Below are positions 1 to 48,308 of a stretch of 48,308 bases of DNA, piece after piece. Positions within the stretch are counted from its first letter, which is position 1. Every line of letters starts with the position of its first letter. Both the position numbers and the translations under genes were made by a program. Source of the DNA: Planctomycetaceae bacterium (GTDB lineage Bacteria; Planctomycetota; Planctomycetia; Pirellulales; UBA1268); contig CANFQO010000018.1 of NCBI GenBank assembly GCA_947449135.1, positions 1 to 48,308 on the forward strand. Direction: 5' to 3'. The notes under the pieces were generated by a model, which ran no database searches, was not told the origin of the DNA, and was given only the letters and a program-made list of their open reading frames with translations.

Positions 1-905
1 CCAAGGTTGACAGGCCCAGTAAGGACCAACTTACTGCCCGTTACATTGGACAGTGCCGCCGACCTGATCGTAGCGTTCCCCGAAAGAGTCACCGCTCCAG
101 TGAGCGTAGCCGTTTCGTTTGACGCACCGAACGAACCGCGAATAGCACCCAGAGGCGACGCGCCACTAGTAAATCCTGCGCCGCCAATCGCAAAGTTATT
201 TGCGACAGTTGAGTTATTGCGAACCGCAACCGTGCCACTGCCGCTGACAATGACACCACCGCTACCAAAGGCCGTGTTGCTTGAACCAGTCAGATCACTA
301 CTTAGCCCGTTTTGCAGCAAGCCGTTGCTCACCAGCGTGCCATCCGTATAGCTGTTGCCACCAGTAAGGTAGAGCGAACCGCCGCTATCTGCACCACCGA
401 CAAACAGAGAACCTGCCCCACTGATATTTCCCGCCAGGGAAAGATTGTGCCCAACACCGAGCGCGAACCTTGACGATCCGCTGAGCGTCAGCGCATTGCC
501 AATGCTGTCACCAGCGCTAGCCAACGCACTTACACCGCTTGTTGCCGTCGTCGTGATCGTAGAGTTCGCTAGATTCAGCGACGAACCGCTAATCGTGAAC
601 ACGGCGTTTTGACCAGCGGAGCCGTTATTCGTGAACGACATCGTGCTGATGCTGACGCTGCCGATGTCGTTGGTGTTCGTTGTCCGGGACGTGCCGCTGA
701 ACAGCACGCTGTAGTCGCCTAGCGAACGAAGCTGCAGTCCACCGGCCCAATCGAGGTTGTCCGACCACAGACCGTTACCGCCCCCCGTCCACGTCCGATC
801 CGCCTGTGCCGCAGCCTCATTCATCCCGGCGCAGAACAGCACAACAGCGGCCAACAGCGCAGCCACAAGCGTGACGCGCGTGCTTTGCGCTGGTGCGAAA
901 TTCAT
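1..905 (-). CDS. Autotransporter-associated beta-strand repeat protein, 5' part
   Basis: This is an open reading frame on the minus strand that starts at an ATG at 905 and runs off the left edge, so only about 301 N-terminal residues are visible. Residues 1-35 form a signal peptide: a short basic start, a hydrophobic stretch (VTLVAALLAAVVLF), then an AxA-type site before ADRTWTGGG. The rest is rich in Gly, Ser, Thr and Asn and repeats short beta strands such as SLYLTGGNSYTDGTLV and GGVIVSGSGTVAV. This is the pattern of PATR (autotransporter-associated beta strand) repeats, common in exported planctomycete proteins that often end in PEP-CTERM. No Shine-Dalgarno motif is visible upstream. Surface or extracellular location is inferred; no enzymatic domain is seen in the visible part. 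Confidence 0.8.
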   Translation of the reverse strand, partial: MNFAPAQSTRVTLVAALLAAVVLFCAGMNEAAAQADRTWTGGGNGLWSDNLDWAGGLQLRSLGDYSVLFSGTSRTTNTNDIGSVSISTMSFTNNGSAGQNAVFTISGSSLNLANSTITTTATSGVSALASAGDSIGNALTLSGSSRFALGVGHNLSLAGNISGAGSLFVGGADSGGSLYLTGGNSYTDGTLVSNGLLQNGLSSDLTGSSNTAFGSGGVIVSGSGTVAVRNNSTVANNFAIGGAGFTSGASPLGAIRGSFGASNETATLTGAVTLSGNATIRSAALSNVTGSKLVLTGPVNL

Positions 906-1291
906 TTTTGAATGTCGGTGATTCGGCACAGTTGAAAACTTTGCTCGGTGCAGGATTTCTAGATCCTGTCCGTGCTTCGGGCGGGTTCGAATCGGCAGAT
1001 TATGAGGCTTGGACCTGTTGCGCAGGCCCGGAATATAGGGTCTAGGTGTATACCGGAACGCGGGGCGAGTCAAAGATTTGGCGCGAAAAAAAGAGGAAAA
1101 ATTCCCAAGACCCGCCAGGCGGCCTCCTGCCACCCGGAAAACGACTGATTTGCAGCGCTATTTCATGGGTTTCTGGGGCGAAGCCCTTGGGCGGACCTGC
1201 TGGGCCCCCGCCCCGGATCGGCCCCCGACGGTCGCCCAAACGCCGTTTGAGGGAGCTTGCCCAGCCGAGATAAGGCGATCCGCCCCCCGCC
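906..1291. other. Intergenic region, no gene seen
   Basis: This 386-bp stretch separates two minus-strand genes. Short overlapping frames on both strands have no family resemblance and no ribosome binding site. A small inverted repeat (AGGAT at 952-956 and ATCCT at 963-967) lies about 50 bp upstream of the secreted-protein start. I see no clear promoter or terminator. Confidence 0.5.
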
Positions 1292-1870
1292 TCAATTCGT
1301 CCGGCAGCAGGAGTCGCCCTGCCCGGCCGGCGACCTGGGGGCCTGATTCCAAGGCATCTTGGCGATCAGCATCCCCATGCCACAGGTGTCGGTGACCCCC
1401 GCAAACACGAGGCCACTGCCGATAAACCCCGCTAGGCCGATGCCGATCTGCTGCCAGAGCGGACTGGGCCCAAAGGCCGCCAGAGCCGCGCCGCTGGCCA
1501 CGAGCGACCCCGCCGCGATCCGGACCTGCCGCTCGAGCGACATCACTTTCCGGCCACGCACCACCGGCATCCCCGCCGCCTCACACGCCGCCGTGCCACC
1601 CTCCACACTGATCACATCCTTCACGCCAGCCGCCAGCATCTTCTCGCAGGCCTTCTGGCTGCGGCCGCCCGACTTGCAGACAAAATAGATCGGGCCGGCT
1701 CCACCCAGGGCGGAGATTTCCTTCGGATCGAGCCGATCGAGCGGCACGTTGTGGGCAAAGTCGACATGCACTTCGCCATATTCGGCGGGCGTGCGGACAT
1801 CGACGAGCATCAGGTGCTCGCCGCGACGGCGGAGATCGGCCAGCTGCGTCGGGGAAATCGTGGCAACCAT
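1292..1870 (-). CDS. Rhodanese-like protein with DUF2892 membrane tail (YgaP-like)
   Basis: A 192-residue protein in two parts. Residues 1-95 form a rhodanese domain with the LVDVRTPAEY motif and an active-site loop VCKSGGRSQ, whose Cys (residue 65) would carry persulfide sulfur. Residues about 113-185 contain two hydrophobic segments ending in CGMGMLIAKMPWN, the signature of the DUF2892 tail in YgaP-type membrane rhodaneses. The ATG at 1870 is chosen over one 13 codons upstream because AGAGGA sits seven bases before it. Likely role: sulfur transfer or persulfide handling at the inner face of the cytoplasmic membrane; the substrate cannot be told. It appears to be a single-gene unit. Confidence 0.88.
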   Translation of the reverse strand: MVATISPTQLADLRRRGEHLMLVDVRTPAEYGEVHVDFAHNVPLDRLDPKEISALGGAGPIYFVCKSGGRSQKACEKMLAAGVKDVISVEGGTAACEAAGMPVVRGRKVMSLERQVRIAAGSLVASGAALAAFGPSPLWQQIGIGLAGFIGSGLVFAGVTDTCGMGMLIAKMPWNQAPRSPAGQGDSCCRTN

Positions 1871-2069
1871 ACGGAAATCCTCTGGGAACGGGAGAGGGTG
1901 CGAAGTCACTGACCTCCAATTATAGGAAGGCCCCCAGCAGCCCCATATGCCAGAGTGATGCTGATCTAGCCCCGCAGATCAGCCTAGCAAGCTTTCCTTG
2001 ACTAGTGTTGGTCGCTCGTTAAGAATCCTTTGCTAGCACCCACCACTCCTCCGCCTCATCAGTCGCCCA

Positions 2070-3221
2070 ATGACTCGCACCACCGGCTCCTACCGCGCTA
2101 CCAGCTTCGGAGGCGAGACGGTTCGAGCATTCGTACCTGCCGCTCTGCCGCCTGCGAATCCGCCGCTGGTGTTGGATGGTCCGTTGACCGCGCTGAACGC
2201 CGCGGCAGTTGCGGCCGTCGGCAAGCTCGACGTTGCGGCGGCCATGGTGCCAAGCGCCCAGTGGTTTCTCTATGGCTTCGTCCGCAAGGAGGCCGTTGTC
2301 TCCTCGGAAATCGAGGGTACGCAGGCCACTCTTCAAGACGTCGTCACCTACGAGGCCACAAAACAGGCACAACACCCAGACGATGTTCGGGATGTCTGCA
2401 ACTATGTCGATGCATTGACCTTCGCGCGTAAGGAGATCGCCAGCCCCAAGGGGCTTCCCCTCGGCACTCGCCTCCTCTGTGAGGTGCATCGTCGGCTGAT
2501 GCGCGGCGTGCGCGGAGCCGACAAGATGCCTGGCGAGATTCGCCGGTCGCAGAATTGGATCGGTGGCACACGGCCCGGCAATGCGTTGTTCGTTCCACCG
2601 CCGCCAGAAGTTGTGCCCGATCTCATGACGCAGCTCGACACATGGCTCCACTCCGCAGACGCACTTCCTCCACTGATCAAAGCCGGACTCGCGCACGTCC
2701 AATTTGAGACGATCCACCCTTTTTTGGATGGGAACGGCCGAATCGGACGCCTGCTGATCACGCTACTCCTGGAGCACTGGGGGCTGCTCAAGAGCCCTAT
2801 GCTCTATCTCAGCCTGGCCATCAAGCGGCGGCAGCAGGCGTATTACGAGAACCTGACTCGCGTACGAAACGGGGGCGACTGGGAGGGGTGGACGGCGTTC
2901 TATCTCGACTGCGTCCGCGAAGCGGCCGACGACGGCGTGCGTGTTGCCGAACAGATCTTCTCGCTGCTCGCCAAGGATCGCAGCCGCTTGATCGCCCGCG
3001 ACAACGTCACCGTGCCCGCCGTGCGGCTTCTCGACCTGTTGCCCTCACGCCCGGTCGTGACGCTCCCGCTGGCAACCGAACTCCTACGCGTGAGCACACC
3101 GACTGCGATCAAAGCTATTGCCGTCCTCGTCGAACTGGGCATTCTCCGGGAAACTTCTGGAAAACGGCGTGACCGGGTCTACGCCTACCAGAAATACGTA
3201 GACCTGCTCACGGGCCCGTAA
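2070..3221 (+). CDS. Fic family protein (class II, probable AMP-transferase)
   Basis: A full-length 383-residue Fic protein. The catalytic loop HPFLDGNGRIGR begins at His216 and keeps every residue of the HPFx(D/N)GNGR motif needed to transfer AMP from ATP to a hydroxyl side chain. Upstream, SSEIEG at residues 78-83 fits the (S/T)xxxE(G/N) inhibitory helix, so the protein carries its own lock and belongs to class II. The last 90 residues look like a winged helix, usual for the family and possibly used for target or DNA recognition. No ribosome binding site is obvious before the ATG at 2070. It has no separate antitoxin, consistent with built-in inhibition. The target is unknown. Confidence 0.9.
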   Translation: MTRTTGSYRATSFGGETVRAFVPAALPPANPPLVLDGPLTALNAAAVAAVGKLDVAAAMVPSAQWFLYGFVRKEAVVSSEIEGTQATLQDVVTYEATKQAQHPDDVRDVCNYVDALTFARKEIASPKGLPLGTRLLCEVHRRLMRGVRGADKMPGEIRRSQNWIGGTRPGNALFVPPPPEVVPDLMTQLDTWLHSADALPPLIKAGLAHVQFETIHPFLDGNGRIGRLLITLLLEHWGLLKSPMLYLSLAIKRRQQAYYENLTRVRNGGDWEGWTAFYLDCVREAADDGVRVAEQIFSLLAKDRSRLIARDNVTVPAVRLLDLLPSRPVVTLPLATELLRVSTPTAIKAIAVLVELGILRETSGKRRDRVYAYQKYVDLLTGP

Positions 3222-3378
3222 CCAAACGATCTGCGTCGTTTTTTTCACCGGCTGGTCACGGAAGACGATTCGATAATTTGTGTACGGGCGTATATACTTT
3301 GGCTGAATTGATGTGTTGTTCACGCCGCCGCACCGTAGCGATGGCTGCCTCCAAACAACGGCAACCCCGCCGCAGCCC

Positions 3379-3723
3379 ATGAAGACCGCCGTAGCCAACA
3401 TCCGCCTCACGCCACGCGAGCGCGACGGGATTCGGGCTGCAGTGCAGCGGGCCTGCCGGGAGACAGGGGCCGTCTGGCGGCGGGTCGTGGTCTTCGGGTC
3501 GCGGACCGATCCCGATCGCCGCGGAGGCGACATCGATCTTCTCATTGAGCTGAAGCCCGGAGGAATGGCTGACGCGTTTCGATTGAATCAGCGACTTCGG
3601 CTGGCGATTGAAGACGAACTCGGCGAGCAACGCGTCGATCTCGTCCTGGATGACGGCACTACGGAAAGCGTGTTTCCTACGCTTGCCCGCGAGACAGGAG
3701 TCGAGTTGTGGTCGAACACCTGA
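3379..3723 (+). CDS. MNT-type nucleotidyltransferase domain protein
   Basis: A 114-residue protein with the pol-beta-type minimal nucleotidyltransferase signature: VVVFGSR at residues 36-42 and DIDLLIE at 51-57, with Asp51 and Asp53 as metal ligands. These small proteins usually act as the antitoxin half of HEPN/MNT pairs and modify the HEPN ribonuclease with nucleotides. The ATG at 3379 begins the recognisable fold; an upstream in-frame ATG would add 22 residues with no similarity. A HEPN partner should follow, but only a short overlapping frame is left, so this is probably an orphan. Confidence 0.8.
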   Translation: MKTAVANIRLTPRERDGIRAAVQRACRETGAVWRRVVVFGSRTDPDRRGGDIDLLIELKPGGMADAFRLNQRLRLAIEDELGEQRVDLVLDDGTTESVFPTLARETGVELWSNT

Positions 3724-3767
3724 CTGAGCTGCTCACAGGCCAACTCGCTTTGATGCGAGCCAGATAG
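3708..3767 (+). pseudogene. Possible remnant of a HEPN partner gene
   Basis: A GTG codon at 3708 overlaps the end of the nucleotidyltransferase gene in the way partner genes normally do. Its frame reads about 19 codons (VVEHLTELLTGQLALMRAR) before a stop at 3765. The overlap geometry suggests the start of a lost HEPN/DUF86 gene, but the peptide is too short to prove it. Confidence 0.25.
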
Positions 3768-3874
3768 CGTCCGGTGGTCGCCTGCCGGCGGATTGCCTAG
3801 TCTGATGGCATCTCCCGGCACAGCATGGATCCATTCGGCCGGGCGGATTCCCGGTCCCGCCGCATGAACGCTGC

Positions 3875-5047
3875 ATGAACGCAACCCTCGACACGGCGAA
3901 TCTCAAGGAACTCGGCGAGCTCGATCTCGCCAGCTTCTCTGCCGCCGTCGACCGGCTGAAGGCTGAGGCCCATGCGAATATCGGCCCGGCCGACGTCGCG
4001 CACCTCAAGCGAATCGAACGCTACGGCCGCCTAGCCACGCTCCTGGGCTACGCCACCGCCTGGATCATCCCCAATCCGCTCAGCGCCTTCCTGCTCAGCC
4101 TCGGGCAGTTCACCCGCTGGCTGCTCGCCCACCACATCCTCCACCGCGGCTACGACCGCGTGCCGGGCATCCCCCGCCGCTACACCAGCCAGGTCTTCGC
4201 CCGCGGCTGGCGGCGGTATATCGACTGGTTCGACTGGCTCCTGCCGGAAGCCTGGGACCACGAACACAACATCCTCCACCACTACCACACCGGCGAAGAC
4301 GGTGACCCCGACGTCGCGGAACGCCACCTGGAGTTTCTCCGACGGCTGCGGATTCCGGTGTTCTTTAAGTATGCGATCGTGGCGATCGTGGCCTGCACAT
4401 GGAAGATCATCTACTACGCCCCCAATTCGCTCGCCGTCATGCACCACGACGGCGGCCGCCGGTCGCGGCAGCTCTCCATCGCCGTCCTCTCGGTGGGTAA
4501 CGTCCTCGACTTCCGGCGGCCGGCGGTGCGGCAGCTCTGGCTGCGCTGCTACGCCCCCTACGCCACCTGGCATTTCGTGGTCGTGCCGGCCCTCTTCCTG
4601 CCGCTTGGCTCGTCCGCGGCGATTGCCGTGCTGATCAACAAGCTCCTGGCCGAGGCGATCACCAACGCCCACGCCTTCCTCGTGATCGGCCCCAACCACA
4701 CTGCCGACGATCTCTACCGCTTCCGATTCCACTATCGCGGCAAGGAGGAGTTTTACGTCACCTCGGTGCTGGGCTCGGCCAACTATCGCTGCGGCCCGGA
4801 ATTCGTCGACTACATGAGCATCTGGCTCAACTACCAGATCGAGCACCACCTCTTCCCTGACCTTCCGATGCGGCAATATTGCCTGATCCAGCCGAAGGTG
4901 AAGGCACTCTGCCTCGAACACCACCTCCCCTACCGGCAGGAGAGCGTGTTTCGCCGGTTCGGCAGGATGCTCGACATCTGCGTGGGGAAAAAAAGCATGC
5001 GTCAGCTCGAAGCATTTCCGCTGGCCGACACCGCCGCCGTGGTGTGA
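3875..5047 (+). CDS. Fatty acid desaturase family protein
   Basis: A 390-residue di-iron membrane desaturase. Histidine boxes appear in the usual order: HHILHRG near residue 88, HEHNILHHYH near residue 130, and a C-terminal QIEHHLFPDLP whose Gln in place of the first His is typical of front-end or acyl-lipid desaturases. Hydrophobic helices lie between the boxes. There is no fused cytochrome b5 domain, so electrons must come from a separate donor. The ATG at 3875 is used; an overlapping ATG eleven bases upstream is out of frame. It lies about 2 kb from the ole operon, so it may supply unsaturated chains to that pathway; that link is inference. Confidence 0.85.
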   Translation: MNATLDTANLKELGELDLASFSAAVDRLKAEAHANIGPADVAHLKRIERYGRLATLLGYATAWIIPNPLSAFLLSLGQFTRWLLAHHILHRGYDRVPGIPRRYTSQVFARGWRRYIDWFDWLLPEAWDHEHNILHHYHTGEDGDPDVAERHLEFLRRLRIPVFFKYAIVAIVACTWKIIYYAPNSLAVMHHDGGRRSRQLSIAVLSVGNVLDFRRPAVRQLWLRCYAPYATWHFVVVPALFLPLGSSAAIAVLINKLLAEAITNAHAFLVIGPNHTADDLYRFRFHYRGKEEFYVTSVLGSANYRCGPEFVDYMSIWLNYQIEHHLFPDLPMRQYCLIQPKVKALCLEHHLPYRQESVFRRFGRMLDICVGKKSMRQLEAFPLADTAAVV

Positions 5048-5051
5048 CAAG

Positions 5052-5477
5052 AAGCCCCCGGCGGAAGCCGGGGGACTCCGGGTGTGCATACCATCCCGCG
5101 TGCCATGCGGATCCGTCAAAGCCCAACCACCCGGTGTCCCGTCGCTGCCGCTCAGGGCTTTGATTCACGGGTGGCACGACCGTTGAGGTAGCGCTGCGGT
5201 CGAATAAAAGCCCCCGGCGGAAGCCGGGGGACTCTAGGTGTGCATACCCTCCCGCGTGCCATGCGGATCCGGGATAGCCCAACCACCCGGTGTCCCGTCG
5301 CTGCCGCTCAGGGCTTTGATTCACGGGTGACACGACCGTTGAGGTAGCGCTGCGGTCGAATAAAAGCCCCCGGCGGAAGCCGGGGGACTCCGGGTATGCA
5401 TACCATCCCGCGTGCCATGCGGATCCGGGATAGCCTAACCACCCGGTGTCCCGTCGCTGCCGCTCAGGGCTTTGATT
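5052..5477. repeat. Three tandem copies of a 156-bp hairpin repeat
   Basis: Units begin at 5052, 5208 and 5364, exactly 156 bp apart; the third stops after about 113 bp. Each starts with a GC-rich hairpin (CCCCCGGC, loop GGAA, GCCGGGGG; first copy 5055-5074). In copies two and three the middle holds a second inverted repeat (ATCCCG/CGGGAT). The last part of the unit is the conserved string GTCGCTGCCGCTCAGGGCTT. Read on the minus strand the units give a repetitive peptide that is clearly a by-product. They sit between the convergent desaturase and sulfotransferase genes and could help stop transcription. The unit resembles dispersed intergenic repeats of Pirellulales genomes, from memory. Confidence 0.9.
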
Positions 5478-5579
5478 TCGTGCCGCGGTGAAGCGTTTCG
5501 GCGAGGGGTCGTCGCCGGTTGAAGCAACGCACTGGCTTTGCGGATCGCGTCGACAGCGGTTGCTTCCCAATCTGCCCGG

Positions 5580-6764
5580 TCAGGGTGCCGCGTAGCCGTA
5601 GCGGTCGAGGAAGGGCCGCCATCGCCGCGTGATCTCCGCGACGATCCTGGGGTCGTTGCGATAGGTGCTGGCACGATACTTCTTCATTGCCTCGGCTTCT
5701 TGTTCGAGCGATCCGCGGACCGCTGAAAACCCGCCTAGCTCCAGCCGGTCGTAGGCCGTCTCGATCTGGCTCACCGGATTGGCGACAAGATCCTCGTAGC
5801 GGATCTCGTGCAACCGGCCCGGCGCGAGCGTGGCCCGATCCCGTTCGAAGGCGGAGTACATCTGCTCGAAGGATTCGAAGACATACCCCTCGAGCCGCTC
5901 GCCTCGGTCCACCTGCAGCCCCTGGCTCTCGTCGAGTGATCGCCAGAGCCGCATCGTCGACCCAAACACAGAGAAGGGATCTCGCACGATGTGCAAGAAC
6001 TTCGCGTCGGGAAACATCTCCGCGAGCACGCCAACGCGGGCCGTGTGCGGCGGGCTCTTGAGCACCGGCCTCCGCGGATCGGCTACCGCCAGCATGCCGA
6101 GAAACTGCCGCAGCGTCCGCCGCCAACGGTCCAGTTCGGCCGGCGGCAGCGTGGTGAGATCGAGTGCCTCGGGATGCGGGCTGCTCGTGGCCGGAAACGC
6201 CATGCGGCGGTAGGGGGAGGGCGCGCCCAGATTCATCAGCGCAAATTCATCCTCCTGCGGCTTGTCGAGGCTCACCACCATGTCGTCCATGGGACGCTTC
6301 GCCGGAATGATCCAGGAGAGCGCAGGCGTCAGGACTCGCTCCGTGAGGAGAAAGTGGCTCGGCGAGTAGCACTGGTAGTAGTTCGGGCAGCAGAACCGTT
6401 TATCGTGCATGAACAGTTCGTGGAGGAGCGTCGTGCCCGACCGCCAGTGGCCGATGATGAAGAGCGGCGGCGGCGTCACGGGGGGCGAGCGAAGCTTGCG
6501 GCTGTAGGCTCCCTCGCAGACCCGCGCGGCCAGCGAGTTGAAGCCCGCGGCGGCAGTGATCGAAGCCACCAGCCCCCAGCGGCTCGGGCTTGCCCGCCAG
6601 CGATATTCGTTGGCCAACTGGAGCCACACGCCCATCGGCATGCCATGCCAAAACCGTGGAGCCCACCAAGGCCAAGGGCGGATCTTGCCTTCGCGGTGCA
6701 CAGGCGGCGTTGCAGCCGGCGACTGAGAGGCGTCTGCGGACGCGGCACGTGGCGAATCACTCAC
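5580..6764 (-). CDS. Sulfotransferase family protein
   Basis: A 394-residue PAPS-dependent sulfotransferase. The 5'-phosphosulfate loop is GHWRSGTTLLH near residues 106-116, and the 3'-phosphate motif is RDPFSVFGSTMRLW near residues 259-272. The N-terminal 100 residues include a possible membrane-associated helix. The start is a GTG at 6764 preceded by GGAG ten bases away. The family moves sulfate onto hydroxyls of lipids, sugars or small molecules. Divergently placed next to the ole operon, it might act on lipid products, but nothing in the sequence proves the substrate. Confidence 0.85.
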   Translation of the reverse strand: MSDSPRAASADASQSPAATPPVHREGKIRPWPWWAPRFWHGMPMGVWLQLANEYRWRASPSRWGLVASITAAAGFNSLAARVCEGAYSRKLRSPPVTPPPLFIIGHWRSGTTLLHELFMHDKRFCCPNYYQCYSPSHFLLTERVLTPALSWIIPAKRPMDDMVVSLDKPQEDEFALMNLGAPSPYRRMAFPATSSPHPEALDLTTLPPAELDRWRRTLRQFLGMLAVADPRRPVLKSPPHTARVGVLAEMFPDAKFLHIVRDPFSVFGSTMRLWRSLDESQGLQVDRGERLEGYVFESFEQMYSAFERDRATLAPGRLHEIRYEDLVANPVSQIETAYDRLELGGFSAVRGSLEQEAEAMKKYRASTYRNDPRIVAEITRRWRPFLDRYGYAAP

Positions 6765-7145
6765 TGGTGGCTGGCTCCGAAAAGTGACGCTGAATCGACC
6801 CTATGCTAACGAGATCGACCGAAAGTGTGTCGCGTCGACAGGGGGATCGCATCGTCTGAGATCTGGCGACAGGACGAGACCGGTTCGACCAAATTGACCA
6901 CGGGATCGCCCGCACGCCGGACTGCCCGCCCCCCTTCACGGATCACCGCCGTTGCCCGCCCCCGGGCGGGAAGCTGCCGTTGTCGTGGGAAACCGTCACG
7001 ATCTGCTGAACAATCGGGAAATCGGCTATCCTAAACAGGTCCACAAACGGTCCGTCGGACGCACCTGACTGCGTTCCCGGCCGGCGTCAGGCAGCGGCCG
7101 ATGGCCGTTCGCAGATGGGCGTCCGGGGCAGTGAAGGAGCACTTG
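6765..7145 (+). other. Divergent intergenic region upstream of oleA
   Basis: This 381-bp region separates the divergent sulfotransferase and ole genes and should hold both promoters. I see no convincing -35/-10 pair in this GC-rich DNA. The only clear signal is the oleA Shine-Dalgarno AAGGAG at 7134-7139, six bases before the ATG at 7146. Confidence 0.45.
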
Positions 7146-8207
7146 ATGATTTCGTTTCGGTTCGAGCATGTCCGCGTTGAATCGTTTGGCCTGCATTTCC
7201 CGTCCACGCTCCTCTCTTCCGCAGAGATCGAGGAACGGATCGGGGCGGTCTACCAGCGGCTGCAGATTCCCACTGGCACCCTGGAACGCGTCAGCGGTGT
7301 GAGCACGCGTGGCATGTGGGCCACCGATGTGACGCCCAGCTCCGTGGCCACCATCGCCGCCCGCGAAGCCCTCGACCGCTCAGGATTCCGGCCCGACCAG
7401 ATCGGCGCGCTGATCAACTGCTCCGTGTCGCGAGACTTCTTCGAGCCGGCCACCGCCTGCCTCGTGCACAACAACCTCGGCATCCCCGAGGAGTCGCTGG
7501 TGCTCGACATCACGAATGCCTGCATTGGATTCAGCGACGGCATGATCATGCTTGCCCATCTCATCGAGGCGGGCACCGTGAAGGCAGGCATCCTCTGCTC
7601 CGGGGAAAACATCTCGAAGGTGGTGCACACCACCTGTGAGCAGCTGCTCAAAGACCCCAGCATCACCCGCGAGAAGCTGCTGCAGATGCTGCCCACACTG
7701 ACCCTCGGCTGCGGTGCTGTAGCGGCCGTGCTTTGCCACGACAGCGTCGCCAGCAGTAGCCATCGCTTCGTCGGAGGCGTGGCCCGGTCAGCGTCGCAGC
7801 ACCATCAGCTCTGCATCGGCAACGGCGACTTCAGCGTCGGCCAAGGTGAGGAGATCGCACCGATCATGACCTCTGACGCGGCCCAGCTGATGATCGCAGC
7901 CGCCAAGCTTGGCGGCCGTGCCTTTCCCGATGTCACCGCCTCCCTCGGCTGGTCGAAGGACCACGTCGACCACGTCTTCTGCCATCAGGTCGGCCGGCAG
8001 GTCAACGACGCCTTCTACCGCGAAATGGGTCTCGACTTCGACAAAGACTTCGCGATCTACAAGCGCTATGGCAACATGGTCTCGGCCGCACTGCCGGCAG
8101 CCCTGGCGATCGGCGCAGAGGAGAAGGCCATCAAGCCTGGCGAGAAGGTGCTCCTCACCGCCTTCGGTAGCGGTCTCAACACGCGGTTCCTTGGGTTCGA
8201 GTGGTAG
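7146..8207 (+). CDS. oleA: OleA: thiolase-fold acyl-CoA condensing enzyme
   Basis: A 353-residue KAS III/thiolase-superfamily enzyme. The nucleophile is Cys126 in ITNACIGF. Glu100 in RDFFEPATA lies 26 residues before it, the same spacing as the catalytic Glu and Cys of Xanthomonas OleA. His in CHQVGRQ and Asn in RYGNMVSA complete the site. OleA joins two fatty acyl-CoAs head to head to give a 2-alkyl-3-ketoacyl product, the first step of long-chain olefin biosynthesis. The start at 7146 is fixed by AAGGAG; a longer frame from 7101 lacks one. It overlaps the next gene by seven bases, so the operon is translationally coupled. The downstream oleB/C/D genes make the assignment much firmer than the fold alone. 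Confidence 0.93.
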   Translation: MISFRFEHVRVESFGLHFPSTLLSSAEIEERIGAVYQRLQIPTGTLERVSGVSTRGMWATDVTPSSVATIAAREALDRSGFRPDQIGALINCSVSRDFFEPATACLVHNNLGIPEESLVLDITNACIGFSDGMIMLAHLIEAGTVKAGILCSGENISKVVHTTCEQLLKDPSITREKLLQMLPTLTLGCGAVAAVLCHDSVASSSHRFVGGVARSASQHHQLCIGNGDFSVGQGEEIAPIMTSDAAQLMIAAAKLGGRAFPDVTASLGWSKDHVDHVFCHQVGRQVNDAFYREMGLDFDKDFAIYKRYGNMVSAALPAALAIGAEEKAIKPGEKVLLTAFGSGLNTRFLGFEW

Positions 8208-10924
8208 CGGCCCAGCCGGGCCTGCAACCGATGCATGAAAGCCCCATGAACGGAGCTCCTCCCATCGACCACCAGCCGCCGCATCATGACCGCGGGTCGT
8301 CGCCGTTCCCATACGGACCGCTCTATCCGTTTCCCTCCCGCTTCATCACGGTCGGACGGGGCACGGCCGCGCCGCAGGGCCACCGGATGCACTACGTCGA
8401 CGAGGGGAGCGGCCCCGTCGTCGTCTGCCTGCACGGCAATCCCACCTGGGGTTTTCAGTTTCGCAATCTGGTGGCAAGACTGCGGCCACACTTCCGCGTG
8501 ATCGTGCCTGATCATGTTGGCTGCGGCCTCTCCGACCAGCCCACCAACGTGCTTTTCCGGGCGGCCGACCGCATCGGCCACCTCGAAGACCTCCTCGACC
8601 AACTGGGGGTTGGCCGGTTTTCGCTGGTGATGCACGACTGGGGCGGCCCGCTCGGTACGGGCCTCGCGGTGCGTCGCCCAGCCGACATCGAGCGGCTGGT
8701 CTACTTCAACACCACGCTCGCGGAGATGCCCCAACTGCCTGGCATGATCCGGCGGGCGGCCTCGCCGATGGTCGGCCGTCTGCTCACGCAGCACACGATG
8801 CGGTTTGTGAAGCTGCTGACATCATTTGGCGTCGTCCAAACGCTGCCAGAGGATGTCAGGCGGGGCTACCACCAGCCCTATCAAACCCGTGGCAGCCGCC
8901 AGGCGATCTGGGGCTTCGTTCGTGACATTCCGTTCTCGGATTCCCATCCCACCGCCGCCCTGATGGACGACATGATGGCCCGGCTGCCCACGCTGGCAGA
9001 CACCCCGGTAAAAATCATCTGGGGGATGAAGGATCCGTGCTTTCACCCAGAAATTCTCCGCCGGGTCGCCGCCCGCTTTCCCTCGGCTGAGGTCGTGCGG
9101 ATTCCCAACGCCTCGCACCTGGTGCTCGAGGATGCGGCTGGCCAAGCGATTACCGCCGTGGATGAGTTTCTCCAGCCGGTCGCGTCGGGCCGCAGCGTCA
9201 CGACCGCCGCCCTGCCCCGCGTGGCCGATGCCGCGAAGAACGAAGCAGCCACGGAATCCCGACCACTCGTGAGTGGACTCTATGCGGCGCTTCAGTCAGC
9301 GGCCGCGGCGGCGCCGTGGGTGTCGGCGGTGACGAAGGTCTCGTTTCCTCGCTGGCGTGGCAGTCCGCATTACGACGCGCTCGATTTTGCGGCGCTCTCG
9401 TCTCGCATCAATGCCTACGAACGCGGCCTGGCGTCGGCCGGCCTGCGGGCGGCCGAGCGGGTGATCATGCTCGTGACCCCGGGCGCCGACTTCCTGGCGC
9501 TGAGCTATGCCGTGATGGGCCGCGGTGCCGTGCCTGTGTTCATCGATCCGGGCATGGGCGTCGATGCCGTGGTGGCCTGCATGCGGGAGGCCGAACCCAG
9601 CGGATTCATTGGCGTGCCCCGGGCCCATCTGCTGCGACTGAAGGCCACTGAGCTCTTCCGCTCGCTGCGGTTCTGCGTGGTGGCCGGGCGGTTTCCACTG
9701 TTTGGGGCGATGCGGCTCCGCGACCTGCGGCGGACTGCGGGCGGGCCACCGACCCCGATTCACAGGCAGGCCGACGATCCGGCGCTCGTTGCCTTCACGT
9801 CGGGAGCCACCGGCCGGCCGAAGGGCGTGGTCTTCACCAACCGCATGCTCACGGAGCAGCTCGCGGTGTTTCGCGGGCAGTTTGGCTTTCGTGGCGGCGA
9901 GCAGGATCTGCCGCTGCTGCCTGTCTTCAGTCTGTTCACGGCGGCCCTCGGCGTGGGCAGCATCTTCCCGCCGCTCGACCCGAGCCGACCGCTCTCGTTC
10001 GTGCCCAAGCAGATCATCCGAGTGATGCGGGATCTCGGCAATCAGACGTCGTTCGGTTCGCCAACACTCTGGTCGAAGCTCGCCGAATACTGCCGTCAGA
10101 CCGGCACCTCGCTGCCACAGCTGCGGCGGGTGTTCATGGCCGGCGCACCGGTGTCGCAGGCAACGCTCGATCTCGTGAAGGCCGCCTGCCCGCAGGCCGA
10201 AAGTTTTACACCGTACGGTGCCACGGAGGCCCTGCCGGTAACGATCGCAGCCGCAGCAGAGCTGCGTCAGCACCCGCCCGTGTTGGCACTATCAGGCGAG
10301 CAGGGCACTCCCGTCGGCCGCGCCATCGACGGCGTGTCGCTCCGCGTGGTGCAGCCGGTCGCCGGATCAGCAGACTCACCGCTCGTCGACTGCCCAGAGC
10401 GGGTGATCGGGGAAATCGTCGTCAGCGGCGGCACGGTGAGCCGTGAGTATCTCCGCCGACCCGAGGCCACCGCGGCCAGCAAGGTCCACGACGGGGAGAA
10501 CCTCTGGCACCGCATGGGCGACATGGGATATCTCGACGCCGCCGGGCAGCTCTATTTCTGCGGGCGGCGGGTGCACGTGGTGGCCACTGCCGATCGCATG
10601 TTTCACAGCGTGCCCGTTGAGAATGTCTTCAACACCCATCCGCAGGTAAGCCGCACGGCGTTGGTCGCCGTCGACGGCCTGCCGGCCTTGGTCGTCGAGC
10701 CACGGTCGCGGCTTCTTAGCATGGATGCCCGGCAGCGGCTGGCCGACGAACTGCGTGCGCTTGGCTCGAGCGATCCGGTCACGGCGCCAATCCGGCGGTT
10801 TTACTTCCACCCCTCGTTCCCGGTCGATGCCCGCCACAACGCCAAGATCTTCCGCGACCGGCTTTCTGTCTGGGCTGCCACGCAGACGGCCATCGAGGTT
10901 GATGCACCGGTGGCGAACGCATGA
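8201..10924 (+). CDS. oleBC: OleBC fusion: beta-lactone decarboxylase plus beta-lactone synthetase
   Basis: A 907-residue two-domain protein. Residues about 45-330 are an alpha/beta hydrolase of the haloalkane-dehalogenase type: HGNPTW from residue 78, nucleophile Asp146 in MHDWGG, and catalytic His306 in NASHLVLED. This is OleB, which removes CO2 from a beta-lactone to leave a cis-olefin. Residues about 370-905 are an AMP-binding enzyme: TSGATGRPKG near 533-542, TPYGATEALP, and a GDMGYLDAAGQLYFCGRR hinge. This is OleC, which forms the beta-lactone from the 3-hydroxy acid with ATP. The frame opens with GTG at 8201; ATGs at 8231 and 8246 are alternatives and no start has a good ribosome binding site. 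Fused OleBC proteins are known in some phyla. Confidence 0.93.
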   Translation: MVAAQPGLQPMHESPMNGAPPIDHQPPHHDRGSSPFPYGPLYPFPSRFITVGRGTAAPQGHRMHYVDEGSGPVVVCLHGNPTWGFQFRNLVARLRPHFRVIVPDHVGCGLSDQPTNVLFRAADRIGHLEDLLDQLGVGRFSLVMHDWGGPLGTGLAVRRPADIERLVYFNTTLAEMPQLPGMIRRAASPMVGRLLTQHTMRFVKLLTSFGVVQTLPEDVRRGYHQPYQTRGSRQAIWGFVRDIPFSDSHPTAALMDDMMARLPTLADTPVKIIWGMKDPCFHPEILRRVAARFPSAEVVRIPNASHLVLEDAAGQAITAVDEFLQPVASGRSVTTAALPRVADAAKNEAATESRPLVSGLYAALQSAAAAAPWVSAVTKVSFPRWRGSPHYDALDFAALSSRINAYERGLASAGLRAAERVIMLVTPGADFLALSYAVMGRGAVPVFIDPGMGVDAVVACMREAEPSGFIGVPRAHLLRLKATELFRSLRFCVVAGRFPLFGAMRLRDLRRTAGGPPTPIHRQADDPALVAFTSGATGRPKGVVFTNRMLTEQLAVFRGQFGFRGGEQDLPLLPVFSLFTAALGVGSIFPPLDPSRPLSFVPKQIIRVMRDLGNQTSFGSPTLWSKLAEYCRQTGTSLPQLRRVFMAGAPVSQATLDLVKAACPQAESFTPYGATEALPVTIAAAAELRQHPPVLALSGEQGTPVGRAIDGVSLRVVQPVAGSADSPLVDCPERVIGEIVVSGGTVSREYLRRPEATAASKVHDGENLWHRMGDMGYLDAAGQLYFCGRRVHVVATADRMFHSVPVENVFNTHPQVSRTALVAVDGLPALVVEPRSRLLSMDARQRLADELRALGSSDPVTAPIRRFYFHPSFPVDARHNAKIFRDRLSVWAATQTAIEVDAPVANA

Positions 10925-11916
10925 AGGTGCTTGTCACCGGCGGGGGCGGGTTCGTCGGCAGTGCGCTCTGCCGGCAGTTGCGAGCGCTAGGCCACGACGT
11001 GACAGCCCTCGGCCGTCGTCCGAACACCGCCCTTACGGCGGAAGGATTCCGCACCGCGACCCAGGATCTCGCGCAGCCAGACGCAGTGGCTGGCCTGACT
11101 GGACTCTTCGCCGGAGTGGACTGCGTCTTTCACACCGCAGCCCACGTGAAGATGTGGGGACCGCGTGAGTCGTTCGTCCGCGGCAATATCACCGCAACGC
11201 AGAACGTCATTGCGGCCTGCCGCGCGGCAGGCGTGGCTAAACTCGTCTTCACCAGTTCCCCGAGCGTCGTTGCCGGCAACCACGACCGGCAGGGAGTCGA
11301 CGAGTCGCAGCCCTATCCGGACCACTACAGGGCGTTGTATCCAGAGACCAAGGCCGCCGCGGAGCGGGCCGTGCTCGCAGCCCACGGCCCTGATCTGCGG
11401 ACCGTCTCCCTCCGACCGCACCTGATCTTCGGTCCCGGCGACACGAACCTCGTGCCGACGATCCTCAAGCGGGCCCGCGCGGGCAGACTGACGCAGGTGG
11501 GCGACGGCAGCAATCTCGTCGACCTGACCTTCATCGACGACTGCGTGGCGGCACACCTCCTGGCGGCCACCGCCCTCGATACTCGGCCAACTGCCGGCGG
11601 CCGGGCGTATTTTCTTAGCCAGGGCACGCCCGTGCCGCTCTGGGAATGGATCGGCAGGGTGCTGACCCTGAACGACTTGCCGCCGGTGCGGCGACGGATC
11701 TCAGCGTCCACAGCTCAGCTGCTGGCAACCGTCGCTGAGGGCGTGTGGAAAACCTTTGGTCTCACGTCGGATCCGCCACTGACGCGATTCCTCGCCGAGG
11801 AGATGGCGACCGACCACTACTACAACATCGACGCGGCCCGGCGGGAGCTCGGCTACAGTCCGAGTTGCTCGGTGTGGGAGGCGACGGAGCGATCGTTCGG
11901 CCGTCCGGCTGCCTGA
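10921..11916 (+). CDS. oleD: OleD: NAD(P)-dependent 2-alkyl-3-ketoacyl reductase
   Basis: A 331-residue short-chain dehydrogenase of the extended type. The nucleotide-binding loop is VTGGGGFVGS at residues 5-14, and the catalytic pair is Tyr140 and Lys144 in YPETK, with an upstream TSSPSVV strand giving the Ser. OleD reduces the keto acid made by OleA to the 3-hydroxy acid used by OleC. The ATG overlaps the oleBC stop (ATGA), so the two are coupled. The operon therefore encodes every step from acyl-CoA to olefin in three polypeptides. The order oleA-oleBC-oleD and the tight overlaps leave little doubt. Confidence 0.92.
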   Translation: MKVLVTGGGGFVGSALCRQLRALGHDVTALGRRPNTALTAEGFRTATQDLAQPDAVAGLTGLFAGVDCVFHTAAHVKMWGPRESFVRGNITATQNVIAACRAAGVAKLVFTSSPSVVAGNHDRQGVDESQPYPDHYRALYPETKAAAERAVLAAHGPDLRTVSLRPHLIFGPGDTNLVPTILKRARAGRLTQVGDGSNLVDLTFIDDCVAAHLLAATALDTRPTAGGRAYFLSQGTPVPLWEWIGRVLTLNDLPPVRRRISASTAQLLATVAEGVWKTFGLTSDPPLTRFLAEEMATDHYYNIDAARRELGYSPSCSVWEATERSFGRPAA

Positions 11917-11940
11917 AAGCAAACGGGGCGGGCTGACCTG

Positions 11941-12714
11941 CTACCGCCAGGTCGAGTAGTCAGTCGGCACGAGGTATTCGGAGAGCACGCCCTCCTTGGC
12001 CTCAGTGAGGGAACCGCCAGCCTTCTTCTCCGACGCCTCACGAGCGGCCATCCAGGCGGGATCCTGACGGAACGCGTCGAACGATGCCTTCGCCGTTGCA
12101 ACGCTGTCGTGAGCCAAGAGATAGATCAGCTTCCGGTCGGCCTCGGGGCTCCCCTCGACCAGATTCCAATAGATGAGGTTCGTCATACCATGCTTCGCGA
12201 AGAGCGCGACGGTGTGGTCGCGGAAGCGGGCGTTGAGGCCGGCGAGGTTGCCGGGAGTGGATGTGTACGTCCGCATTTCAAACACCCGCCCCTCCTTACC
12301 CGGCTTCGTGTCGAGCGCCGGCGAATAGTCGGTGGTCGTCATGAAGGTCTCTGTCGCCTTCTCGACGAGCTTGCCGTCCTTCTCGGAGGCGGCATGGGCC
12401 GCCTTCCAGTCGGGATCGTTGCCGAACGCCGCCCACGACGCATCCCGCGCCTTGCGGTCGGGATAGGAGAGGAAGTAGACGATCTTGCGTTCGGGGTTGT
12501 CTCCCACCGGCACGAAGTAGCCGACATTCGTCATGCCGTGCTTGGCGAAGAGTTTCGTGGTGTGGTCGCGGAAGCGGCTGTGGAGTGCCTCGAGCTTGCC
12601 GGGAGCTGCCCAGTAGATTCGCATTTCGTAGAGCCGCCCATCCTTCTCGGCCGCGTGGGCAGGCGTCATCCCGAGCATGGCAATGACGAGTGTGGCCAAA
12701 AGAAAGCGGACCAT
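11941..12714 (-). CDS. Secreted NIPSNAP family protein, two domains
   Basis: A 257-residue protein with a signal peptide (LLATLVIAMLGMTPAHA, cut near residue 21) followed by two copies of the NIPSNAP ferredoxin-like barrel. The first begins RLYEMRIYWAAPGKLEAL and the second RVFEMRTYTSTPGNLAGL; both continue with FRDHT..LFAKHGMTN and end in a D..W..A..AS segment. The ATG at 12714 has GAGGAG seven bases before it. The function of bacterial secreted NIPSNAP proteins is not settled; they are frequent in planctomycetes. It is convergent with oleD (24-bp gap) and probably unrelated to it. Confidence 0.88.
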   Translation of the reverse strand: MVRFLLATLVIAMLGMTPAHAAEKDGRLYEMRIYWAAPGKLEALHSRFRDHTTKLFAKHGMTNVGYFVPVGDNPERKIVYFLSYPDRKARDASWAAFGNDPDWKAAHAASEKDGKLVEKATETFMTTTDYSPALDTKPGKEGRVFEMRTYTSTPGNLAGLNARFRDHTVALFAKHGMTNLIYWNLVEGSPEADRKLIYLLAHDSVATAKASFDAFRQDPAWMAAREASEKKAGGSLTEAKEGVLSEYLVPTDYSTWR

Positions 12715-12878
12715 TGGAGTGCTCCTCAGTGGTGGGGCGGATGGGCAAACATCACGAATTTACGCGGTGCAGATCGAAAGAATAGCCCGGGCACAGGAAA
12801 ATCGCACCTCCTCGCAGCCCGTATTGAACGCACGCATGGCGATCGGTACCGTCCCCGCCCCACCCCGGAGACTGCAGA

Positions 12879-13622
12879 ATGGCCCTCTCGACGCCAGCCC
12901 GATGCGGCCCCACTCGGCTGCCCTTCGCCCACAGACTCGTCGCCATCGCTCTGGCATCGACAGCCATGGCATTGATCGGCCCGACCATGAGCTATGGGCA
13001 GCAGCCGCCCGCGCAGGAAGTCACGGCGCATCCAGCTCTTGCCCGCTGTCCGCGGCACACCACGACACCGCATGGCCGACAAGGAGATCCGGTCAATGTT
13101 GCCTTCATCGGCACTGAAGAAGAACTGCATCGGACGCTGGCCGCGGCGGGCTGGTATGCCGCGGATGCGGTGACTTTAAAAACCTCGTTTCGGATCGCCG
13201 CCGACGTCGTGCTGAAGAAGCCATACGACCATGCCCCGGTGAGCACGCTCTATCTCTGGGACCGTCCCCAGGACGCGGCCTTCGAGCAGCCTGTGGGCGA
13301 CAGCCCCAAGCAACGACACCATGTCCGTTTTTGGTGTTCCACCGAAGTTGACCAGAACGGCGAACCGCTCTGGCTCGGGGCCGCGACCTATGACGAGCGG
13401 GTCGAGATCAGCCGCACCACTGGCGGCGTCACCCACAAGATCAGTGCCGACATCGATAAGGAACGCAACAAGGTCGTCACCGACGCACACCAGTCGGGAG
13501 TGCTCACCGGCTTCTACTGGATCGACCAGTTCCACCCCGAGCGGCAGGGACACAATGGCGGTGGCGATCCCTACTTCACCGACGGCCGGCTCGCCGTTGG
13601 CGTCATCGAGATCAGACGGTAG
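12879..13622 (+). CDS. Exported LssY_C domain protein
   Basis: A 247-residue protein with an N-terminal hydrophobic segment ending near SYGQQPP, read as a signal peptide. From about residue 70 it follows the LssY C-terminal domain closely: DPVNVAFIGTEEEL, AAGWYAADAVTLKTSFRIAA, APVSTLYLWDRPQDAAFE, HHVRFWC and a VTHKISADIDKERNKVV segment. LssY_C usually sits at the C-terminus of DedA/PAP2 membrane proteins; here it is free-standing and exported. GGAG lies eight bases before the ATG at 12879. The biochemical role is unknown. It is convergent with the next gene. Confidence 0.8.
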   Translation: MALSTPARCGPTRLPFAHRLVAIALASTAMALIGPTMSYGQQPPAQEVTAHPALARCPRHTTTPHGRQGDPVNVAFIGTEEELHRTLAAAGWYAADAVTLKTSFRIAADVVLKKPYDHAPVSTLYLWDRPQDAAFEQPVGDSPKQRHHVRFWCSTEVDQNGEPLWLGAATYDERVEISRTTGGVTHKISADIDKERNKVVTDAHQSGVLTGFYWIDQFHPERQGHNGGGDPYFTDGRLAVGVIEIRR

Positions 13623-13683
13623 CTCCCACCCGTGGCGTGCGCCGCCGGTCTGGCCACCGATGCCCCTGTGACAATCGCTTGTG

Positions 13684-14313
13684 TCACTCGCCGCCGCGCC
13701 GTCCGCCGCCGCCCCACCGCAGTTGCAGTTGCGAGACGTCGAATGCCGGCCCCTGCAATTCCTTCAGCTTCGCCTTTTGGTCAGCGGTGAGATTCTCCAT
13801 CAACGTGGCGTTCATCTTCTCCCGTTGTTCGGCCATGTCTCCGCCGCCTTGTCGGCCTGACCGCATCGCTTCGCGAACCTTGTTCGACTGTTCTTCCGAG
13901 ATTCCTAGCTCATTCGCGATGGGCTCAACCATGATCACCAGTGGCCCCATTGCCTGAATCCGTATCTGCTTCAGCCGCTCGCTCTGTTTGGCGTCGAGCA
14001 TGGCGGCGATGAGCCGATCCTGTTCGGCCATCAGTTTCGCCCGTTCATCCATCGCTTTTTGTCTTTCCTCATCGGACATGTCGCGAAATCCTCGCTGATC
14101 GCCGCCGGCACTGCTCAACTCGCTGTCAACCTTTGCGATCTGCTCCGCAGAGAGCCCCAGTTCTTTCTGCACAGGCTCCTGCCGGAGCAGCATGGCGGAG
14201 GAAATGCCGCCACCGAGGCGGCCGCCACGAACGGCTGGTGGCTGTGCCAGTGCCACGGAGGAAAACTGCAGTGCGATTGCACAGGCCAATGCCATGAACG
14301 GAAGGCGAGCCAT
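13684..14313 (-). CDS. Exported Spy-like helical protein of unknown function
   Basis: A 209-residue protein with a signal peptide cut after SVALAQ near residue 24. The mature part is mostly charged helix with two LTxxQ-like segments, LGLSAEQIAKVDSEL near residue 53 and LTADQKAKLKELQG near residue 177, the pattern of Spy/CpxP-type periplasmic proteins. It ends in a Gly/Arg-rich tail. AAGGGA precedes the ATG at 14313. The next gene upstream (14379-15167) has the same strand and a 65-bp gap, so they probably form one unit. A chaperone or metal-sensing role is possible but not shown. Confidence 0.72.
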   Translation of the reverse strand: MARLPFMALACAIALQFSSVALAQPPAVRGGRLGGGISSAMLLRQEPVQKELGLSAEQIAKVDSELSSAGGDQRGFRDMSDEERQKAMDERAKLMAEQDRLIAAMLDAKQSERLKQIRIQAMGPLVIMVEPIANELGISEEQSNKVREAMRSGRQGGGDMAEQREKMNATLMENLTADQKAKLKELQGPAFDVSQLQLRWGGGGRRGGE

Positions 14314-14378
14314 GTTTGTCCCTTTTCACGTCTGCACAACAATCGGGAGAACACGATGTCCGCCCTCTGCGATCGATA

Positions 14379-15167
14379 TCAGCGGCCCCGTCCGGGAGTG
14401 ATCCCCAACTGCTGACGCCGCAGGTCCATCAGCCGCCGATATTCGGCATTTTGAGCCCGCTCGTCGGGATCAGTCGAGTCGATGCGTCGTTTGCTCCTTG
14501 CAGTGCGAGCCTCGTCGGAGCCTCCGCGTGTCCCCGCAGGGCGTCCACCGGCACCGCCGGCCCCCTGGCCCCCTCCAGCATTGCGGGCAGTGGCCGCCGC
14601 ATTGGCCTGTGCTGCACCGCCACGCCCCTGCCCCCCGGAGGCGTTGTTGCCCTGACCACCCTGACCACCGTTCCCGCCACTACCACGGTTGCGATTCCCA
14701 CGCTGCTGTCGCCGCGCTTGCTCCGCTTTGATGCGACGATCGAGTTCCTGCTGGCGTTGTTTCGGCGGCATCGCGAAGTATGACCGTTGCTCCGCTTGTT
14801 CACGGGCTTGGAACAATCGCTCCATCTCTTTTCTGGCCTGCTCACGCACCTCTGGCGGCATGTCACGCATCCGCTCCCAGTTCTGCCGGAAGCCCGTGTC
14901 GTTGTAGGTCAACGGAGCCTCGTTACGGGCAACCTTCTGCAGCTGAACAATCTCCTTATTCACCATGGTCCGAATTTCAAGCAGCTCTTTCGGCGTTGAA
15001 AATAAGCCGCTGATCCACACGACAAGAACGGCCAGCATCGCCACGATCACCAGCGCGACGACCGTTCGCTTGAGAAGGCGTTTCTTGGGACCGCCTTCGG
15101 CGGTGTCACGAGCCTCGGCGAGCCTCGCGAGAAAGAGTCTTTTTTCCGATGCCAAGCCTGTCGCCAT
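14379..15167 (-). CDS. Single-pass membrane protein with coiled coil and Gly/Asn-rich tail
   Basis: A 262-residue protein. Residues about 35-52 (VVALVIVAMLAVLVVWIS) are one membrane span. They are followed by a charged helical stretch (residues 60-150) rich in Glu, Arg and Gln, then a low-complexity segment of Gly, Asn, Gln and Ala (about 155-215) and an Arg-rich end. The start at 15167 is supported by GGGAG five bases upstream; the open frame extends 119 codons further but that part is out of character. No known family is recognised. The next gene is a Spy-like protein, also with an Arg/Gly-rich end, so the two may work together in the envelope. Confidence 0.7.
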   Translation of the reverse strand: MATGLASEKRLFLARLAEARDTAEGGPKKRLLKRTVVALVIVAMLAVLVVWISGLFSTPKELLEIRTMVNKEIVQLQKVARNEAPLTYNDTGFRQNWERMRDMPPEVREQARKEMERLFQAREQAEQRSYFAMPPKQRQQELDRRIKAEQARRQQRGNRNRGSGGNGGQGGQGNNASGGQGRGGAAQANAAATARNAGGGQGAGGAGGRPAGTRGGSDEARTARSKRRIDSTDPDERAQNAEYRRLMDLRRQQLGITPGRGR

Positions 15168-15340
15168 CAGCTCTCCCACAACCGCATGTAAATCAAACCC
15201 CGCAGGCCGTTCCTGGGATCGGCGGCTGGGCATTTTCCGCTTCAACGGCCGAAACCGTAAAAGGTTTCGCGGCATTTCTGGGCCGAAAACCCGTAATTCC
15301 CGGCAGATGCGACGGGAGTCCGCCGGGGGCGGTGGCGATT

Positions 15341-18300
15341 TCAGGACACGTCGACCACGACCCGCGAGGCCACCGACTTCTGCAGGCCATCCCACGTGAC
15401 CATTCGAAAGGCCGCCAACCGACCGCTCGCGTTGGCTGGCGGGGTCCAGCGGATGCTGCCACCGGGTGCCAGCACCGGTATCTGCAGGGCGGTCGGCCAG
15501 CCGTTCGGCGGCACCTGCTGCCAACGGTTCTCGTCAAACAGTTCGAGCTTTCCCGACAAGACACGGTCGAGGACGAACTCGATGCTGCGGGAGCCGGTTT
15601 GCCCGGCGCCGGAAACCGCCACGAGCTGGTCGTACGTGATCACGAGCGGCTGATTACGGCCGGTCGGCCCGAGGCTCGTCGCGGCATTGACCGTTGGCCG
15701 ACCCGCCGGCCGCAGGCCCTGCACCAGGATTGCGCTCGAGACCGATGCGGAGCGGATGCCGTCGGAGGCGAAGATGCCGAGCGTGCGGGGCAGGAGACTC
15801 CCACCGGAAGTCGTGTAGGTGATCCGGCCCGCAGTCTTGAAGAATGCGTTCAGATTCCGCACCGACCCAGAGAACGTTCGCTGACTGCCGGTGCCGGTCA
15901 CCGTCACGCCATTGCGGCTCGTGGCGCCGAGGCTGCCGCTGCCCCCGGTCACGGCCATCGTGACGTTGAGCGCACGCAAATCGGCGTCGACGAATGGCGT
16001 CATCCCGCGGGGCCAGACAAGGTTGCCGCGGCGGTCGACCTGCACCCAGAAGGCAATCGGCACGTTGATGAGCGGCGTGCCCCGCTGGCCGATGAAGATC
16101 TGGGTCGTGGCAACGTTCGATGACTTGCTGTTCAACGTGTCGACAAGTGTTGTCGAGAGCGTCTGCGTGGCCAGTGAGCCGGCCGGGGGCGTGTATTTCA
16201 CATTGCCAGCCACGAAATACTCGTTGAGTGCGGCGAGGGCGTTCGTTCCACCGAGGCTGATCGGAGTGAATGTCAGGGCCGACGGCGAGCCGCCGACTGC
16301 AACGGTGCTCGTGCTTGTCGCCACGAGCGTTCCCGCCGGCGCCGCCACCGTCACCTGGAACGTGGTCGCGTCGCTGATGGTCGGGTCGGTGTCGCTAAAC
16401 GGCGCGAGCGTGTAAGCGAGCGATACCTGCGTGGCCTCGCTGGTCGTAAACGAGGCCGGCACAAGGTTCACGACGGGACCGGAAATTACTGGAACGATCG
16501 TGATGAAGCTCGTTCCCGAGGCATGCTGTAAGCCGGCGACCGCGGACATCGTCACCTGCTGCGACGCCGTGCTGTTGATCACCGGCGTGAAGGTGACGGC
16601 ACCGGCCTTCGTGAAATACTCGTTCAACTGGCTCTGCGTGCCTTCGACCTGCCAGCCCGCCGCCGCGGAGCCCGTTGGCGTGATCGTTCCTCCCGTCACT
16701 GCCTGTGTCGTGCAGGTGAGCGTGCCACCAGCCAGGCCGTTGGCAAGCGCCAGCGTCGCGGTGACGGGAGAGTTCGTAAAGCCGGCGAGCGGCCCGCCGG
16801 GCCACGTGAGCAGGGCATTTGTCGCATTTTCATTGACCGCAAATGATGTTCCGGCGACGATCGGCCCAGAAGGCACGACCGTGCCCCAGGGACCGAACGA
16901 GAACGTGACCGTGGCCGGGTCGGTAAGACTTCCAAACTCGAACGGAACCGGATAGGCACCGATCCGCGGCATGCCGGGCACGAAATTCTTGTCGTTTTCG
17001 TCCTGCGGAAATCCGTACGCCGGGCCCATCAGGGACCCCTGATTGTCTTGGACCGGCGTCACCGACGGCACCGACGGCCCGTATACGAAGATCTGATCGC
17101 CATCCGCCGTCTTCGCCACGTGCATGAAACGGGCGTAGTTGTTGTAGTTCTGATTGGCAGGATACCAGTTCGTCTGCGTACTCCAGACCTGCGAGTTCGC
17201 TCCTTGCGTGCCGTCAGCGGGCAGGAGGGCAACACCGCGGTTGAGGGCCGCCACGATCTGTGTACCGATCGGCGTGCCGGCCCCGGCGTAGCCCCTGGGA
17301 TGCAGGAATGTGCCGATACAGCCATAGACCTGATAGCCAGCCGATCCGTAGAGCGACACGCTCGTCGCGTTGAGCGGGCTATCGATCTCGAACCAATCGG
17401 TTGCGGCTGTGCCTTTGGTGTCGTCCTTGATGAACCGGAGGGAGTAGTTGAAGCCCCCTTTGCCGTCGGGCTTGGCCTGCGCGTTGCCCGTCCAGTAACT
17501 AGGCCCACCAGGGAAATACGTCCGGATATTCTTCAGTCCCGGCTGTCCCGGCCCGCCGAACAACGTGTGGAGGTCGTCATTCCAGGCGTTCTGGAACGGA
17601 ATCGGTATGTTGGTTTTGCCGTAGCTGAGCGGGCTGATAATCCAACCGAGGCTGGCGCTGTACAGGTTCTGGTAGGCTTCCTTCAGGGCGGCCTTGGCAG
17701 GGCTCTGCAGGTTTTGTTCGGCGTCGATGAACGGAGTGTATGCCTCCAGGATCTTGTTTCGCAGGAGCGTGGTCGGCTGTCCCAGCTCGAGCGTACTGGA
17801 CGTGCCCGTTACCGGCATCGACCAGAAATTCACCTGCGTCGAGTCGATGGTCAACGTGTTGCTTGTTACAAGCTTCGTGAATTCGAGTTCCGTGTAGACG
17901 AATGAGGGCTGTGCTCCGGGCCAGTTGTTGTTCGGGAAACCCGGGGGAGTGACGGCGGTCCCTGTGCCCGTGTAGGTCACGTAGGGTGGCTGGCCCCAGG
18001 CGTCGGGGACGGCGACGACGAGGATGGCGCCGCCGTTCAGGTCGTCCGTCGATTCCAACGCGATCTCGCTGATGCCTCCGGTCACCGGGGGAATCGGGCC
18101 GCTGCCTGGCCGATTGATCTTGATGCCCTCGATGGTGCCGGTCGATGGCGCGTGGACGTCGTATGCATCAAACCTGCCGATGTTGCTTCCGGCAGGCATC
18201 AGCCGCGTCGGCGTGTCGCTTGTCGTGTAGCCGATCGCGTAGAGTGTGTAGTCGGCGAGCCCTGTATGGTCGACCAGCGGGATCGTGAATGTGAGCAGCG

Positions 18301-18397
18301 CCCGCGATTCGAGCTGCTCCAGAGCGATCGCAGTCGACTGGCGACGAAGCCGGCGGGCGGCGCGACCACGCCTTGGGAGGAACGTAACAGGTGCCAT
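15341..18397 (-). CDS. LEPR-XLL exported protein with GH64-like domain and C-terminal repeats
   Basis: A 1018-residue protein. Residues 25-37 read ALEQLESRALLTF, matching the LEPR-XLL motif that marks exported planctomycete proteins. Residues about 40-480 resemble beta-1,3-glucanase family GH64: an FVYTELEFTK strand, then STQVNFWSMPVTG and later NRGVALLP. This match is by eye and tentative, and the catalytic acids were not identified. The rest contains three beta-rich repeats that share LNEYFTKAGAVTFTP, LNEYFVAGNVKYTP and LNAFFKTAGRITYT, probably structural. GGAG lies seven bases before the ATG at 18397. It may bind or cut glucans outside the cell. Confidence 0.75.
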   Translation of the reverse strand: MAPVTFLPRRGRAARRLRRQSTAIALEQLESRALLTFTIPLVDHTGLADYTLYAIGYTTSDTPTRLMPAGSNIGRFDAYDVHAPSTGTIEGIKINRPGSGPIPPVTGGISEIALESTDDLNGGAILVVAVPDAWGQPPYVTYTGTGTAVTPPGFPNNNWPGAQPSFVYTELEFTKLVTSNTLTIDSTQVNFWSMPVTGTSSTLELGQPTTLLRNKILEAYTPFIDAEQNLQSPAKAALKEAYQNLYSASLGWIISPLSYGKTNIPIPFQNAWNDDLHTLFGGPGQPGLKNIRTYFPGGPSYWTGNAQAKPDGKGGFNYSLRFIKDDTKGTAATDWFEIDSPLNATSVSLYGSAGYQVYGCIGTFLHPRGYAGAGTPIGTQIVAALNRGVALLPADGTQGANSQVWSTQTNWYPANQNYNNYARFMHVAKTADGDQIFVYGPSVPSVTPVQDNQGSLMGPAYGFPQDENDKNFVPGMPRIGAYPVPFEFGSLTDPATVTFSFGPWGTVVPSGPIVAGTSFAVNENATNALLTWPGGPLAGFTNSPVTATLALANGLAGGTLTCTTQAVTGGTITPTGSAAAGWQVEGTQSQLNEYFTKAGAVTFTPVINSTASQQVTMSAVAGLQHASGTSFITIVPVISGPVVNLVPASFTTSEATQVSLAYTLAPFSDTDPTISDATTFQVTVAAPAGTLVATSTSTVAVGGSPSALTFTPISLGGTNALAALNEYFVAGNVKYTPPAGSLATQTLSTTLVDTLNSKSSNVATTQIFIGQRGTPLINVPIAFWVQVDRRGNLVWPRGMTPFVDADLRALNVTMAVTGGSGSLGATSRNGVTVTGTGSQRTFSGSVRNLNAFFKTAGRITYTTSGGSLLPRTLGIFASDGIRSASVSSAILVQGLRPAGRPTVNAATSLGPTGRNQPLVITYDQLVAVSGAGQTGSRSIEFVLDRVLSGKLELFDENRWQQVPPNGWPTALQIPVLAPGGSIRWTPPANASGRLAAFRMVTWDGLQKSVASRVVVDVS

Positions 18398-18529
18398 GAG
18401 CGGGCTCCAGAGAGGGGCGACTCAACCCCATTCTGTGCCCTGAGCATGATGCTGCGATCAGGAATGCGTAGTTGGCGGCCCGACCACAGAAATCGCGAGG
18501 AGACACGTCGCACGGAGTGATTTCTGAAA

Positions 18530-19264
18530 TCAACGCCAGCGGCGAAACGGCTCGTAGATGCGGATCGTGAGCAGCAGCTCGCTGGCCGTGAACGCGGAGG
18601 TGACCCCGATGGTCTCCAGGGGTACGCCCGACTGGACGCTGGTGACCGTCGTCGAACCCGAGCCGATCGAGAAGAACCGGTAGCCGAGATCCAGCGCGAC
18701 CCGGTCCGTGAGGTCGTAGAGCACACCGCCGCCGGCCTGCCACGCGAAGCTGCTCACGCTATCGGCACCGGAGGCGACCACGTTCGCTGCTGGAAACTCC
18801 GAGTTGACGGTGAAGCGGTAGCCACCGGCGCCGATGCCGCCGCCGGCGTAAACGCCAAGCCGCTCGGTGAGGTCGAGATCCCGCCAGAGATTCACCATAG
18901 TCGACCAGCCATTGGCGGCCCGGACGCTAGCGGAAGCATCGGCGTCGCCGGCGACCTGGCCGATCGGATCTCGATAACGCCCCTCGAACTCAAGCCGCAG
19001 TCGGCCGCTTTCCCGCTCAAAGGCGACACCGGCCGCGCCGCCGGCTGTGAAGAGTGGTTCGTTGACCGACGGCGGCTCGTCGACCAACAGCGTACCCCAG
19101 GACGATCCCACGATGCCCGACAGGTAGAACCGGCGGTCTCCCTCCTCGACCGTCCGCAGGTCGACCGGCTGGAAGATCTCTTCCGAGCAGAGTCCCCTTT
19201 GGCATGCCGACGATGACACGATGAGAAGGCCCACGACGCACGACAGGCCCATAGAAATCCGCAT
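18530..19264 (-). CDS. Outer-membrane beta-barrel protein
   Basis: A 244-residue protein with a signal peptide (MGLSCVVGLLIVSSSACQRGLC) and a mature part of alternating strands separated by Gly-rich turns, such as RRFYLSGIVGSSWGTLLV, LGVYAGGGIGAGGYRFTV and VALDLGYRFFSIGSG. It ends in a strand (ELLLTIRIYEPFRRWR) with aromatic residues near the C-terminus. This is the OmpA/OmpW-like small barrel pattern. The ATG at 19264 is preferred over a GTG eight codons upstream because the signal peptide begins there. Role unknown, likely structural or a porin. Confidence 0.75.
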   Translation of the reverse strand: MRISMGLSCVVGLLIVSSSACQRGLCSEEIFQPVDLRTVEEGDRRFYLSGIVGSSWGTLLVDEPPSVNEPLFTAGGAAGVAFERESGRLRLEFEGRYRDPIGQVAGDADASASVRAANGWSTMVNLWRDLDLTERLGVYAGGGIGAGGYRFTVNSEFPAANVVASGADSVSSFAWQAGGGVLYDLTDRVALDLGYRFFSIGSGSTTVTSVQSGVPLETIGVTSAFTASELLLTIRIYEPFRRWR

Positions 19265-19541
19265 GACACACTCGCTTTCCGAAGGCACTCCCCGTTCACC
19301 GGCCGAATCCGTACAGGCGGCACACCCACCCCAACGGGTGGTATCGACGCAGGAGCGACCGGAAAATCGCGTAGAGACGGATCGAGCCGCAGACTCACCG
19401 CGATCAGCGGCGACCGCTCAAACCAACCGCCGCAAGGCCCGGGTAGACTGCCCAGCTTTTCAGCGAAAAAGTCGTTCCAGGCTGTCGATGACATTCCACC
19501 GCTTGGTAACGAACTCAAAAACCCCTACAAAACAAGCACAC

Positions 19542-19580
19542 GCGCCCGTAGCTCAGGTGGATAGAGCATGGGATTTCTAA
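19542..19580 (+). tRNA. tRNA-Arg(UCU), 5' half only
   Basis: The sequence gives an acceptor 5' arm GCGCCCG (19542-19548), T8 A9, D-stem GCTC/GAGC (19551-19554 and 19564-19567), anticodon stem 5' strand TGGGA (19569-19573) and loop TTTCTAA (19574-19580) with anticodon TCT at 19576-19578. The next bases should be TCCCA but are AAGCG, and neither a T-arm nor the CGGGCGC acceptor strand follows. The gene is therefore cut at the 3' edge of the anticodon loop. This is a usual crossover site for tyrosine-type integrases, so I take it as the left attachment junction. Confidence 0.8.
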
Positions 19581-19995
19581 AAGCGATCTGAGAACCGTGA
19601 AAAGGCGTGTTTCACTCGGGCTAGACGCGATTTTTCTCTTTTTGAACGTGAAGCAAAAACTCGTCGTAAGTCCTTATCTGACAACAATCGTCCTCCGACG
19701 CGGTTGTAGTACAACCGCGGACTGACGTCGCTTCGCACAGCCGTCGCACGCCGCTCTTCCATCGGCGCACTGGCGGAGCCATTGGCCCCGCCTCTTCAAC
19801 GCGAGTTCTGCCCCGCTGCCTACTCCGGCGCCCGTTCTCGCCAATAGAGAGGGGCTGTTAAACCGCCCCCTACCCTCACCCCGGAGCTGCCCATGAGGCT
19901 CCCGCTACACGTGCCTTGGCGGTGCATGCAGGTTGGCGGCGAGATGAATACTGACCCCCAAGCAAATCCAAAATTCAACCCACGGAACACGCCCA
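19581..19995. other. Island left edge: non-coding, with a hairpin
   Basis: No believable gene lies between the broken tRNA and 19996. A perfect inverted repeat, CGCGGTTGT (19699-19707) and ACAACCGCG (19711-19719) around a 3-base AGT spacer, stands out. It could be a recombinase or excisionase binding site next to the junction, or a transcription stop; no T-tract follows. The first 150 bp are AT-rich compared with the flanking chromosome. Confidence 0.5.
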
Positions 19996-21075
19996 ATGAA
20001 ACTCACCCCCTACGAATCAACCCGGCTGCCCACCTACGACATCGACCTCGAAGCCCCGCCTGAGACCCGCTGGAAACACCTCACCCAGAAAGAAGCCAAG
20101 AACATCGGCCGGCTCCTCGATGACTGCGTGGAGCTTTGTGTGGAGCAAGCCGACTGCTACCCCGCCTACATCCGCCCCCTCGTGGTCGCGGCTGGTAAGG
20201 GGCTCGCGGGCCTTGGCGGCAGGCTCGTGGACATGATCGCAGCCCAGTTTGGCGAAGAATACGTGACGGAGATCAGGAGTATTGCCAAGCACGCCGACCA
20301 GCCACTGAGCCACGTGATTCTTGGCAACGTGTTGTACGACGCCTGCCAGATGGGCGGAATCTACGGGGCGGTCGGCTGCTCAAGCTACTCATGCAATATC
20401 GACGGCCGGCCAACGCTCGTCAGGAACATGGATTGGGTCTGGCCGCGCAGCACAGGCAGGCATACCCGGCTCGTGAGATTTCATAGGGGCCGGGAGAGCT
20501 ACACGAGCGTCAGCGTGTTGGGCTGCGTTGGCGTCGTCTCAGCGTTCTGCCCCGGGAAGTGGGCCGTGACGATCAACCAAGCCCCGATGGAAGGCGCCAC
20601 ATCGAGCTATTTCCAGTGGCCCGTGCTTCAGCGACTCAGGAACGTGTGCGACCAGCTGGGGAGCTTCAAGCAGGTCGTGGCTGGCCTGCAGGAATACGCG
20701 ACCATGACGAGTTTCTTCGCCCATGTAGTCGGCACGAAGCCCACCCAGCATACGATCATCACAGGGCTGGGAGACGAATTCAGACGCCGACCCCTGAAGG
20801 AAGACTTTCTCGTCCAGACCAACCATTACATAGGCCAGAGGGACTTGGAGGTGCACAACGGACCGGCGAAATGGAAAGACGACGACGGGCAGGAGTGGGT
20901 CTGCGATTCCCAGTACCGGGCCAAGAGCCTCGCGAAGAAGCTGGAGACTTTCCCCCTGACGCTCGCCGAGGCACGCAAGCGGATCTGTACCAGCTCCGTC
21001 ACGACCGAGGACACCATGCAGCAGATGGTGTTTCAGCCGGCCAGCGGGTATTCGAGGGTATGGGTGCGAGGCTGA
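19996..21075 (+). CDS. Acid ceramidase/NAAA-like Ntn hydrolase
   Basis: A 359-residue protein of the choloylglycine-hydrolase/acid-ceramidase clan. The nucleophile is Cys128 in AVGCSSYSC; the segment GRPTLVRNMDW (Arg143, Asp146) and a later Asn in VQTNHY match the catalytic residues that follow the Cys in this family. Members cleave amide bonds of N-acyl lipids or bile-salt-like compounds; the N-terminal 127 residues would be removed by self-cleavage to free the Cys. No signal peptide is seen, so it may act in the cytoplasm. It is the first gene inside the tRNA junction. The substrate is unknown; N-acyl amino acids, ceramide-like lipids or signal molecules are all possible. Confidence 0.72.
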   Translation: MKLTPYESTRLPTYDIDLEAPPETRWKHLTQKEAKNIGRLLDDCVELCVEQADCYPAYIRPLVVAAGKGLAGLGGRLVDMIAAQFGEEYVTEIRSIAKHADQPLSHVILGNVLYDACQMGGIYGAVGCSSYSCNIDGRPTLVRNMDWVWPRSTGRHTRLVRFHRGRESYTSVSVLGCVGVVSAFCPGKWAVTINQAPMEGATSSYFQWPVLQRLRNVCDQLGSFKQVVAGLQEYATMTSFFAHVVGTKPTQHTIITGLGDEFRRRPLKEDFLVQTNHYIGQRDLEVHNGPAKWKDDDGQEWVCDSQYRAKSLAKKLETFPLTLAEARKRICTSSVTTEDTMQQMVFQPASGYSRVWVRG

Positions 21076-21145
21076 GTGCCACGCGGTTTTGATATTTTTA
21101 GCCCCGCTGGCACGGGTTTCGCACGCCCACCGCAAAAATAACAAA

Positions 21146-21175
21146 GCCCGCAGATGGATCACTCCAACTGCGGGC
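21146..21175 (-). terminator. Hairpin terminator between convergent genes
   Basis: GCCCGCAG (21146-21153) pairs perfectly with CTGCGGGC (21168-21175). Read on the minus strand the hairpin is followed by TTTGTTATTTTT, a T-rich run, so it should end transcription of the minus-strand gene at 21204-21656. It may also slow transcripts from the hydrolase gene on the other side. Confidence 0.75.
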
Positions 21176-21203
21176 ATTGTTAGATATTAGCGCCCCCCCC
21201 AGC

Positions 21204-21656
21204 TCAGCCCTCGAACTGTTTGAGGGCCTGCAGGGCCGCGATAGCTTTGTCCGTGCTGCCAAACGCACCGGAGACACTCTTAGCCGCAAGCAAGTCATCG
21301 ATGGAGATCTGCTTCACTCGGCCAGCAACAACAGCCTTCTTTGTGGCAACTCCCTCGTCAGTCTTCTTGCCCTTCCGACGCTTCCGCAGTGGGCGATATC
21401 CGGCTGCCTTCAAGGTCATCGAAACCTGTGCCGCAGCCACCGTGACGCCTTCTGCCGCGAGGATCTTCACTATCTCGGTCGGCCGAGGCTTTTCACCCTT
21501 CGCCTTGATGATTCCCGCGACCTTTCGAATCAGGTCAGCTTTGCTTGTGATTGTCTCTGCGGGCTTCTTGCCGGCAGGCTTCTTGACCGCCTTGGTAGCT
21601 GGCATCTTCTTGGGGGCAGAGTTGGCGGGCTTTTTGTCAGCGTGGTCGGCGGTCAT
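21204..21656 (-). CDS. Lys-rich protein with a winged-helix-like domain
   Basis: A 150-residue basic protein. The first 40 residues are Lys/Ala/Pro-rich and histone-tail-like (KKPANSAPKKMPATKAVKK). Residues about 40-100 (KADLIRKVAGIIKAKG, PTEIVKILAAEGV, AAQVSMTLKAAGY) look like a small winged helix. GGAG lies six bases before the ATG at 21656. It is probably a DNA-binding protein: either nucleoid-associated or a regulator of the island. A terminator follows it. Similar Lys-tailed proteins are common in planctomycetes. Confidence 0.7.
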   Translation of the reverse strand: MTADHADKKPANSAPKKMPATKAVKKPAGKKPAETITSKADLIRKVAGIIKAKGEKPRPTEIVKILAAEGVTVAAAQVSMTLKAAGYRPLRKRRKGKKTDEGVATKKAVVAGRVKQISIDDLLAAKSVSGAFGSTDKAIAALQALKQFEG

Positions 21657-21840
21657 ACTTGGCTCCGAGAGGGGTGGATTGGCTTGCCGTAGTATTCATC
21701 GAAGAAAATTGATTGCCAGTTCCACTCCAGTAGGGGAACGGCTTCCTCGGACTAGCGAATTACGGGGCTCAATCTCTGGCCCAGCATTTCCCCTCCCCTG
21801 CCCTATTCCTTGAGAGATCAGCCCCGTCCGAGATCCGCTT

Positions 21841-22473
21841 ATGCCCGCCATCAAAGTCGCCCTCGTTCACCCTAGGGAAATCCTCCGACTGGGGCTGACT
21901 TCCGTATTTAAGGGCGAGCCGGGCATCAGGGTGGTCGGCCAAGAGTCCGCTGGAAAAGAGGCCCAGAAGCTTACTAAGAAGCACGAGCCGAATGTTCTGT
22001 TGCTATTCGACCAGCTGGATGATTGCGACAGCTTCGATCTCGCCAAGAAGCTCAAGGGGTCCAGCCCTGACCTGAAGATCGTGATGGTGGGGGTGCAGGA
22101 AAACAGCACTTATATGGCACGAGCAGCTTCTGCGGGTGCTCAGGACTATTTATTCGAGGGATCCACAGGGCTGGCGATTCTGGAAACGGTGAGGAATGCA
22201 GCCGCTGGCAAGCCTCCATCGCCTTTCAGCAGCTATGGCAAGGTGTTGGCTTCGATGCGGGATAGAACATCGAACCCGGCCCTAGAGCTCACGCCACGGG
22301 AACTTCAGGTTCTGCGACACATCGGCTACGGGCTGTCCAACGACGAGATCGCCAGGAGCATGGGGATCAGTGTTGAGACGATCAAAGAGCACGTCCAAAA
22401 CATCCTTCGCAAGATGACCATGAAGGACCGGACTCAGGTAGCTGTGTGGGCGGTGAGAGAGGGTTTGGTTTAG
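21841..22473 (+). CDS. LuxR-type response regulator with degenerate receiver
   Basis: A 210-residue NarL/FixJ-layout protein. Residues 1-120 have the receiver fold, but the phosphoacceptor Asp is replaced: the strand reads NVLLLFDQLDD where VVLLD is expected, placing Phe in the acceptor position. The conserved Lys after AGAQDYLF is Glu. Residues 148-210 form a normal LuxR HTH (LTPRELQVLRHIGYGLSNDEIARS, VETIKEHVQNIL). The protein therefore probably binds DNA without phosphorylation by a histidine kinase, and none is encoded nearby. It precedes the plus-strand gene block and may control it, which is inference. Confidence 0.82.
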   Translation: MPAIKVALVHPREILRLGLTSVFKGEPGIRVVGQESAGKEAQKLTKKHEPNVLLLFDQLDDCDSFDLAKKLKGSSPDLKIVMVGVQENSTYMARAASAGAQDYLFEGSTGLAILETVRNAAAGKPPSPFSSYGKVLASMRDRTSNPALELTPRELQVLRHIGYGLSNDEIARSMGISVETIKEHVQNILRKMTMKDRTQVAVWAVREGLV

Positions 22474-22695
22474 CCCTCTCGTCCCTCGACCGCGCCTTCT
22501 ATAGACCGCGTTCACGACGGCACCCATATTCAGCCTGCTGATATCTAAATAAATCAGTAAACACCGGCATATTAATTGAGCGCAAAAATCGCCATCAGCC
22601 GGCGGTGCTCATCATCTCGCAGTTACTGATCTCTCCGGCGGCTTCTTTCTTGTCTGTCGCCTGCGCTCCCCGTCTGCGTTCATCTGGAGGCTCCT

Positions 22696-23220
22696 GTGCA
22701 AATCCACATCCAATTGATCCCCATCTCCGGCACCAACGAACTCACTCCCGGCCCCGATCCGCCCGAGAACATCTACCACTACACGACCGGCCTGAAACTC
22801 AAACACATCATCAACTCGGGCGCCATCAAGCCCACGACGGCTAAGATTGAGCCCCACGAGAAACCCGTCGCTTGGTTCAGCGCCCAAAACCAGTGGGAGC
22901 CGACCGCGACGAAGGTCCCGATTGCCGGCATGCAGGGCCAGATCGCGACGGCACAAGCTCAAGGCGGGCTGGTCAGGATCTCGGTGCCGGGAACTTGCGC
23001 ACCGTACGTCTTCCAGCAGCTCCCTCTGATTGCCGGCACCAAGCCCAGCGTCTGCATCGGGCTCCTCATCGCCGGCCTCGAACTCGGCAGCGATCCAGAC
23101 ACGTGGCGATTTACACCCACGCCCGTCCCGACTGCTCTGTTTCGCGAAGTTGAGTTCTTCGATTTCGGCAACGACACATGGCTGGCCGTTGATATGACCG
23201 AACTCGCGTGCCGAAACTGA
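22696..23220 (+). CDS. Unknown protein with ADP-ribosyltransferase-like features
   Basis: A 174-residue protein starting at GTG 22696, with GGAGG five bases upstream. It opens with an IYHYTTGLKLKHIINSGAIKP segment, the layout of DarT/RES-like ADP-ribosyltransferases (a Y-H-x-T strand, then a helix leading to a loop). It continues with AWFSAQNQWEPTA. No second catalytic Glu motif can be placed with confidence. It is the first gene of the plus-strand block; a 36-bp gap leads to the next gene. The ART call is a weak inference; treat it as a hypothetical protein of the block. Confidence 0.6.
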   Translation: MQIHIQLIPISGTNELTPGPDPPENIYHYTTGLKLKHIINSGAIKPTTAKIEPHEKPVAWFSAQNQWEPTATKVPIAGMQGQIATAQAQGGLVRISVPGTCAPYVFQQLPLIAGTKPSVCIGLLIAGLELGSDPDTWRFTPTPVPTALFREVEFFDFGNDTWLAVDMTELACRN

Positions 23221-23256
23221 CTCACACATCCCCTTTTCCCCATGGAGGCCATTCCA

Positions 23257-23454
23257 ATGACCACCACGCTCATTCTCTGCGCATTGCTTGCCTCCGGGCT
23301 GGCACTGGCGCTGTCCCGTGAGCACCGCATTCGCCGGGCGTTCCAAGCTCTGGCTAATCGGGTGCTCGCCAAGCTCCAAGAACGCTCTGGGGCTGGATTT
23401 ATTTCCCACCCCCGACCATCCCACCGCCCACCCCATTCACGGAGGCGATCATGA
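23257..23454 (+). CDS. Small single-span membrane protein
   Basis: A 65-residue protein with one N-terminal hydrophobic segment (TLILCALLASGLALAL) followed by a basic Arg-rich tail. GGAGG lies nine bases before the ATG at 23257, and its stop overlaps the next start (ATGA), so the two are translated together. No family is recognised. Its position suggests a partner of the next membrane protein. Confidence 0.6.
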   Translation: MTTTLILCALLASGLALALSREHRIRRAFQALANRVLAKLQERSGAGFISHPRPSHRPPHSRRRS

Positions 23455-24116
23455 CCGCGTTTCTCTGGCTGGTCTTCACGTCCAGCTTCTGGTTCCTCAA
23501 GTTCCTGTTTCTCGCCGGCTGGTTCGTCGCCAAATGGGCCACGTGGCTAATGTGGCCAGTCGGCATGCTCGTGGCTGGCCTCGGAGCCCTCTGTGGCCTT
23601 GGCTGCCGACAGGCCAGTGCCGGCTGGTTCGACCGGCTGGGCACCGATACTACCAAGCTCGAAGCCGCCAATCGGGCCGTCCACGCTGCCGCTGAGGTCG
23701 TGAACGAATCGGCACGGCTACAAGCGGACCAGAACGTCGCGATATCTGAGGCCATAACGGCACTGTCTTCAGAGCGTGCCCAACTCGCCGGCCATCTTCA
23801 GCACGTCGGCGAACTGGCTGCTCAGGACTCTCAGTGGGCGGCGGCGCTTGCGGCGTTCAGCCCGGTGCTCGTCGCTGTGGCTGTACTGGCTGTCGGTGCG
23901 CTGGCCCTCTGGCTGGCGTATCGAGAGCACGCAGGAGATTCAGAACTGGCCGAGGTGCTGGTCGAGAGCGTCACCAGCGAAGACTCCCGGCTGGCTCTGG
24001 GCCTGTTCAAGGGCGGCGATACCCCGAGGCCGCGTGTGCAGCTTCCCGGCGACTCCAAGAGGCTTTCGACTTCCACCACCATCTCCACCAACGATGAAGG
24101 AGGGCTGCCCTTTTGA
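23451..24116 (+). CDS. Membrane protein with two hydrophobic regions and a coiled coil
   Basis: A 221-residue protein. Residues 1-52 are strongly hydrophobic and aromatic (FLWLVFTSSFWFLKFLFL, then a Gly-rich segment), giving one or two spans. Residues about 60-115 form a heptad-like helix (KLEAANRAVHAAAEVVNESA). Another hydrophobic span lies near 130-155, and the tail is polar. The ATG at 23451 has GGAGG five bases upstream and overlaps the previous stop; its own stop overlaps the next start. No family is recognised. It likely anchors or senses at the membrane for the Ycf35/Ycf46 block. Confidence 0.65.
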   Translation: MTAFLWLVFTSSFWFLKFLFLAGWFVAKWATWLMWPVGMLVAGLGALCGLGCRQASAGWFDRLGTDTTKLEAANRAVHAAAEVVNESARLQADQNVAISEAITALSSERAQLAGHLQHVGELAAQDSQWAAALAAFSPVLVAVAVLAVGALALWLAYREHAGDSELAEVLVESVTSEDSRLALGLFKGGDTPRPRVQLPGDSKRLSTSTTISTNDEGGLPF

Positions 24117-24481
24117 GCCACATCGTCGAAATCACAACTGAAATCAGAGACGAGCAGGCAGTCAGGGCCGCATGTGTCCGGCTCCAGCTCGCCACGCCCG
24201 AGCACAAGACCGTCCGGCTGTTCAGCGCGACAGCTACCGGGCTCTGTGTCCAACTCCCCGGTTGGAATTACCCCGTCGTCTGCCACCTCCAGACCGGCCA
24301 GCTGCAGTACGACAACTATCAGGGCAGCTGGGGCGAGCAGAAGCACCTGAACTCGTTCCTGCAGGCGTACGCCGTCGAGAAGGCGCGCATCGAAGCCCGG
24401 AAGAAGGGCCATCGGGTCTCGGAGTGCAGGCTCGAAGATGGCTCGATCCGCGTCACCGTTCACGTGGGAGGTGCGGCATGA
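24113..24481 (+). CDS. ycf35: DUF1257 (Ycf35) family protein
   Basis: A 122-residue protein that fits DUF1257/Ycf35 along its length: SHIVEITTEIRDEQAVRAAC at the start, LCVQLPGWNYPVVCHLQTG in the middle, then YDNYQGSWGEQKHLNSFLQA and YAVEKARIEARKKGH. The start is a TTG at 24113 that overlaps the previous stop, with GGAGGG upstream; no ATG fits. Ycf35 is conserved in cyanobacteria and algal plastids, with unknown function. It is followed by DUF2997 with an ATGA overlap, and a Ycf46 ATPase is encoded 1.5 kb downstream, so the set travels together. Confidence 0.88.
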   Translation: MSHIVEITTEIRDEQAVRAACVRLQLATPEHKTVRLFSATATGLCVQLPGWNYPVVCHLQTGQLQYDNYQGSWGEQKHLNSFLQAYAVEKARIEARKKGHRVSECRLEDGSIRVTVHVGGAA

Positions 24482-24675
24482 GCGAGAGAAGAATCGAGAT
24501 CACCGTCAGCCCGGAAGGCGCGACCAGCATCAAGACCAGCGGCTTCACCGGCGGCTCATGCAGGGACGCCACACGGGACTTGGAGCGGGCTCTTGGCGTG
24601 GCCGGCCGCGAGAGCCTGCAGCCGGAGTATTTCCATCAGGGCAGTACAGGCGAGCAACTCAGGCAGGGCACGTAG
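24478..24675 (+). CDS. DUF2997 family protein
   Basis: A 65-residue protein that starts with a beta strand (RRIEITVSPEGATSIKTSGF) followed by GGSCRDATRDLERALG and a polar tail. This is the DUF2997 layout. It overlaps the Ycf35 gene by ATGA, the usual pairing of these two families. The function is unknown. The single Cys of GGSCRDAT is part of the typical motif. Confidence 0.82.
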   Translation: MSERRIEITVSPEGATSIKTSGFTGGSCRDATRDLERALGVAGRESLQPEYFHQGSTGEQLRQGT

Positions 24676-24789
24676 GCACCGGCACCCAACGACTACGAAA
24701 TCCACGGGGTTGGACGGCGGCGATGAAATCTGCGCCGCCGTCCAGCCCGCCCTCTCACTACCCCTACCTCCAACAGGATTATGTTATTT

Positions 24790-25215
24790 ATGTCCGCGAA
24801 TTCACCCGGCGACCTGAACGCCGAATTCCAGCAGATACTCGCCCACTATCAGCAGTCGGTCGCGGCGCAGCTCCAGACCGCCAAGAACACACTCAAGACG
24901 GTCATTCTCCCGGCCCTTCTGACATCTGGTGTAGCCAACGTCGAGGCGGCCTACTCTGGCTACGGTGACTCAGGTGCTATCGACGGCGTGCAGTACCGGG
25001 ATAAGGCCGGCATGCGCGTAGAGAGAGAAAAGATCGCAGCTGCCCTGACTGAAAAGCTGGAAAACGTCCTGTACGAGTTCCTGCCGGCCGGATTCGAGAT
25101 CAACGACGGCGGCCAAGGCACACTCACGCTCGACGTTCAGACCGGCCGCCTCACGCTCCAGCACCAAGAGAACGAGACGGTTTCCAATGACAGCACCCGT
25201 GAATGGGAGGTCTGA
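24790..25215 (+). CDS. DUF6878-like protein
   Basis: A 141-residue protein. The N-terminal third is helical (NAEFQQILAHYQQSVAAQLQT). The centre has VEAAYSGYGDSGAIDGVQY, a segment that I associate from memory with the DUF6878 family, and the C-terminal part is beta-rich (GTLTLDVQTGRLTLQHQ). AGGA lies eleven bases before the ATG at 24790; another ATG at 24781 is only two bases from it and so less likely. It is followed four bases later by the next gene. Function unknown. Confidence 0.7.
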   Translation: MSANSPGDLNAEFQQILAHYQQSVAAQLQTAKNTLKTVILPALLTSGVANVEAAYSGYGDSGAIDGVQYRDKAGMRVEREKIAAALTEKLENVLYEFLPAGFEINDGGQGTLTLDVQTGRLTLQHQENETVSNDSTREWEV

Positions 25216-25219
25216 CGCC

Positions 25220-25558
25220 ATGGCCCACCCCTACCACCATGCTGTGAGCTCAGCCAAGAAGTACGGCGGTGAGCCCCATGAATACCTCCGGCTGCATGAA
25301 TGGCTCGACGGCAGCAAGGCCCACATGGCTGACTTCCGGCACCGAGCTCTCAGGCATCATTCAGAGGGCATCTTCATGCTGGAAGATATCTTCGGCGCCA
25401 CGATCACGATCTCGACTGGCCGTGTAGTCCCAGTGAGATTCATCGGCGAGCAACACATACTGGAAGACCTCGGCAGGATTCCCACGGTCCAAGACTGGCT
25501 GGGAAAGATTCAGCCCGAGAGTTGGATGCTGGGACGTGGCCATGCGCTGAACGAATAG
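25220..25558 (+). CDS. DUF6915-like protein
   Basis: A 112-residue protein beginning MAHPYHHAVSSAKKYGG, then HEWLDGSKAHMADFRHRALR and HHSEGIFMLEDIFG, a His-rich pattern that I associate from memory with DUF6915. GGGAGG lies nine bases before the ATG at 25220. The His/Asp content (H3, H6, H7 and the HMADFRHRALRHH stretch) suggests a metal site, but no enzyme is known. It ends the first part of the block; the regulatory-looking region before the ATPase gene follows. Confidence 0.75.
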   Translation: MAHPYHHAVSSAKKYGGEPHEYLRLHEWLDGSKAHMADFRHRALRHHSEGIFMLEDIFGATITISTGRVVPVRFIGEQHILEDLGRIPTVQDWLGKIQPESWMLGRGHALNE

Positions 25559-25642
25559 GGCACCAGCACCACGACCACCGCTACCAGAAGGCATCCCGCA
25601 GGAGCTCGCCAGAAGCAGCAGGGGCCAGCAAAACAGAGAGTG

Positions 25643-25945
25643 AAGGTTAAGGTCCCTGTTTGGTCTTAACTCTCGACCTTAACTCACGAAAAACCCTTAA
25701 AAACAAGGCGATTCGTGCTGTGAGTTAAGGAGTTAAGGAGATTTCTGGTTTGGAGCCCTTGAACGAAATGCACGCGCAGCTGGGATCGCGAAGACCAAGG
25801 GAACGAAGTGGCACGAATGATTTCTCTTCAGCCGCCCAAAACAGGAAATCGTCTTAACTCCTTAACTCTTCGGCCGTAAGTGCTTGCCGGCGTGCGCTTT
25901 ATGACGAGTTAGGACGACCGTTAAGGTCTCGGGGCCACCTTAACG
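25643..25945. promoter_or_regulatory. Array of GTTAAG/CTTAAC motifs upstream of the AAA+ gene
   Basis: The 489-bp gap before the ATPase gene holds at least nine copies of GTTAAG or its complement in both orientations, including the direct repeats GAGTTAAGGAGTTAAGGAG (25722-25740) and CTTAACTCCTTAACTC (25854-25869). A long imperfect inverted repeat joins CCTTAACTCACGAA (25677-25690) to a complementary arm at 25712-25730. Such clustering in GC-rich DNA is not chance. It looks like an operator array or a replication/partition site. Confidence 0.7.
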
Positions 25946-26047
25946 TTAACTCTGGCCGGCTGCTGCTTCCCGGTCGCGATCCCAGCCCCGTGCTCCCGCG
26001 CCGCCAGTTTCGACCGCCAACACCTACCCCTCATTTCAAAGATATCA

Positions 26048-27598
26048 ATGAAATCCAACGCACCCACGACAACCCAACAACCACCGACTGCTACTTCCCC
26101 CACCCTCACCTCTCGCCTTCACGAACTCGTCTCGGCCTGTTTCACGGGGCTCTACATCGAGACCCGTGAGCCCGAGGAAGCCGTCCGGGACATTACCCAG
26201 CTCGCCAGAAGGGAGTCATGGCGTCTGGGTGTCTGGGACTGCGACTCGGGCCTCTCGTTCCCCTGCGACAATGCCCCGCCCGCAAGCCCCACTGACACGA
26301 ACGAACCCTTGGCTGTGCTTCGTTCGGCTGGCCAGCTCTCTACCGGTTCTGGCACCACCTTGCTCGTGCTACAGAACTTTCACAGGTTCCTCGGCGCCAC
26401 GGAGATTCTTCAGGCCGTCCAGAAGCAGGTGTCAGCCGGCAAGCACACGCGCACTTTCATTGTGATCTTGGCCCCGGTCGTGAACCTGCCGCCCGAGATC
26501 GAGAAGCAGTTCATCGTCGTCGAGCACGAACTGCCGGGGCGAGACCAGCTGCAGGAGATCGCGACTGGTATAGCCCAAGGCGACGAACTTCCCGCAGGCG
26601 ACGATCTGGCCCGGGTCCTCGATAGTGCTGCGGGCCTGACGCGATACGAGGCCGAAGGGGCGTTCTCATTGTCCATCGTTCGGCACGGCAAGCTCGATCC
26701 GGCGTGCATCTGGGGCGTGAAGGGCCAGCAGTTGAAGAAGAGTGGGCTGGTTTCTATTCACCGCGGCACTGAATCGTTCCAGCAACTCGGCGGCCTCGAT
26801 AACCTGAAGGCGTTTTGTTTACGGGCCATGCGACGCCAAGGTGAAGGCCAGCCCAACAACAGGCCCCGCGGCGTCCTCTTGCTCTCTCCTCCCGGTTGTG
26901 GCAAGTCCCAGTTTGCAAAAGCACTGGGCAACGAAACTGGCCGGCCGACTGTGGTGCTCGATGTCGGCGCACTGCTGGGAAGTCTCGTCGGCCAGTCAGA
27001 GAGCAACGTTCGCGCAGCCTTGAAACTGGCCGACGCGATGGCGCCGTGCGTTGTCTTCTGCGATGAACTGGAAAAAGCGCTCGCTGGGGCTACATCATCG
27101 GGCCAGACGGATTCAGGTGTGACGGCCCGTGTGTTCGGCTCGCTGCTCACGTGGCTGAATGACCACGAGAGCGACGTCTTCTTCGTCGGCACCTGCAACG
27201 ACGCCTCAAAGTTGCCGCCGGAGTTCGCCCGTGCTGAGAGGTTCGACGGCGTGTTCTTCGTGGACCTTCCGGGGCGTGACCAGAAAGACGGCATCTGGGG
27301 CATCTACACGCGGCACTACGGACTCGACGCGAAGCAGGCCCGGCCGGATGACGCCAACTGGACCGGGGCTGAGATCAAGTCGTGCTGCAGGCTGGCGTCA
27401 CTCTTGGATGTGCCGCTGATTCAAGCCGCGCAGAATGTCGTGCCCGTGGCTGTGACTGCGGGCGACAAGATCGAGGGGCTACGCCAGTGGGCTTCCGGTC
27501 GGTGCCTATCGGCGGATCGGGCAGGCGTGTATTCGCGGCCGGAGGGAGGCAGTGGTGGCCGGGTACGCAGAGTCGTGCGGGAGCCGGGGGTGAATTGA
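26048..27598 (+). CDS. ycf46: Ycf46-type AAA+ ATPase
   Basis: A 516-residue protein of the Ycf46 family. The N-terminal half (residues about 22-240) is the family's RecA-like inactive part: YIETREPEEAVRDI, then LLVLQNFHRFL and an IVILAPVVNLPPEIEK segment. The AAA+ domain follows: Walker A SPPGCGKS with Lys286, Walker B VVFCDELEK with Asp339 and Glu340, sensor 1 VGTCND, and an arginine finger in ARAERFDG. It is full length. Ycf46 proteins occur in cyanobacteria and plastids. Together with Ycf35 and DUF2997 the gene set suggests a membrane-linked ATPase machine, but the substrate is unknown. It is the largest protein of the block. Confidence 0.9.
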   Translation: MKSNAPTTTQQPPTATSPTLTSRLHELVSACFTGLYIETREPEEAVRDITQLARRESWRLGVWDCDSGLSFPCDNAPPASPTDTNEPLAVLRSAGQLSTGSGTTLLVLQNFHRFLGATEILQAVQKQVSAGKHTRTFIVILAPVVNLPPEIEKQFIVVEHELPGRDQLQEIATGIAQGDELPAGDDLARVLDSAAGLTRYEAEGAFSLSIVRHGKLDPACIWGVKGQQLKKSGLVSIHRGTESFQQLGGLDNLKAFCLRAMRRQGEGQPNNRPRGVLLLSPPGCGKSQFAKALGNETGRPTVVLDVGALLGSLVGQSESNVRAALKLADAMAPCVVFCDELEKALAGATSSGQTDSGVTARVFGSLLTWLNDHESDVFFVGTCNDASKLPPEFARAERFDGVFFVDLPGRDQKDGIWGIYTRHYGLDAKQARPDDANWTGAEIKSCCRLASLLDVPLIQAAQNVVPVAVTAGDKIEGLRQWASGRCLSADRAGVYSRPEGGSGGRVRRVVREPGVN

Positions 27599-27625
27599 GC
27601 AGCGTGTCGTGCGGGCACCAAACGA

Positions 27626-27662
27626 CAACGGGCCGGGCACCTTGCGATGCCCAGCCCGGTTG
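27626..27662 (+). terminator. Strong hairpin between convergent genes
   Basis: CAACGGGCCGGGCA (27626-27639) pairs with TGCCCAGCCCGGTTG (27648-27662) apart from one bulged base, with an 8-base loop. It lies 28 bp after the ATPase stop. No T-tract follows, so termination may be weak or bidirectional. A 13-bp direct repeat (TCTCTGCGCGTGT at 27679 and 27695) comes just after it. Confidence 0.6.
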
Positions 27663-27706
27663 TGACCGTGACGGTACGTCTCTGCGCGTGTGAATCTCTG
27701 CGCGTG

Positions 27707-28462
27707 TCAGGCCGCTTTCAGCCGACGACGCTCAAGCAGGCCCAGCGATCCCAAGACGAGGGCCAGAACGCTTCCAAGGCTATTCGGGTCGATCTCGGGG
27801 ACGGATGAGGGTTCGGGGGCGACCGTCGGCACAGAAATAAGGCTCGCATACGGCTCCGTGCCCGGACCGGAATAATCGTTGTCTTGGACCTGCATAACAG
27901 TGGACTGGCGGTTCAGCGTGACGTTGCTGCCCGTCCCGTCAATCGTCGAATCAACGGTCATGCTCGTAAACGAAAACGGATTCGTAACACCGTCGAATTG
28001 AAACTGAAACAGGAGGCCGTAATTGTAGATACCGAGTTGACTGCTCGAAGTCGGAGCGGATCCTACGAGGCCGCCGAATGAGACATTCGTAGCCGTGATA
28101 TTGCCCAAACTGGTGGCGTCGCCATCCACGTAGTTCACGGTGACAAAGAGACCCAAACCTTCCGCCAGCGGGTCAACTTGAATAGCGTGGCCCACCGGTG
28201 CAGACAGCGTAAACGAGATCAAATTGTTCACGCCGTTCAGCGAGATGGTCTCCGGGGCAAGCAAGTCTATAGACTGGCCCAAACTGGCCGGATCACGAAA
28301 CCTGCCCGGCATGTACATAGAGTTCACCGTCGTGCCCGACGTCACATTAACCGCCAAGGGAGTGGCAAAAACGGCCGGCGAACCAAGCAGGACCGCCACG
28401 CCGAACATAAAGACGACGCGGGACAGACGGACGAGCGAGACCTGCAATGAAGTGCAAGGCAT
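27707..28462 (-). CDS. Exported protein with PEP-CTERM-type sorting tail
   Basis: A 251-residue protein. The N-terminus has a signal peptide (VVFMFGVAVLLGSPAVFA), and the mature part is beta-rich and Gly/Ser/Thr-rich (VNVTSGTTVNSMYMPG, ISFTLSAPVGHAIQV). The tail VPEIDPNSLGSVLALVLGSL plus LERRRLKAA is the planctomycete variant of PEP-CTERM: a motif, a hydrophobic helix and a basic end, used for processing by an exosortase. No exosortase is encoded in the window, so it depends on the host's. AAGGA lies before the ATG at 28462. It is divergent from the DUF3150-like gene. Confidence 0.82.
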   Translation of the reverse strand: MPCTSLQVSLVRLSRVVFMFGVAVLLGSPAVFATPLAVNVTSGTTVNSMYMPGRFRDPASLGQSIDLLAPETISLNGVNNLISFTLSAPVGHAIQVDPLAEGLGLFVTVNYVDGDATSLGNITATNVSFGGLVGSAPTSSSQLGIYNYGLLFQFQFDGVTNPFSFTSMTVDSTIDGTGSNVTLNRQSTVMQVQDNDYSGPGTEPYASLISVPTVAPEPSSVPEIDPNSLGSVLALVLGSLGLLERRRLKAA

Positions 28463-28600
28463 GTGCGGGATCCTTTCGATGGGCACGGTGAATTGGCAGG
28501 GCGAGAAAGGGTGACGGAGTGTTCTGAGATCTCGCAGTGTTCACCCCCCGCCCCCCGTTTGCAAGCAACCGGACACAACAAAATGCTAAATCGATACCCG

Positions 28601-28680
28601 CGCGCACCAAACGGGAATGGCGCGCACCAAACGGGCATAACGCGCACGAAATAGCCGGCTTGCGCGCACGAATTGGCACC
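28601..28680. repeat. Four 20-bp iteron-like repeats
   Basis: Units start with CGCGCAC at 28601, 28621, 28641 and 28663, so spacings are 20, 20 and 22 bp, about two helical turns. Units 1 and 2 share CGCGCACCAAACGGG exactly; 3 and 4 are CGCGCACGAA variants. They lie in the divergent region, 84-163 bp upstream of the ATG at 28764. Regular helical spacing is typical of iterons bound by a replication initiator, or of a repressor array. No rep gene was recognised. Confidence 0.8.
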
Positions 28681-28763
28681 GAGCGGAGACGAGGCGGAGT
28701 CGAGTGTCTGCCGAGAACTGCCCCCTCAAGACTCAATCCACCAACCACAACAGGAACCATTTC

Positions 28764-29780
28764 ATGTCCACAGCAACCACCACATCCCACGACATCGGCC
28801 AACACACACCCACGCGCGGCCTACATCGTGAAGCCCAGCAGCCGGTCACGCAGCAGGAACGCAACGCTGCCCAGAGACTCCGCACCACGATGGCCGCCGT
28901 TCGCCTCTCCTTCACGTGGCTGGGCGTTCGTAAGACCCTCGCCCCAGAGCAGCGCACGACGGCAGCCAGAGTGTTCCATGCCGACCGGGAACTCCTCTCG
29001 GCCAGCAAACTGATCCTCGACACGAAGAACCCCGCCTACCGTGCCGTCGCTGCCGTTCGCTCGGAAGCATCTGGCTACTGGCGGACGGTCACGCTGCCGT
29101 TCCCCGAGGCTGGCATTCGGCTCCTTCCGCAGAGTTCGCTCGGCACGTTTGCCAGCACCATGGGGACGTACCGCGAGCGACTCCAAGAGGCGGCCCGGGA
29201 ACTCGCCACCCAGTACGACACGATCAAGAGCGAATCCCAGCAGCGACTCGGCACGCTCTTCAACGCCAGTGACTACCCCACCACGCTCGACGGCCTATTC
29301 GATCTGGAAGTCACCTATCCATCCATCGAGCCGCCTGCGTACCTCGTGAGCCTGCACCCAGAGGTCTACCAGCAGGAGCAAGCCCGGGTCCGTGAACGCT
29401 TCGAGAACGCCGTCGAACTCGCTGAACAAGCCTTCGCCACGGAACTCCAGCGGCTCACGGCTCATCTGGCTGAACGCCTCACTGGGCTTCATGACGGCCA
29501 GCCCAAAGTGTTTCGTGATTCAGCCGTGGAAAACCTCCGAGAGTTCTTCGAGCGGTTCCGGCGGCTCAACATCAGGAGCAGCCCGGAACTCGACATGCTG
29601 GTGGAAGAAGCCCAGCAGGTCATCACGGGGATCGAGCCGCAGCAACTCAGGGATTCAGTCAGGCTCCGGCAGATGGTCGCACGGGACTTCGAGCAGATTC
29701 AGGCCAGTGTCGGAGAAATGCTCGTAGATCGGCCCCGCAGGAACATTCTCAGGCGCGGGCAGATGGGAGCGGGAGTATGA
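28764..29780 (+). CDS. DUF3150-like protein
   Basis: A 338-residue protein, mostly helical. Residues about 45-60 (AAVRLSFTWLGVRKTLAP) and the later segment TVTLPFPEAGIRLLPQSSLG resemble DUF3150, a family of plasmid and phage genomes. Charged helices follow (YRERLQEAARELATQYDTIK, RERFENAVELAEQAF). AGGA lies eight bases before the ATG at 28764. It overlaps the next start by ATGA. The family's role is unknown; in mobile elements it sits near AAA+ or MoxR-like ATPases, and here the Ycf46 gene is just upstream. The family call is moderate. Confidence 0.62.
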   Translation: MSTATTTSHDIGQHTPTRGLHREAQQPVTQQERNAAQRLRTTMAAVRLSFTWLGVRKTLAPEQRTTAARVFHADRELLSASKLILDTKNPAYRAVAAVRSEASGYWRTVTLPFPEAGIRLLPQSSLGTFASTMGTYRERLQEAARELATQYDTIKSESQQRLGTLFNASDYPTTLDGLFDLEVTYPSIEPPAYLVSLHPEVYQQEQARVRERFENAVELAEQAFATELQRLTAHLAERLTGLHDGQPKVFRDSAVENLREFFERFRRLNIRSSPELDMLVEEAQQVITGIEPQQLRDSVRLRQMVARDFEQIQASVGEMLVDRPRRNILRRGQMGAGV

Positions 29781-30094
29781 CCAGCGAAATAGAGTTGGTC
29801 GTCGGCTCTGATGGTGACGTCCGGTGCATCTACGACGAGGCACTGGACCTGCGGGAGATCGGGAGGTTGCAGATCACCCGGGCCAGTCATGTCGAGCCAG
29901 ATAGGGGCGGTTTCTGGTGGGCGGATATGGGGCCTGTTGGTGGACCTGTTTTGGGGCCCTTCAGAAACCGGACGGAGGCGTTGGGGGCGGAGAGGGGGTG
30001 GCTCGTCAGGGAAATCCAGATTTTATTACTGCAGCAGCAGATCGACCTGGCCGGCCTTGGAAATCCTGGTCCAGTCGGCAAGACGATCTACTGA
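29777..30094 (+). CDS. Small unknown protein with FWWAD motif
   Basis: A 105-residue protein that starts within the previous stop (ATGA) and so is coupled to the DUF3150-like gene. It contains ASHVEPDRGGFWWADMGPVG followed by GPVLGPFRNRTEALGAE and a final Trp-Leu helix. A second, broken copy of this segment lies at 32835-33041. No family is recognised. The pattern (D-R-G-G-F-W-W-A-D, then G-P-V-L-G-P-F) looks like a small domain conserved in such elements. Confidence 0.72.
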   Translation: MTSEIELVVGSDGDVRCIYDEALDLREIGRLQITRASHVEPDRGGFWWADMGPVGGPVLGPFRNRTEALGAERGWLVREIQILLLQQQIDLAGLGNPGPVGKTIY

Positions 30095-30266
30095 TGCCGC
30101 TCGTAGAACAGGGGCCGAATCGATCGCATTACATCGGCGGATAACTATCAAGCAGTCACGCCCGGCATAAGCACTTTAGCCACAGTCTGGTAACGCCGCT
30201 ACTTTCGAACCCCTCCTCTAATGTGCCTACGAGAAACACGCTACAACCTCGCTACTTTACTACGTC

Positions 30267-31379
30267 CTACCTGCTCAACGCCCCCAAACGACGCCGATAA
30301 ACATAACGGGCCGCAAGCGCCGCAACGAGCCCTAAAAGCAAGAAAAGATTAGTCAACAGACTACGATTGCGAGCGTGACCTCCCCGCCTAGGAAATGAGC
30401 TAAGCACCTCATCTGAAATCCCGTAGTGGCTCGGACGAAAGAACGATGCATCGGGCTGATCAGTCGTGACAGAATCCACCTCGGTCGTATACTCGACTTC
30501 AACCTCGTCCTCTTCGTTGTGACGCCCCTGATACGTGATAGCCCGGACAAGAGACCGCCCGCCACGCTCCGATGGGCTAAATTTACGCTCCTCGCGCACC
30601 CACAATCGCTTTTCAGCAGTCATTGGAGCGCCAGGGATATTACTGCTAATCAGAAGTATATCAAACGCCTCCAGCACGGGAGGCTCCCCAAGATCAAATG
30701 TAAGGGATCCTCGGGGCAAGAATGCTGTTTCACCTACGACCGAGAATCGAACGTATATTTTCTCAGCATTTCCTTCTGTAGAGAGCTTACGTACTTCGTC
30801 GACTTGAAAACCTTTTGTGTCAGCAAGCTCCTTAAGTGTGAGAAAGAGCACGCTGTGATCGGCATCGAGCAACTGGTGCACATCGGCTTCTACACTTAGT
30901 CGATCGATTACGGTTCGAGCGATTGACGAACGCATAAACGACAATTGAAATGGATCGTCTTTCTCGGTCCGGGTAACATGAAATTCGTAATCGCTTGCCA
31001 AGACTTTCACCTTCTGCCACCGCTCAGGCCACACTTCATCCACAAGCACGCTGTCGGAATCTCTGCACACACTAAATTGGCGAATCAACTTCCCCCGAGG
31101 GTCCCGGAATGCTGCTTGGCCCGTCGTAAACGAACTGTCATGCTGCGTAAATAACTGCCGCAACTGAACAGGAATGTCTTCGCCAAAGCAGTTTTCTGGC
31201 CAGAGCGGCGGAACCAGCCACGCTAGACTAATAATGCAACTAACCGCGCACTTCCGTAGCCCACTCTCAGCGGGGCAACTGAAGGGCCGAATGAGTGACT
31301 TGTACTTGCTCGCGACATGTTGCAAAACACAATCATTCACAAGACGCACTGGGCAAATCGGCAGCGGCATTGTTTGCAT
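30267..31379 (-). CDS. Exported protein with C-terminal membrane anchor, LolA-like layout
   Basis: A 370-residue frame. A hydrophobic segment (CAVSCIISLAWLVPPLWP) near residues 44-61 looks like a signal peptide, so the true start may be downstream of the first ATG; none has a good ribosome binding site and the frame overlaps the upstream peptide gene by 43 bp. The middle is beta-rich (GKLIRQFSVCRDSDSVLVDE, EVEVEYTTEVDSV). The end has a single span (NLFLLLGLVAALAARYVYRRR). The order (signal, beta domain, C-terminal anchor) matches the proteins at 38111 and 39332, although sequence similarity is weak. Codon use is less GC-rich than in the genes before 30.1 kb. Function unknown. Confidence 0.6.
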   Translation of the reverse strand: MQTMPLPICPVRLVNDCVLQHVASKYKSLIRPFSCPAESGLRKCAVSCIISLAWLVPPLWPENCFGEDIPVQLRQLFTQHDSSFTTGQAAFRDPRGKLIRQFSVCRDSDSVLVDEVWPERWQKVKVLASDYEFHVTRTEKDDPFQLSFMRSSIARTVIDRLSVEADVHQLLDADHSVLFLTLKELADTKGFQVDEVRKLSTEGNAEKIYVRFSVVGETAFLPRGSLTFDLGEPPVLEAFDILLISSNIPGAPMTAEKRLWVREERKFSPSERGGRSLVRAITYQGRHNEEDEVEVEYTTEVDSVTTDQPDASFFRPSHYGISDEVLSSFPRRGGHARNRSLLTNLFLLLGLVAALAARYVYRRRLGALSR

Positions 31380-31552
31380 TCAAGTTTGTCCTGGTTAGGG
31401 CATAGGCCCGAGATCTTGGTGCCACATTCGCAAATCTTATTCAAGCATGCCGTTAGGTATATCTCATCAGCGAACAACGACGGACTTAATGAAACGACTA
31501 CCAATGTTCCGAAAAGTATCACGAACGCATTTGCGAGCATCAGTTTCGTCAT
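31337..31552 (-). CDS. Secreted Cys-rich peptide, 71 residues
   Basis: A short protein with a clear signal peptide (ANAFVILFGTLVVVSLSPSLFA) followed by a mature part of about 43 residues with eight cysteines (ACLNKICECG, LCPNQ, ECKQCRCRFAQC). AGGAGG lies ten bases before the ATG at 31552, which fixes the start and makes the gene believable. The Cys content fits disulfide-bonded extracellular peptides or a metal-binding peptide. It lies between a DUF1573 gene and a LolA-like gene on the same strand, so it is probably co-transcribed with them. Confidence 0.72.
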   Translation of the reverse strand: MTKLMLANAFVILFGTLVVVSLSPSLFADEIYLTACLNKICECGTKISGLCPNQDKLECKQCRCRFAQCVL

Positions 31553-31595
31553 GTCAAGCAGTCCTCCTAAGAAGTGTAAGTGTATAACCACGAGA

Positions 31596-32066
31596 TCACC
31601 TGATCCCGCAATACCGAACTGCGCACGGTAGCGCCGACTCTGTCGCATCCTCTAAAAACCAGACGACACGAACTTCAGAGGCGCCGAGCCTTTGCACGTG
31701 CAGCGTGACAGGCAGCGTTAGCTCCCCAAGCGCATCAATCACTTTAGGAAGCTCAGGACCAGCGACACAACCGCAGTCGGCGTTTGCACCGGCAATCCGA
31801 AGGTCTGACAGTCGCAGATTACGGAGGGTGAACATCGCGGTGGCTTTCGTTCCCACGCGGACAATGCCCAAGTCGACGACGCGTTGTTCCGCCACGGCAG
31901 GGGCGCCGCGAATCGCACGCACTACATTCTCGGCGGAGCCCAGCCAGGCGCGACCGAGCAGGATGATTATTCCCAGAAGAAAAGCGGCTAAAAGCACACT
32001 TGAGACCCAAGGTGAGCTCGAAGAGGGTAACCAAAGGCGATTAACCGCATCAGCACGATTTCGCAT
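31596..32066 (-). CDS. DUF1573 domain protein, membrane-anchored
   Basis: A 156-residue protein with one N-terminal span (SSVLLAAFLLGIIILLGRAWLG) and a periplasmic DUF1573 domain: VVDLGIVRVGTKATAMFTLRN, then ADCGCVAGP with the conserved CxC, and a VTLHVQRLG strand. DUF1573 is an Ig-like fold common in Bacteroidetes and planctomycetes. The ATG at 32066 has AGGGG upstream. The next gene on the same strand is the Cys-rich peptide, 43 bp away. Likely role: binding or holding partner proteins at the envelope. Confidence 0.8.
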   Translation of the reverse strand: MRNRADAVNRLWLPSSSSPWVSSVLLAAFLLGIIILLGRAWLGSAENVVRAIRGAPAVAEQRVVDLGIVRVGTKATAMFTLRNLRLSDLRIAGANADCGCVAGPELPKVIDALGELTLPVTLHVQRLGASEVRVVWFLEDATESALPCAVRYCGIR

Positions 32067-32834
32067 TGTATGTGGCCCCTGGCTAACACGCCGTTCTTAT
32101 TGCCCGCTAGTCTTTCCTGAGATCACTACACAGGACGGGTAAGCGTCGTCGTGGAATTCGCCGTCCCTCAAAACCGCGAAGACCCTAGGAGCAGATTAGC
32201 CCCCCCATGCGAGGGCTGTCAACACTGCAGCAAAAAAGCCGGCAATGACAGTGTTGGACGACCACGCGTATACGGTTTTGCTGAGGTAGGCAATGCACCT
32301 TCAAGCCTGGCCGTCAGTTTCTTACACGGCCAGCATAGGCGTTGGCCACCGACGAAAACGCCGACGTCCATCGCGGGGCTACCATCTCCGGAAATGGTGT
32401 TAAGGAGATCGGGAGCTGCGAACATGTGTGAACAGACTTTACAAAACGCAAAAGCTTCCCACTGTCGCACTACTCGGCTTTCGACAACGCAAGTCGCTCA
32501 CCACAAATTCTCAGTCGTCGTCACCGAGATGGTTTGCATGCTGGCCTCCCCGTAACGTCAGCGATATCATCGCCGGTTGCCAACTGTATTGTGCACCGCC
32601 AAACGCGGTTCCGTCATGACAGTCAGTTTAAACTGTGATTTAGCGTACTACAACATGGGCTGCGACGGCCGAGATGATGTCTGCTCCCCTGACCACATTT
32701 ATGTCACGGAGACCTCCCGAATTGTTAACGGTAGAAAGTCGGGATATGAACCACTCCTCTGCCTGCCAGGCGTGTTCCCTGTCCCATTTCGACTTTTCAA
32801 TGGACATGCTCTGTCATGAATGGCCTTGAACTGA
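32067..32834. other. Gap without a convincing gene
   Basis: About 770 bp. A minus-strand frame at 32219-32470 (GTG start, 83 residues, five Cys including LCWPC) would fit the local pattern of small Cys-rich products, but it has no ribosome binding site and no signal peptide, so I do not call it. The rest is AT-richer DNA with stops in all frames. Confidence 0.4.
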
Positions 32835-33041
32835 GCGACGCCGCATCGATCAAAACTGGGAAAGACCGGCGTTGTCGTTCACGCGGCCAGCCACGTCGAC
32901 CCAGATAGGGGCGGCTTCTGGTGGGCCGATATCGGACCGTCAGGAGGGCCGGTGCTTGGACCGTTTAGGGGCCGCTCGGTAGCGTTGGAAGCGGAGAGGG
33001 AGTGGCTTCTAGCACATCCGAGCACACTCAGGACACCTTAG
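32835..33041 (+). pseudogene. Truncated copy of the 29777 FWWAD-motif gene
   Basis: After an in-frame stop at 32832, the frame reads ASHVDPDRGGFWWADIGPSG and then GPVLGPFRGRSVALEAEREW before a stop at 33039. This is the middle of the intact gene at 29777-30094, with nearly the same residues but without its N-terminal part or any start with a ribosome binding site. The last 14 bp overlap the end of the DUF4062 gene. It shows that part of the element was duplicated and broken. Confidence 0.75.
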
Positions 33042-34026
33042 TCTTTGAGTGCAAGGCCTTCTGCTGGTGCTCGAATTGGCGGTAATAACTCTCCGATATT
33101 CGCAGATGCTTGTTGCGGCAGACAATGTAGCCACCACCCATCCCAAACTGCGCATACTCGGCTTGCTGGTCAACATCCTTCGGCATTCCTGCAGGAAATA
33201 CGTCCTCGCGCACGATGCCCGTCATCGACTCATCCGACACAACGTCGACTGAGAATCCTGCGTCTTTCAACACATCCCCAAACTGTTCTGCGGACACTAC
33301 CTTTGTCACCGCTGTATCCATGTCCCCAAAAATACGTTCGAGCAGGGTCCGATAGGTCGCAACGGAGTCGTGCAACAAGTACCTCGTTGCCGCAAGGTAC
33401 TGCTTGGTTTCGGAATCGCGGCCTCCAGCCTGTAATGTGGGCCGAGCTACAGCGGCTAACTCGGCACGGATCTCCTGAAGTTGCGTGCGGAGGGGTGAGA
33501 ATATGCCCGCGAGGCACTGACCGACAAAATCCGCAATCTGCGTCTTGAGAGCCTCTTTTGCCTCTGCTACAGACGCGAATGGGATAATTGCGTTGTAGGT
33601 CGCAGATGCATTTATTTCGTTAAGGAGTTTAAACGTCATCTGTGGGTTTTGCATTTGAGCAAACTGACGCCACACCGGCTCCGCCGAGGAAGCGTCGTAT
33701 ACATCCTTGTAATGCAGAACAGGTGCCTCGACCAACGTGAAAAGTGGAATGTTGGCGTCACGGGCAGTGCGATACTCCCGATGCGTGACGCTGAGGCCAT
33801 CTTCCCCGAGGTCACCGTATCGCTTGCCAACAATCAGGACGCACATTTGACAGTTGGGAATTGCTCTGCAGCAGGCGTCAGCCGCTGATTCGGGGTAAAG
33901 ATAGCCGACGCCGCCACGCTCGCTCATAACGGGCTGATATCGCAAGTCTTCGATGGCGTCGCGCAGTGCATCTCGCACGTACTTAAGGTCCGCGATAGTG
34001 GAACTGATGAAGATGCTGGGAACCAT
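33028..34026 (-). CDS. Stand-alone DUF4062 domain protein
   Basis: A 332-residue protein whose first 110 residues are a DUF4062 domain: SIFISSTIADLKYVRDALRD, then MCVLIVGKRYGD and VTHREYRTARDANIPLFTLV. The fold is TIR/SLOG-like and occurs as the N-terminal domain of STAND NTPases and other conflict proteins. The rest (residues 170-332) is helical and ends in a His/Lys-rich tail; no NTPase domain is present, so it is a stand-alone form. AGGAGG lies just before the ATG at 34026. It may take part in defence or signalling; this is inference from the domain. Confidence 0.8.
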   Translation of the reverse strand: MVPSIFISSTIADLKYVRDALRDAIEDLRYQPVMSERGGVGYLYPESAADACCRAIPNCQMCVLIVGKRYGDLGEDGLSVTHREYRTARDANIPLFTLVEAPVLHYKDVYDASSAEPVWRQFAQMQNPQMTFKLLNEINASATYNAIIPFASVAEAKEALKTQIADFVGQCLAGIFSPLRTQLQEIRAELAAVARPTLQAGGRDSETKQYLAATRYLLHDSVATYRTLLERIFGDMDTAVTKVVSAEQFGDVLKDAGFSVDVVSDESMTGIVREDVFPAGMPKDVDQQAEYAQFGMGGGYIVCRNKHLRISESYYRQFEHQQKALHSKTKVS

Positions 34027-34250
34027 TCAGCCCTCCTGAGGTTGAGTGAAAGCAAAGCATATCGCTTTTATGTGACGTCACAACGACGTCTCATGCGTTT
34101 CGAAACGCCCGCATCGAAAGTCCTCTCGTCTCCCGTTCGGCTCCTCCGGCTGCCGGGCGTGTTTCCCTTCTTCCGGCTCGCTGCGTTGGCGGCCGGTGTC
34201 CCTGTGTGTTTCCCGTTTCCCATTTCCCACTTTCAGGAGATCGAGAACCC

Positions 34251-34535
34251 ATGAGCGACTTTGACCTGTTTGACGCTGTGGCCCATGTCACCGGCGAGGA
34301 TTCCCACGAGATTCGGCGCCGCGGCTTCGTGCTGACCGGCCCCGAGGATTCTGGTTCCAATCCAGAGCCGGAGTGCCTGCTCGACGTGATGCTGGTCGAC
34401 CTCCCGGAAAGTGGGGCGGTCGATTGGGATGCGCTCGGTTTCGGGTGCCGCGAGCCGTTCTTTACGAGCACGCTGAAGGCCCGGAAGAAGTCCAAGGCCA
34501 GTATGAAGAAGCAGGCGGCCCAAGCGGCAGCCTGA
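34251..34535 (+). CDS. Small acidic protein of unknown function
   Basis: A 94-residue protein starting at the ATG at 34251 with AGGAG eleven bases upstream. It is acidic (MSDFDLFDAVAHVTGED, CLLDVMLVDLPESGAVDWD) with a Lys/Ala-rich end (KKSKASMKKQAAQAAA). It resembles small proteins near the start of replication or recombination operons in planctomycete elements, but no family is certain. A strong hairpin follows it, so it may be a separate transcript. Confidence 0.6.
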   Translation: MSDFDLFDAVAHVTGEDSHEIRRRGFVLTGPEDSGSNPEPECLLDVMLVDLPESGAVDWDALGFGCREPFFTSTLKARKKSKASMKKQAAQAAA

Positions 34536-34579
34536 ACATGAAGTGCGCCTGCTGACGCGTAGCAGGCCGCCAGACTCGT

Positions 34580-34637
34580 ACAGCGAGGGCGTGGTGCGGA
34601 TGGGTAGCCCAAGACCCGTCGGCCACGCCCTCGCTGT
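34580..34637 (+). terminator. 15-bp stem hairpin, probable terminator
   Basis: ACAGCGAGGGCGTGG (34580-34594) is perfectly complementary to CCACGCCCTCGCTGT (34623-34637), with a 28-base loop that can pair internally (GGGT/ACCC). It lies 45 bp after the small acidic gene. Only three T residues follow, so it may act as a structured stop or regulatory hairpin rather than a classic terminator. Confidence 0.65.
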
Positions 34638-34873
34638 TTCTACTCCGCGCATCGTCGGTGTCGGCCAAACAAACACCCAGAGTAAGGGCTCAAATCTGCA
34701 CCCTATTAGGGCTCATTTTGAGCATTTTGCTGGTGTCACCCGTGAGCCCCATCCCATAAGGGATCCCATAACCGCGTGCATGCGTGCTGACGCACACGCA
34801 CGCGGACAACAAGAAACTCGTTTGGCGTGCGCATTTGTCACCCGCCATCTATCCCCACAGGAACTTCATCCCC
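34638..34873. other. Short gap with palindromic DNA
   Basis: This 236-bp stretch has CCCATAAGGGATCCCATA and an imperfect palindrome (CGCGTGCATGCGTG then CGCACACGCACGCG, about 34771-34803). It may be a promoter or protein binding region for the downstream operon. No gene is called. Confidence 0.4.
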
Positions 34874-35491
34874 ATGTTGAAACTCCATGCCGGCGTCTCG
34901 AAGAAAGTCGGTCTACCCGGCTTCTCCAGCGCCTCGGCCTCCTGCACCATCGAGGCTGAACTCGACGGCTCCCTGCTCCATGACCGCGAGGGCTTTCAGA
35001 TCGTCGTGCAGCGGGCGTACAAAAGTTGCGAGAAGGCCGTCGAAGACCAGATCGCCCGGCTGCTTGTCCAAGGAAATCCGACACCAAATAGCCCCGTTTG
35101 TGCTCCAGACGTCTCAGAGCACCCCCAGACCACAAACGGCCCGCAGACGCGCAGCCAGAGCCCTTCTCGCGCATCCCAGCCGGTCACGCAAGAAGTCATC
35201 GAGGTCCGTACGAGCCCGGCTATCAGTGGCGCCCGGATCACGACCACGAGTAACAGCCTCCCCAGTCCTCGTCCCGCCACGGCTTCACAGGTTCGTGCTC
35301 TTCGGGCCATCGCCGCTCGCCGGAAGATCGACCTCGTGGGCCTGCTGCGTGACAGGTTCGGCCTCCAGACAGCAGACGAACTAGGCATTCGGCAGGCGTC
35401 CAACCTTATCGATGAGTTGAAGGGAGACGAGCCTGCTGCCACTCCTGCGAACGGCACCGAGGCCTATGCGACGACTGGAGGTGCCCGATGA
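34874..35491 (+). CDS. Protein with C-terminal UBA/TEKQ-like helical domain, upstream of nuclease
   Basis: A 205-residue protein. It starts MLKLHAGVSKKVGLPGFSSA with a beta-rich domain of about 75 residues, followed by a Ser/Pro/Thr linker (85-150). The last 50 residues read ASQVRALRAIAARRKIDLVG then LGIRQASNLIDELKG, the layout of small helical domains that end phage and plasmid recombination proteins. AGGA lies eleven bases before the ATG at 34874. It overlaps the nuclease gene by ATGA, so the two likely act together, for example in ssDNA annealing or end processing. Its first codons are found again, broken, at 44940. Confidence 0.65.
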   Translation: MLKLHAGVSKKVGLPGFSSASASCTIEAELDGSLLHDREGFQIVVQRAYKSCEKAVEDQIARLLVQGNPTPNSPVCAPDVSEHPQTTNGPQTRSQSPSRASQPVTQEVIEVRTSPAISGARITTTSNSLPSPRPATASQVRALRAIAARRKIDLVGLLRDRFGLQTADELGIRQASNLIDELKGDEPAATPANGTEAYATTGGAR

Positions 35492-36342
35492 TTGCCAACG
35501 CACCCCAGTTGCCCGTCATCATGCCCGCCAGCACCAATCCCGCCAACGAGATCGCCAAGAAACTCACCGGCCGGGACTACGTTTCATGGTCGGCCATCAG
35601 CACGTTCCGAACCTGCCCGTTGAAATACAAGTTCAGGTACATCGACGGCCTGCCCGAGGAGTCTGTATCGGCGGCGTTGATCTTCGGCACCGGGATTCAC
35701 TCCGCCGTCGAGCAGCACTTCCAAGCGATCCTGTCCGGGGAGCCCAAGCCCGACCTCGATGCCCTACTGTTCACCTACCGGTCCGCATGGCTGCCACACG
35801 ATCCAGACGCGATCTCTTTCGGCAGTTCGGAGACTCGGGTCTCGCTGGATGCTCTGGCTGGAAAGATGCTCACGGCGTTCCTGAATAGCCCAGCGGCGAG
35901 CGTTCAGGGGCGGGTGCTGGGCGTCGAGGAGGAGATTCGGGGCATGCTGGTCGAGGGCGTGCCGGATTTGTACGGGAGGGTCGACCTGCTAACGGAAGAC
36001 TCGGATTCGCTGGTGGTTACAGATATCAAAACCAGTCGAGGGAAGTGGAGTCAGGAGCAGGTCGAAGACTCCGGGGAGCAGTTGTTGCTGTATTCACACC
36101 TCGCCTCGGAGATCAGCCCGGGGAAAAAGATCGCGACCCGGTTCTTGGTCCTGACGAAGACCAAGGAGCCGGTCATCGAGGAGCACGTTCGCGAGGTCGA
36201 GCCCGGGAACGTGAAACGCACCTTGGCGGGCGTGGAGCGTGTCTGGCGGGCTATCGCGAGCGAGAACTTCTACCCGGCACCTTCGGCGGTCGGCTGTGCT
36301 TCGTGCGGCTACCGCCAGCCGTGCGCCGAGTGGCGAGGGTAG
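35488..36342 (+). CDS. PD-(D/E)XK nuclease with Fe-S-type Cys set (RecB/Cas4-like)
   Basis: A 284-residue RecB-like nuclease. The first motif is SWSAISTFRTCPLKYKFRYI with one Cys, then FGTGIHSAVEQHF. The catalytic residues are Asp166 in YGRVDLL and Asp179-x-Lys181 in VTDIKTSRGKW, followed by a QLLLYSHL helix with the conserved Gln. The C-terminus has CASCGYRQPC, so with the Cys of the first motif there are four ligands for a 4Fe-4S cluster as in AddB and Cas4. No helicase and no Cas genes are nearby. It acts on DNA ends, probably with the upstream partner in recombination of the element. Confidence 0.87.
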   Translation: MIANAPQLPVIMPASTNPANEIAKKLTGRDYVSWSAISTFRTCPLKYKFRYIDGLPEESVSAALIFGTGIHSAVEQHFQAILSGEPKPDLDALLFTYRSAWLPHDPDAISFGSSETRVSLDALAGKMLTAFLNSPAASVQGRVLGVEEEIRGMLVEGVPDLYGRVDLLTEDSDSLVVTDIKTSRGKWSQEQVEDSGEQLLLYSHLASEISPGKKIATRFLVLTKTKEPVIEEHVREVEPGNVKRTLAGVERVWRAIASENFYPAPSAVGCASCGYRQPCAEWRG

Positions 36343-36370
36343 AGCAAATCCCGGCAGTCCAGCCGGGAGG

Positions 36371-36403
36371 AAAAGCGGCTCGGGAAACCCACCGCTTTTC
36401 TTT
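36371..36403 (+). terminator. Rho-independent terminator after the nuclease gene
   Basis: AAAAGCGG (36371-36378) pairs with CCGCTTTT (36392-36399) around a 13-base loop, with TTT soon after, so the A-stem-T layout can work in both directions. An additional hairpin CCCGGC/GCCGGG (36350-36367) lies just before it. It ends the plus-strand operon. Confidence 0.8.
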
Positions 36404-36657
36404 AGCTATCGGCGACCGTGCATCGGAGGCGTCCGCTGTCGCGATGATCCCAATGATCTTCGGAATCGGTGGTCCGAGGAGCATGCAGGGGCTCCGCGCG
36501 CTTCTGCAAACCGCCTGGACTCACTTCGAGCGGCTCCTGTCGGCCTTAGATCGCGTGGTGGCGGCGCTCGTCGCGCCGATAACGCCGTTGTCGCGCGCCA
36601 TCGGCGGCTGATCATCAGACGGTCAGAGACACAGAAAATGACTTGGGCCACGGGCCG
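36404..36657. other. Gap; one doubtful 55-residue frame
   Basis: A plus-strand frame at 36444-36611 (ATG, GGAGG 14 bases upstream) encodes a short amphipathic peptide including LRALLQTAWTHFERLLSALD. It lies after a terminator, has no family and could be chance, so it is not called. No other feature is visible. Confidence 0.35.
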
Positions 36658-36948
36658 CTAGTAGCTAAAGCTGAATCGCGCAGACACTACCATTGCCTGC
36701 GCCGTCGAATCATCCACCGAGTGCGAGTCGATATCTGTTTTCGCTCCGATGGTGCATTCGTAAAGAACAGCCGGTGCCTTCAGGGCATCTTCCAAACACT
36801 TCCCACGCCACTCATCTACAGGCTCCCAAGCCGTGCAACACCAATCCGGAACGCACTCGGCCAACATTTTACTCGCCACGAGCACCACCACGCGGCTCAG
36901 TGCAGTACGCCAATTGTATCCTGAAAAACAGCCGACGCACCTCTTCAC
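36658..36948 (-). CDS. Small Cys-rich protein, probably exported
   Basis: A 96-residue frame that begins with GTG at 36948, overlapping the stop of the upstream gene (GTGA), so it would be translated by coupling. It has a hydrophobic stretch (TALSRVVVLVASKMLA) followed by ECVPDWCCTAWEP and further Cys (KCLEDA, YECTIG); seven cysteines in all. This fits the other Cys-rich secreted products of the region, but no ribosome binding site is visible and the signal peptide is weak. It is a candidate rather than a certain gene. Confidence 0.45.
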   Translation of the reverse strand: MKRCVGCFSGYNWRTALSRVVVLVASKMLAECVPDWCCTAWEPVDEWRGKCLEDALKAPAVLYECTIGAKTDIDSHSVDDSTAQAMVVSARFSFSY

Positions 36949-37889
36949 ATCGCTACTTTGCCAAAAACTTGGTCCTTTTCACAATCAGATGCGGCTATCG
37001 CCACGGTTCTCTTAACAAGAAAGTCAAGCGCCCTCGTTGCTTCCGGGTGCGGGCTGATCGCAATCACTCGCCCCTTGCCGAATCGGCCGGCAATGATGGC
37101 GGGAGTATCGATCATCGTGCCTCGTTGAAACTCGAACGACCATACTTCGTTACGGAAGGTTGCCCATGTGACGTAATCGGGCAGGTCCTGCCTTCCGGCC
37201 GGAACAAGAATAGGTCCGCCACTATAGTGAACCGGTATCACTTCCGGCACTCCTTCGAGCCCTTCCCTGCCAACCGAAGAAAGTTGGAGATCTACTACAC
37301 CGGAACGGCGTGCCGAGAATGACACTGCGCCCCACCCGGGGATCTCTCTATCACCCGAGAGAGATCTCGCGTCGATGACTCCCAAGGCCTCGACATTACC
37401 GCTAATAGCAAGAAATGCCCCGGCACATATCCCGACATACCCACCACCACGTCGAAGAAACTCGCGCACTGCGTCCCGCCCTTCGGCTCCAAGAGCCTCG
37501 CCCTGCTGCCGAGCCACTCCGCCGGGAAACACGAGAACATCGTATTCACGCAACGCACCGCTGCGTATTACAACTGGACGAACTGACCTCACATCGAAAC
37601 TGCGCTCCGACCTCAAGACTTCTATCAGCCGATTGGTGCTCGCGACATCCCCGTTCTCGAACGCCACGACGCCCACGGTCACGTGCGGCACTTTTAAAAT
37701 TGCGTACCGACGCCGCCAATCTTGCCCCGCGACGAAAAATCCGATCACGCAAGACAACAGCGTCGCATAAGCGATTGTGAACTTACCCCAATCCAGCTTG
37801 GATTGAGACGATAGCATCGCGGGGACCGAATTCAACAACCGCTTTGGCGAGAATCCTCGAAGAATAGTTCGCACCAGCCCCTTGCTCAT
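36945..37889 (-). CDS. BPL_N/class I amidotransferase-like membrane protein
   Basis: A 314-residue protein with one N-terminal span (FTIAYATLLSCVIGFFVAG, residues 37-55) and an exported or cytoplasmic domain of the BPL_N/GATase-like type: VGVVAFENGDVASTN, YDVLVFPGGVARQQGEALG, then GGGYVGICAGAFLAISG with the nucleophile-elbow Cys. The end has GRFGKGRVIAISPHPEA, matching the His-containing motif of the family. AGGA lies about 13 bases before the ATG at 37889. Such proteins occur in planctomycetes with unknown function; hydrolysis of an amide or a peptidase-like role is possible. It is part of the minus-strand cluster. Confidence 0.78.
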   Translation of the reverse strand: MSKGLVRTILRGFSPKRLLNSVPAMLSSQSKLDWGKFTIAYATLLSCVIGFFVAGQDWRRRYAILKVPHVTVGVVAFENGDVASTNRLIEVLRSERSFDVRSVRPVVIRSGALREYDVLVFPGGVARQQGEALGAEGRDAVREFLRRGGGYVGICAGAFLAISGNVEALGVIDARSLSGDREIPGWGAVSFSARRSGVVDLQLSSVGREGLEGVPEVIPVHYSGGPILVPAGRQDLPDYVTWATFRNEVWSFEFQRGTMIDTPAIIAGRFGKGRVIAISPHPEATRALDFLVKRTVAIAASDCEKDQVFGKVAM

Positions 37890-38110
37890 GGCATGCGATT
37901 CCTGGAACCGTACTCACAGAAGTAGCTCAGAATCGCCGCCACGCGCGGCTTACATCATCCACGCGATGCTGACAACCCCGCCGATCTAGGCGAGTGACTT
38001 GCACAGCGTTTGATAGAACCGACATAATCACACTAGCGTCCGCCACATCACACTGATAGCAAGTCGCACGCAGCGGCAAAAAGCCTACACCTCAAAACCG
38101 TGAGGCCCCA

Positions 38111-39256
38111 TCACGCGACTCGCAGCCATCGCACACAAAACCGCAGCACGAGATAGACGTTAGCGCCGATTAATGCAACCGCCGGGGCGATCAGAACGAC
38201 AGTATCGCCAGACGTCTTACTGGAGACCTGCGGCACAGGTCCACCAAACGATTGCAGAACATATCGGGCTAGCGCCACGGTGTTGTCAAGCAGATCAATC
38301 CCTCCTGGCACCTGGTAAACTTTTCCGCTATCACGATCCTGAATCAACGTCCCCGGAGGAGGAGTAAAATCAAACGCACAGTTATCTACCTCGTTTACTC
38401 TGACTTCCTCAATCACAATATCGTAACCGCGCGACTCCGACAGATCGGCACCGGCATTCCGCAACTCCAGTCTAGTTCGTAGCGGAATCCAGAATGCCTG
38501 CCTGCCGGCCACATCAGCTTCGTACCTCCTGAATTCAGACGACAATTGGCGGCGTAACATTACTCCCGAAGCAGGGTCGAACGTCTCTCGCTTGCGTATA
38601 GCATAGCCAATTTGTGGATCAAGCCACAGGCGATCCAACGCCGGCGACTCCAACACGCAACACCTGTGCCCATCAACGACTTCAAGCTCTGGATTCAGGA
38701 CATAGTCGGACAGTTCAAGAGCGAATCGCAGGGGCATCGCCGCCTCTCTAACGTCAGGATTCACAGGCGAATCATCATTCTCCGGCCACCAGCCCATGCA
38801 GTCGAGAATCGGATCAAGTCGCACCTTCCACATATAAATCGACGACGCATTATTCCGAGAGGTCTCATACATCCTACTTGCAACAAAAAACACATCGAGC
38901 GTCTCGCCATCAAAAAACTGCATTGTGTGATTTACGTCCACGCTCGGTGGCTGGCGATCCGTGAAATGGACGTTCTCTCGGTAGCGGTGGCGGTTCTTAA
39001 GAATTAGATGGTGACGGACGTAGACGTAGGGATCGAATGGGTTGCCACTCGCAGCGATAATGCAGTATCGTACGTCCAGACTTTCAACAAGATTGTGACG
39101 GGCCAGCACCGAACTTCGTATTTCAGCAACATCGCCTGCTTGGCCTGAACTTAGGGCCTCGCCTCCGCGCACACAGTCTTGGCGCATTCCCACAAAGACT
39201 GCCAACCCCCAAACAAATGCCAGCCCTGTTTTCGCGGCATTGCAGATGTCCACCAT
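38111..39256 (-). CDS. Exported LolA/RseB-like protein with C-terminal anchor (B)
   Basis: A 381-residue protein. GGAG lies six bases before the ATG at 39256, and a signal peptide follows (TGLAFVWGLAVFVGMRQDC). The body is beta-rich with motifs shared with the next gene upstream: LWLDPQIGYAIRKRE, FWIPLRTRLEL, and FDFTPPPGTLIQDRDSGKVY. These are typical of planctomycete proteins with a LolA/RseB-like fold. A C-terminal span (VLIAPAVALIGANVYLVL) anchors it. It lies directly behind its paralogue (75-bp gap), so the pair may work as a unit in holding a lipidated or hydrophobic ligand; that is inference. Confidence 0.7.
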   Translation of the reverse strand: MVDICNAAKTGLAFVWGLAVFVGMRQDCVRGGEALSSGQAGDVAEIRSSVLARHNLVESLDVRYCIIAASGNPFDPYVYVRHHLILKNRHRYRENVHFTDRQPPSVDVNHTMQFFDGETLDVFFVASRMYETSRNNASSIYMWKVRLDPILDCMGWWPENDDSPVNPDVREAAMPLRFALELSDYVLNPELEVVDGHRCCVLESPALDRLWLDPQIGYAIRKRETFDPASGVMLRRQLSSEFRRYEADVAGRQAFWIPLRTRLELRNAGADLSESRGYDIVIEEVRVNEVDNCAFDFTPPPGTLIQDRDSGKVYQVPGGIDLLDNTVALARYVLQSFGGPVPQVSSKTSGDTVVLIAPAVALIGANVYLVLRFCVRWLRVA

Positions 39257-39331
39257 TGTCTGCTCCGATCGCCTGGCGTTACATGAAGCTACAATGAACC
39301 CTGCGGACAATTAGAAGCGGTCGACACGCCT

Positions 39332-40543
39332 TTACTGCTTTTTCCAACGACGCCGTGTGACTATCGCTATTAATGTAAAGAACAGCGCGACGCTCATCCA
39401 AAACGCTATGCGGGATGTTATGCCCGGCGATCTGTTGAGCGATTCAACAAGGCGATCCAAGTCCTCCTTGCCTGCCGGCACGTAATAACCGTCGGCGACC
39501 TTGACGCCCCTAGTATCCACCTGCCCATTGCGGAAGTCGAATACAAGCGTTCCGGCTGGGATCTGCAGGGAGAATAGCTCATCAGGCACATCGTTGGCAT
39601 TGATTTCACTGACATCATAGTCGTATGCCACAATCGGGCTATTGTGAATCTCTGCCGGAGCAGAAGGTGGTGCGGCCATTTCATACACACCCTTTTGAGG
39701 AAGCCACACGCCCTTGCATACCTCGGCGAACTTACTGCAGGTGGATCGACCTTGCAGCAGCTTTGTGTTCGAATAATAACTCTCCTGCTTCCGGACGGCA
39801 TACCCGAGAGAGGAATCACACCAAAGTACTGTGTCTTCCCCCACCTCAATGACAATGCACAAGGCGCCGTCGACGGCCTCTGTTCCTGACCTCATTCGGC
39901 AGCGGCCACTGGCGATAGCGCCAGACACACGGTTCAAAGCGCGATCATTGTTGCTATTGACGACATCCGGCAAAGCTCGAAACACGAGTCCTGTATAAGA
40001 CGGGTTGAAATAGCTCGCATCACTTTCTGTGTGGGATAGATCGGAAATACCAAGGATTGAGGCTGTATCTCCGCCCACTCCTCTCTTGCGCAGAACTGTG
40101 CCGTCAAAGGCATAGATGGCGTTGGCTGGGACGTCGTGGCCCTTGGGCTGACTATTTGCCTTATTTTCGTTGAAATCCAGTTTCGTTGCGTTCTTGTCCG
40201 CAAGGCTCGATGTTCTCTCAAAACTGTAGTAGCGTTTGTTTCCCTTAAACGCAAAGACATGGACTTCATCGGAAAGGAACCGTAGCTGAAGGTATTGTTG
40301 GACATCAGACGCCGTTCCCAGCAGGCGGGAAGAGAGGCGATATTTGACATACAGGCTTTTCAGCGAATCCTCTTGGCCTCTATAAGAATCAGCCACGCTA
40401 TCCAAATCAGGAACGTCCGCCTCAGCGATAGGCAATGATACTGCCCATAAAAAAAGGCATGCAGCAGTGAGCAGGCCTCGCAACAAGACGTTTGGCAAAC
40501 GCATTAACGACGCTCTGGTTGACGTGACAGTGTGTAAAATCAT
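39332..40543 (-). CDS. Exported LolA/RseB-like protein with C-terminal anchor (A)
   Basis: A 403-residue protein if it starts at the ATG at 40543; an ATG at 40504, with AGAG eight bases upstream, is also possible and gives a tighter signal peptide (VLLRGLLTAACLFLWAVSLP). Shared motifs with the protein at 38111 are LWCDSSLGYAVRKQE, VWLPQKGVYEM and LQIPAGTLVFDFRNGQV, so the two arose by duplication. A helix YVPAGKEDLDRLVESLNR precedes the C-terminal span (IAFWMSVALFFTLIAIVTRRR). Likely periplasmic face of the membrane. Function unknown. Confidence 0.7.
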   Translation of the reverse strand: MILHTVTSTRASLMRLPNVLLRGLLTAACLFLWAVSLPIAEADVPDLDSVADSYRGQEDSLKSLYVKYRLSSRLLGTASDVQQYLQLRFLSDEVHVFAFKGNKRYYSFERTSSLADKNATKLDFNENKANSQPKGHDVPANAIYAFDGTVLRKRGVGGDTASILGISDLSHTESDASYFNPSYTGLVFRALPDVVNSNNDRALNRVSGAIASGRCRMRSGTEAVDGALCIVIEVGEDTVLWCDSSLGYAVRKQESYYSNTKLLQGRSTCSKFAEVCKGVWLPQKGVYEMAAPPSAPAEIHNSPIVAYDYDVSEINANDVPDELFSLQIPAGTLVFDFRNGQVDTRGVKVADGYYVPAGKEDLDRLVESLNRSPGITSRIAFWMSVALFFTLIAIVTRRRWKKQ

Positions 40544-40753
40544 GATTTGCAGCCAGCCCTTTTCTCGGTGTATTGGAGATTGGGGGATGAAGTAAATCCG
40601 CGTACTGGTGCCTTTTTGGCCCCCTCCCCCGCCCGTCTGGACTTGTGTTGAGCGGACCCTGCGCTTGCTCATGTCGGATCGAGTAACGTTAGGCCACGGG
40701 ACCTGAGGCAGATGCAGGTCCGCTGGCAGTGGAACGGGAAGCGATGAACGTGC

Positions 40754-41512
40754 CTAACCGGCGGTTGTGGGAGCGCATCTTGAACGCCGTCGAACTAGTT
40801 CGGACCAAACCGAATAAGTCACGTTCGCGGTGCCGATTGCTATAGCAACAGCATAGAGCCACCTGAGCCCAGCGAAACGGCTATTTTGAATCAGCAGATA
40901 ACCACGCCATTCTCGAAAGAATTCCTCGGATGGCATGAAATTAAGCGCCGCACTGGTGCCATCGACAATCCATACTCCGTCGTGCTGCACTGATAGAATT
41001 ACAACGAAATGTCCGCCCTCCGCCTTATCAACCTCAAGCAGAGCAATCGCGGGTAGTGGGCATTGTCGGAGCCTTTCTGGAGTGACCATTACCACCTCAG
41101 AGGGAACTCCCTGGCTCTGCATGAAGTCTTGCATTTCTCCAATGCTTTGCCCAACGCTGCGAACTGGGAATGCCGCAGCAGTCACATCATAAGATACCGG
41201 ACGCCCAAGAAGCCTAAGGAGCACATAAACGGAATTTATTCCGCAACGATTTCCCACTCGCCAAATTTCGCGATCGCTGTCATCGGAGTCGGCGCTCTGA
41301 TCGTCCTGCTCCGGCATCGTCGAGAGGCCATCGTCTGGACTTGCGAATGCCAAGGGGCACAGTCTTGGAAACCCGCAAGCGATGGTTAGTGCAACGACAC
41401 ACCACAAGCAACGACACCACTTCGCTCCTCTTTGTCCGAAGAGACGAGAGCAACTCCCGCGCGGAGTAACTGATTTCAGCCGCCCTGTAATCGCGTGTTG
41501 CCAAGTTTCCAA
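40754..41512 (-). CDS. Exported C39-like cysteine peptidase with C-terminal span
   Basis: A 252-residue protein. After a hydrophobic signal (CLWCVVALTIACGFPRLC) and an acidic linker comes a papain-like C39 domain: Cys90 in NRCGINSVYVLLRLLG, His168 in AEGGHFVVI and Asp184 in WIVDGTSA, the full catalytic set. The C-terminal part has a membrane span (WLYAVAIAIGTANVTYSVW). C39 peptidases process double-Gly leader peptides in bacteriocin export, but here there is no ABC transporter domain. The start is a TTG at 41512 with GGAG nine bases upstream. It lies next to a secreted Cys-rich peptide gene, which may be its substrate. Confidence 0.8.
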   Translation of the reverse strand: METWQHAITGRLKSVTPRGSCSRLFGQRGAKWCRCLWCVVALTIACGFPRLCPLAFASPDDGLSTMPEQDDQSADSDDSDREIWRVGNRCGINSVYVLLRLLGRPVSYDVTAAAFPVRSVGQSIGEMQDFMQSQGVPSEVVMVTPERLRQCPLPAIALLEVDKAEGGHFVVILSVQHDGVWIVDGTSAALNFMPSEEFFREWRGYLLIQNSRFAGLRWLYAVAIAIGTANVTYSVWSELVRRRSRCAPTTAG

Positions 41513-41724
41513 AACAGTTTACTCCATCCTCAGGGCGGAAGTCATCCGAACGCTGTTCTTCAGTAGCCAATAGGATCCCAAGTCGCGTCATTACACACGT
41601 GCACTGCGTTTTACCATCTGCATGTCAGTGCAGGGGCAGCCACATTCGGCAGGCGGGCATTCCAGCAGTGGGGAATCAGACGCGAGTACGGGAGCAACAC
41701 CGCGCGAAGCCTACTGCCGATTGC

Positions 41725-42087
41725 CTAGCCCCCCTGATTCGGGTAGCCAAGAAACTGAACGCTTCCGCAAGGGATTGAGCACTCATAACAAGTCTGCTTC
41801 AGTCCAGGCGCACAAAGGGTGCCGGTTCCGGGAATGACAGGATCGATAATTGTCTCGGATCGCGGACATCGGAGCTGTATGCCTCCGGGGCCGGTCTTGC
41901 TATATCCAGTGCAACCTTGCCATTCGATCTTAAACCGTGCATCGTTAGCCGCGCCGAACAGAAGTGCGGCATCCTGCTTGCCGACGATATTCCTTGCCCA
42001 CGGTGCCCCCGCCTCGGTTGATGACAATCCGAGAACGGCCACGAACAGCAGAGCTAACCCGGAGAATAGAACGATTCCGTTTTTCAT
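41725..42087 (-). CDS. Secreted Cys-containing peptide, 120 residues
   Basis: A small protein with a clear signal peptide (IVLFSGLALLFVAVLGLSS, cut near AGA) and a mature part of about 92 residues with six cysteines: QGCTGYS, LRCPRS, TLCAPG and QTCYECSIPCG. GGAG lies seven bases before the ATG at 42087, which fixes the start. The end is PNQGG, so a Gly-Gly pair is at the C-terminus. It sits between the toroid and C39 peptidase genes in the same orientation. No family is recognised; by position it is the candidate substrate or product of the cluster. Confidence 0.72.
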   Translation of the reverse strand: MKNGIVLFSGLALLFVAVLGLSSTEAGAPWARNIVGKQDAALLFGAANDARFKIEWQGCTGYSKTGPGGIQLRCPRSETIIDPVIPGTGTLCAPGLKQTCYECSIPCGSVQFLGYPNQGG

Positions 42088-42198
42088 GACCTGACTCCAC
42101 GTTAAAAGGACGGGAAAAGTATCGACATCAAGGACTTTATCGCACTCCAAGAAGCTGCGGCGAGGGCCCGCTCGTGCATCCCACTTGATTCTCTTAAG

Positions 42199-43428
42199 TT
42201 ACTCCGATGGGGCAACGGCATTATTCGACAATGTTACTAGGGCATGCGCCGCGTGACAATAGGGGCAGTAGTGTTCTTGTATGGCGTCTTGACTTGCGCA
42301 CAACAAGCTCTCTTGCAAGAACTCGGCTGCCCGTTGAAAGACTTCGTCTGAAGGCAGCATGTCCGGCAAGACAAGGTACATCCAGTCAACGTGATGCCCG
42401 GTGACGTGAACGCGAAGATGCCGCTGGTTCGGCGAATCACTATTTCGAACTGAATACGCTGGAGAACTGTACGCGTGCCATCCAACCGGCCAGCTGCCGT
42501 CTGCGAGTTGCGAATCTGTAAGCCGAGTTACATGCTTACCTAGGTGCTGGCGAATCATGGCTCGCCGTAACTCCGATAAAACAGGACGTTCGAAATCTGC
42601 GCGAAGCAAAACAGCCAACGCCTCAAGTAGGTGAATCCCGTGGCAGGCCAAACCATCAGAGTTAAATTGCCGCCGCATTAGTTCATCAGCCATTTGGTCA
42701 AAGTGAAATCGATGACCAAACTTATTTACCCATGTTCTCTGGGGCGGTAAGTACATTGCCAAAGCGATACACACCCATTCGATTTGCGGATCGTTCGTGT
42801 TGTAGTTGGCCACAGTATCCTGAAGTATGTCACGGACGGCGAACGTGCCCGTGTCCGTCGTCAATTCTTGGGTGAGGGGAATTCCGTGTTTTGCGAATTC
42901 ACTCAGAAGCTGCCCCCAATGAGATTGCCGCTCAAGCTGAAAGCGACTGTCGCGCGGGTCAACTAGTCGGTTATGGAGCCCATATTGCGTTTCCACGAAG
43001 ATCGGGCTGCCAAAGTACGCCGTTGCGAGTTCGTTGCTGTAGATCACTTCCTTGAGCGAGGGGAGGCGATCAGCCCTCGAAGGCCAAGGGATCTCCATAT
43101 CCAAGCCGAGCACCATGGCTGCGTGCATCAGCCCCCCCAACGGCGATCTTTGCCGAGGCATTACCCGCTGGACAGCCATCAAGGTCTGTTCGGCATCCAA
43201 GCACACCGACACCGACTTGAGTGGACGGACGGACACGGGATAGGACTGCACGCTCGATTGGAGCACCTCATGAGCGGAGGAGCTATAGCCAGGTGCGGAG
43301 GGATCGAATTGGTCGCCCTTACTCGACAATCTCAAATGCACAAATGCTGCCAAGGATGTCGCAATACAGACTAGCGACAGGAGGCGAATCGCTTTGTCGT
43401 CACGGATCGATTGTGTTGCTCTTTCCAT
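42199..43428 (-). CDS. Alpha/alpha-toroid protein (terpene-cyclase/prenyltransferase-like repeats)
   Basis: A 409-residue protein with an N-terminal span (LLSLVCIATSLAAFVHLRL) and a mostly helical body. The segment LTDSQLADGSWPVGWHAY near residues 312-329 is a QxxDGSW-type repeat of the squalene-cyclase/prenyltransferase toroid. Other repeats are weaker, and a second helical half has HLLEALAVLLRADFERP and EFLQESLLCAS. The DxDD acid of cyclases is not seen, so it may be a binding scaffold rather than an enzyme. It ends in a short Cys/His-rich segment (EHYCPYCHAAHAL). It is the first gene of the minus-strand cluster. Confidence 0.6.
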   Translation of the reverse strand: MERATQSIRDDKAIRLLSLVCIATSLAAFVHLRLSSKGDQFDPSAPGYSSSAHEVLQSSVQSYPVSVRPLKSVSVCLDAEQTLMAVQRVMPRQRSPLGGLMHAAMVLGLDMEIPWPSRADRLPSLKEVIYSNELATAYFGSPIFVETQYGLHNRLVDPRDSRFQLERQSHWGQLLSEFAKHGIPLTQELTTDTGTFAVRDILQDTVANYNTNDPQIEWVCIALAMYLPPQRTWVNKFGHRFHFDQMADELMRRQFNSDGLACHGIHLLEALAVLLRADFERPVLSELRRAMIRQHLGKHVTRLTDSQLADGSWPVGWHAYSSPAYSVRNSDSPNQRHLRVHVTGHHVDWMYLVLPDMLPSDEVFQRAAEFLQESLLCASQDAIQEHYCPYCHAAHALVTLSNNAVAPSE

Positions 43429-44327
43429 ATCTTGCCCAATAAATCAAACGCAATCATTGATGCGCACGCGGCAAAAGTATCTACGGTAACGTCCGGGCCT
43501 TTGAAGCATCCCAAAATGTGTAGTCCGTCGACGATCTTCGATCGCACGAAGTCCTGCCTGCGGAAAAACGCGACCGTACTTTGGATCATTGTGGGTCGGC
43601 AGGGAGCTACGCTTGAGTTGACCATGTACCGTTGTGATTACCATCGATACCCCGTAGGCGAGATGTACGGCATATAACCCTCGTGTACAGCGACAAGGGG
43701 AGTCACTACCGACAGCGTCCAAAGGACAACTTGACTCGATCTGACGGGCAGCGCACGAGTGAAAACGTTGCGAGACTTGCCTGCGCGGTCTCGTTGTGAA
43801 ATGCTCAGCCGGCTTGATCATTGGCTCCCACCCCAACATCCGAACGAACTGTACAGATGCATGGCCCCGGCTGTTCTGTGTTCTAGCTTAAAGGGAGAGG
43901 TCGCCGTGCGCCAACATGCCGCACGGCGATTCGGCCTTGAATTCCTCGGCGTTTAGACCGAAGCCGCGGAGGTCGTGGGCTCCCGCCTAGGAGCCCCGCT
44001 GGCCAAGGCCCCATCCCTATGAAGCGTGCCTTGGCGGCCGTGACAACCGCAGCATCGCAACAGTGGCTTAAAATGCAGCCTTTTTGGGGATCGATGGAGT
44101 GTTGCTTGGGACCGATCAGCCAAGCCGAGACGCCTGGCTGGCCTCCCTTCTAACCTCGCGGAGCCTGTGTACCCGACGACGCACTCGTGTCACGAAAGTC
44201 TCCAGGAGCCAACGACTTCGGTTCACGGTTAGCAGTCCGTGGCCAAAGTCCCCTTCGCGCCTTTCCAGACGGCGCTAAACTGCTGACATCGGCTACGGAT
44301 TGATTGGAGACCGACCCAGAAGGGGGC
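43429..44327. other. Gap of 0.9 kb with two hairpins, no gene
   Basis: No frame has family resemblance or a ribosome binding site. Two perfect inverted repeats stand out: CGCCGTGCG (43902-43910) with CGCACGGCG (43920-43928), and GGGCTCC (43977-43983) with GGAGCCC (43990-43996). They may be recombination or transcription-stop structures at the border between the AT-rich cluster and the transposase debris. Confidence 0.45.
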
Positions 44328-44857
44328 ATGGCACTCGGGAAACGACGTCGGGAGCGGCAACTCGAGGCCTTCGTCTCGGCCTCTGACCTGCCGCAGTCTC
44401 CCGGGCATCCGTTCTAAACAGCTTAGCACCGGCTCCTCGCCGAAAACGACTTCCACTCCTTTGCCGACGCTCTGTACGCTCCGTTTTCCGGGGGGGTACG
44501 GGGCGTCCTTCGATTCCGCGGAGTGTCTCCTTTCGGATAACGTTCGTGGGGTAGTTCGAGAGCCTGCCGTCGCACCGCAGCATCGCGTGGCGATTTGCCG
44601 ACAGCCGGTCACTGGCGGAGTTTCTCGTACTGGGTACGGCGGAAGATATCCCCGACCAATCGTCGATCGGCAAGTCGCACAAGCGCCTGCTGAAGGACGT
44701 GTTCGACGAGGTCTTTCGCTTCATCCTTCGTTTGGCGGCCCGGAAGGGCCTACTCTGGGGCGACAAGCTCGGCATTGACTTCACAACAATCCAGGCGACC
44801 GCCTCGATAAAGTCGGCCATCCGCAGAGCCCCCAGGAAAGGGCAGGAAGGACTACAC
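44328..44857 (+). pseudogene. IS1182-like transposase, broken
   Basis: An ATG at 44328 opens ALGKRRRERQLEAFVSASDL then a stop at 44415. Beyond several frame changes the DDE domain resumes in another frame with LPSHRSIAWRFADSRSLAEF, EDIPDQSSIGKSHKRLLKDV and DKLGIDFTTIQATASIK. This is the N-terminal half of an IS1182/DUF772-type transposase; the catalytic C-terminal half is missing. It is dead. Confidence 0.75.
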
Positions 44858-44937
44858 GAAGAAGCGCCCCAAGAAGGCTGGCCTCGAGGCCAGTTCCGCC
44901 TTCCAAACCCATTCCCCAACCCAAGAAGGAAATACCA

Positions 44938-44968
44938 CCATGCTGAAACTCCATGCTGGCGTCATACG
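44938..44968 (+). pseudogene. Fragment of the gene copied from 34874
   Basis: AAGGAA and an ATG at 44940 are followed by codons for MLKLHAGV, which is the exact start of the protein at 34874, with only a few base changes. After the GTC codon the sequence changes abruptly to DNA of an IS91-like transposase on the other strand. So a second copy of this gene once stood here and was cut by an insertion or deletion. Confidence 0.7.
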
Positions 44969-45325
44969 CCTGCCATTACAGGACGGGCAGACACCGCGGC
45001 CCTTGCAGGAGAACGCGACGACGAACCCTGTGCCGCAGCCGGTGCACAGTGCAAGGGCGAATCCGAAGCACAGAATGCCGCCTTTGGGATAGTCGCGAAG
45101 TTCCTCCTCGACGGAGCCCGGCACGGGCCGCTCGGCCGCTTCCCGCCACGCGAGCCAGCTGTCCAGGTTCTCGGACACGATCGCTTGGAGCGGCGTCTTC
45201 TCGGGGCGGCGCCGCCCGTAACGGCGAGTGGCACGACGAGCCCACGGCGTGCCGCCGGATGGCCCGGCGACAGGTCGGGCTGCTCGTGACGGCGTGCAGA
45301 ACGTGACCACCAAAGCGGTTCGCAT
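44963..45325 (-). pseudogene. IS91-family transposase, N-terminal fragment
   Basis: The frame reads YGRRRPEKTPLQAIVSENLD, then CFGFALALCTGCGTGFVVAF and SCKGRGVCPSCNGRRM, the zinc-binding N-terminal domain of IS91 transposases with its CxxC and CxxC pairs. It ends abruptly after GRRM at 44963, where the fragment of the 34874-type gene begins. The relaxase-like HUH domain is absent, so this is a remnant. Confidence 0.8.
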
Positions 45326-45573
45326 CCCGGCGGTGTCCCGCTAGGAATGACGAGCGCGGCGGCCTTCGGGGGCAAAAGCGATCCCAAAGATGGCCACGTC
45401 GGCGGCGACGTAATGCCGCTGATGGCAGGCATCCCATCCAGGGGCAGTCGCCATCTCGGCAAAACCTCCATATGTCGATGTCACGATCGCTACAAATCCC
45501 GCCACATTCTTGAGCCAAAAAATGGCTACGTCAGAGGCGGGGAATCCGTCATCTTTCGAAGCTCTGCGTGTGA
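45326..45573. other. Gap with short imperfect repeats
   Basis: The strings AGATGGCCACGTCGGCGG and AAATGGCTACGTCAGAGG about 120 bp apart look like diverged copies, and ACGTCG/CGACGT gives a small dyad. No gene is seen. Confidence 0.35.
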
Positions 45574-46659
45574 TCACTCCCATTGAAGAACAGTCCGTAG
45601 GCCCTGAAACAGTCGATGGCTCATTCCCATTCGATGACAGCGGCCGACAACAACTCCAGGCGGTACGCCGATTCTCTTAGCAAGGCCGACTACGTCCGCT
45701 TTTGAGCAGTGTGGAAGAAGTGCCGCCAGTTCAGGGTCGAAGCGAGGCGGAATCAGGATATATCGGGCGAACTCATCCGCCTCTTGTTCCGCTCTCGCGT
45801 TTTCCGCGGATTCTCCATCCTCAACGAAGACCTGCTTTTTGCCGTGCTTCAAGATGTGTGCTGCCTCATGAAAAAAGGAAAAGAGGACTTGGTCCACCTT
45901 CTTGAACTTCAGGCTTAGCTGCAAAATTGCTTCATCTTTGCACGCCCACCGGGTCGCACCGCTCACGCTTGCGCCTGGGATCTCTTTAACGAATACAACT
46001 GCCACTCCCGCGCTGCGGCATTGTTCAATCATGGCCTGGTGCCAAACTTTCACCGGCTGATCGATGACGCGACGAATTTGGCCAATCGCCACTCGGAACT
46101 TCTTCTCGTCGTAGGGCTCGCAATCAACGCGCTGCGCTTCGATCTCGCCCATTCGTAGCCAGGTTGCCACCGCAACGGGGTGCTTCTTCGCAACACTGCC
46201 TCCTCGGAAATGAACGGTGGGTTTCACATGGGCTTCCCGCCAAGCGGCCACACTACTCACCCGGAAAAACTGTAGAGCCTGACGAACTCGCACGGACTTG
46301 TCCGCGCTGTCTTCCACATAACCGCGGGCGACGAGCTCCTTCCAGGGGATCTCTTTCAGCCACTCCACGTCGGCCGCAAGGCGTGACGATGCATGCCGGC
46401 GTGCTAGCGACTCACGGTATGCCAGCTCGCGGTTATTCCAGAAGGAAGCCGATGCCCCAAGCACCAACTCAAGCCGACGAGCGGTTTCGAGGGTAATGGG
46501 CGCGTCGCCGGAAATGATCTGGCTGATCGTCTTCTCGGCCATGTCGGTACGAATCGCAAGGTCGGCCTGCGCCATGCCTCGCTCTTCAAGTAGCTCTCGA
46601 AGCGTGTCGCCGGGGGGGACGGCGTAATCCGGTTGAAATGCGTGAGTTGTGGCCGCCAT
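45574..46659 (-). CDS. higA: HigA-type antitoxin fused to an ImmA/IrrE metallopeptidase
   Basis: A 361-residue protein. Residues about 15-75 are a Cro/C1-type HTH of the HigA/VapI group (DTLRELLEERGMAQADLAIR, KTISQIISGDAPITLETARR). After a linker, an ImmA/IrrE domain follows with zinc motif HEAAHILKHG and a downstream EQEADEFARYILIPP with the third ligand Glu. The start at 46659 is fixed by AGAGGA ten bases upstream. It follows higB by 14 bp. HigA-ImmA fusions act as antitoxin and repressor, and the peptidase part can degrade a partner. It probably represses the promoter at 47025-47062. Confidence 0.88.
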   Translation of the reverse strand: MAATTHAFQPDYAVPPGDTLRELLEERGMAQADLAIRTDMAEKTISQIISGDAPITLETARRLELVLGASASFWNNRELAYRESLARRHASSRLAADVEWLKEIPWKELVARGYVEDSADKSVRVRQALQFFRVSSVAAWREAHVKPTVHFRGGSVAKKHPVAVATWLRMGEIEAQRVDCEPYDEKKFRVAIGQIRRVIDQPVKVWHQAMIEQCRSAGVAVVFVKEIPGASVSGATRWACKDEAILQLSLKFKKVDQVLFSFFHEAAHILKHGKKQVFVEDGESAENARAEQEADEFARYILIPPRFDPELAALLPHCSKADVVGLAKRIGVPPGVVVGRCHRMGMSHRLFQGLRTVLQWE

Positions 46660-46673
46660 GGCTGCTGTTTCCT

Positions 46674-47006
46674 CTAGTGGTAGTCGCCGATGGCGACGAT
46701 CTCGATTTTGGTGACTTTGTCCCAATTCAAAGTGCCAGAGTCGTTCAGGGGAAGCGGGTCGTTCGCCGATCGAAACACGAGTCGGTCCGGATGCACAAGG
46801 TCGAGCGCACAATGCCAACGCAGGTCCGCTGTCAATTGGTGGCATCGGCCGGGAAGGTTCCGAAACTCCCCCAGGTGGTTGGCTGCCACCAAGTCGCTGA
46901 GGCGAGTTTGAATGAGTTTTGCCATCCGCGGCCCATAATCGCCGCGTAGTTTGCTTGCAGAGTTGCAGAGCTTTTGGAGCTTCCCCGTGGAAAACGTCAC
47001 TTCCAT
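46674..47006 (-). CDS. higB: HigB-type (RelE superfamily) toxin
   Basis: A 110-residue protein of the HigB/RelE fold: a helical N-terminus (MEVTFSTGKLQKLCNSASKL) and LGEFRNLPGRCHQLTADLRW, then DLVHPDRLVFRSAND and KIEIVAIGDYH. It would cleave mRNA at the ribosome. The order toxin first, then the larger antitoxin with the short gap, is the higBA order. The ATG at 47006 has AAGGG seven bases upstream; a TTG at 47021 behind GGAG is an alternative. The promoter and operator lie directly upstream. Confidence 0.85.
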   Translation of the reverse strand: MEVTFSTGKLQKLCNSASKLRGDYGPRMAKLIQTRLSDLVAANHLGEFRNLPGRCHQLTADLRWHCALDLVHPDRLVFRSANDPLPLNDSGTLNWDKVTKIEIVAIGDYH

Positions 47007-47024
47007 AGGTCGCCCTTCCAACTC

Positions 47025-47062
47025 CTTTACGTGTATGGTAAAGAGAATTGTCGGCGTGTCAA
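47025..47062 (-). promoter_or_regulatory. Promoter and operator of higBA
   Basis: On the minus strand TTGACA (47062-47057) and TACCAT (47040-47035) are spaced by 16 bases, a good sigma-70 pair. The -10 box lies inside the perfect inverted repeat CTTTAC-7-GTAAAG (47025-47043), where a HigA dimer could bind and block transcription. Higher AT content than its surroundings supports this. Confidence 0.72.
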
Positions 47063-47564
47063 TGGGAAGTCTTTACGTTATTGGTTAAGATGAACGGCGG
47101 CAAGGCATGGGGCGTCGGGGTAGACTTCGCTGGCTTTGTCCATCTCGGCGGCGCAGCGGTGCCGCGATTGATCCGTGCGACTCACGTTTCAGAAGATCTG
47201 GACGGATAGCCCTGGCAATGTCACCTCCGCAACCGTTTCTCGGCTGATGAGCGGCTCGGGAGCTGCGTGCCCCGTCTCCCGGTCCGGAACAGGTGGCACT
47301 CAAAACGGCCCCCCCCCCCCCGGGAGTGGCTGTTTTCTGGCGTCGGCGCGGAGTCTCTCCCGTCCGGCCCCATGGCGGCTTCGGTGATGACTCGCGTCCG
47401 GAACGGCTCACAGGCTATGGATGTCCATCGCGGGCAGATCGTCTACCGTCGCTTGAAAGACATCGCGATCGTCATGGACCTGGACGAGTTCTCCCCAGTC
47501 GGTGGGCGGGCCTCGAGCGAGAGCGAGCGGCGGCGGCACCAAAAACCCACCACCGCCCGCGCCC
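47063..47564. other. Gap with a 13-base C tract
   Basis: A run of 13 C (47309-47321) is the main feature, followed by a dense GC-rich region with a run of GAGCGAG-type repeats (about 47510-47530). No gene is supported. A small fragment encoding IVYRRLKDIAIVMDLDEF (about 47435-47488) has no start. Confidence 0.35.
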
Positions 47565-47924
47565 TCACTCCCTCAACCCCTGCCCCCTCGCCCAACTGCG
47601 AGCGTCCAGATCGAGCTGCGCGTGATCAATGCCCTCAAGGCTCCGCTGGCACTCGAAGATCAGCTCGTTCAGCACCCTCACGCCCGCATCCAAGTCCGCG
47701 TGTCTGATCCCGTCGGCGTGCCCGGGGTCGAACTCATAGATCTGCGGCATACGTCTGGCGTTTGTCGTGAGTTTGGCCAAGAACTCCAAGTAGGGCGACG
47801 CGAATTCTTTCTTCTTGCGGCCCGAGTGGTATTTGGGGTCGCCGAACTTGTTCCGTCGGGCGTTCCTGAGCATGGCCAAAAGCTCCCGGCCTGCTGGATC
47901 GTTGAATGAACTCGCAGATGACAT
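47565..47924 (-). CDS. Hypothetical protein of 119 residues
   Basis: The ATG at 47924 has AGGAGG five bases upstream, so the gene is believable. The protein is charged and helical (GRELLAMLRNARRNKFGDPK, then EFASPYLEFLAKLTTNARR, later DLDAGVRVLNELIFECQRS). A basic stretch HSGRKKKEFA lies near residue 37. No family is recognised. It lies between the toxin-antitoxin pair and the integrase remnant, on the same strand as both. Confidence 0.6.
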   Translation of the reverse strand: MSSASSFNDPAGRELLAMLRNARRNKFGDPKYHSGRKKKEFASPYLEFLAKLTTNARRMPQIYEFDPGHADGIRHADLDAGVRVLNELIFECQRSLEGIDHAQLDLDARSWARGQGLRE

Positions 47925-48101
47925 GGCATCCTCCTTGATGCGTTGGGTGTGCCGGGCTTCTTGGGCCGCGGCAGGAATCCGTACTTTCTGGCGTTTCACC
48001 TGTTCGCGGACGACGAAAACCATGAACTTTCGTGTCAGTTTCGGCGTCGAGCTAGCCACTATTTTAGCGCATCGAGGCACCTGATTCGGCATGGTTTCTC
48101 C

Positions 48102-48308
48102 TCACACGCCTCCGAAACTACAGGGAACCACGGGCCAGACCATGTGTGTTGCGAAATGCTGCGCCCGCCGCCAGGAATCAACATGCCGCGTGAGTGATTC
48201 CACGACCGCAGCGGGCATCACCGTCACCCGATCCTTGTTCCCCTTCGCCTCGCGGATCATCAGCTCCCGACGAGAGAAATCCACGTCCTTCACCCGCAGC
48301 CGCAAAGC
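48102..48308 (-). pseudogene. Integron-type tyrosine recombinase, 3' part, truncated
   Basis: The frame continues past the right edge. It begins ALRLRVKDVDFSRRELMIRE and goes on AKGNKDRVTVMPAAVVESL, the beta-hairpin region of IntI-type integrases with its catalytic Lys in GNKDR. The usual sequence continues through the H-x-x-R and Tyr motifs, but here similarity stops after RHVDSWRRAQH and the frame ends 18 codons later. So the part visible lacks the catalytic box. Upstream residues, including the first catalytic Arg, lie outside the window. If it is an integron integrase, attI and the cassettes would be on the right, outside. Confidence 0.75.

What the first reader, a model, noticed from the sequence alone, without database searches (positions are those of the whole stretch)
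36658..43428. Undescribed exported-protein cluster with a C39-like peptidase and Cys-rich peptides
Seven minus-strand genes in a row encode a toroid protein, a secreted 6-Cys peptide, an exported C39-like peptidase with intact Cys/His/Asp, two LolA/RseB-like anchored paralogues, a BPL_N/amidotransferase-like membrane protein and a 7-Cys small protein. Nearly all are exported or membrane-bound, they lie in AT-richer DNA inside a mobile island, and no ABC exporter or regulator is present. The layout (small Cys peptide plus leader-type peptidase plus anchored binding proteins) suggests peptide maturation or presentation at the cell envelope. The function is inference; the gene content is seen.
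Basis: partly seen in the sequence, partly recalled or inferred. Interest (0 to 1): 0.78.

Follow-up and report, generated by a model that had tools for sequence, protein, structure and literature searches.

The report
Exported peptide with its own protease
This gene cluster, found again and again in planctomycete bacteria, appears to send a small cysteine-rich peptide out of the cell and cut it to its final form there with a membrane-anchored protease that in other bacteria works inside the cell as part of a transporter.

Summary
Six minus-strand genes encode an alpha/alpha-toroid, a secreted 6-Cys peptide, an exported C39 peptidase with intact Cys/His/Asp, two anchored LolA-fold proteins and a BPL_N protein. 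This is not a chance grouping. Standalone C39 loci from other Planctomycetota carry LolA-like neighbours in 30 of 56 and a toroid in 19 of 56. Controls: 10 C39-ABC transporters have neither, and 20 other toroid genes have no C39 or LolA. C39 and LolA-like proteins are fused in six loci. The strict motif occurs in 29 of 129 motif-blind candidate ORFs near standalone C39s and in 0 of 35 near controls. Best reading: Sec exports a pre-pro-peptide, and a membrane-anchored C39 then removes the GG leader outside the cytoplasm. The LolA-like and toroid proteins probably chaperone or modify the product. Closest precedents are FapD (Pseudomonas) and NapP (Neisseria). I found no description of this planctomycete system. 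Cleavage is inferred; the peptide's final role is unknown.

The parts
42199..43428 (-). Alpha/alpha-toroid protein, 409 aa, N-terminal signal/TM; conserved H170, D244, C262, H266, Q307, W317, TGH345xxEW, H392
   Evidence: 9-way alignment; AF2 model and fold match. Cluster homologues in L016, L017, L018, L020, L078, L081, L082, L086, L119, L120, L123, L125 and most of L128-L142.
41725..42087 (-). Precursor of a secreted Cys-rich peptide: Sec signal, GG-type leader, then a 74-aa core with 6 Cys (open frame extends to TTG 42150; ATG 42087 is the likely start)
41950..41985 (-). GG-type leader site VGKQDAALLFGA (V-12, D-8, A-7, L-4, G-2, A-1), predicted C39 cleavage after A46 of the 120-aa precursor
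   Evidence: Motif in register with L016 VSAAEAATILGG, L018 VNSIEASMLKGG, L020 VDLSEMSHIRGG, L118 VSDSEASALIGG, L119 VSDDEAAKLVGG.
40754..41512 (-). Exported, C-terminally membrane-anchored C39 cysteine peptidase, 252 aa, catalytic Cys90, His168, Asp184
   Evidence: PF03412 E 3e-14; triad conserved; no ABC domain.
39332..40672 (-). LolA-like protein 1: signal, LolA-like domain, C-terminal TM and basic tail
   Evidence: Paralogue of LolA-like 2; LolA-like profile E 3e-95 (training member).
38111..39310 (-). LolA-like protein 2: signal, LolA fold, C-terminal TM and basic tail
   Evidence: AF2 model matches LolA superfamily, Z 14.0 to 4z48, 13.8 to 3bk5, 13.6 to 9tp6.
36945..37889 (-). BPL_N / class I amidotransferase-like protein with N-terminal TM; accessory member
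   Evidence: PF09825 E 1.4e-15. A 45%-identical homologue lies at the same place in the Schlesneria cluster L078/L118, there fused to a PMT-like glycosyltransferase. Not seen in the other clusters.
36658..36948 (-). 96-aa '7-Cys' ORF; probably not a gene and not part of the system
   Evidence: No homologue; GTG start; 4-nt overlap with the BPL_N stop.

Best explanation
This is an extracytoplasmic peptide-maturation cassette. The precursor carries two N-terminal signals in series: a Sec signal peptide and, directly behind it, a double-glycine leader. Step 1 (inferred): Sec exports it and signal peptidase removes the first signal. Step 2 (inferred from the leader in exact register and from the conserved Cys/His/Asp): the C39 peptidase, held in the inner membrane by a C-terminal TM with its catalytic domain outside the cytoplasm, cuts after G-G or G-A and frees a disulfide-capable core of about 74 aa. 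Step 3 (inferred from gene neighbourhood, fold and C39-LolA fusions): the anchored LolA-like proteins hold the hydrophobic or unfolded precursor or product near the peptidase, like a periplasmic chaperone. Step 4 (weakest): the exported toroid, with its invariant Asp/Cys/His set, binds or modifies the peptide. Mature cores vary more than leaders between some paralogues, which fits secreted effector or antagonistic peptides; that final role is a guess. Shown: gene content, order, conservation, motif, triad and folds.
For: Co-occurrence: standalone C39 loci in the three search sets number 56; 30 have a LolA-like neighbour and 19 a toroid. Ten C39-ABC transporters have neither, and 20 other planctomycete toroid genes have no C39 or LolA. 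C39-LolA fusions in L119, L120, L128, L132, L135 and L140. GG leader: strict motif in 29 of 129 motif-blind small secreted Cys-rich ORFs, in 26 of 64 standalone-C39 loci, against 0 of 27 and 0 of 8 ORFs in controls (Fisher p 7e-4 by ORF, 9e-6 by locus); shuffled peptides give a mean of 0.21 against 24 observed. Position -11, which the pattern did not constrain, is Ser/Thr in 14 of 27, as in known GG leaders. Triad conserved. The same order including BPL_N occurs in Schlesneria, and the two toroids are sisters in the tree. Toroid and LolA folds. Leaders 63-95% identical and cores 38-51% identical in L120, L091 and L019.
Against: No cleavage has been shown. The window's own leader is degenerate (GA instead of GG, no Ser at -11). 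In more than half of the standalone-C39 loci the strict motif was not found; some of these peptides have a near-match (GQ, GV, or shifted), and some loci are cut by contig ends. The leader/core contrast is not universal: in L095 and L129 cores are as similar as leaders. Signal peptides and topology were judged by hydropathy and the positive-inside rule, not by a dedicated predictor. The periplasm is oxidising, so a cysteine peptidase must keep its thiol reduced. No outer-membrane exit was looked for.
Confidence: 0.72

Rival explanations
1. A Fap/Nap-like secretion module: the C39 activates assembly or outer-membrane secretion of a structural surface peptide, and the Cys-rich peptide is an envelope or matrix component rather than a free effector.
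For: FapD is a periplasmic C39 needed for amyloid secretion (PMC5557850); NapP with NapF is proposed to process GG peptides in the periplasm (PMC11798529). The best NCBIfam match of the window C39 is FapD, though weak (29.6 bits against a cut-off of 330).
Against: No FapF-like channel is evident among the cluster genes (no dedicated search was made). The peptides are Cys-rich, not Asn/Gln repeats. Partners (toroid, LolA-like) are different.
Confidence: 0.25
2. The LolA-like proteins are immunity or receptor proteins of a toxin-like peptide system: producers keep the anchored proteins to bind and neutralise their own peptide.
For: Mostly one or two divergent LolA-like copies per cluster, some fused to the peptidase; patchy distribution and absence from the window's own genus and family; variable cores in some paralogue sets.
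Against: No killing or toxin domain known; fusion to the protease argues for a processing role; no test of antagonism.
Confidence: 0.25
3. The C39 does general envelope proteolysis or acts as a chaperone, and the GG-like sites are coincidental.
For: Dead second C39-like domains exist in L016, L018 and L082.
Against: The first domain keeps the triad almost everywhere; the GG leader is strongly enriched with residues in register.
Confidence: 0.06
4. Chance grouping of unrelated cargo genes in an island.
For: AT-richer DNA near transposase and integrase fragments.
Against: The same genes, often in the same order, recur across families of Planctomycetota.
Confidence: 0.01

Closest known systems
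FapD, periplasmic C39 peptidase of the Pseudomonas Fap amyloid system (PMC5557850, PMC6173800)
   Same: Sec-exported standalone C39 peptidase active outside the cytoplasm; catalytic Cys needed in the Fap case
   Different: Fap substrates lack a canonical GG leader and the FapD substrate was reported as unknown; Fap has amyloid subunits and the FapF channel; here small Cys-rich GG-leader peptides, toroid and anchored LolA-like partners. NCBIfam FapD score far below cut-off.
Neisseria nap island: NapA-C peptides with GG motif, NapP C39, NapF channel (PMC11798529)
   Same: Standalone C39 plus small GG-motif peptides, cleavage proposed in the periplasm
   Different: Nap peptides are cationic and microcin-like with a FapF-type channel; no toroid, LolA-like or C39-LolA fusion is mentioned in the passages read; the main text has no mention of a signal peptide or Sec.
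PCAT bacteriocin exporters (C39 domain plus ABC transporter) and class II bacteriocins/microcins
   Same: C39 fold and triad; GG leader consensus L/V-12, S-11, E/D-8, L-4, G-2, G-1 (established knowledge)
   Different: No ABC domain in the window C39; the leader sits behind a Sec signal, so cleavage would follow translocation by another route.
LolA/LolB/RseB superfamily
   Same: Fold (Z up to 14)
   Different: Inner-membrane-anchored by a C-terminal TM, no Pfam LolA match for the window proteins, encoded beside a peptidase.
Terpene-cyclase / GH105 / transcobalamin-type alpha/alpha toroids
   Same: Fold; weak profile match to squalene-hopene cyclase repeats
   Different: Short exported single-toroid protein with its own invariant Asp/Cys/His pattern; no catalytic motif transferred.

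Membership tests
Peptidase C39 (PF03412) | Pfam score above gathering threshold | tested here: met
   53.4 bits against 22
Peptidase C39 (PF03412) | Catalytic Cys, His and Asp | tested here: met
   Cys90, His168, Asp184 conserved across homologues
PCAT (C39-ABC exporter) | C39 domain fused to ABC transporter | tested here: not met
   252-aa protein with only a C39 match; no ABC gene in the cluster
FapD equivalog (NF058616) | Score above the equivalog cut-off | tested here: not met
   29.6 bits against 330
GG-leader (double-glycine) precursor peptides | Leader with hydrophobic -12, acidic -8, hydrophobic -4, G-2, G/A/S-1 | tested here: met
   VGKQDAALLFGA in the window; enrichment over controls
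GG-leader (double-glycine) precursor peptides | Cleavage after the GG site by C39 | not testable with these tools
   Needs biochemistry or peptide mass spectrometry
Class II bacteriocin / microcin | Export by a cognate PCAT, without Sec | tested here: not met
   No PCAT in the cluster; hydrophobic Sec-type signal ahead of the leader
Class II bacteriocin / microcin | Antimicrobial activity | not testable with these tools
   No assay
Neisseria nap island type | FapF/NapF-type outer-membrane channel beside the C39 | not tested
   No dedicated profile search for FapF was run
LolA superfamily | LolA fold | tested here: met
   Z 13.6-14.0 to 4z48, 3bk5, 9tp6, model pLDDT 66
LolA superfamily | Curated Pfam LolA match | tested here: not met
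   No family at E 1 for either window protein; one homologue (L123) E 0.23 to LolA_like
Lanthionine cyclase (LanC) toroids | LanC fold and zinc ligands | tested here: inconclusive
   Not among the listed fold matches; conserved Cys/His set is only suggestive
BPL_N (PF09825) | Pfam score above gathering threshold | tested here: met
   57.4 bits against 24.2

The most novel reading that the evidence does not exclude
An entirely extracytoplasmic ribosomal-peptide pathway: after Sec export, a GG-leader Cys-rich peptide is bound by anchored LolA-fold proteins, modified by a periplasmic Cys/His-bearing toroid enzyme (in some clusters perhaps glycosylated by the neighbouring PMT-like transferase) and released by an anchored C39, giving diversifying effector peptides with no dedicated ABC exporter.
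Probability: 0.2. Interest if true: 0.9.

Novelty: new variant of a known kind. Interest (0 to 1): 0.72.

Why it matters
C39 peptidases and double-glycine leaders are textbook parts of cytoplasmic, ABC-coupled bacteriocin export. The substrate of the one well-studied periplasmic C39 (FapD) was reported as unknown, and that class as uncharacterised (PMC5557850, PMC6173800). Here dozens of exported C39s sit beside Sec-exported peptides with canonical GG leaders, so the question 'do periplasmic C39 enzymes read GG leaders?' becomes directly testable, including in a cultured isolate (Singulisphaera acidiphila DSM 18658). It also points to a large unexplored set of secreted Cys-rich peptides in Planctomycetota, and gives first functional contexts to an orphan toroid family and to anchored LolA-like proteins.

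Tried and rejected
Single-protein searches: the window C39 has no close relative in 392 phylum genomes, only distant ones; it has no PDB sequence match. A five-way toroid profile was too divergent for the collection scan; a two-sequence profile worked. Rejected: 'toroid as marker of the system', because other toroid paralogues are common in Planctomycetia and 20 such loci have no C39 or LolA. Rejected: the 7-Cys ORF. Rejected: plasmid or phage origin as shown fact; no toroid match in plasmid records or viral contigs. LanC was considered for the toroid because both are alpha/alpha toroids with Cys/His; it was not among the listed fold matches, which does not exclude it. The window's second cassette at 30-32 kb was considered as a C39-less variant, but its large protein did not match the LolA profile. 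Literature searches for NVEALA peptides and for planctomycete GG/C39/LolA systems found no description; only open-licence PMC papers were searched.
Full report
OBSERVATION. The minus strand from 43428 down to 36945 holds six genes: toroid (42199-43428), Cys-rich peptide (best start ATG 42087, stop at 41725), C39 peptidase (40754-41512), two LolA-like genes (39332-40672 and 38111-39310) and a BPL_N protein (36945-37889). The region is AT-richer than most of the first 20 kb of the window. Pfam recognises only the C39 (53.4 bits, cut-off 22) and BPL_N (57.4 bits, cut-off 24.2); NCBIfam gives no match above a cut-off. The seventh ORF (36658-36948, '7-Cys') has no homologue anywhere in the data gathered and I drop it.

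FOLDS. An AlphaFold2 model of the toroid from nine homologues is good (pLDDT 82.8, pTM 0.80). Foldseek gives no significant PDB hit, but the structural aligner places it among alpha/alpha toroids: GH105, drimenyl-diphosphate synthase, squalene-hopene cyclase, transcobalamin (Z 13-16). Its invariant residues include H170, D244, C262, H266, Q307, W317, H345 and H392, which looks like an active or metal site, but no function follows from that. C39 and both LolA-like proteins end in a hydrophobic segment followed by basic residues, which by the positive-inside rule puts their domains outside the cytoplasm (inference).

RELATIVES. A search of 392 phylum genomes with the C39 found only distant matches, yet four of these (L016, L017, L018, L020) lay beside relatives of the window's toroid and LolA-like proteins, and a small secreted Cys-rich ORF sat in each. 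Widening to the family of those genomes (40 neighbourhoods), to the GTDB species collection by toroid pattern, and to the window's own order gave many more. In the three C39-driven sets there are 56 standalone-C39 loci: 30 with a LolA-like gene nearby and 19 with a toroid; 16 have both. The comparison sets are clean: 10 C39-ABC transporters with no LolA or toroid, and 20 other toroid genes with no C39 or LolA. A toroid tree puts the non-cluster toroids in their own groups and makes the window toroid sister to that of a Schlesneria MAG cluster (L078/L118), which has the same order and a BPL_N homologue (45% identity, E 2e-46) at the same place, there fused to a PMT-like glycosyltransferase. Such glycosyltransferases lie beside a number of other standalone C39 loci. 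C39 and LolA-like domains are fused in one protein in L119 (Singulisphaera acidiphila DSM 18658), L120, L128, L132, L135 and L140, strong evidence that they work together.

THE GG LEADER. Just after the Sec-type signal comes a double-glycine leader in the register known for C39 substrates: L016 VSAAEAATILGG, L018 VNSIEASMLKGG, L020 VDLSEMSHIRGG, L119 VSDDEAAKLVGG, L092 FTIDDLKELRGG, L107 LTNTEMQRVLGG, and in the window VGKQDAALLFGA. To test this without circularity I selected candidate ORFs only by size, hydrophobic N-terminus, Cys count and neighbourhood. The strict motif is in 24 of 69 against a shuffle mean of 0.21 (maximum 3 in 500; a few overlapping loci are counted twice in that run). 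In a non-redundant rerun on both strands it is in 29 of 129 candidates from 26 of 64 standalone-C39 loci, and in 0 of 27 and 0 of 8 candidates from toroid-only and C39-ABC loci (Fisher p 7e-4 by ORF and 9e-6 by locus). Position -11, free in the pattern, is Ser or Thr in 14 of 27, as in classical GG leaders. In one locus (L023) a GG peptide (LSRQQMQAIRGG) sits at the C-terminus of the C39 ORF itself. In L120, L091 and L019 the leaders of paralogous peptides are more alike than their cores; in L095 and L129 they are not.

THE PEPTIDASE. Cys90, His168 and Asp184 are kept in nearly every first C39 domain (a few have Glu for Asp; some ORFs are truncated). Second C39-like domains in L016 and L018, and a separate neighbour in L082, have lost them, reminiscent of non-catalytic C39-like domains of some type I systems, which tether substrate (established knowledge).

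MECHANISM. Shown: conserved gene set, fusions, GG leader behind a Sec-type signal, intact triad, folds. Inferred: Sec export and signal-peptidase cleavage; then C39 cleavage after GG/GA outside the cytoplasm; LolA-like proteins as substrate-holding chaperones; toroid as binding protein or modifying enzyme. The peptide's final role (antagonism, signalling, surface component) is not determined; patchy occurrence and core variation in some paralogue sets lean towards an effector peptide. Absence of the C39 from the sampled genomes of the window's genus and family, plus an IS91-type fragment and a partial integrase, suggest horizontal acquisition.

COMPARISON. FapD is a periplasmic C39 whose substrate was reported as unknown and whose partners lack canonical GG leaders (PMC5557850; PMC6173800). 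The Neisseria nap island pairs GG peptides with a C39 and a FapF-type channel, with cleavage proposed in the periplasm (PMC11798529). The planctomycete system shares the idea of an exported C39 but differs in its partners and in the explicit Sec-plus-GG design. I found no description of it in the searchable literature. I therefore rate it a new variant of a known kind.

LIMITS. Signal peptides were judged by hydropathy only. HMMs were built from a few cluster members. Some neighbourhoods are cut by contig ends. The window's leader is a weaker example than most (GA, no Ser at -11). Nothing here demonstrates cleavage or activity.

Noticed in passing
window 30267-32066 (-): A second AT-richer cassette: DUF1573 protein (31596-32066), a small secreted 8-Cys peptide without a GG leader (about 31337-31551) and an anchored protein (30267-31379) of unknown family; no C39. 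DUF1573 also sits beside C39/GG-peptide cluster L021 (Pfam) and, by eye, L022.
   Followed up: partly
L019 and L091 (G389, G299): C39-TM-rhodanese fusion (rhodanese confirmed by Pfam in L019) with a DoxX/MauE-like gene in L019 (annotated by eye) and two or three paralogous 6-Cys peptides (..EQVAAMSVKGG..) and a LolA-like gene: hints at thiol/disulfide chemistry in a sister variant.
   Followed up: partly
L023:9366-10712: TPR-like repeats, C39 domain and a GG-leader Cys-rich peptide (LSRQQMQAIRGGTVNYEC...) in one open reading frame, a possible self-processing precursor.
   Followed up: no
L016, L018, L082: Catalytically dead C39-like domain fused to, or next to, the active C39 (triad replaced by GSN, DSE, DYT).
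   Followed up: partly
L058-L077: A widespread planctomycete family of exported alpha/alpha-toroid proteins (often 2-4 per genome) with conserved Cys/His residues and no assigned function.
   Followed up: partly
L078, L081, L082, L086, L104, L125, L129, L130, L132, L133, L137: PMT/ArnT-like membrane glycosyltransferase recurring beside the C39 clusters; fused to BPL_N in L078.
   Followed up: partly
window 44852-48305 (-): IS91-type transposase zinc-domain fragment (44852-45325), HigA-like antitoxin fused to an M78 peptidase domain with a possible HigB-like partner (45574-47021), and a partial tyrosine integrase (48102-48305) at the contig end.
   Followed up: partly
window 35488-36342 (+): PD-(D/E)XK nuclease related to Cas4 (PF12705 E 1e-30; TIGR00372 just below cut-off), no CRISPR genes recognised next to it.
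   Followed up: no
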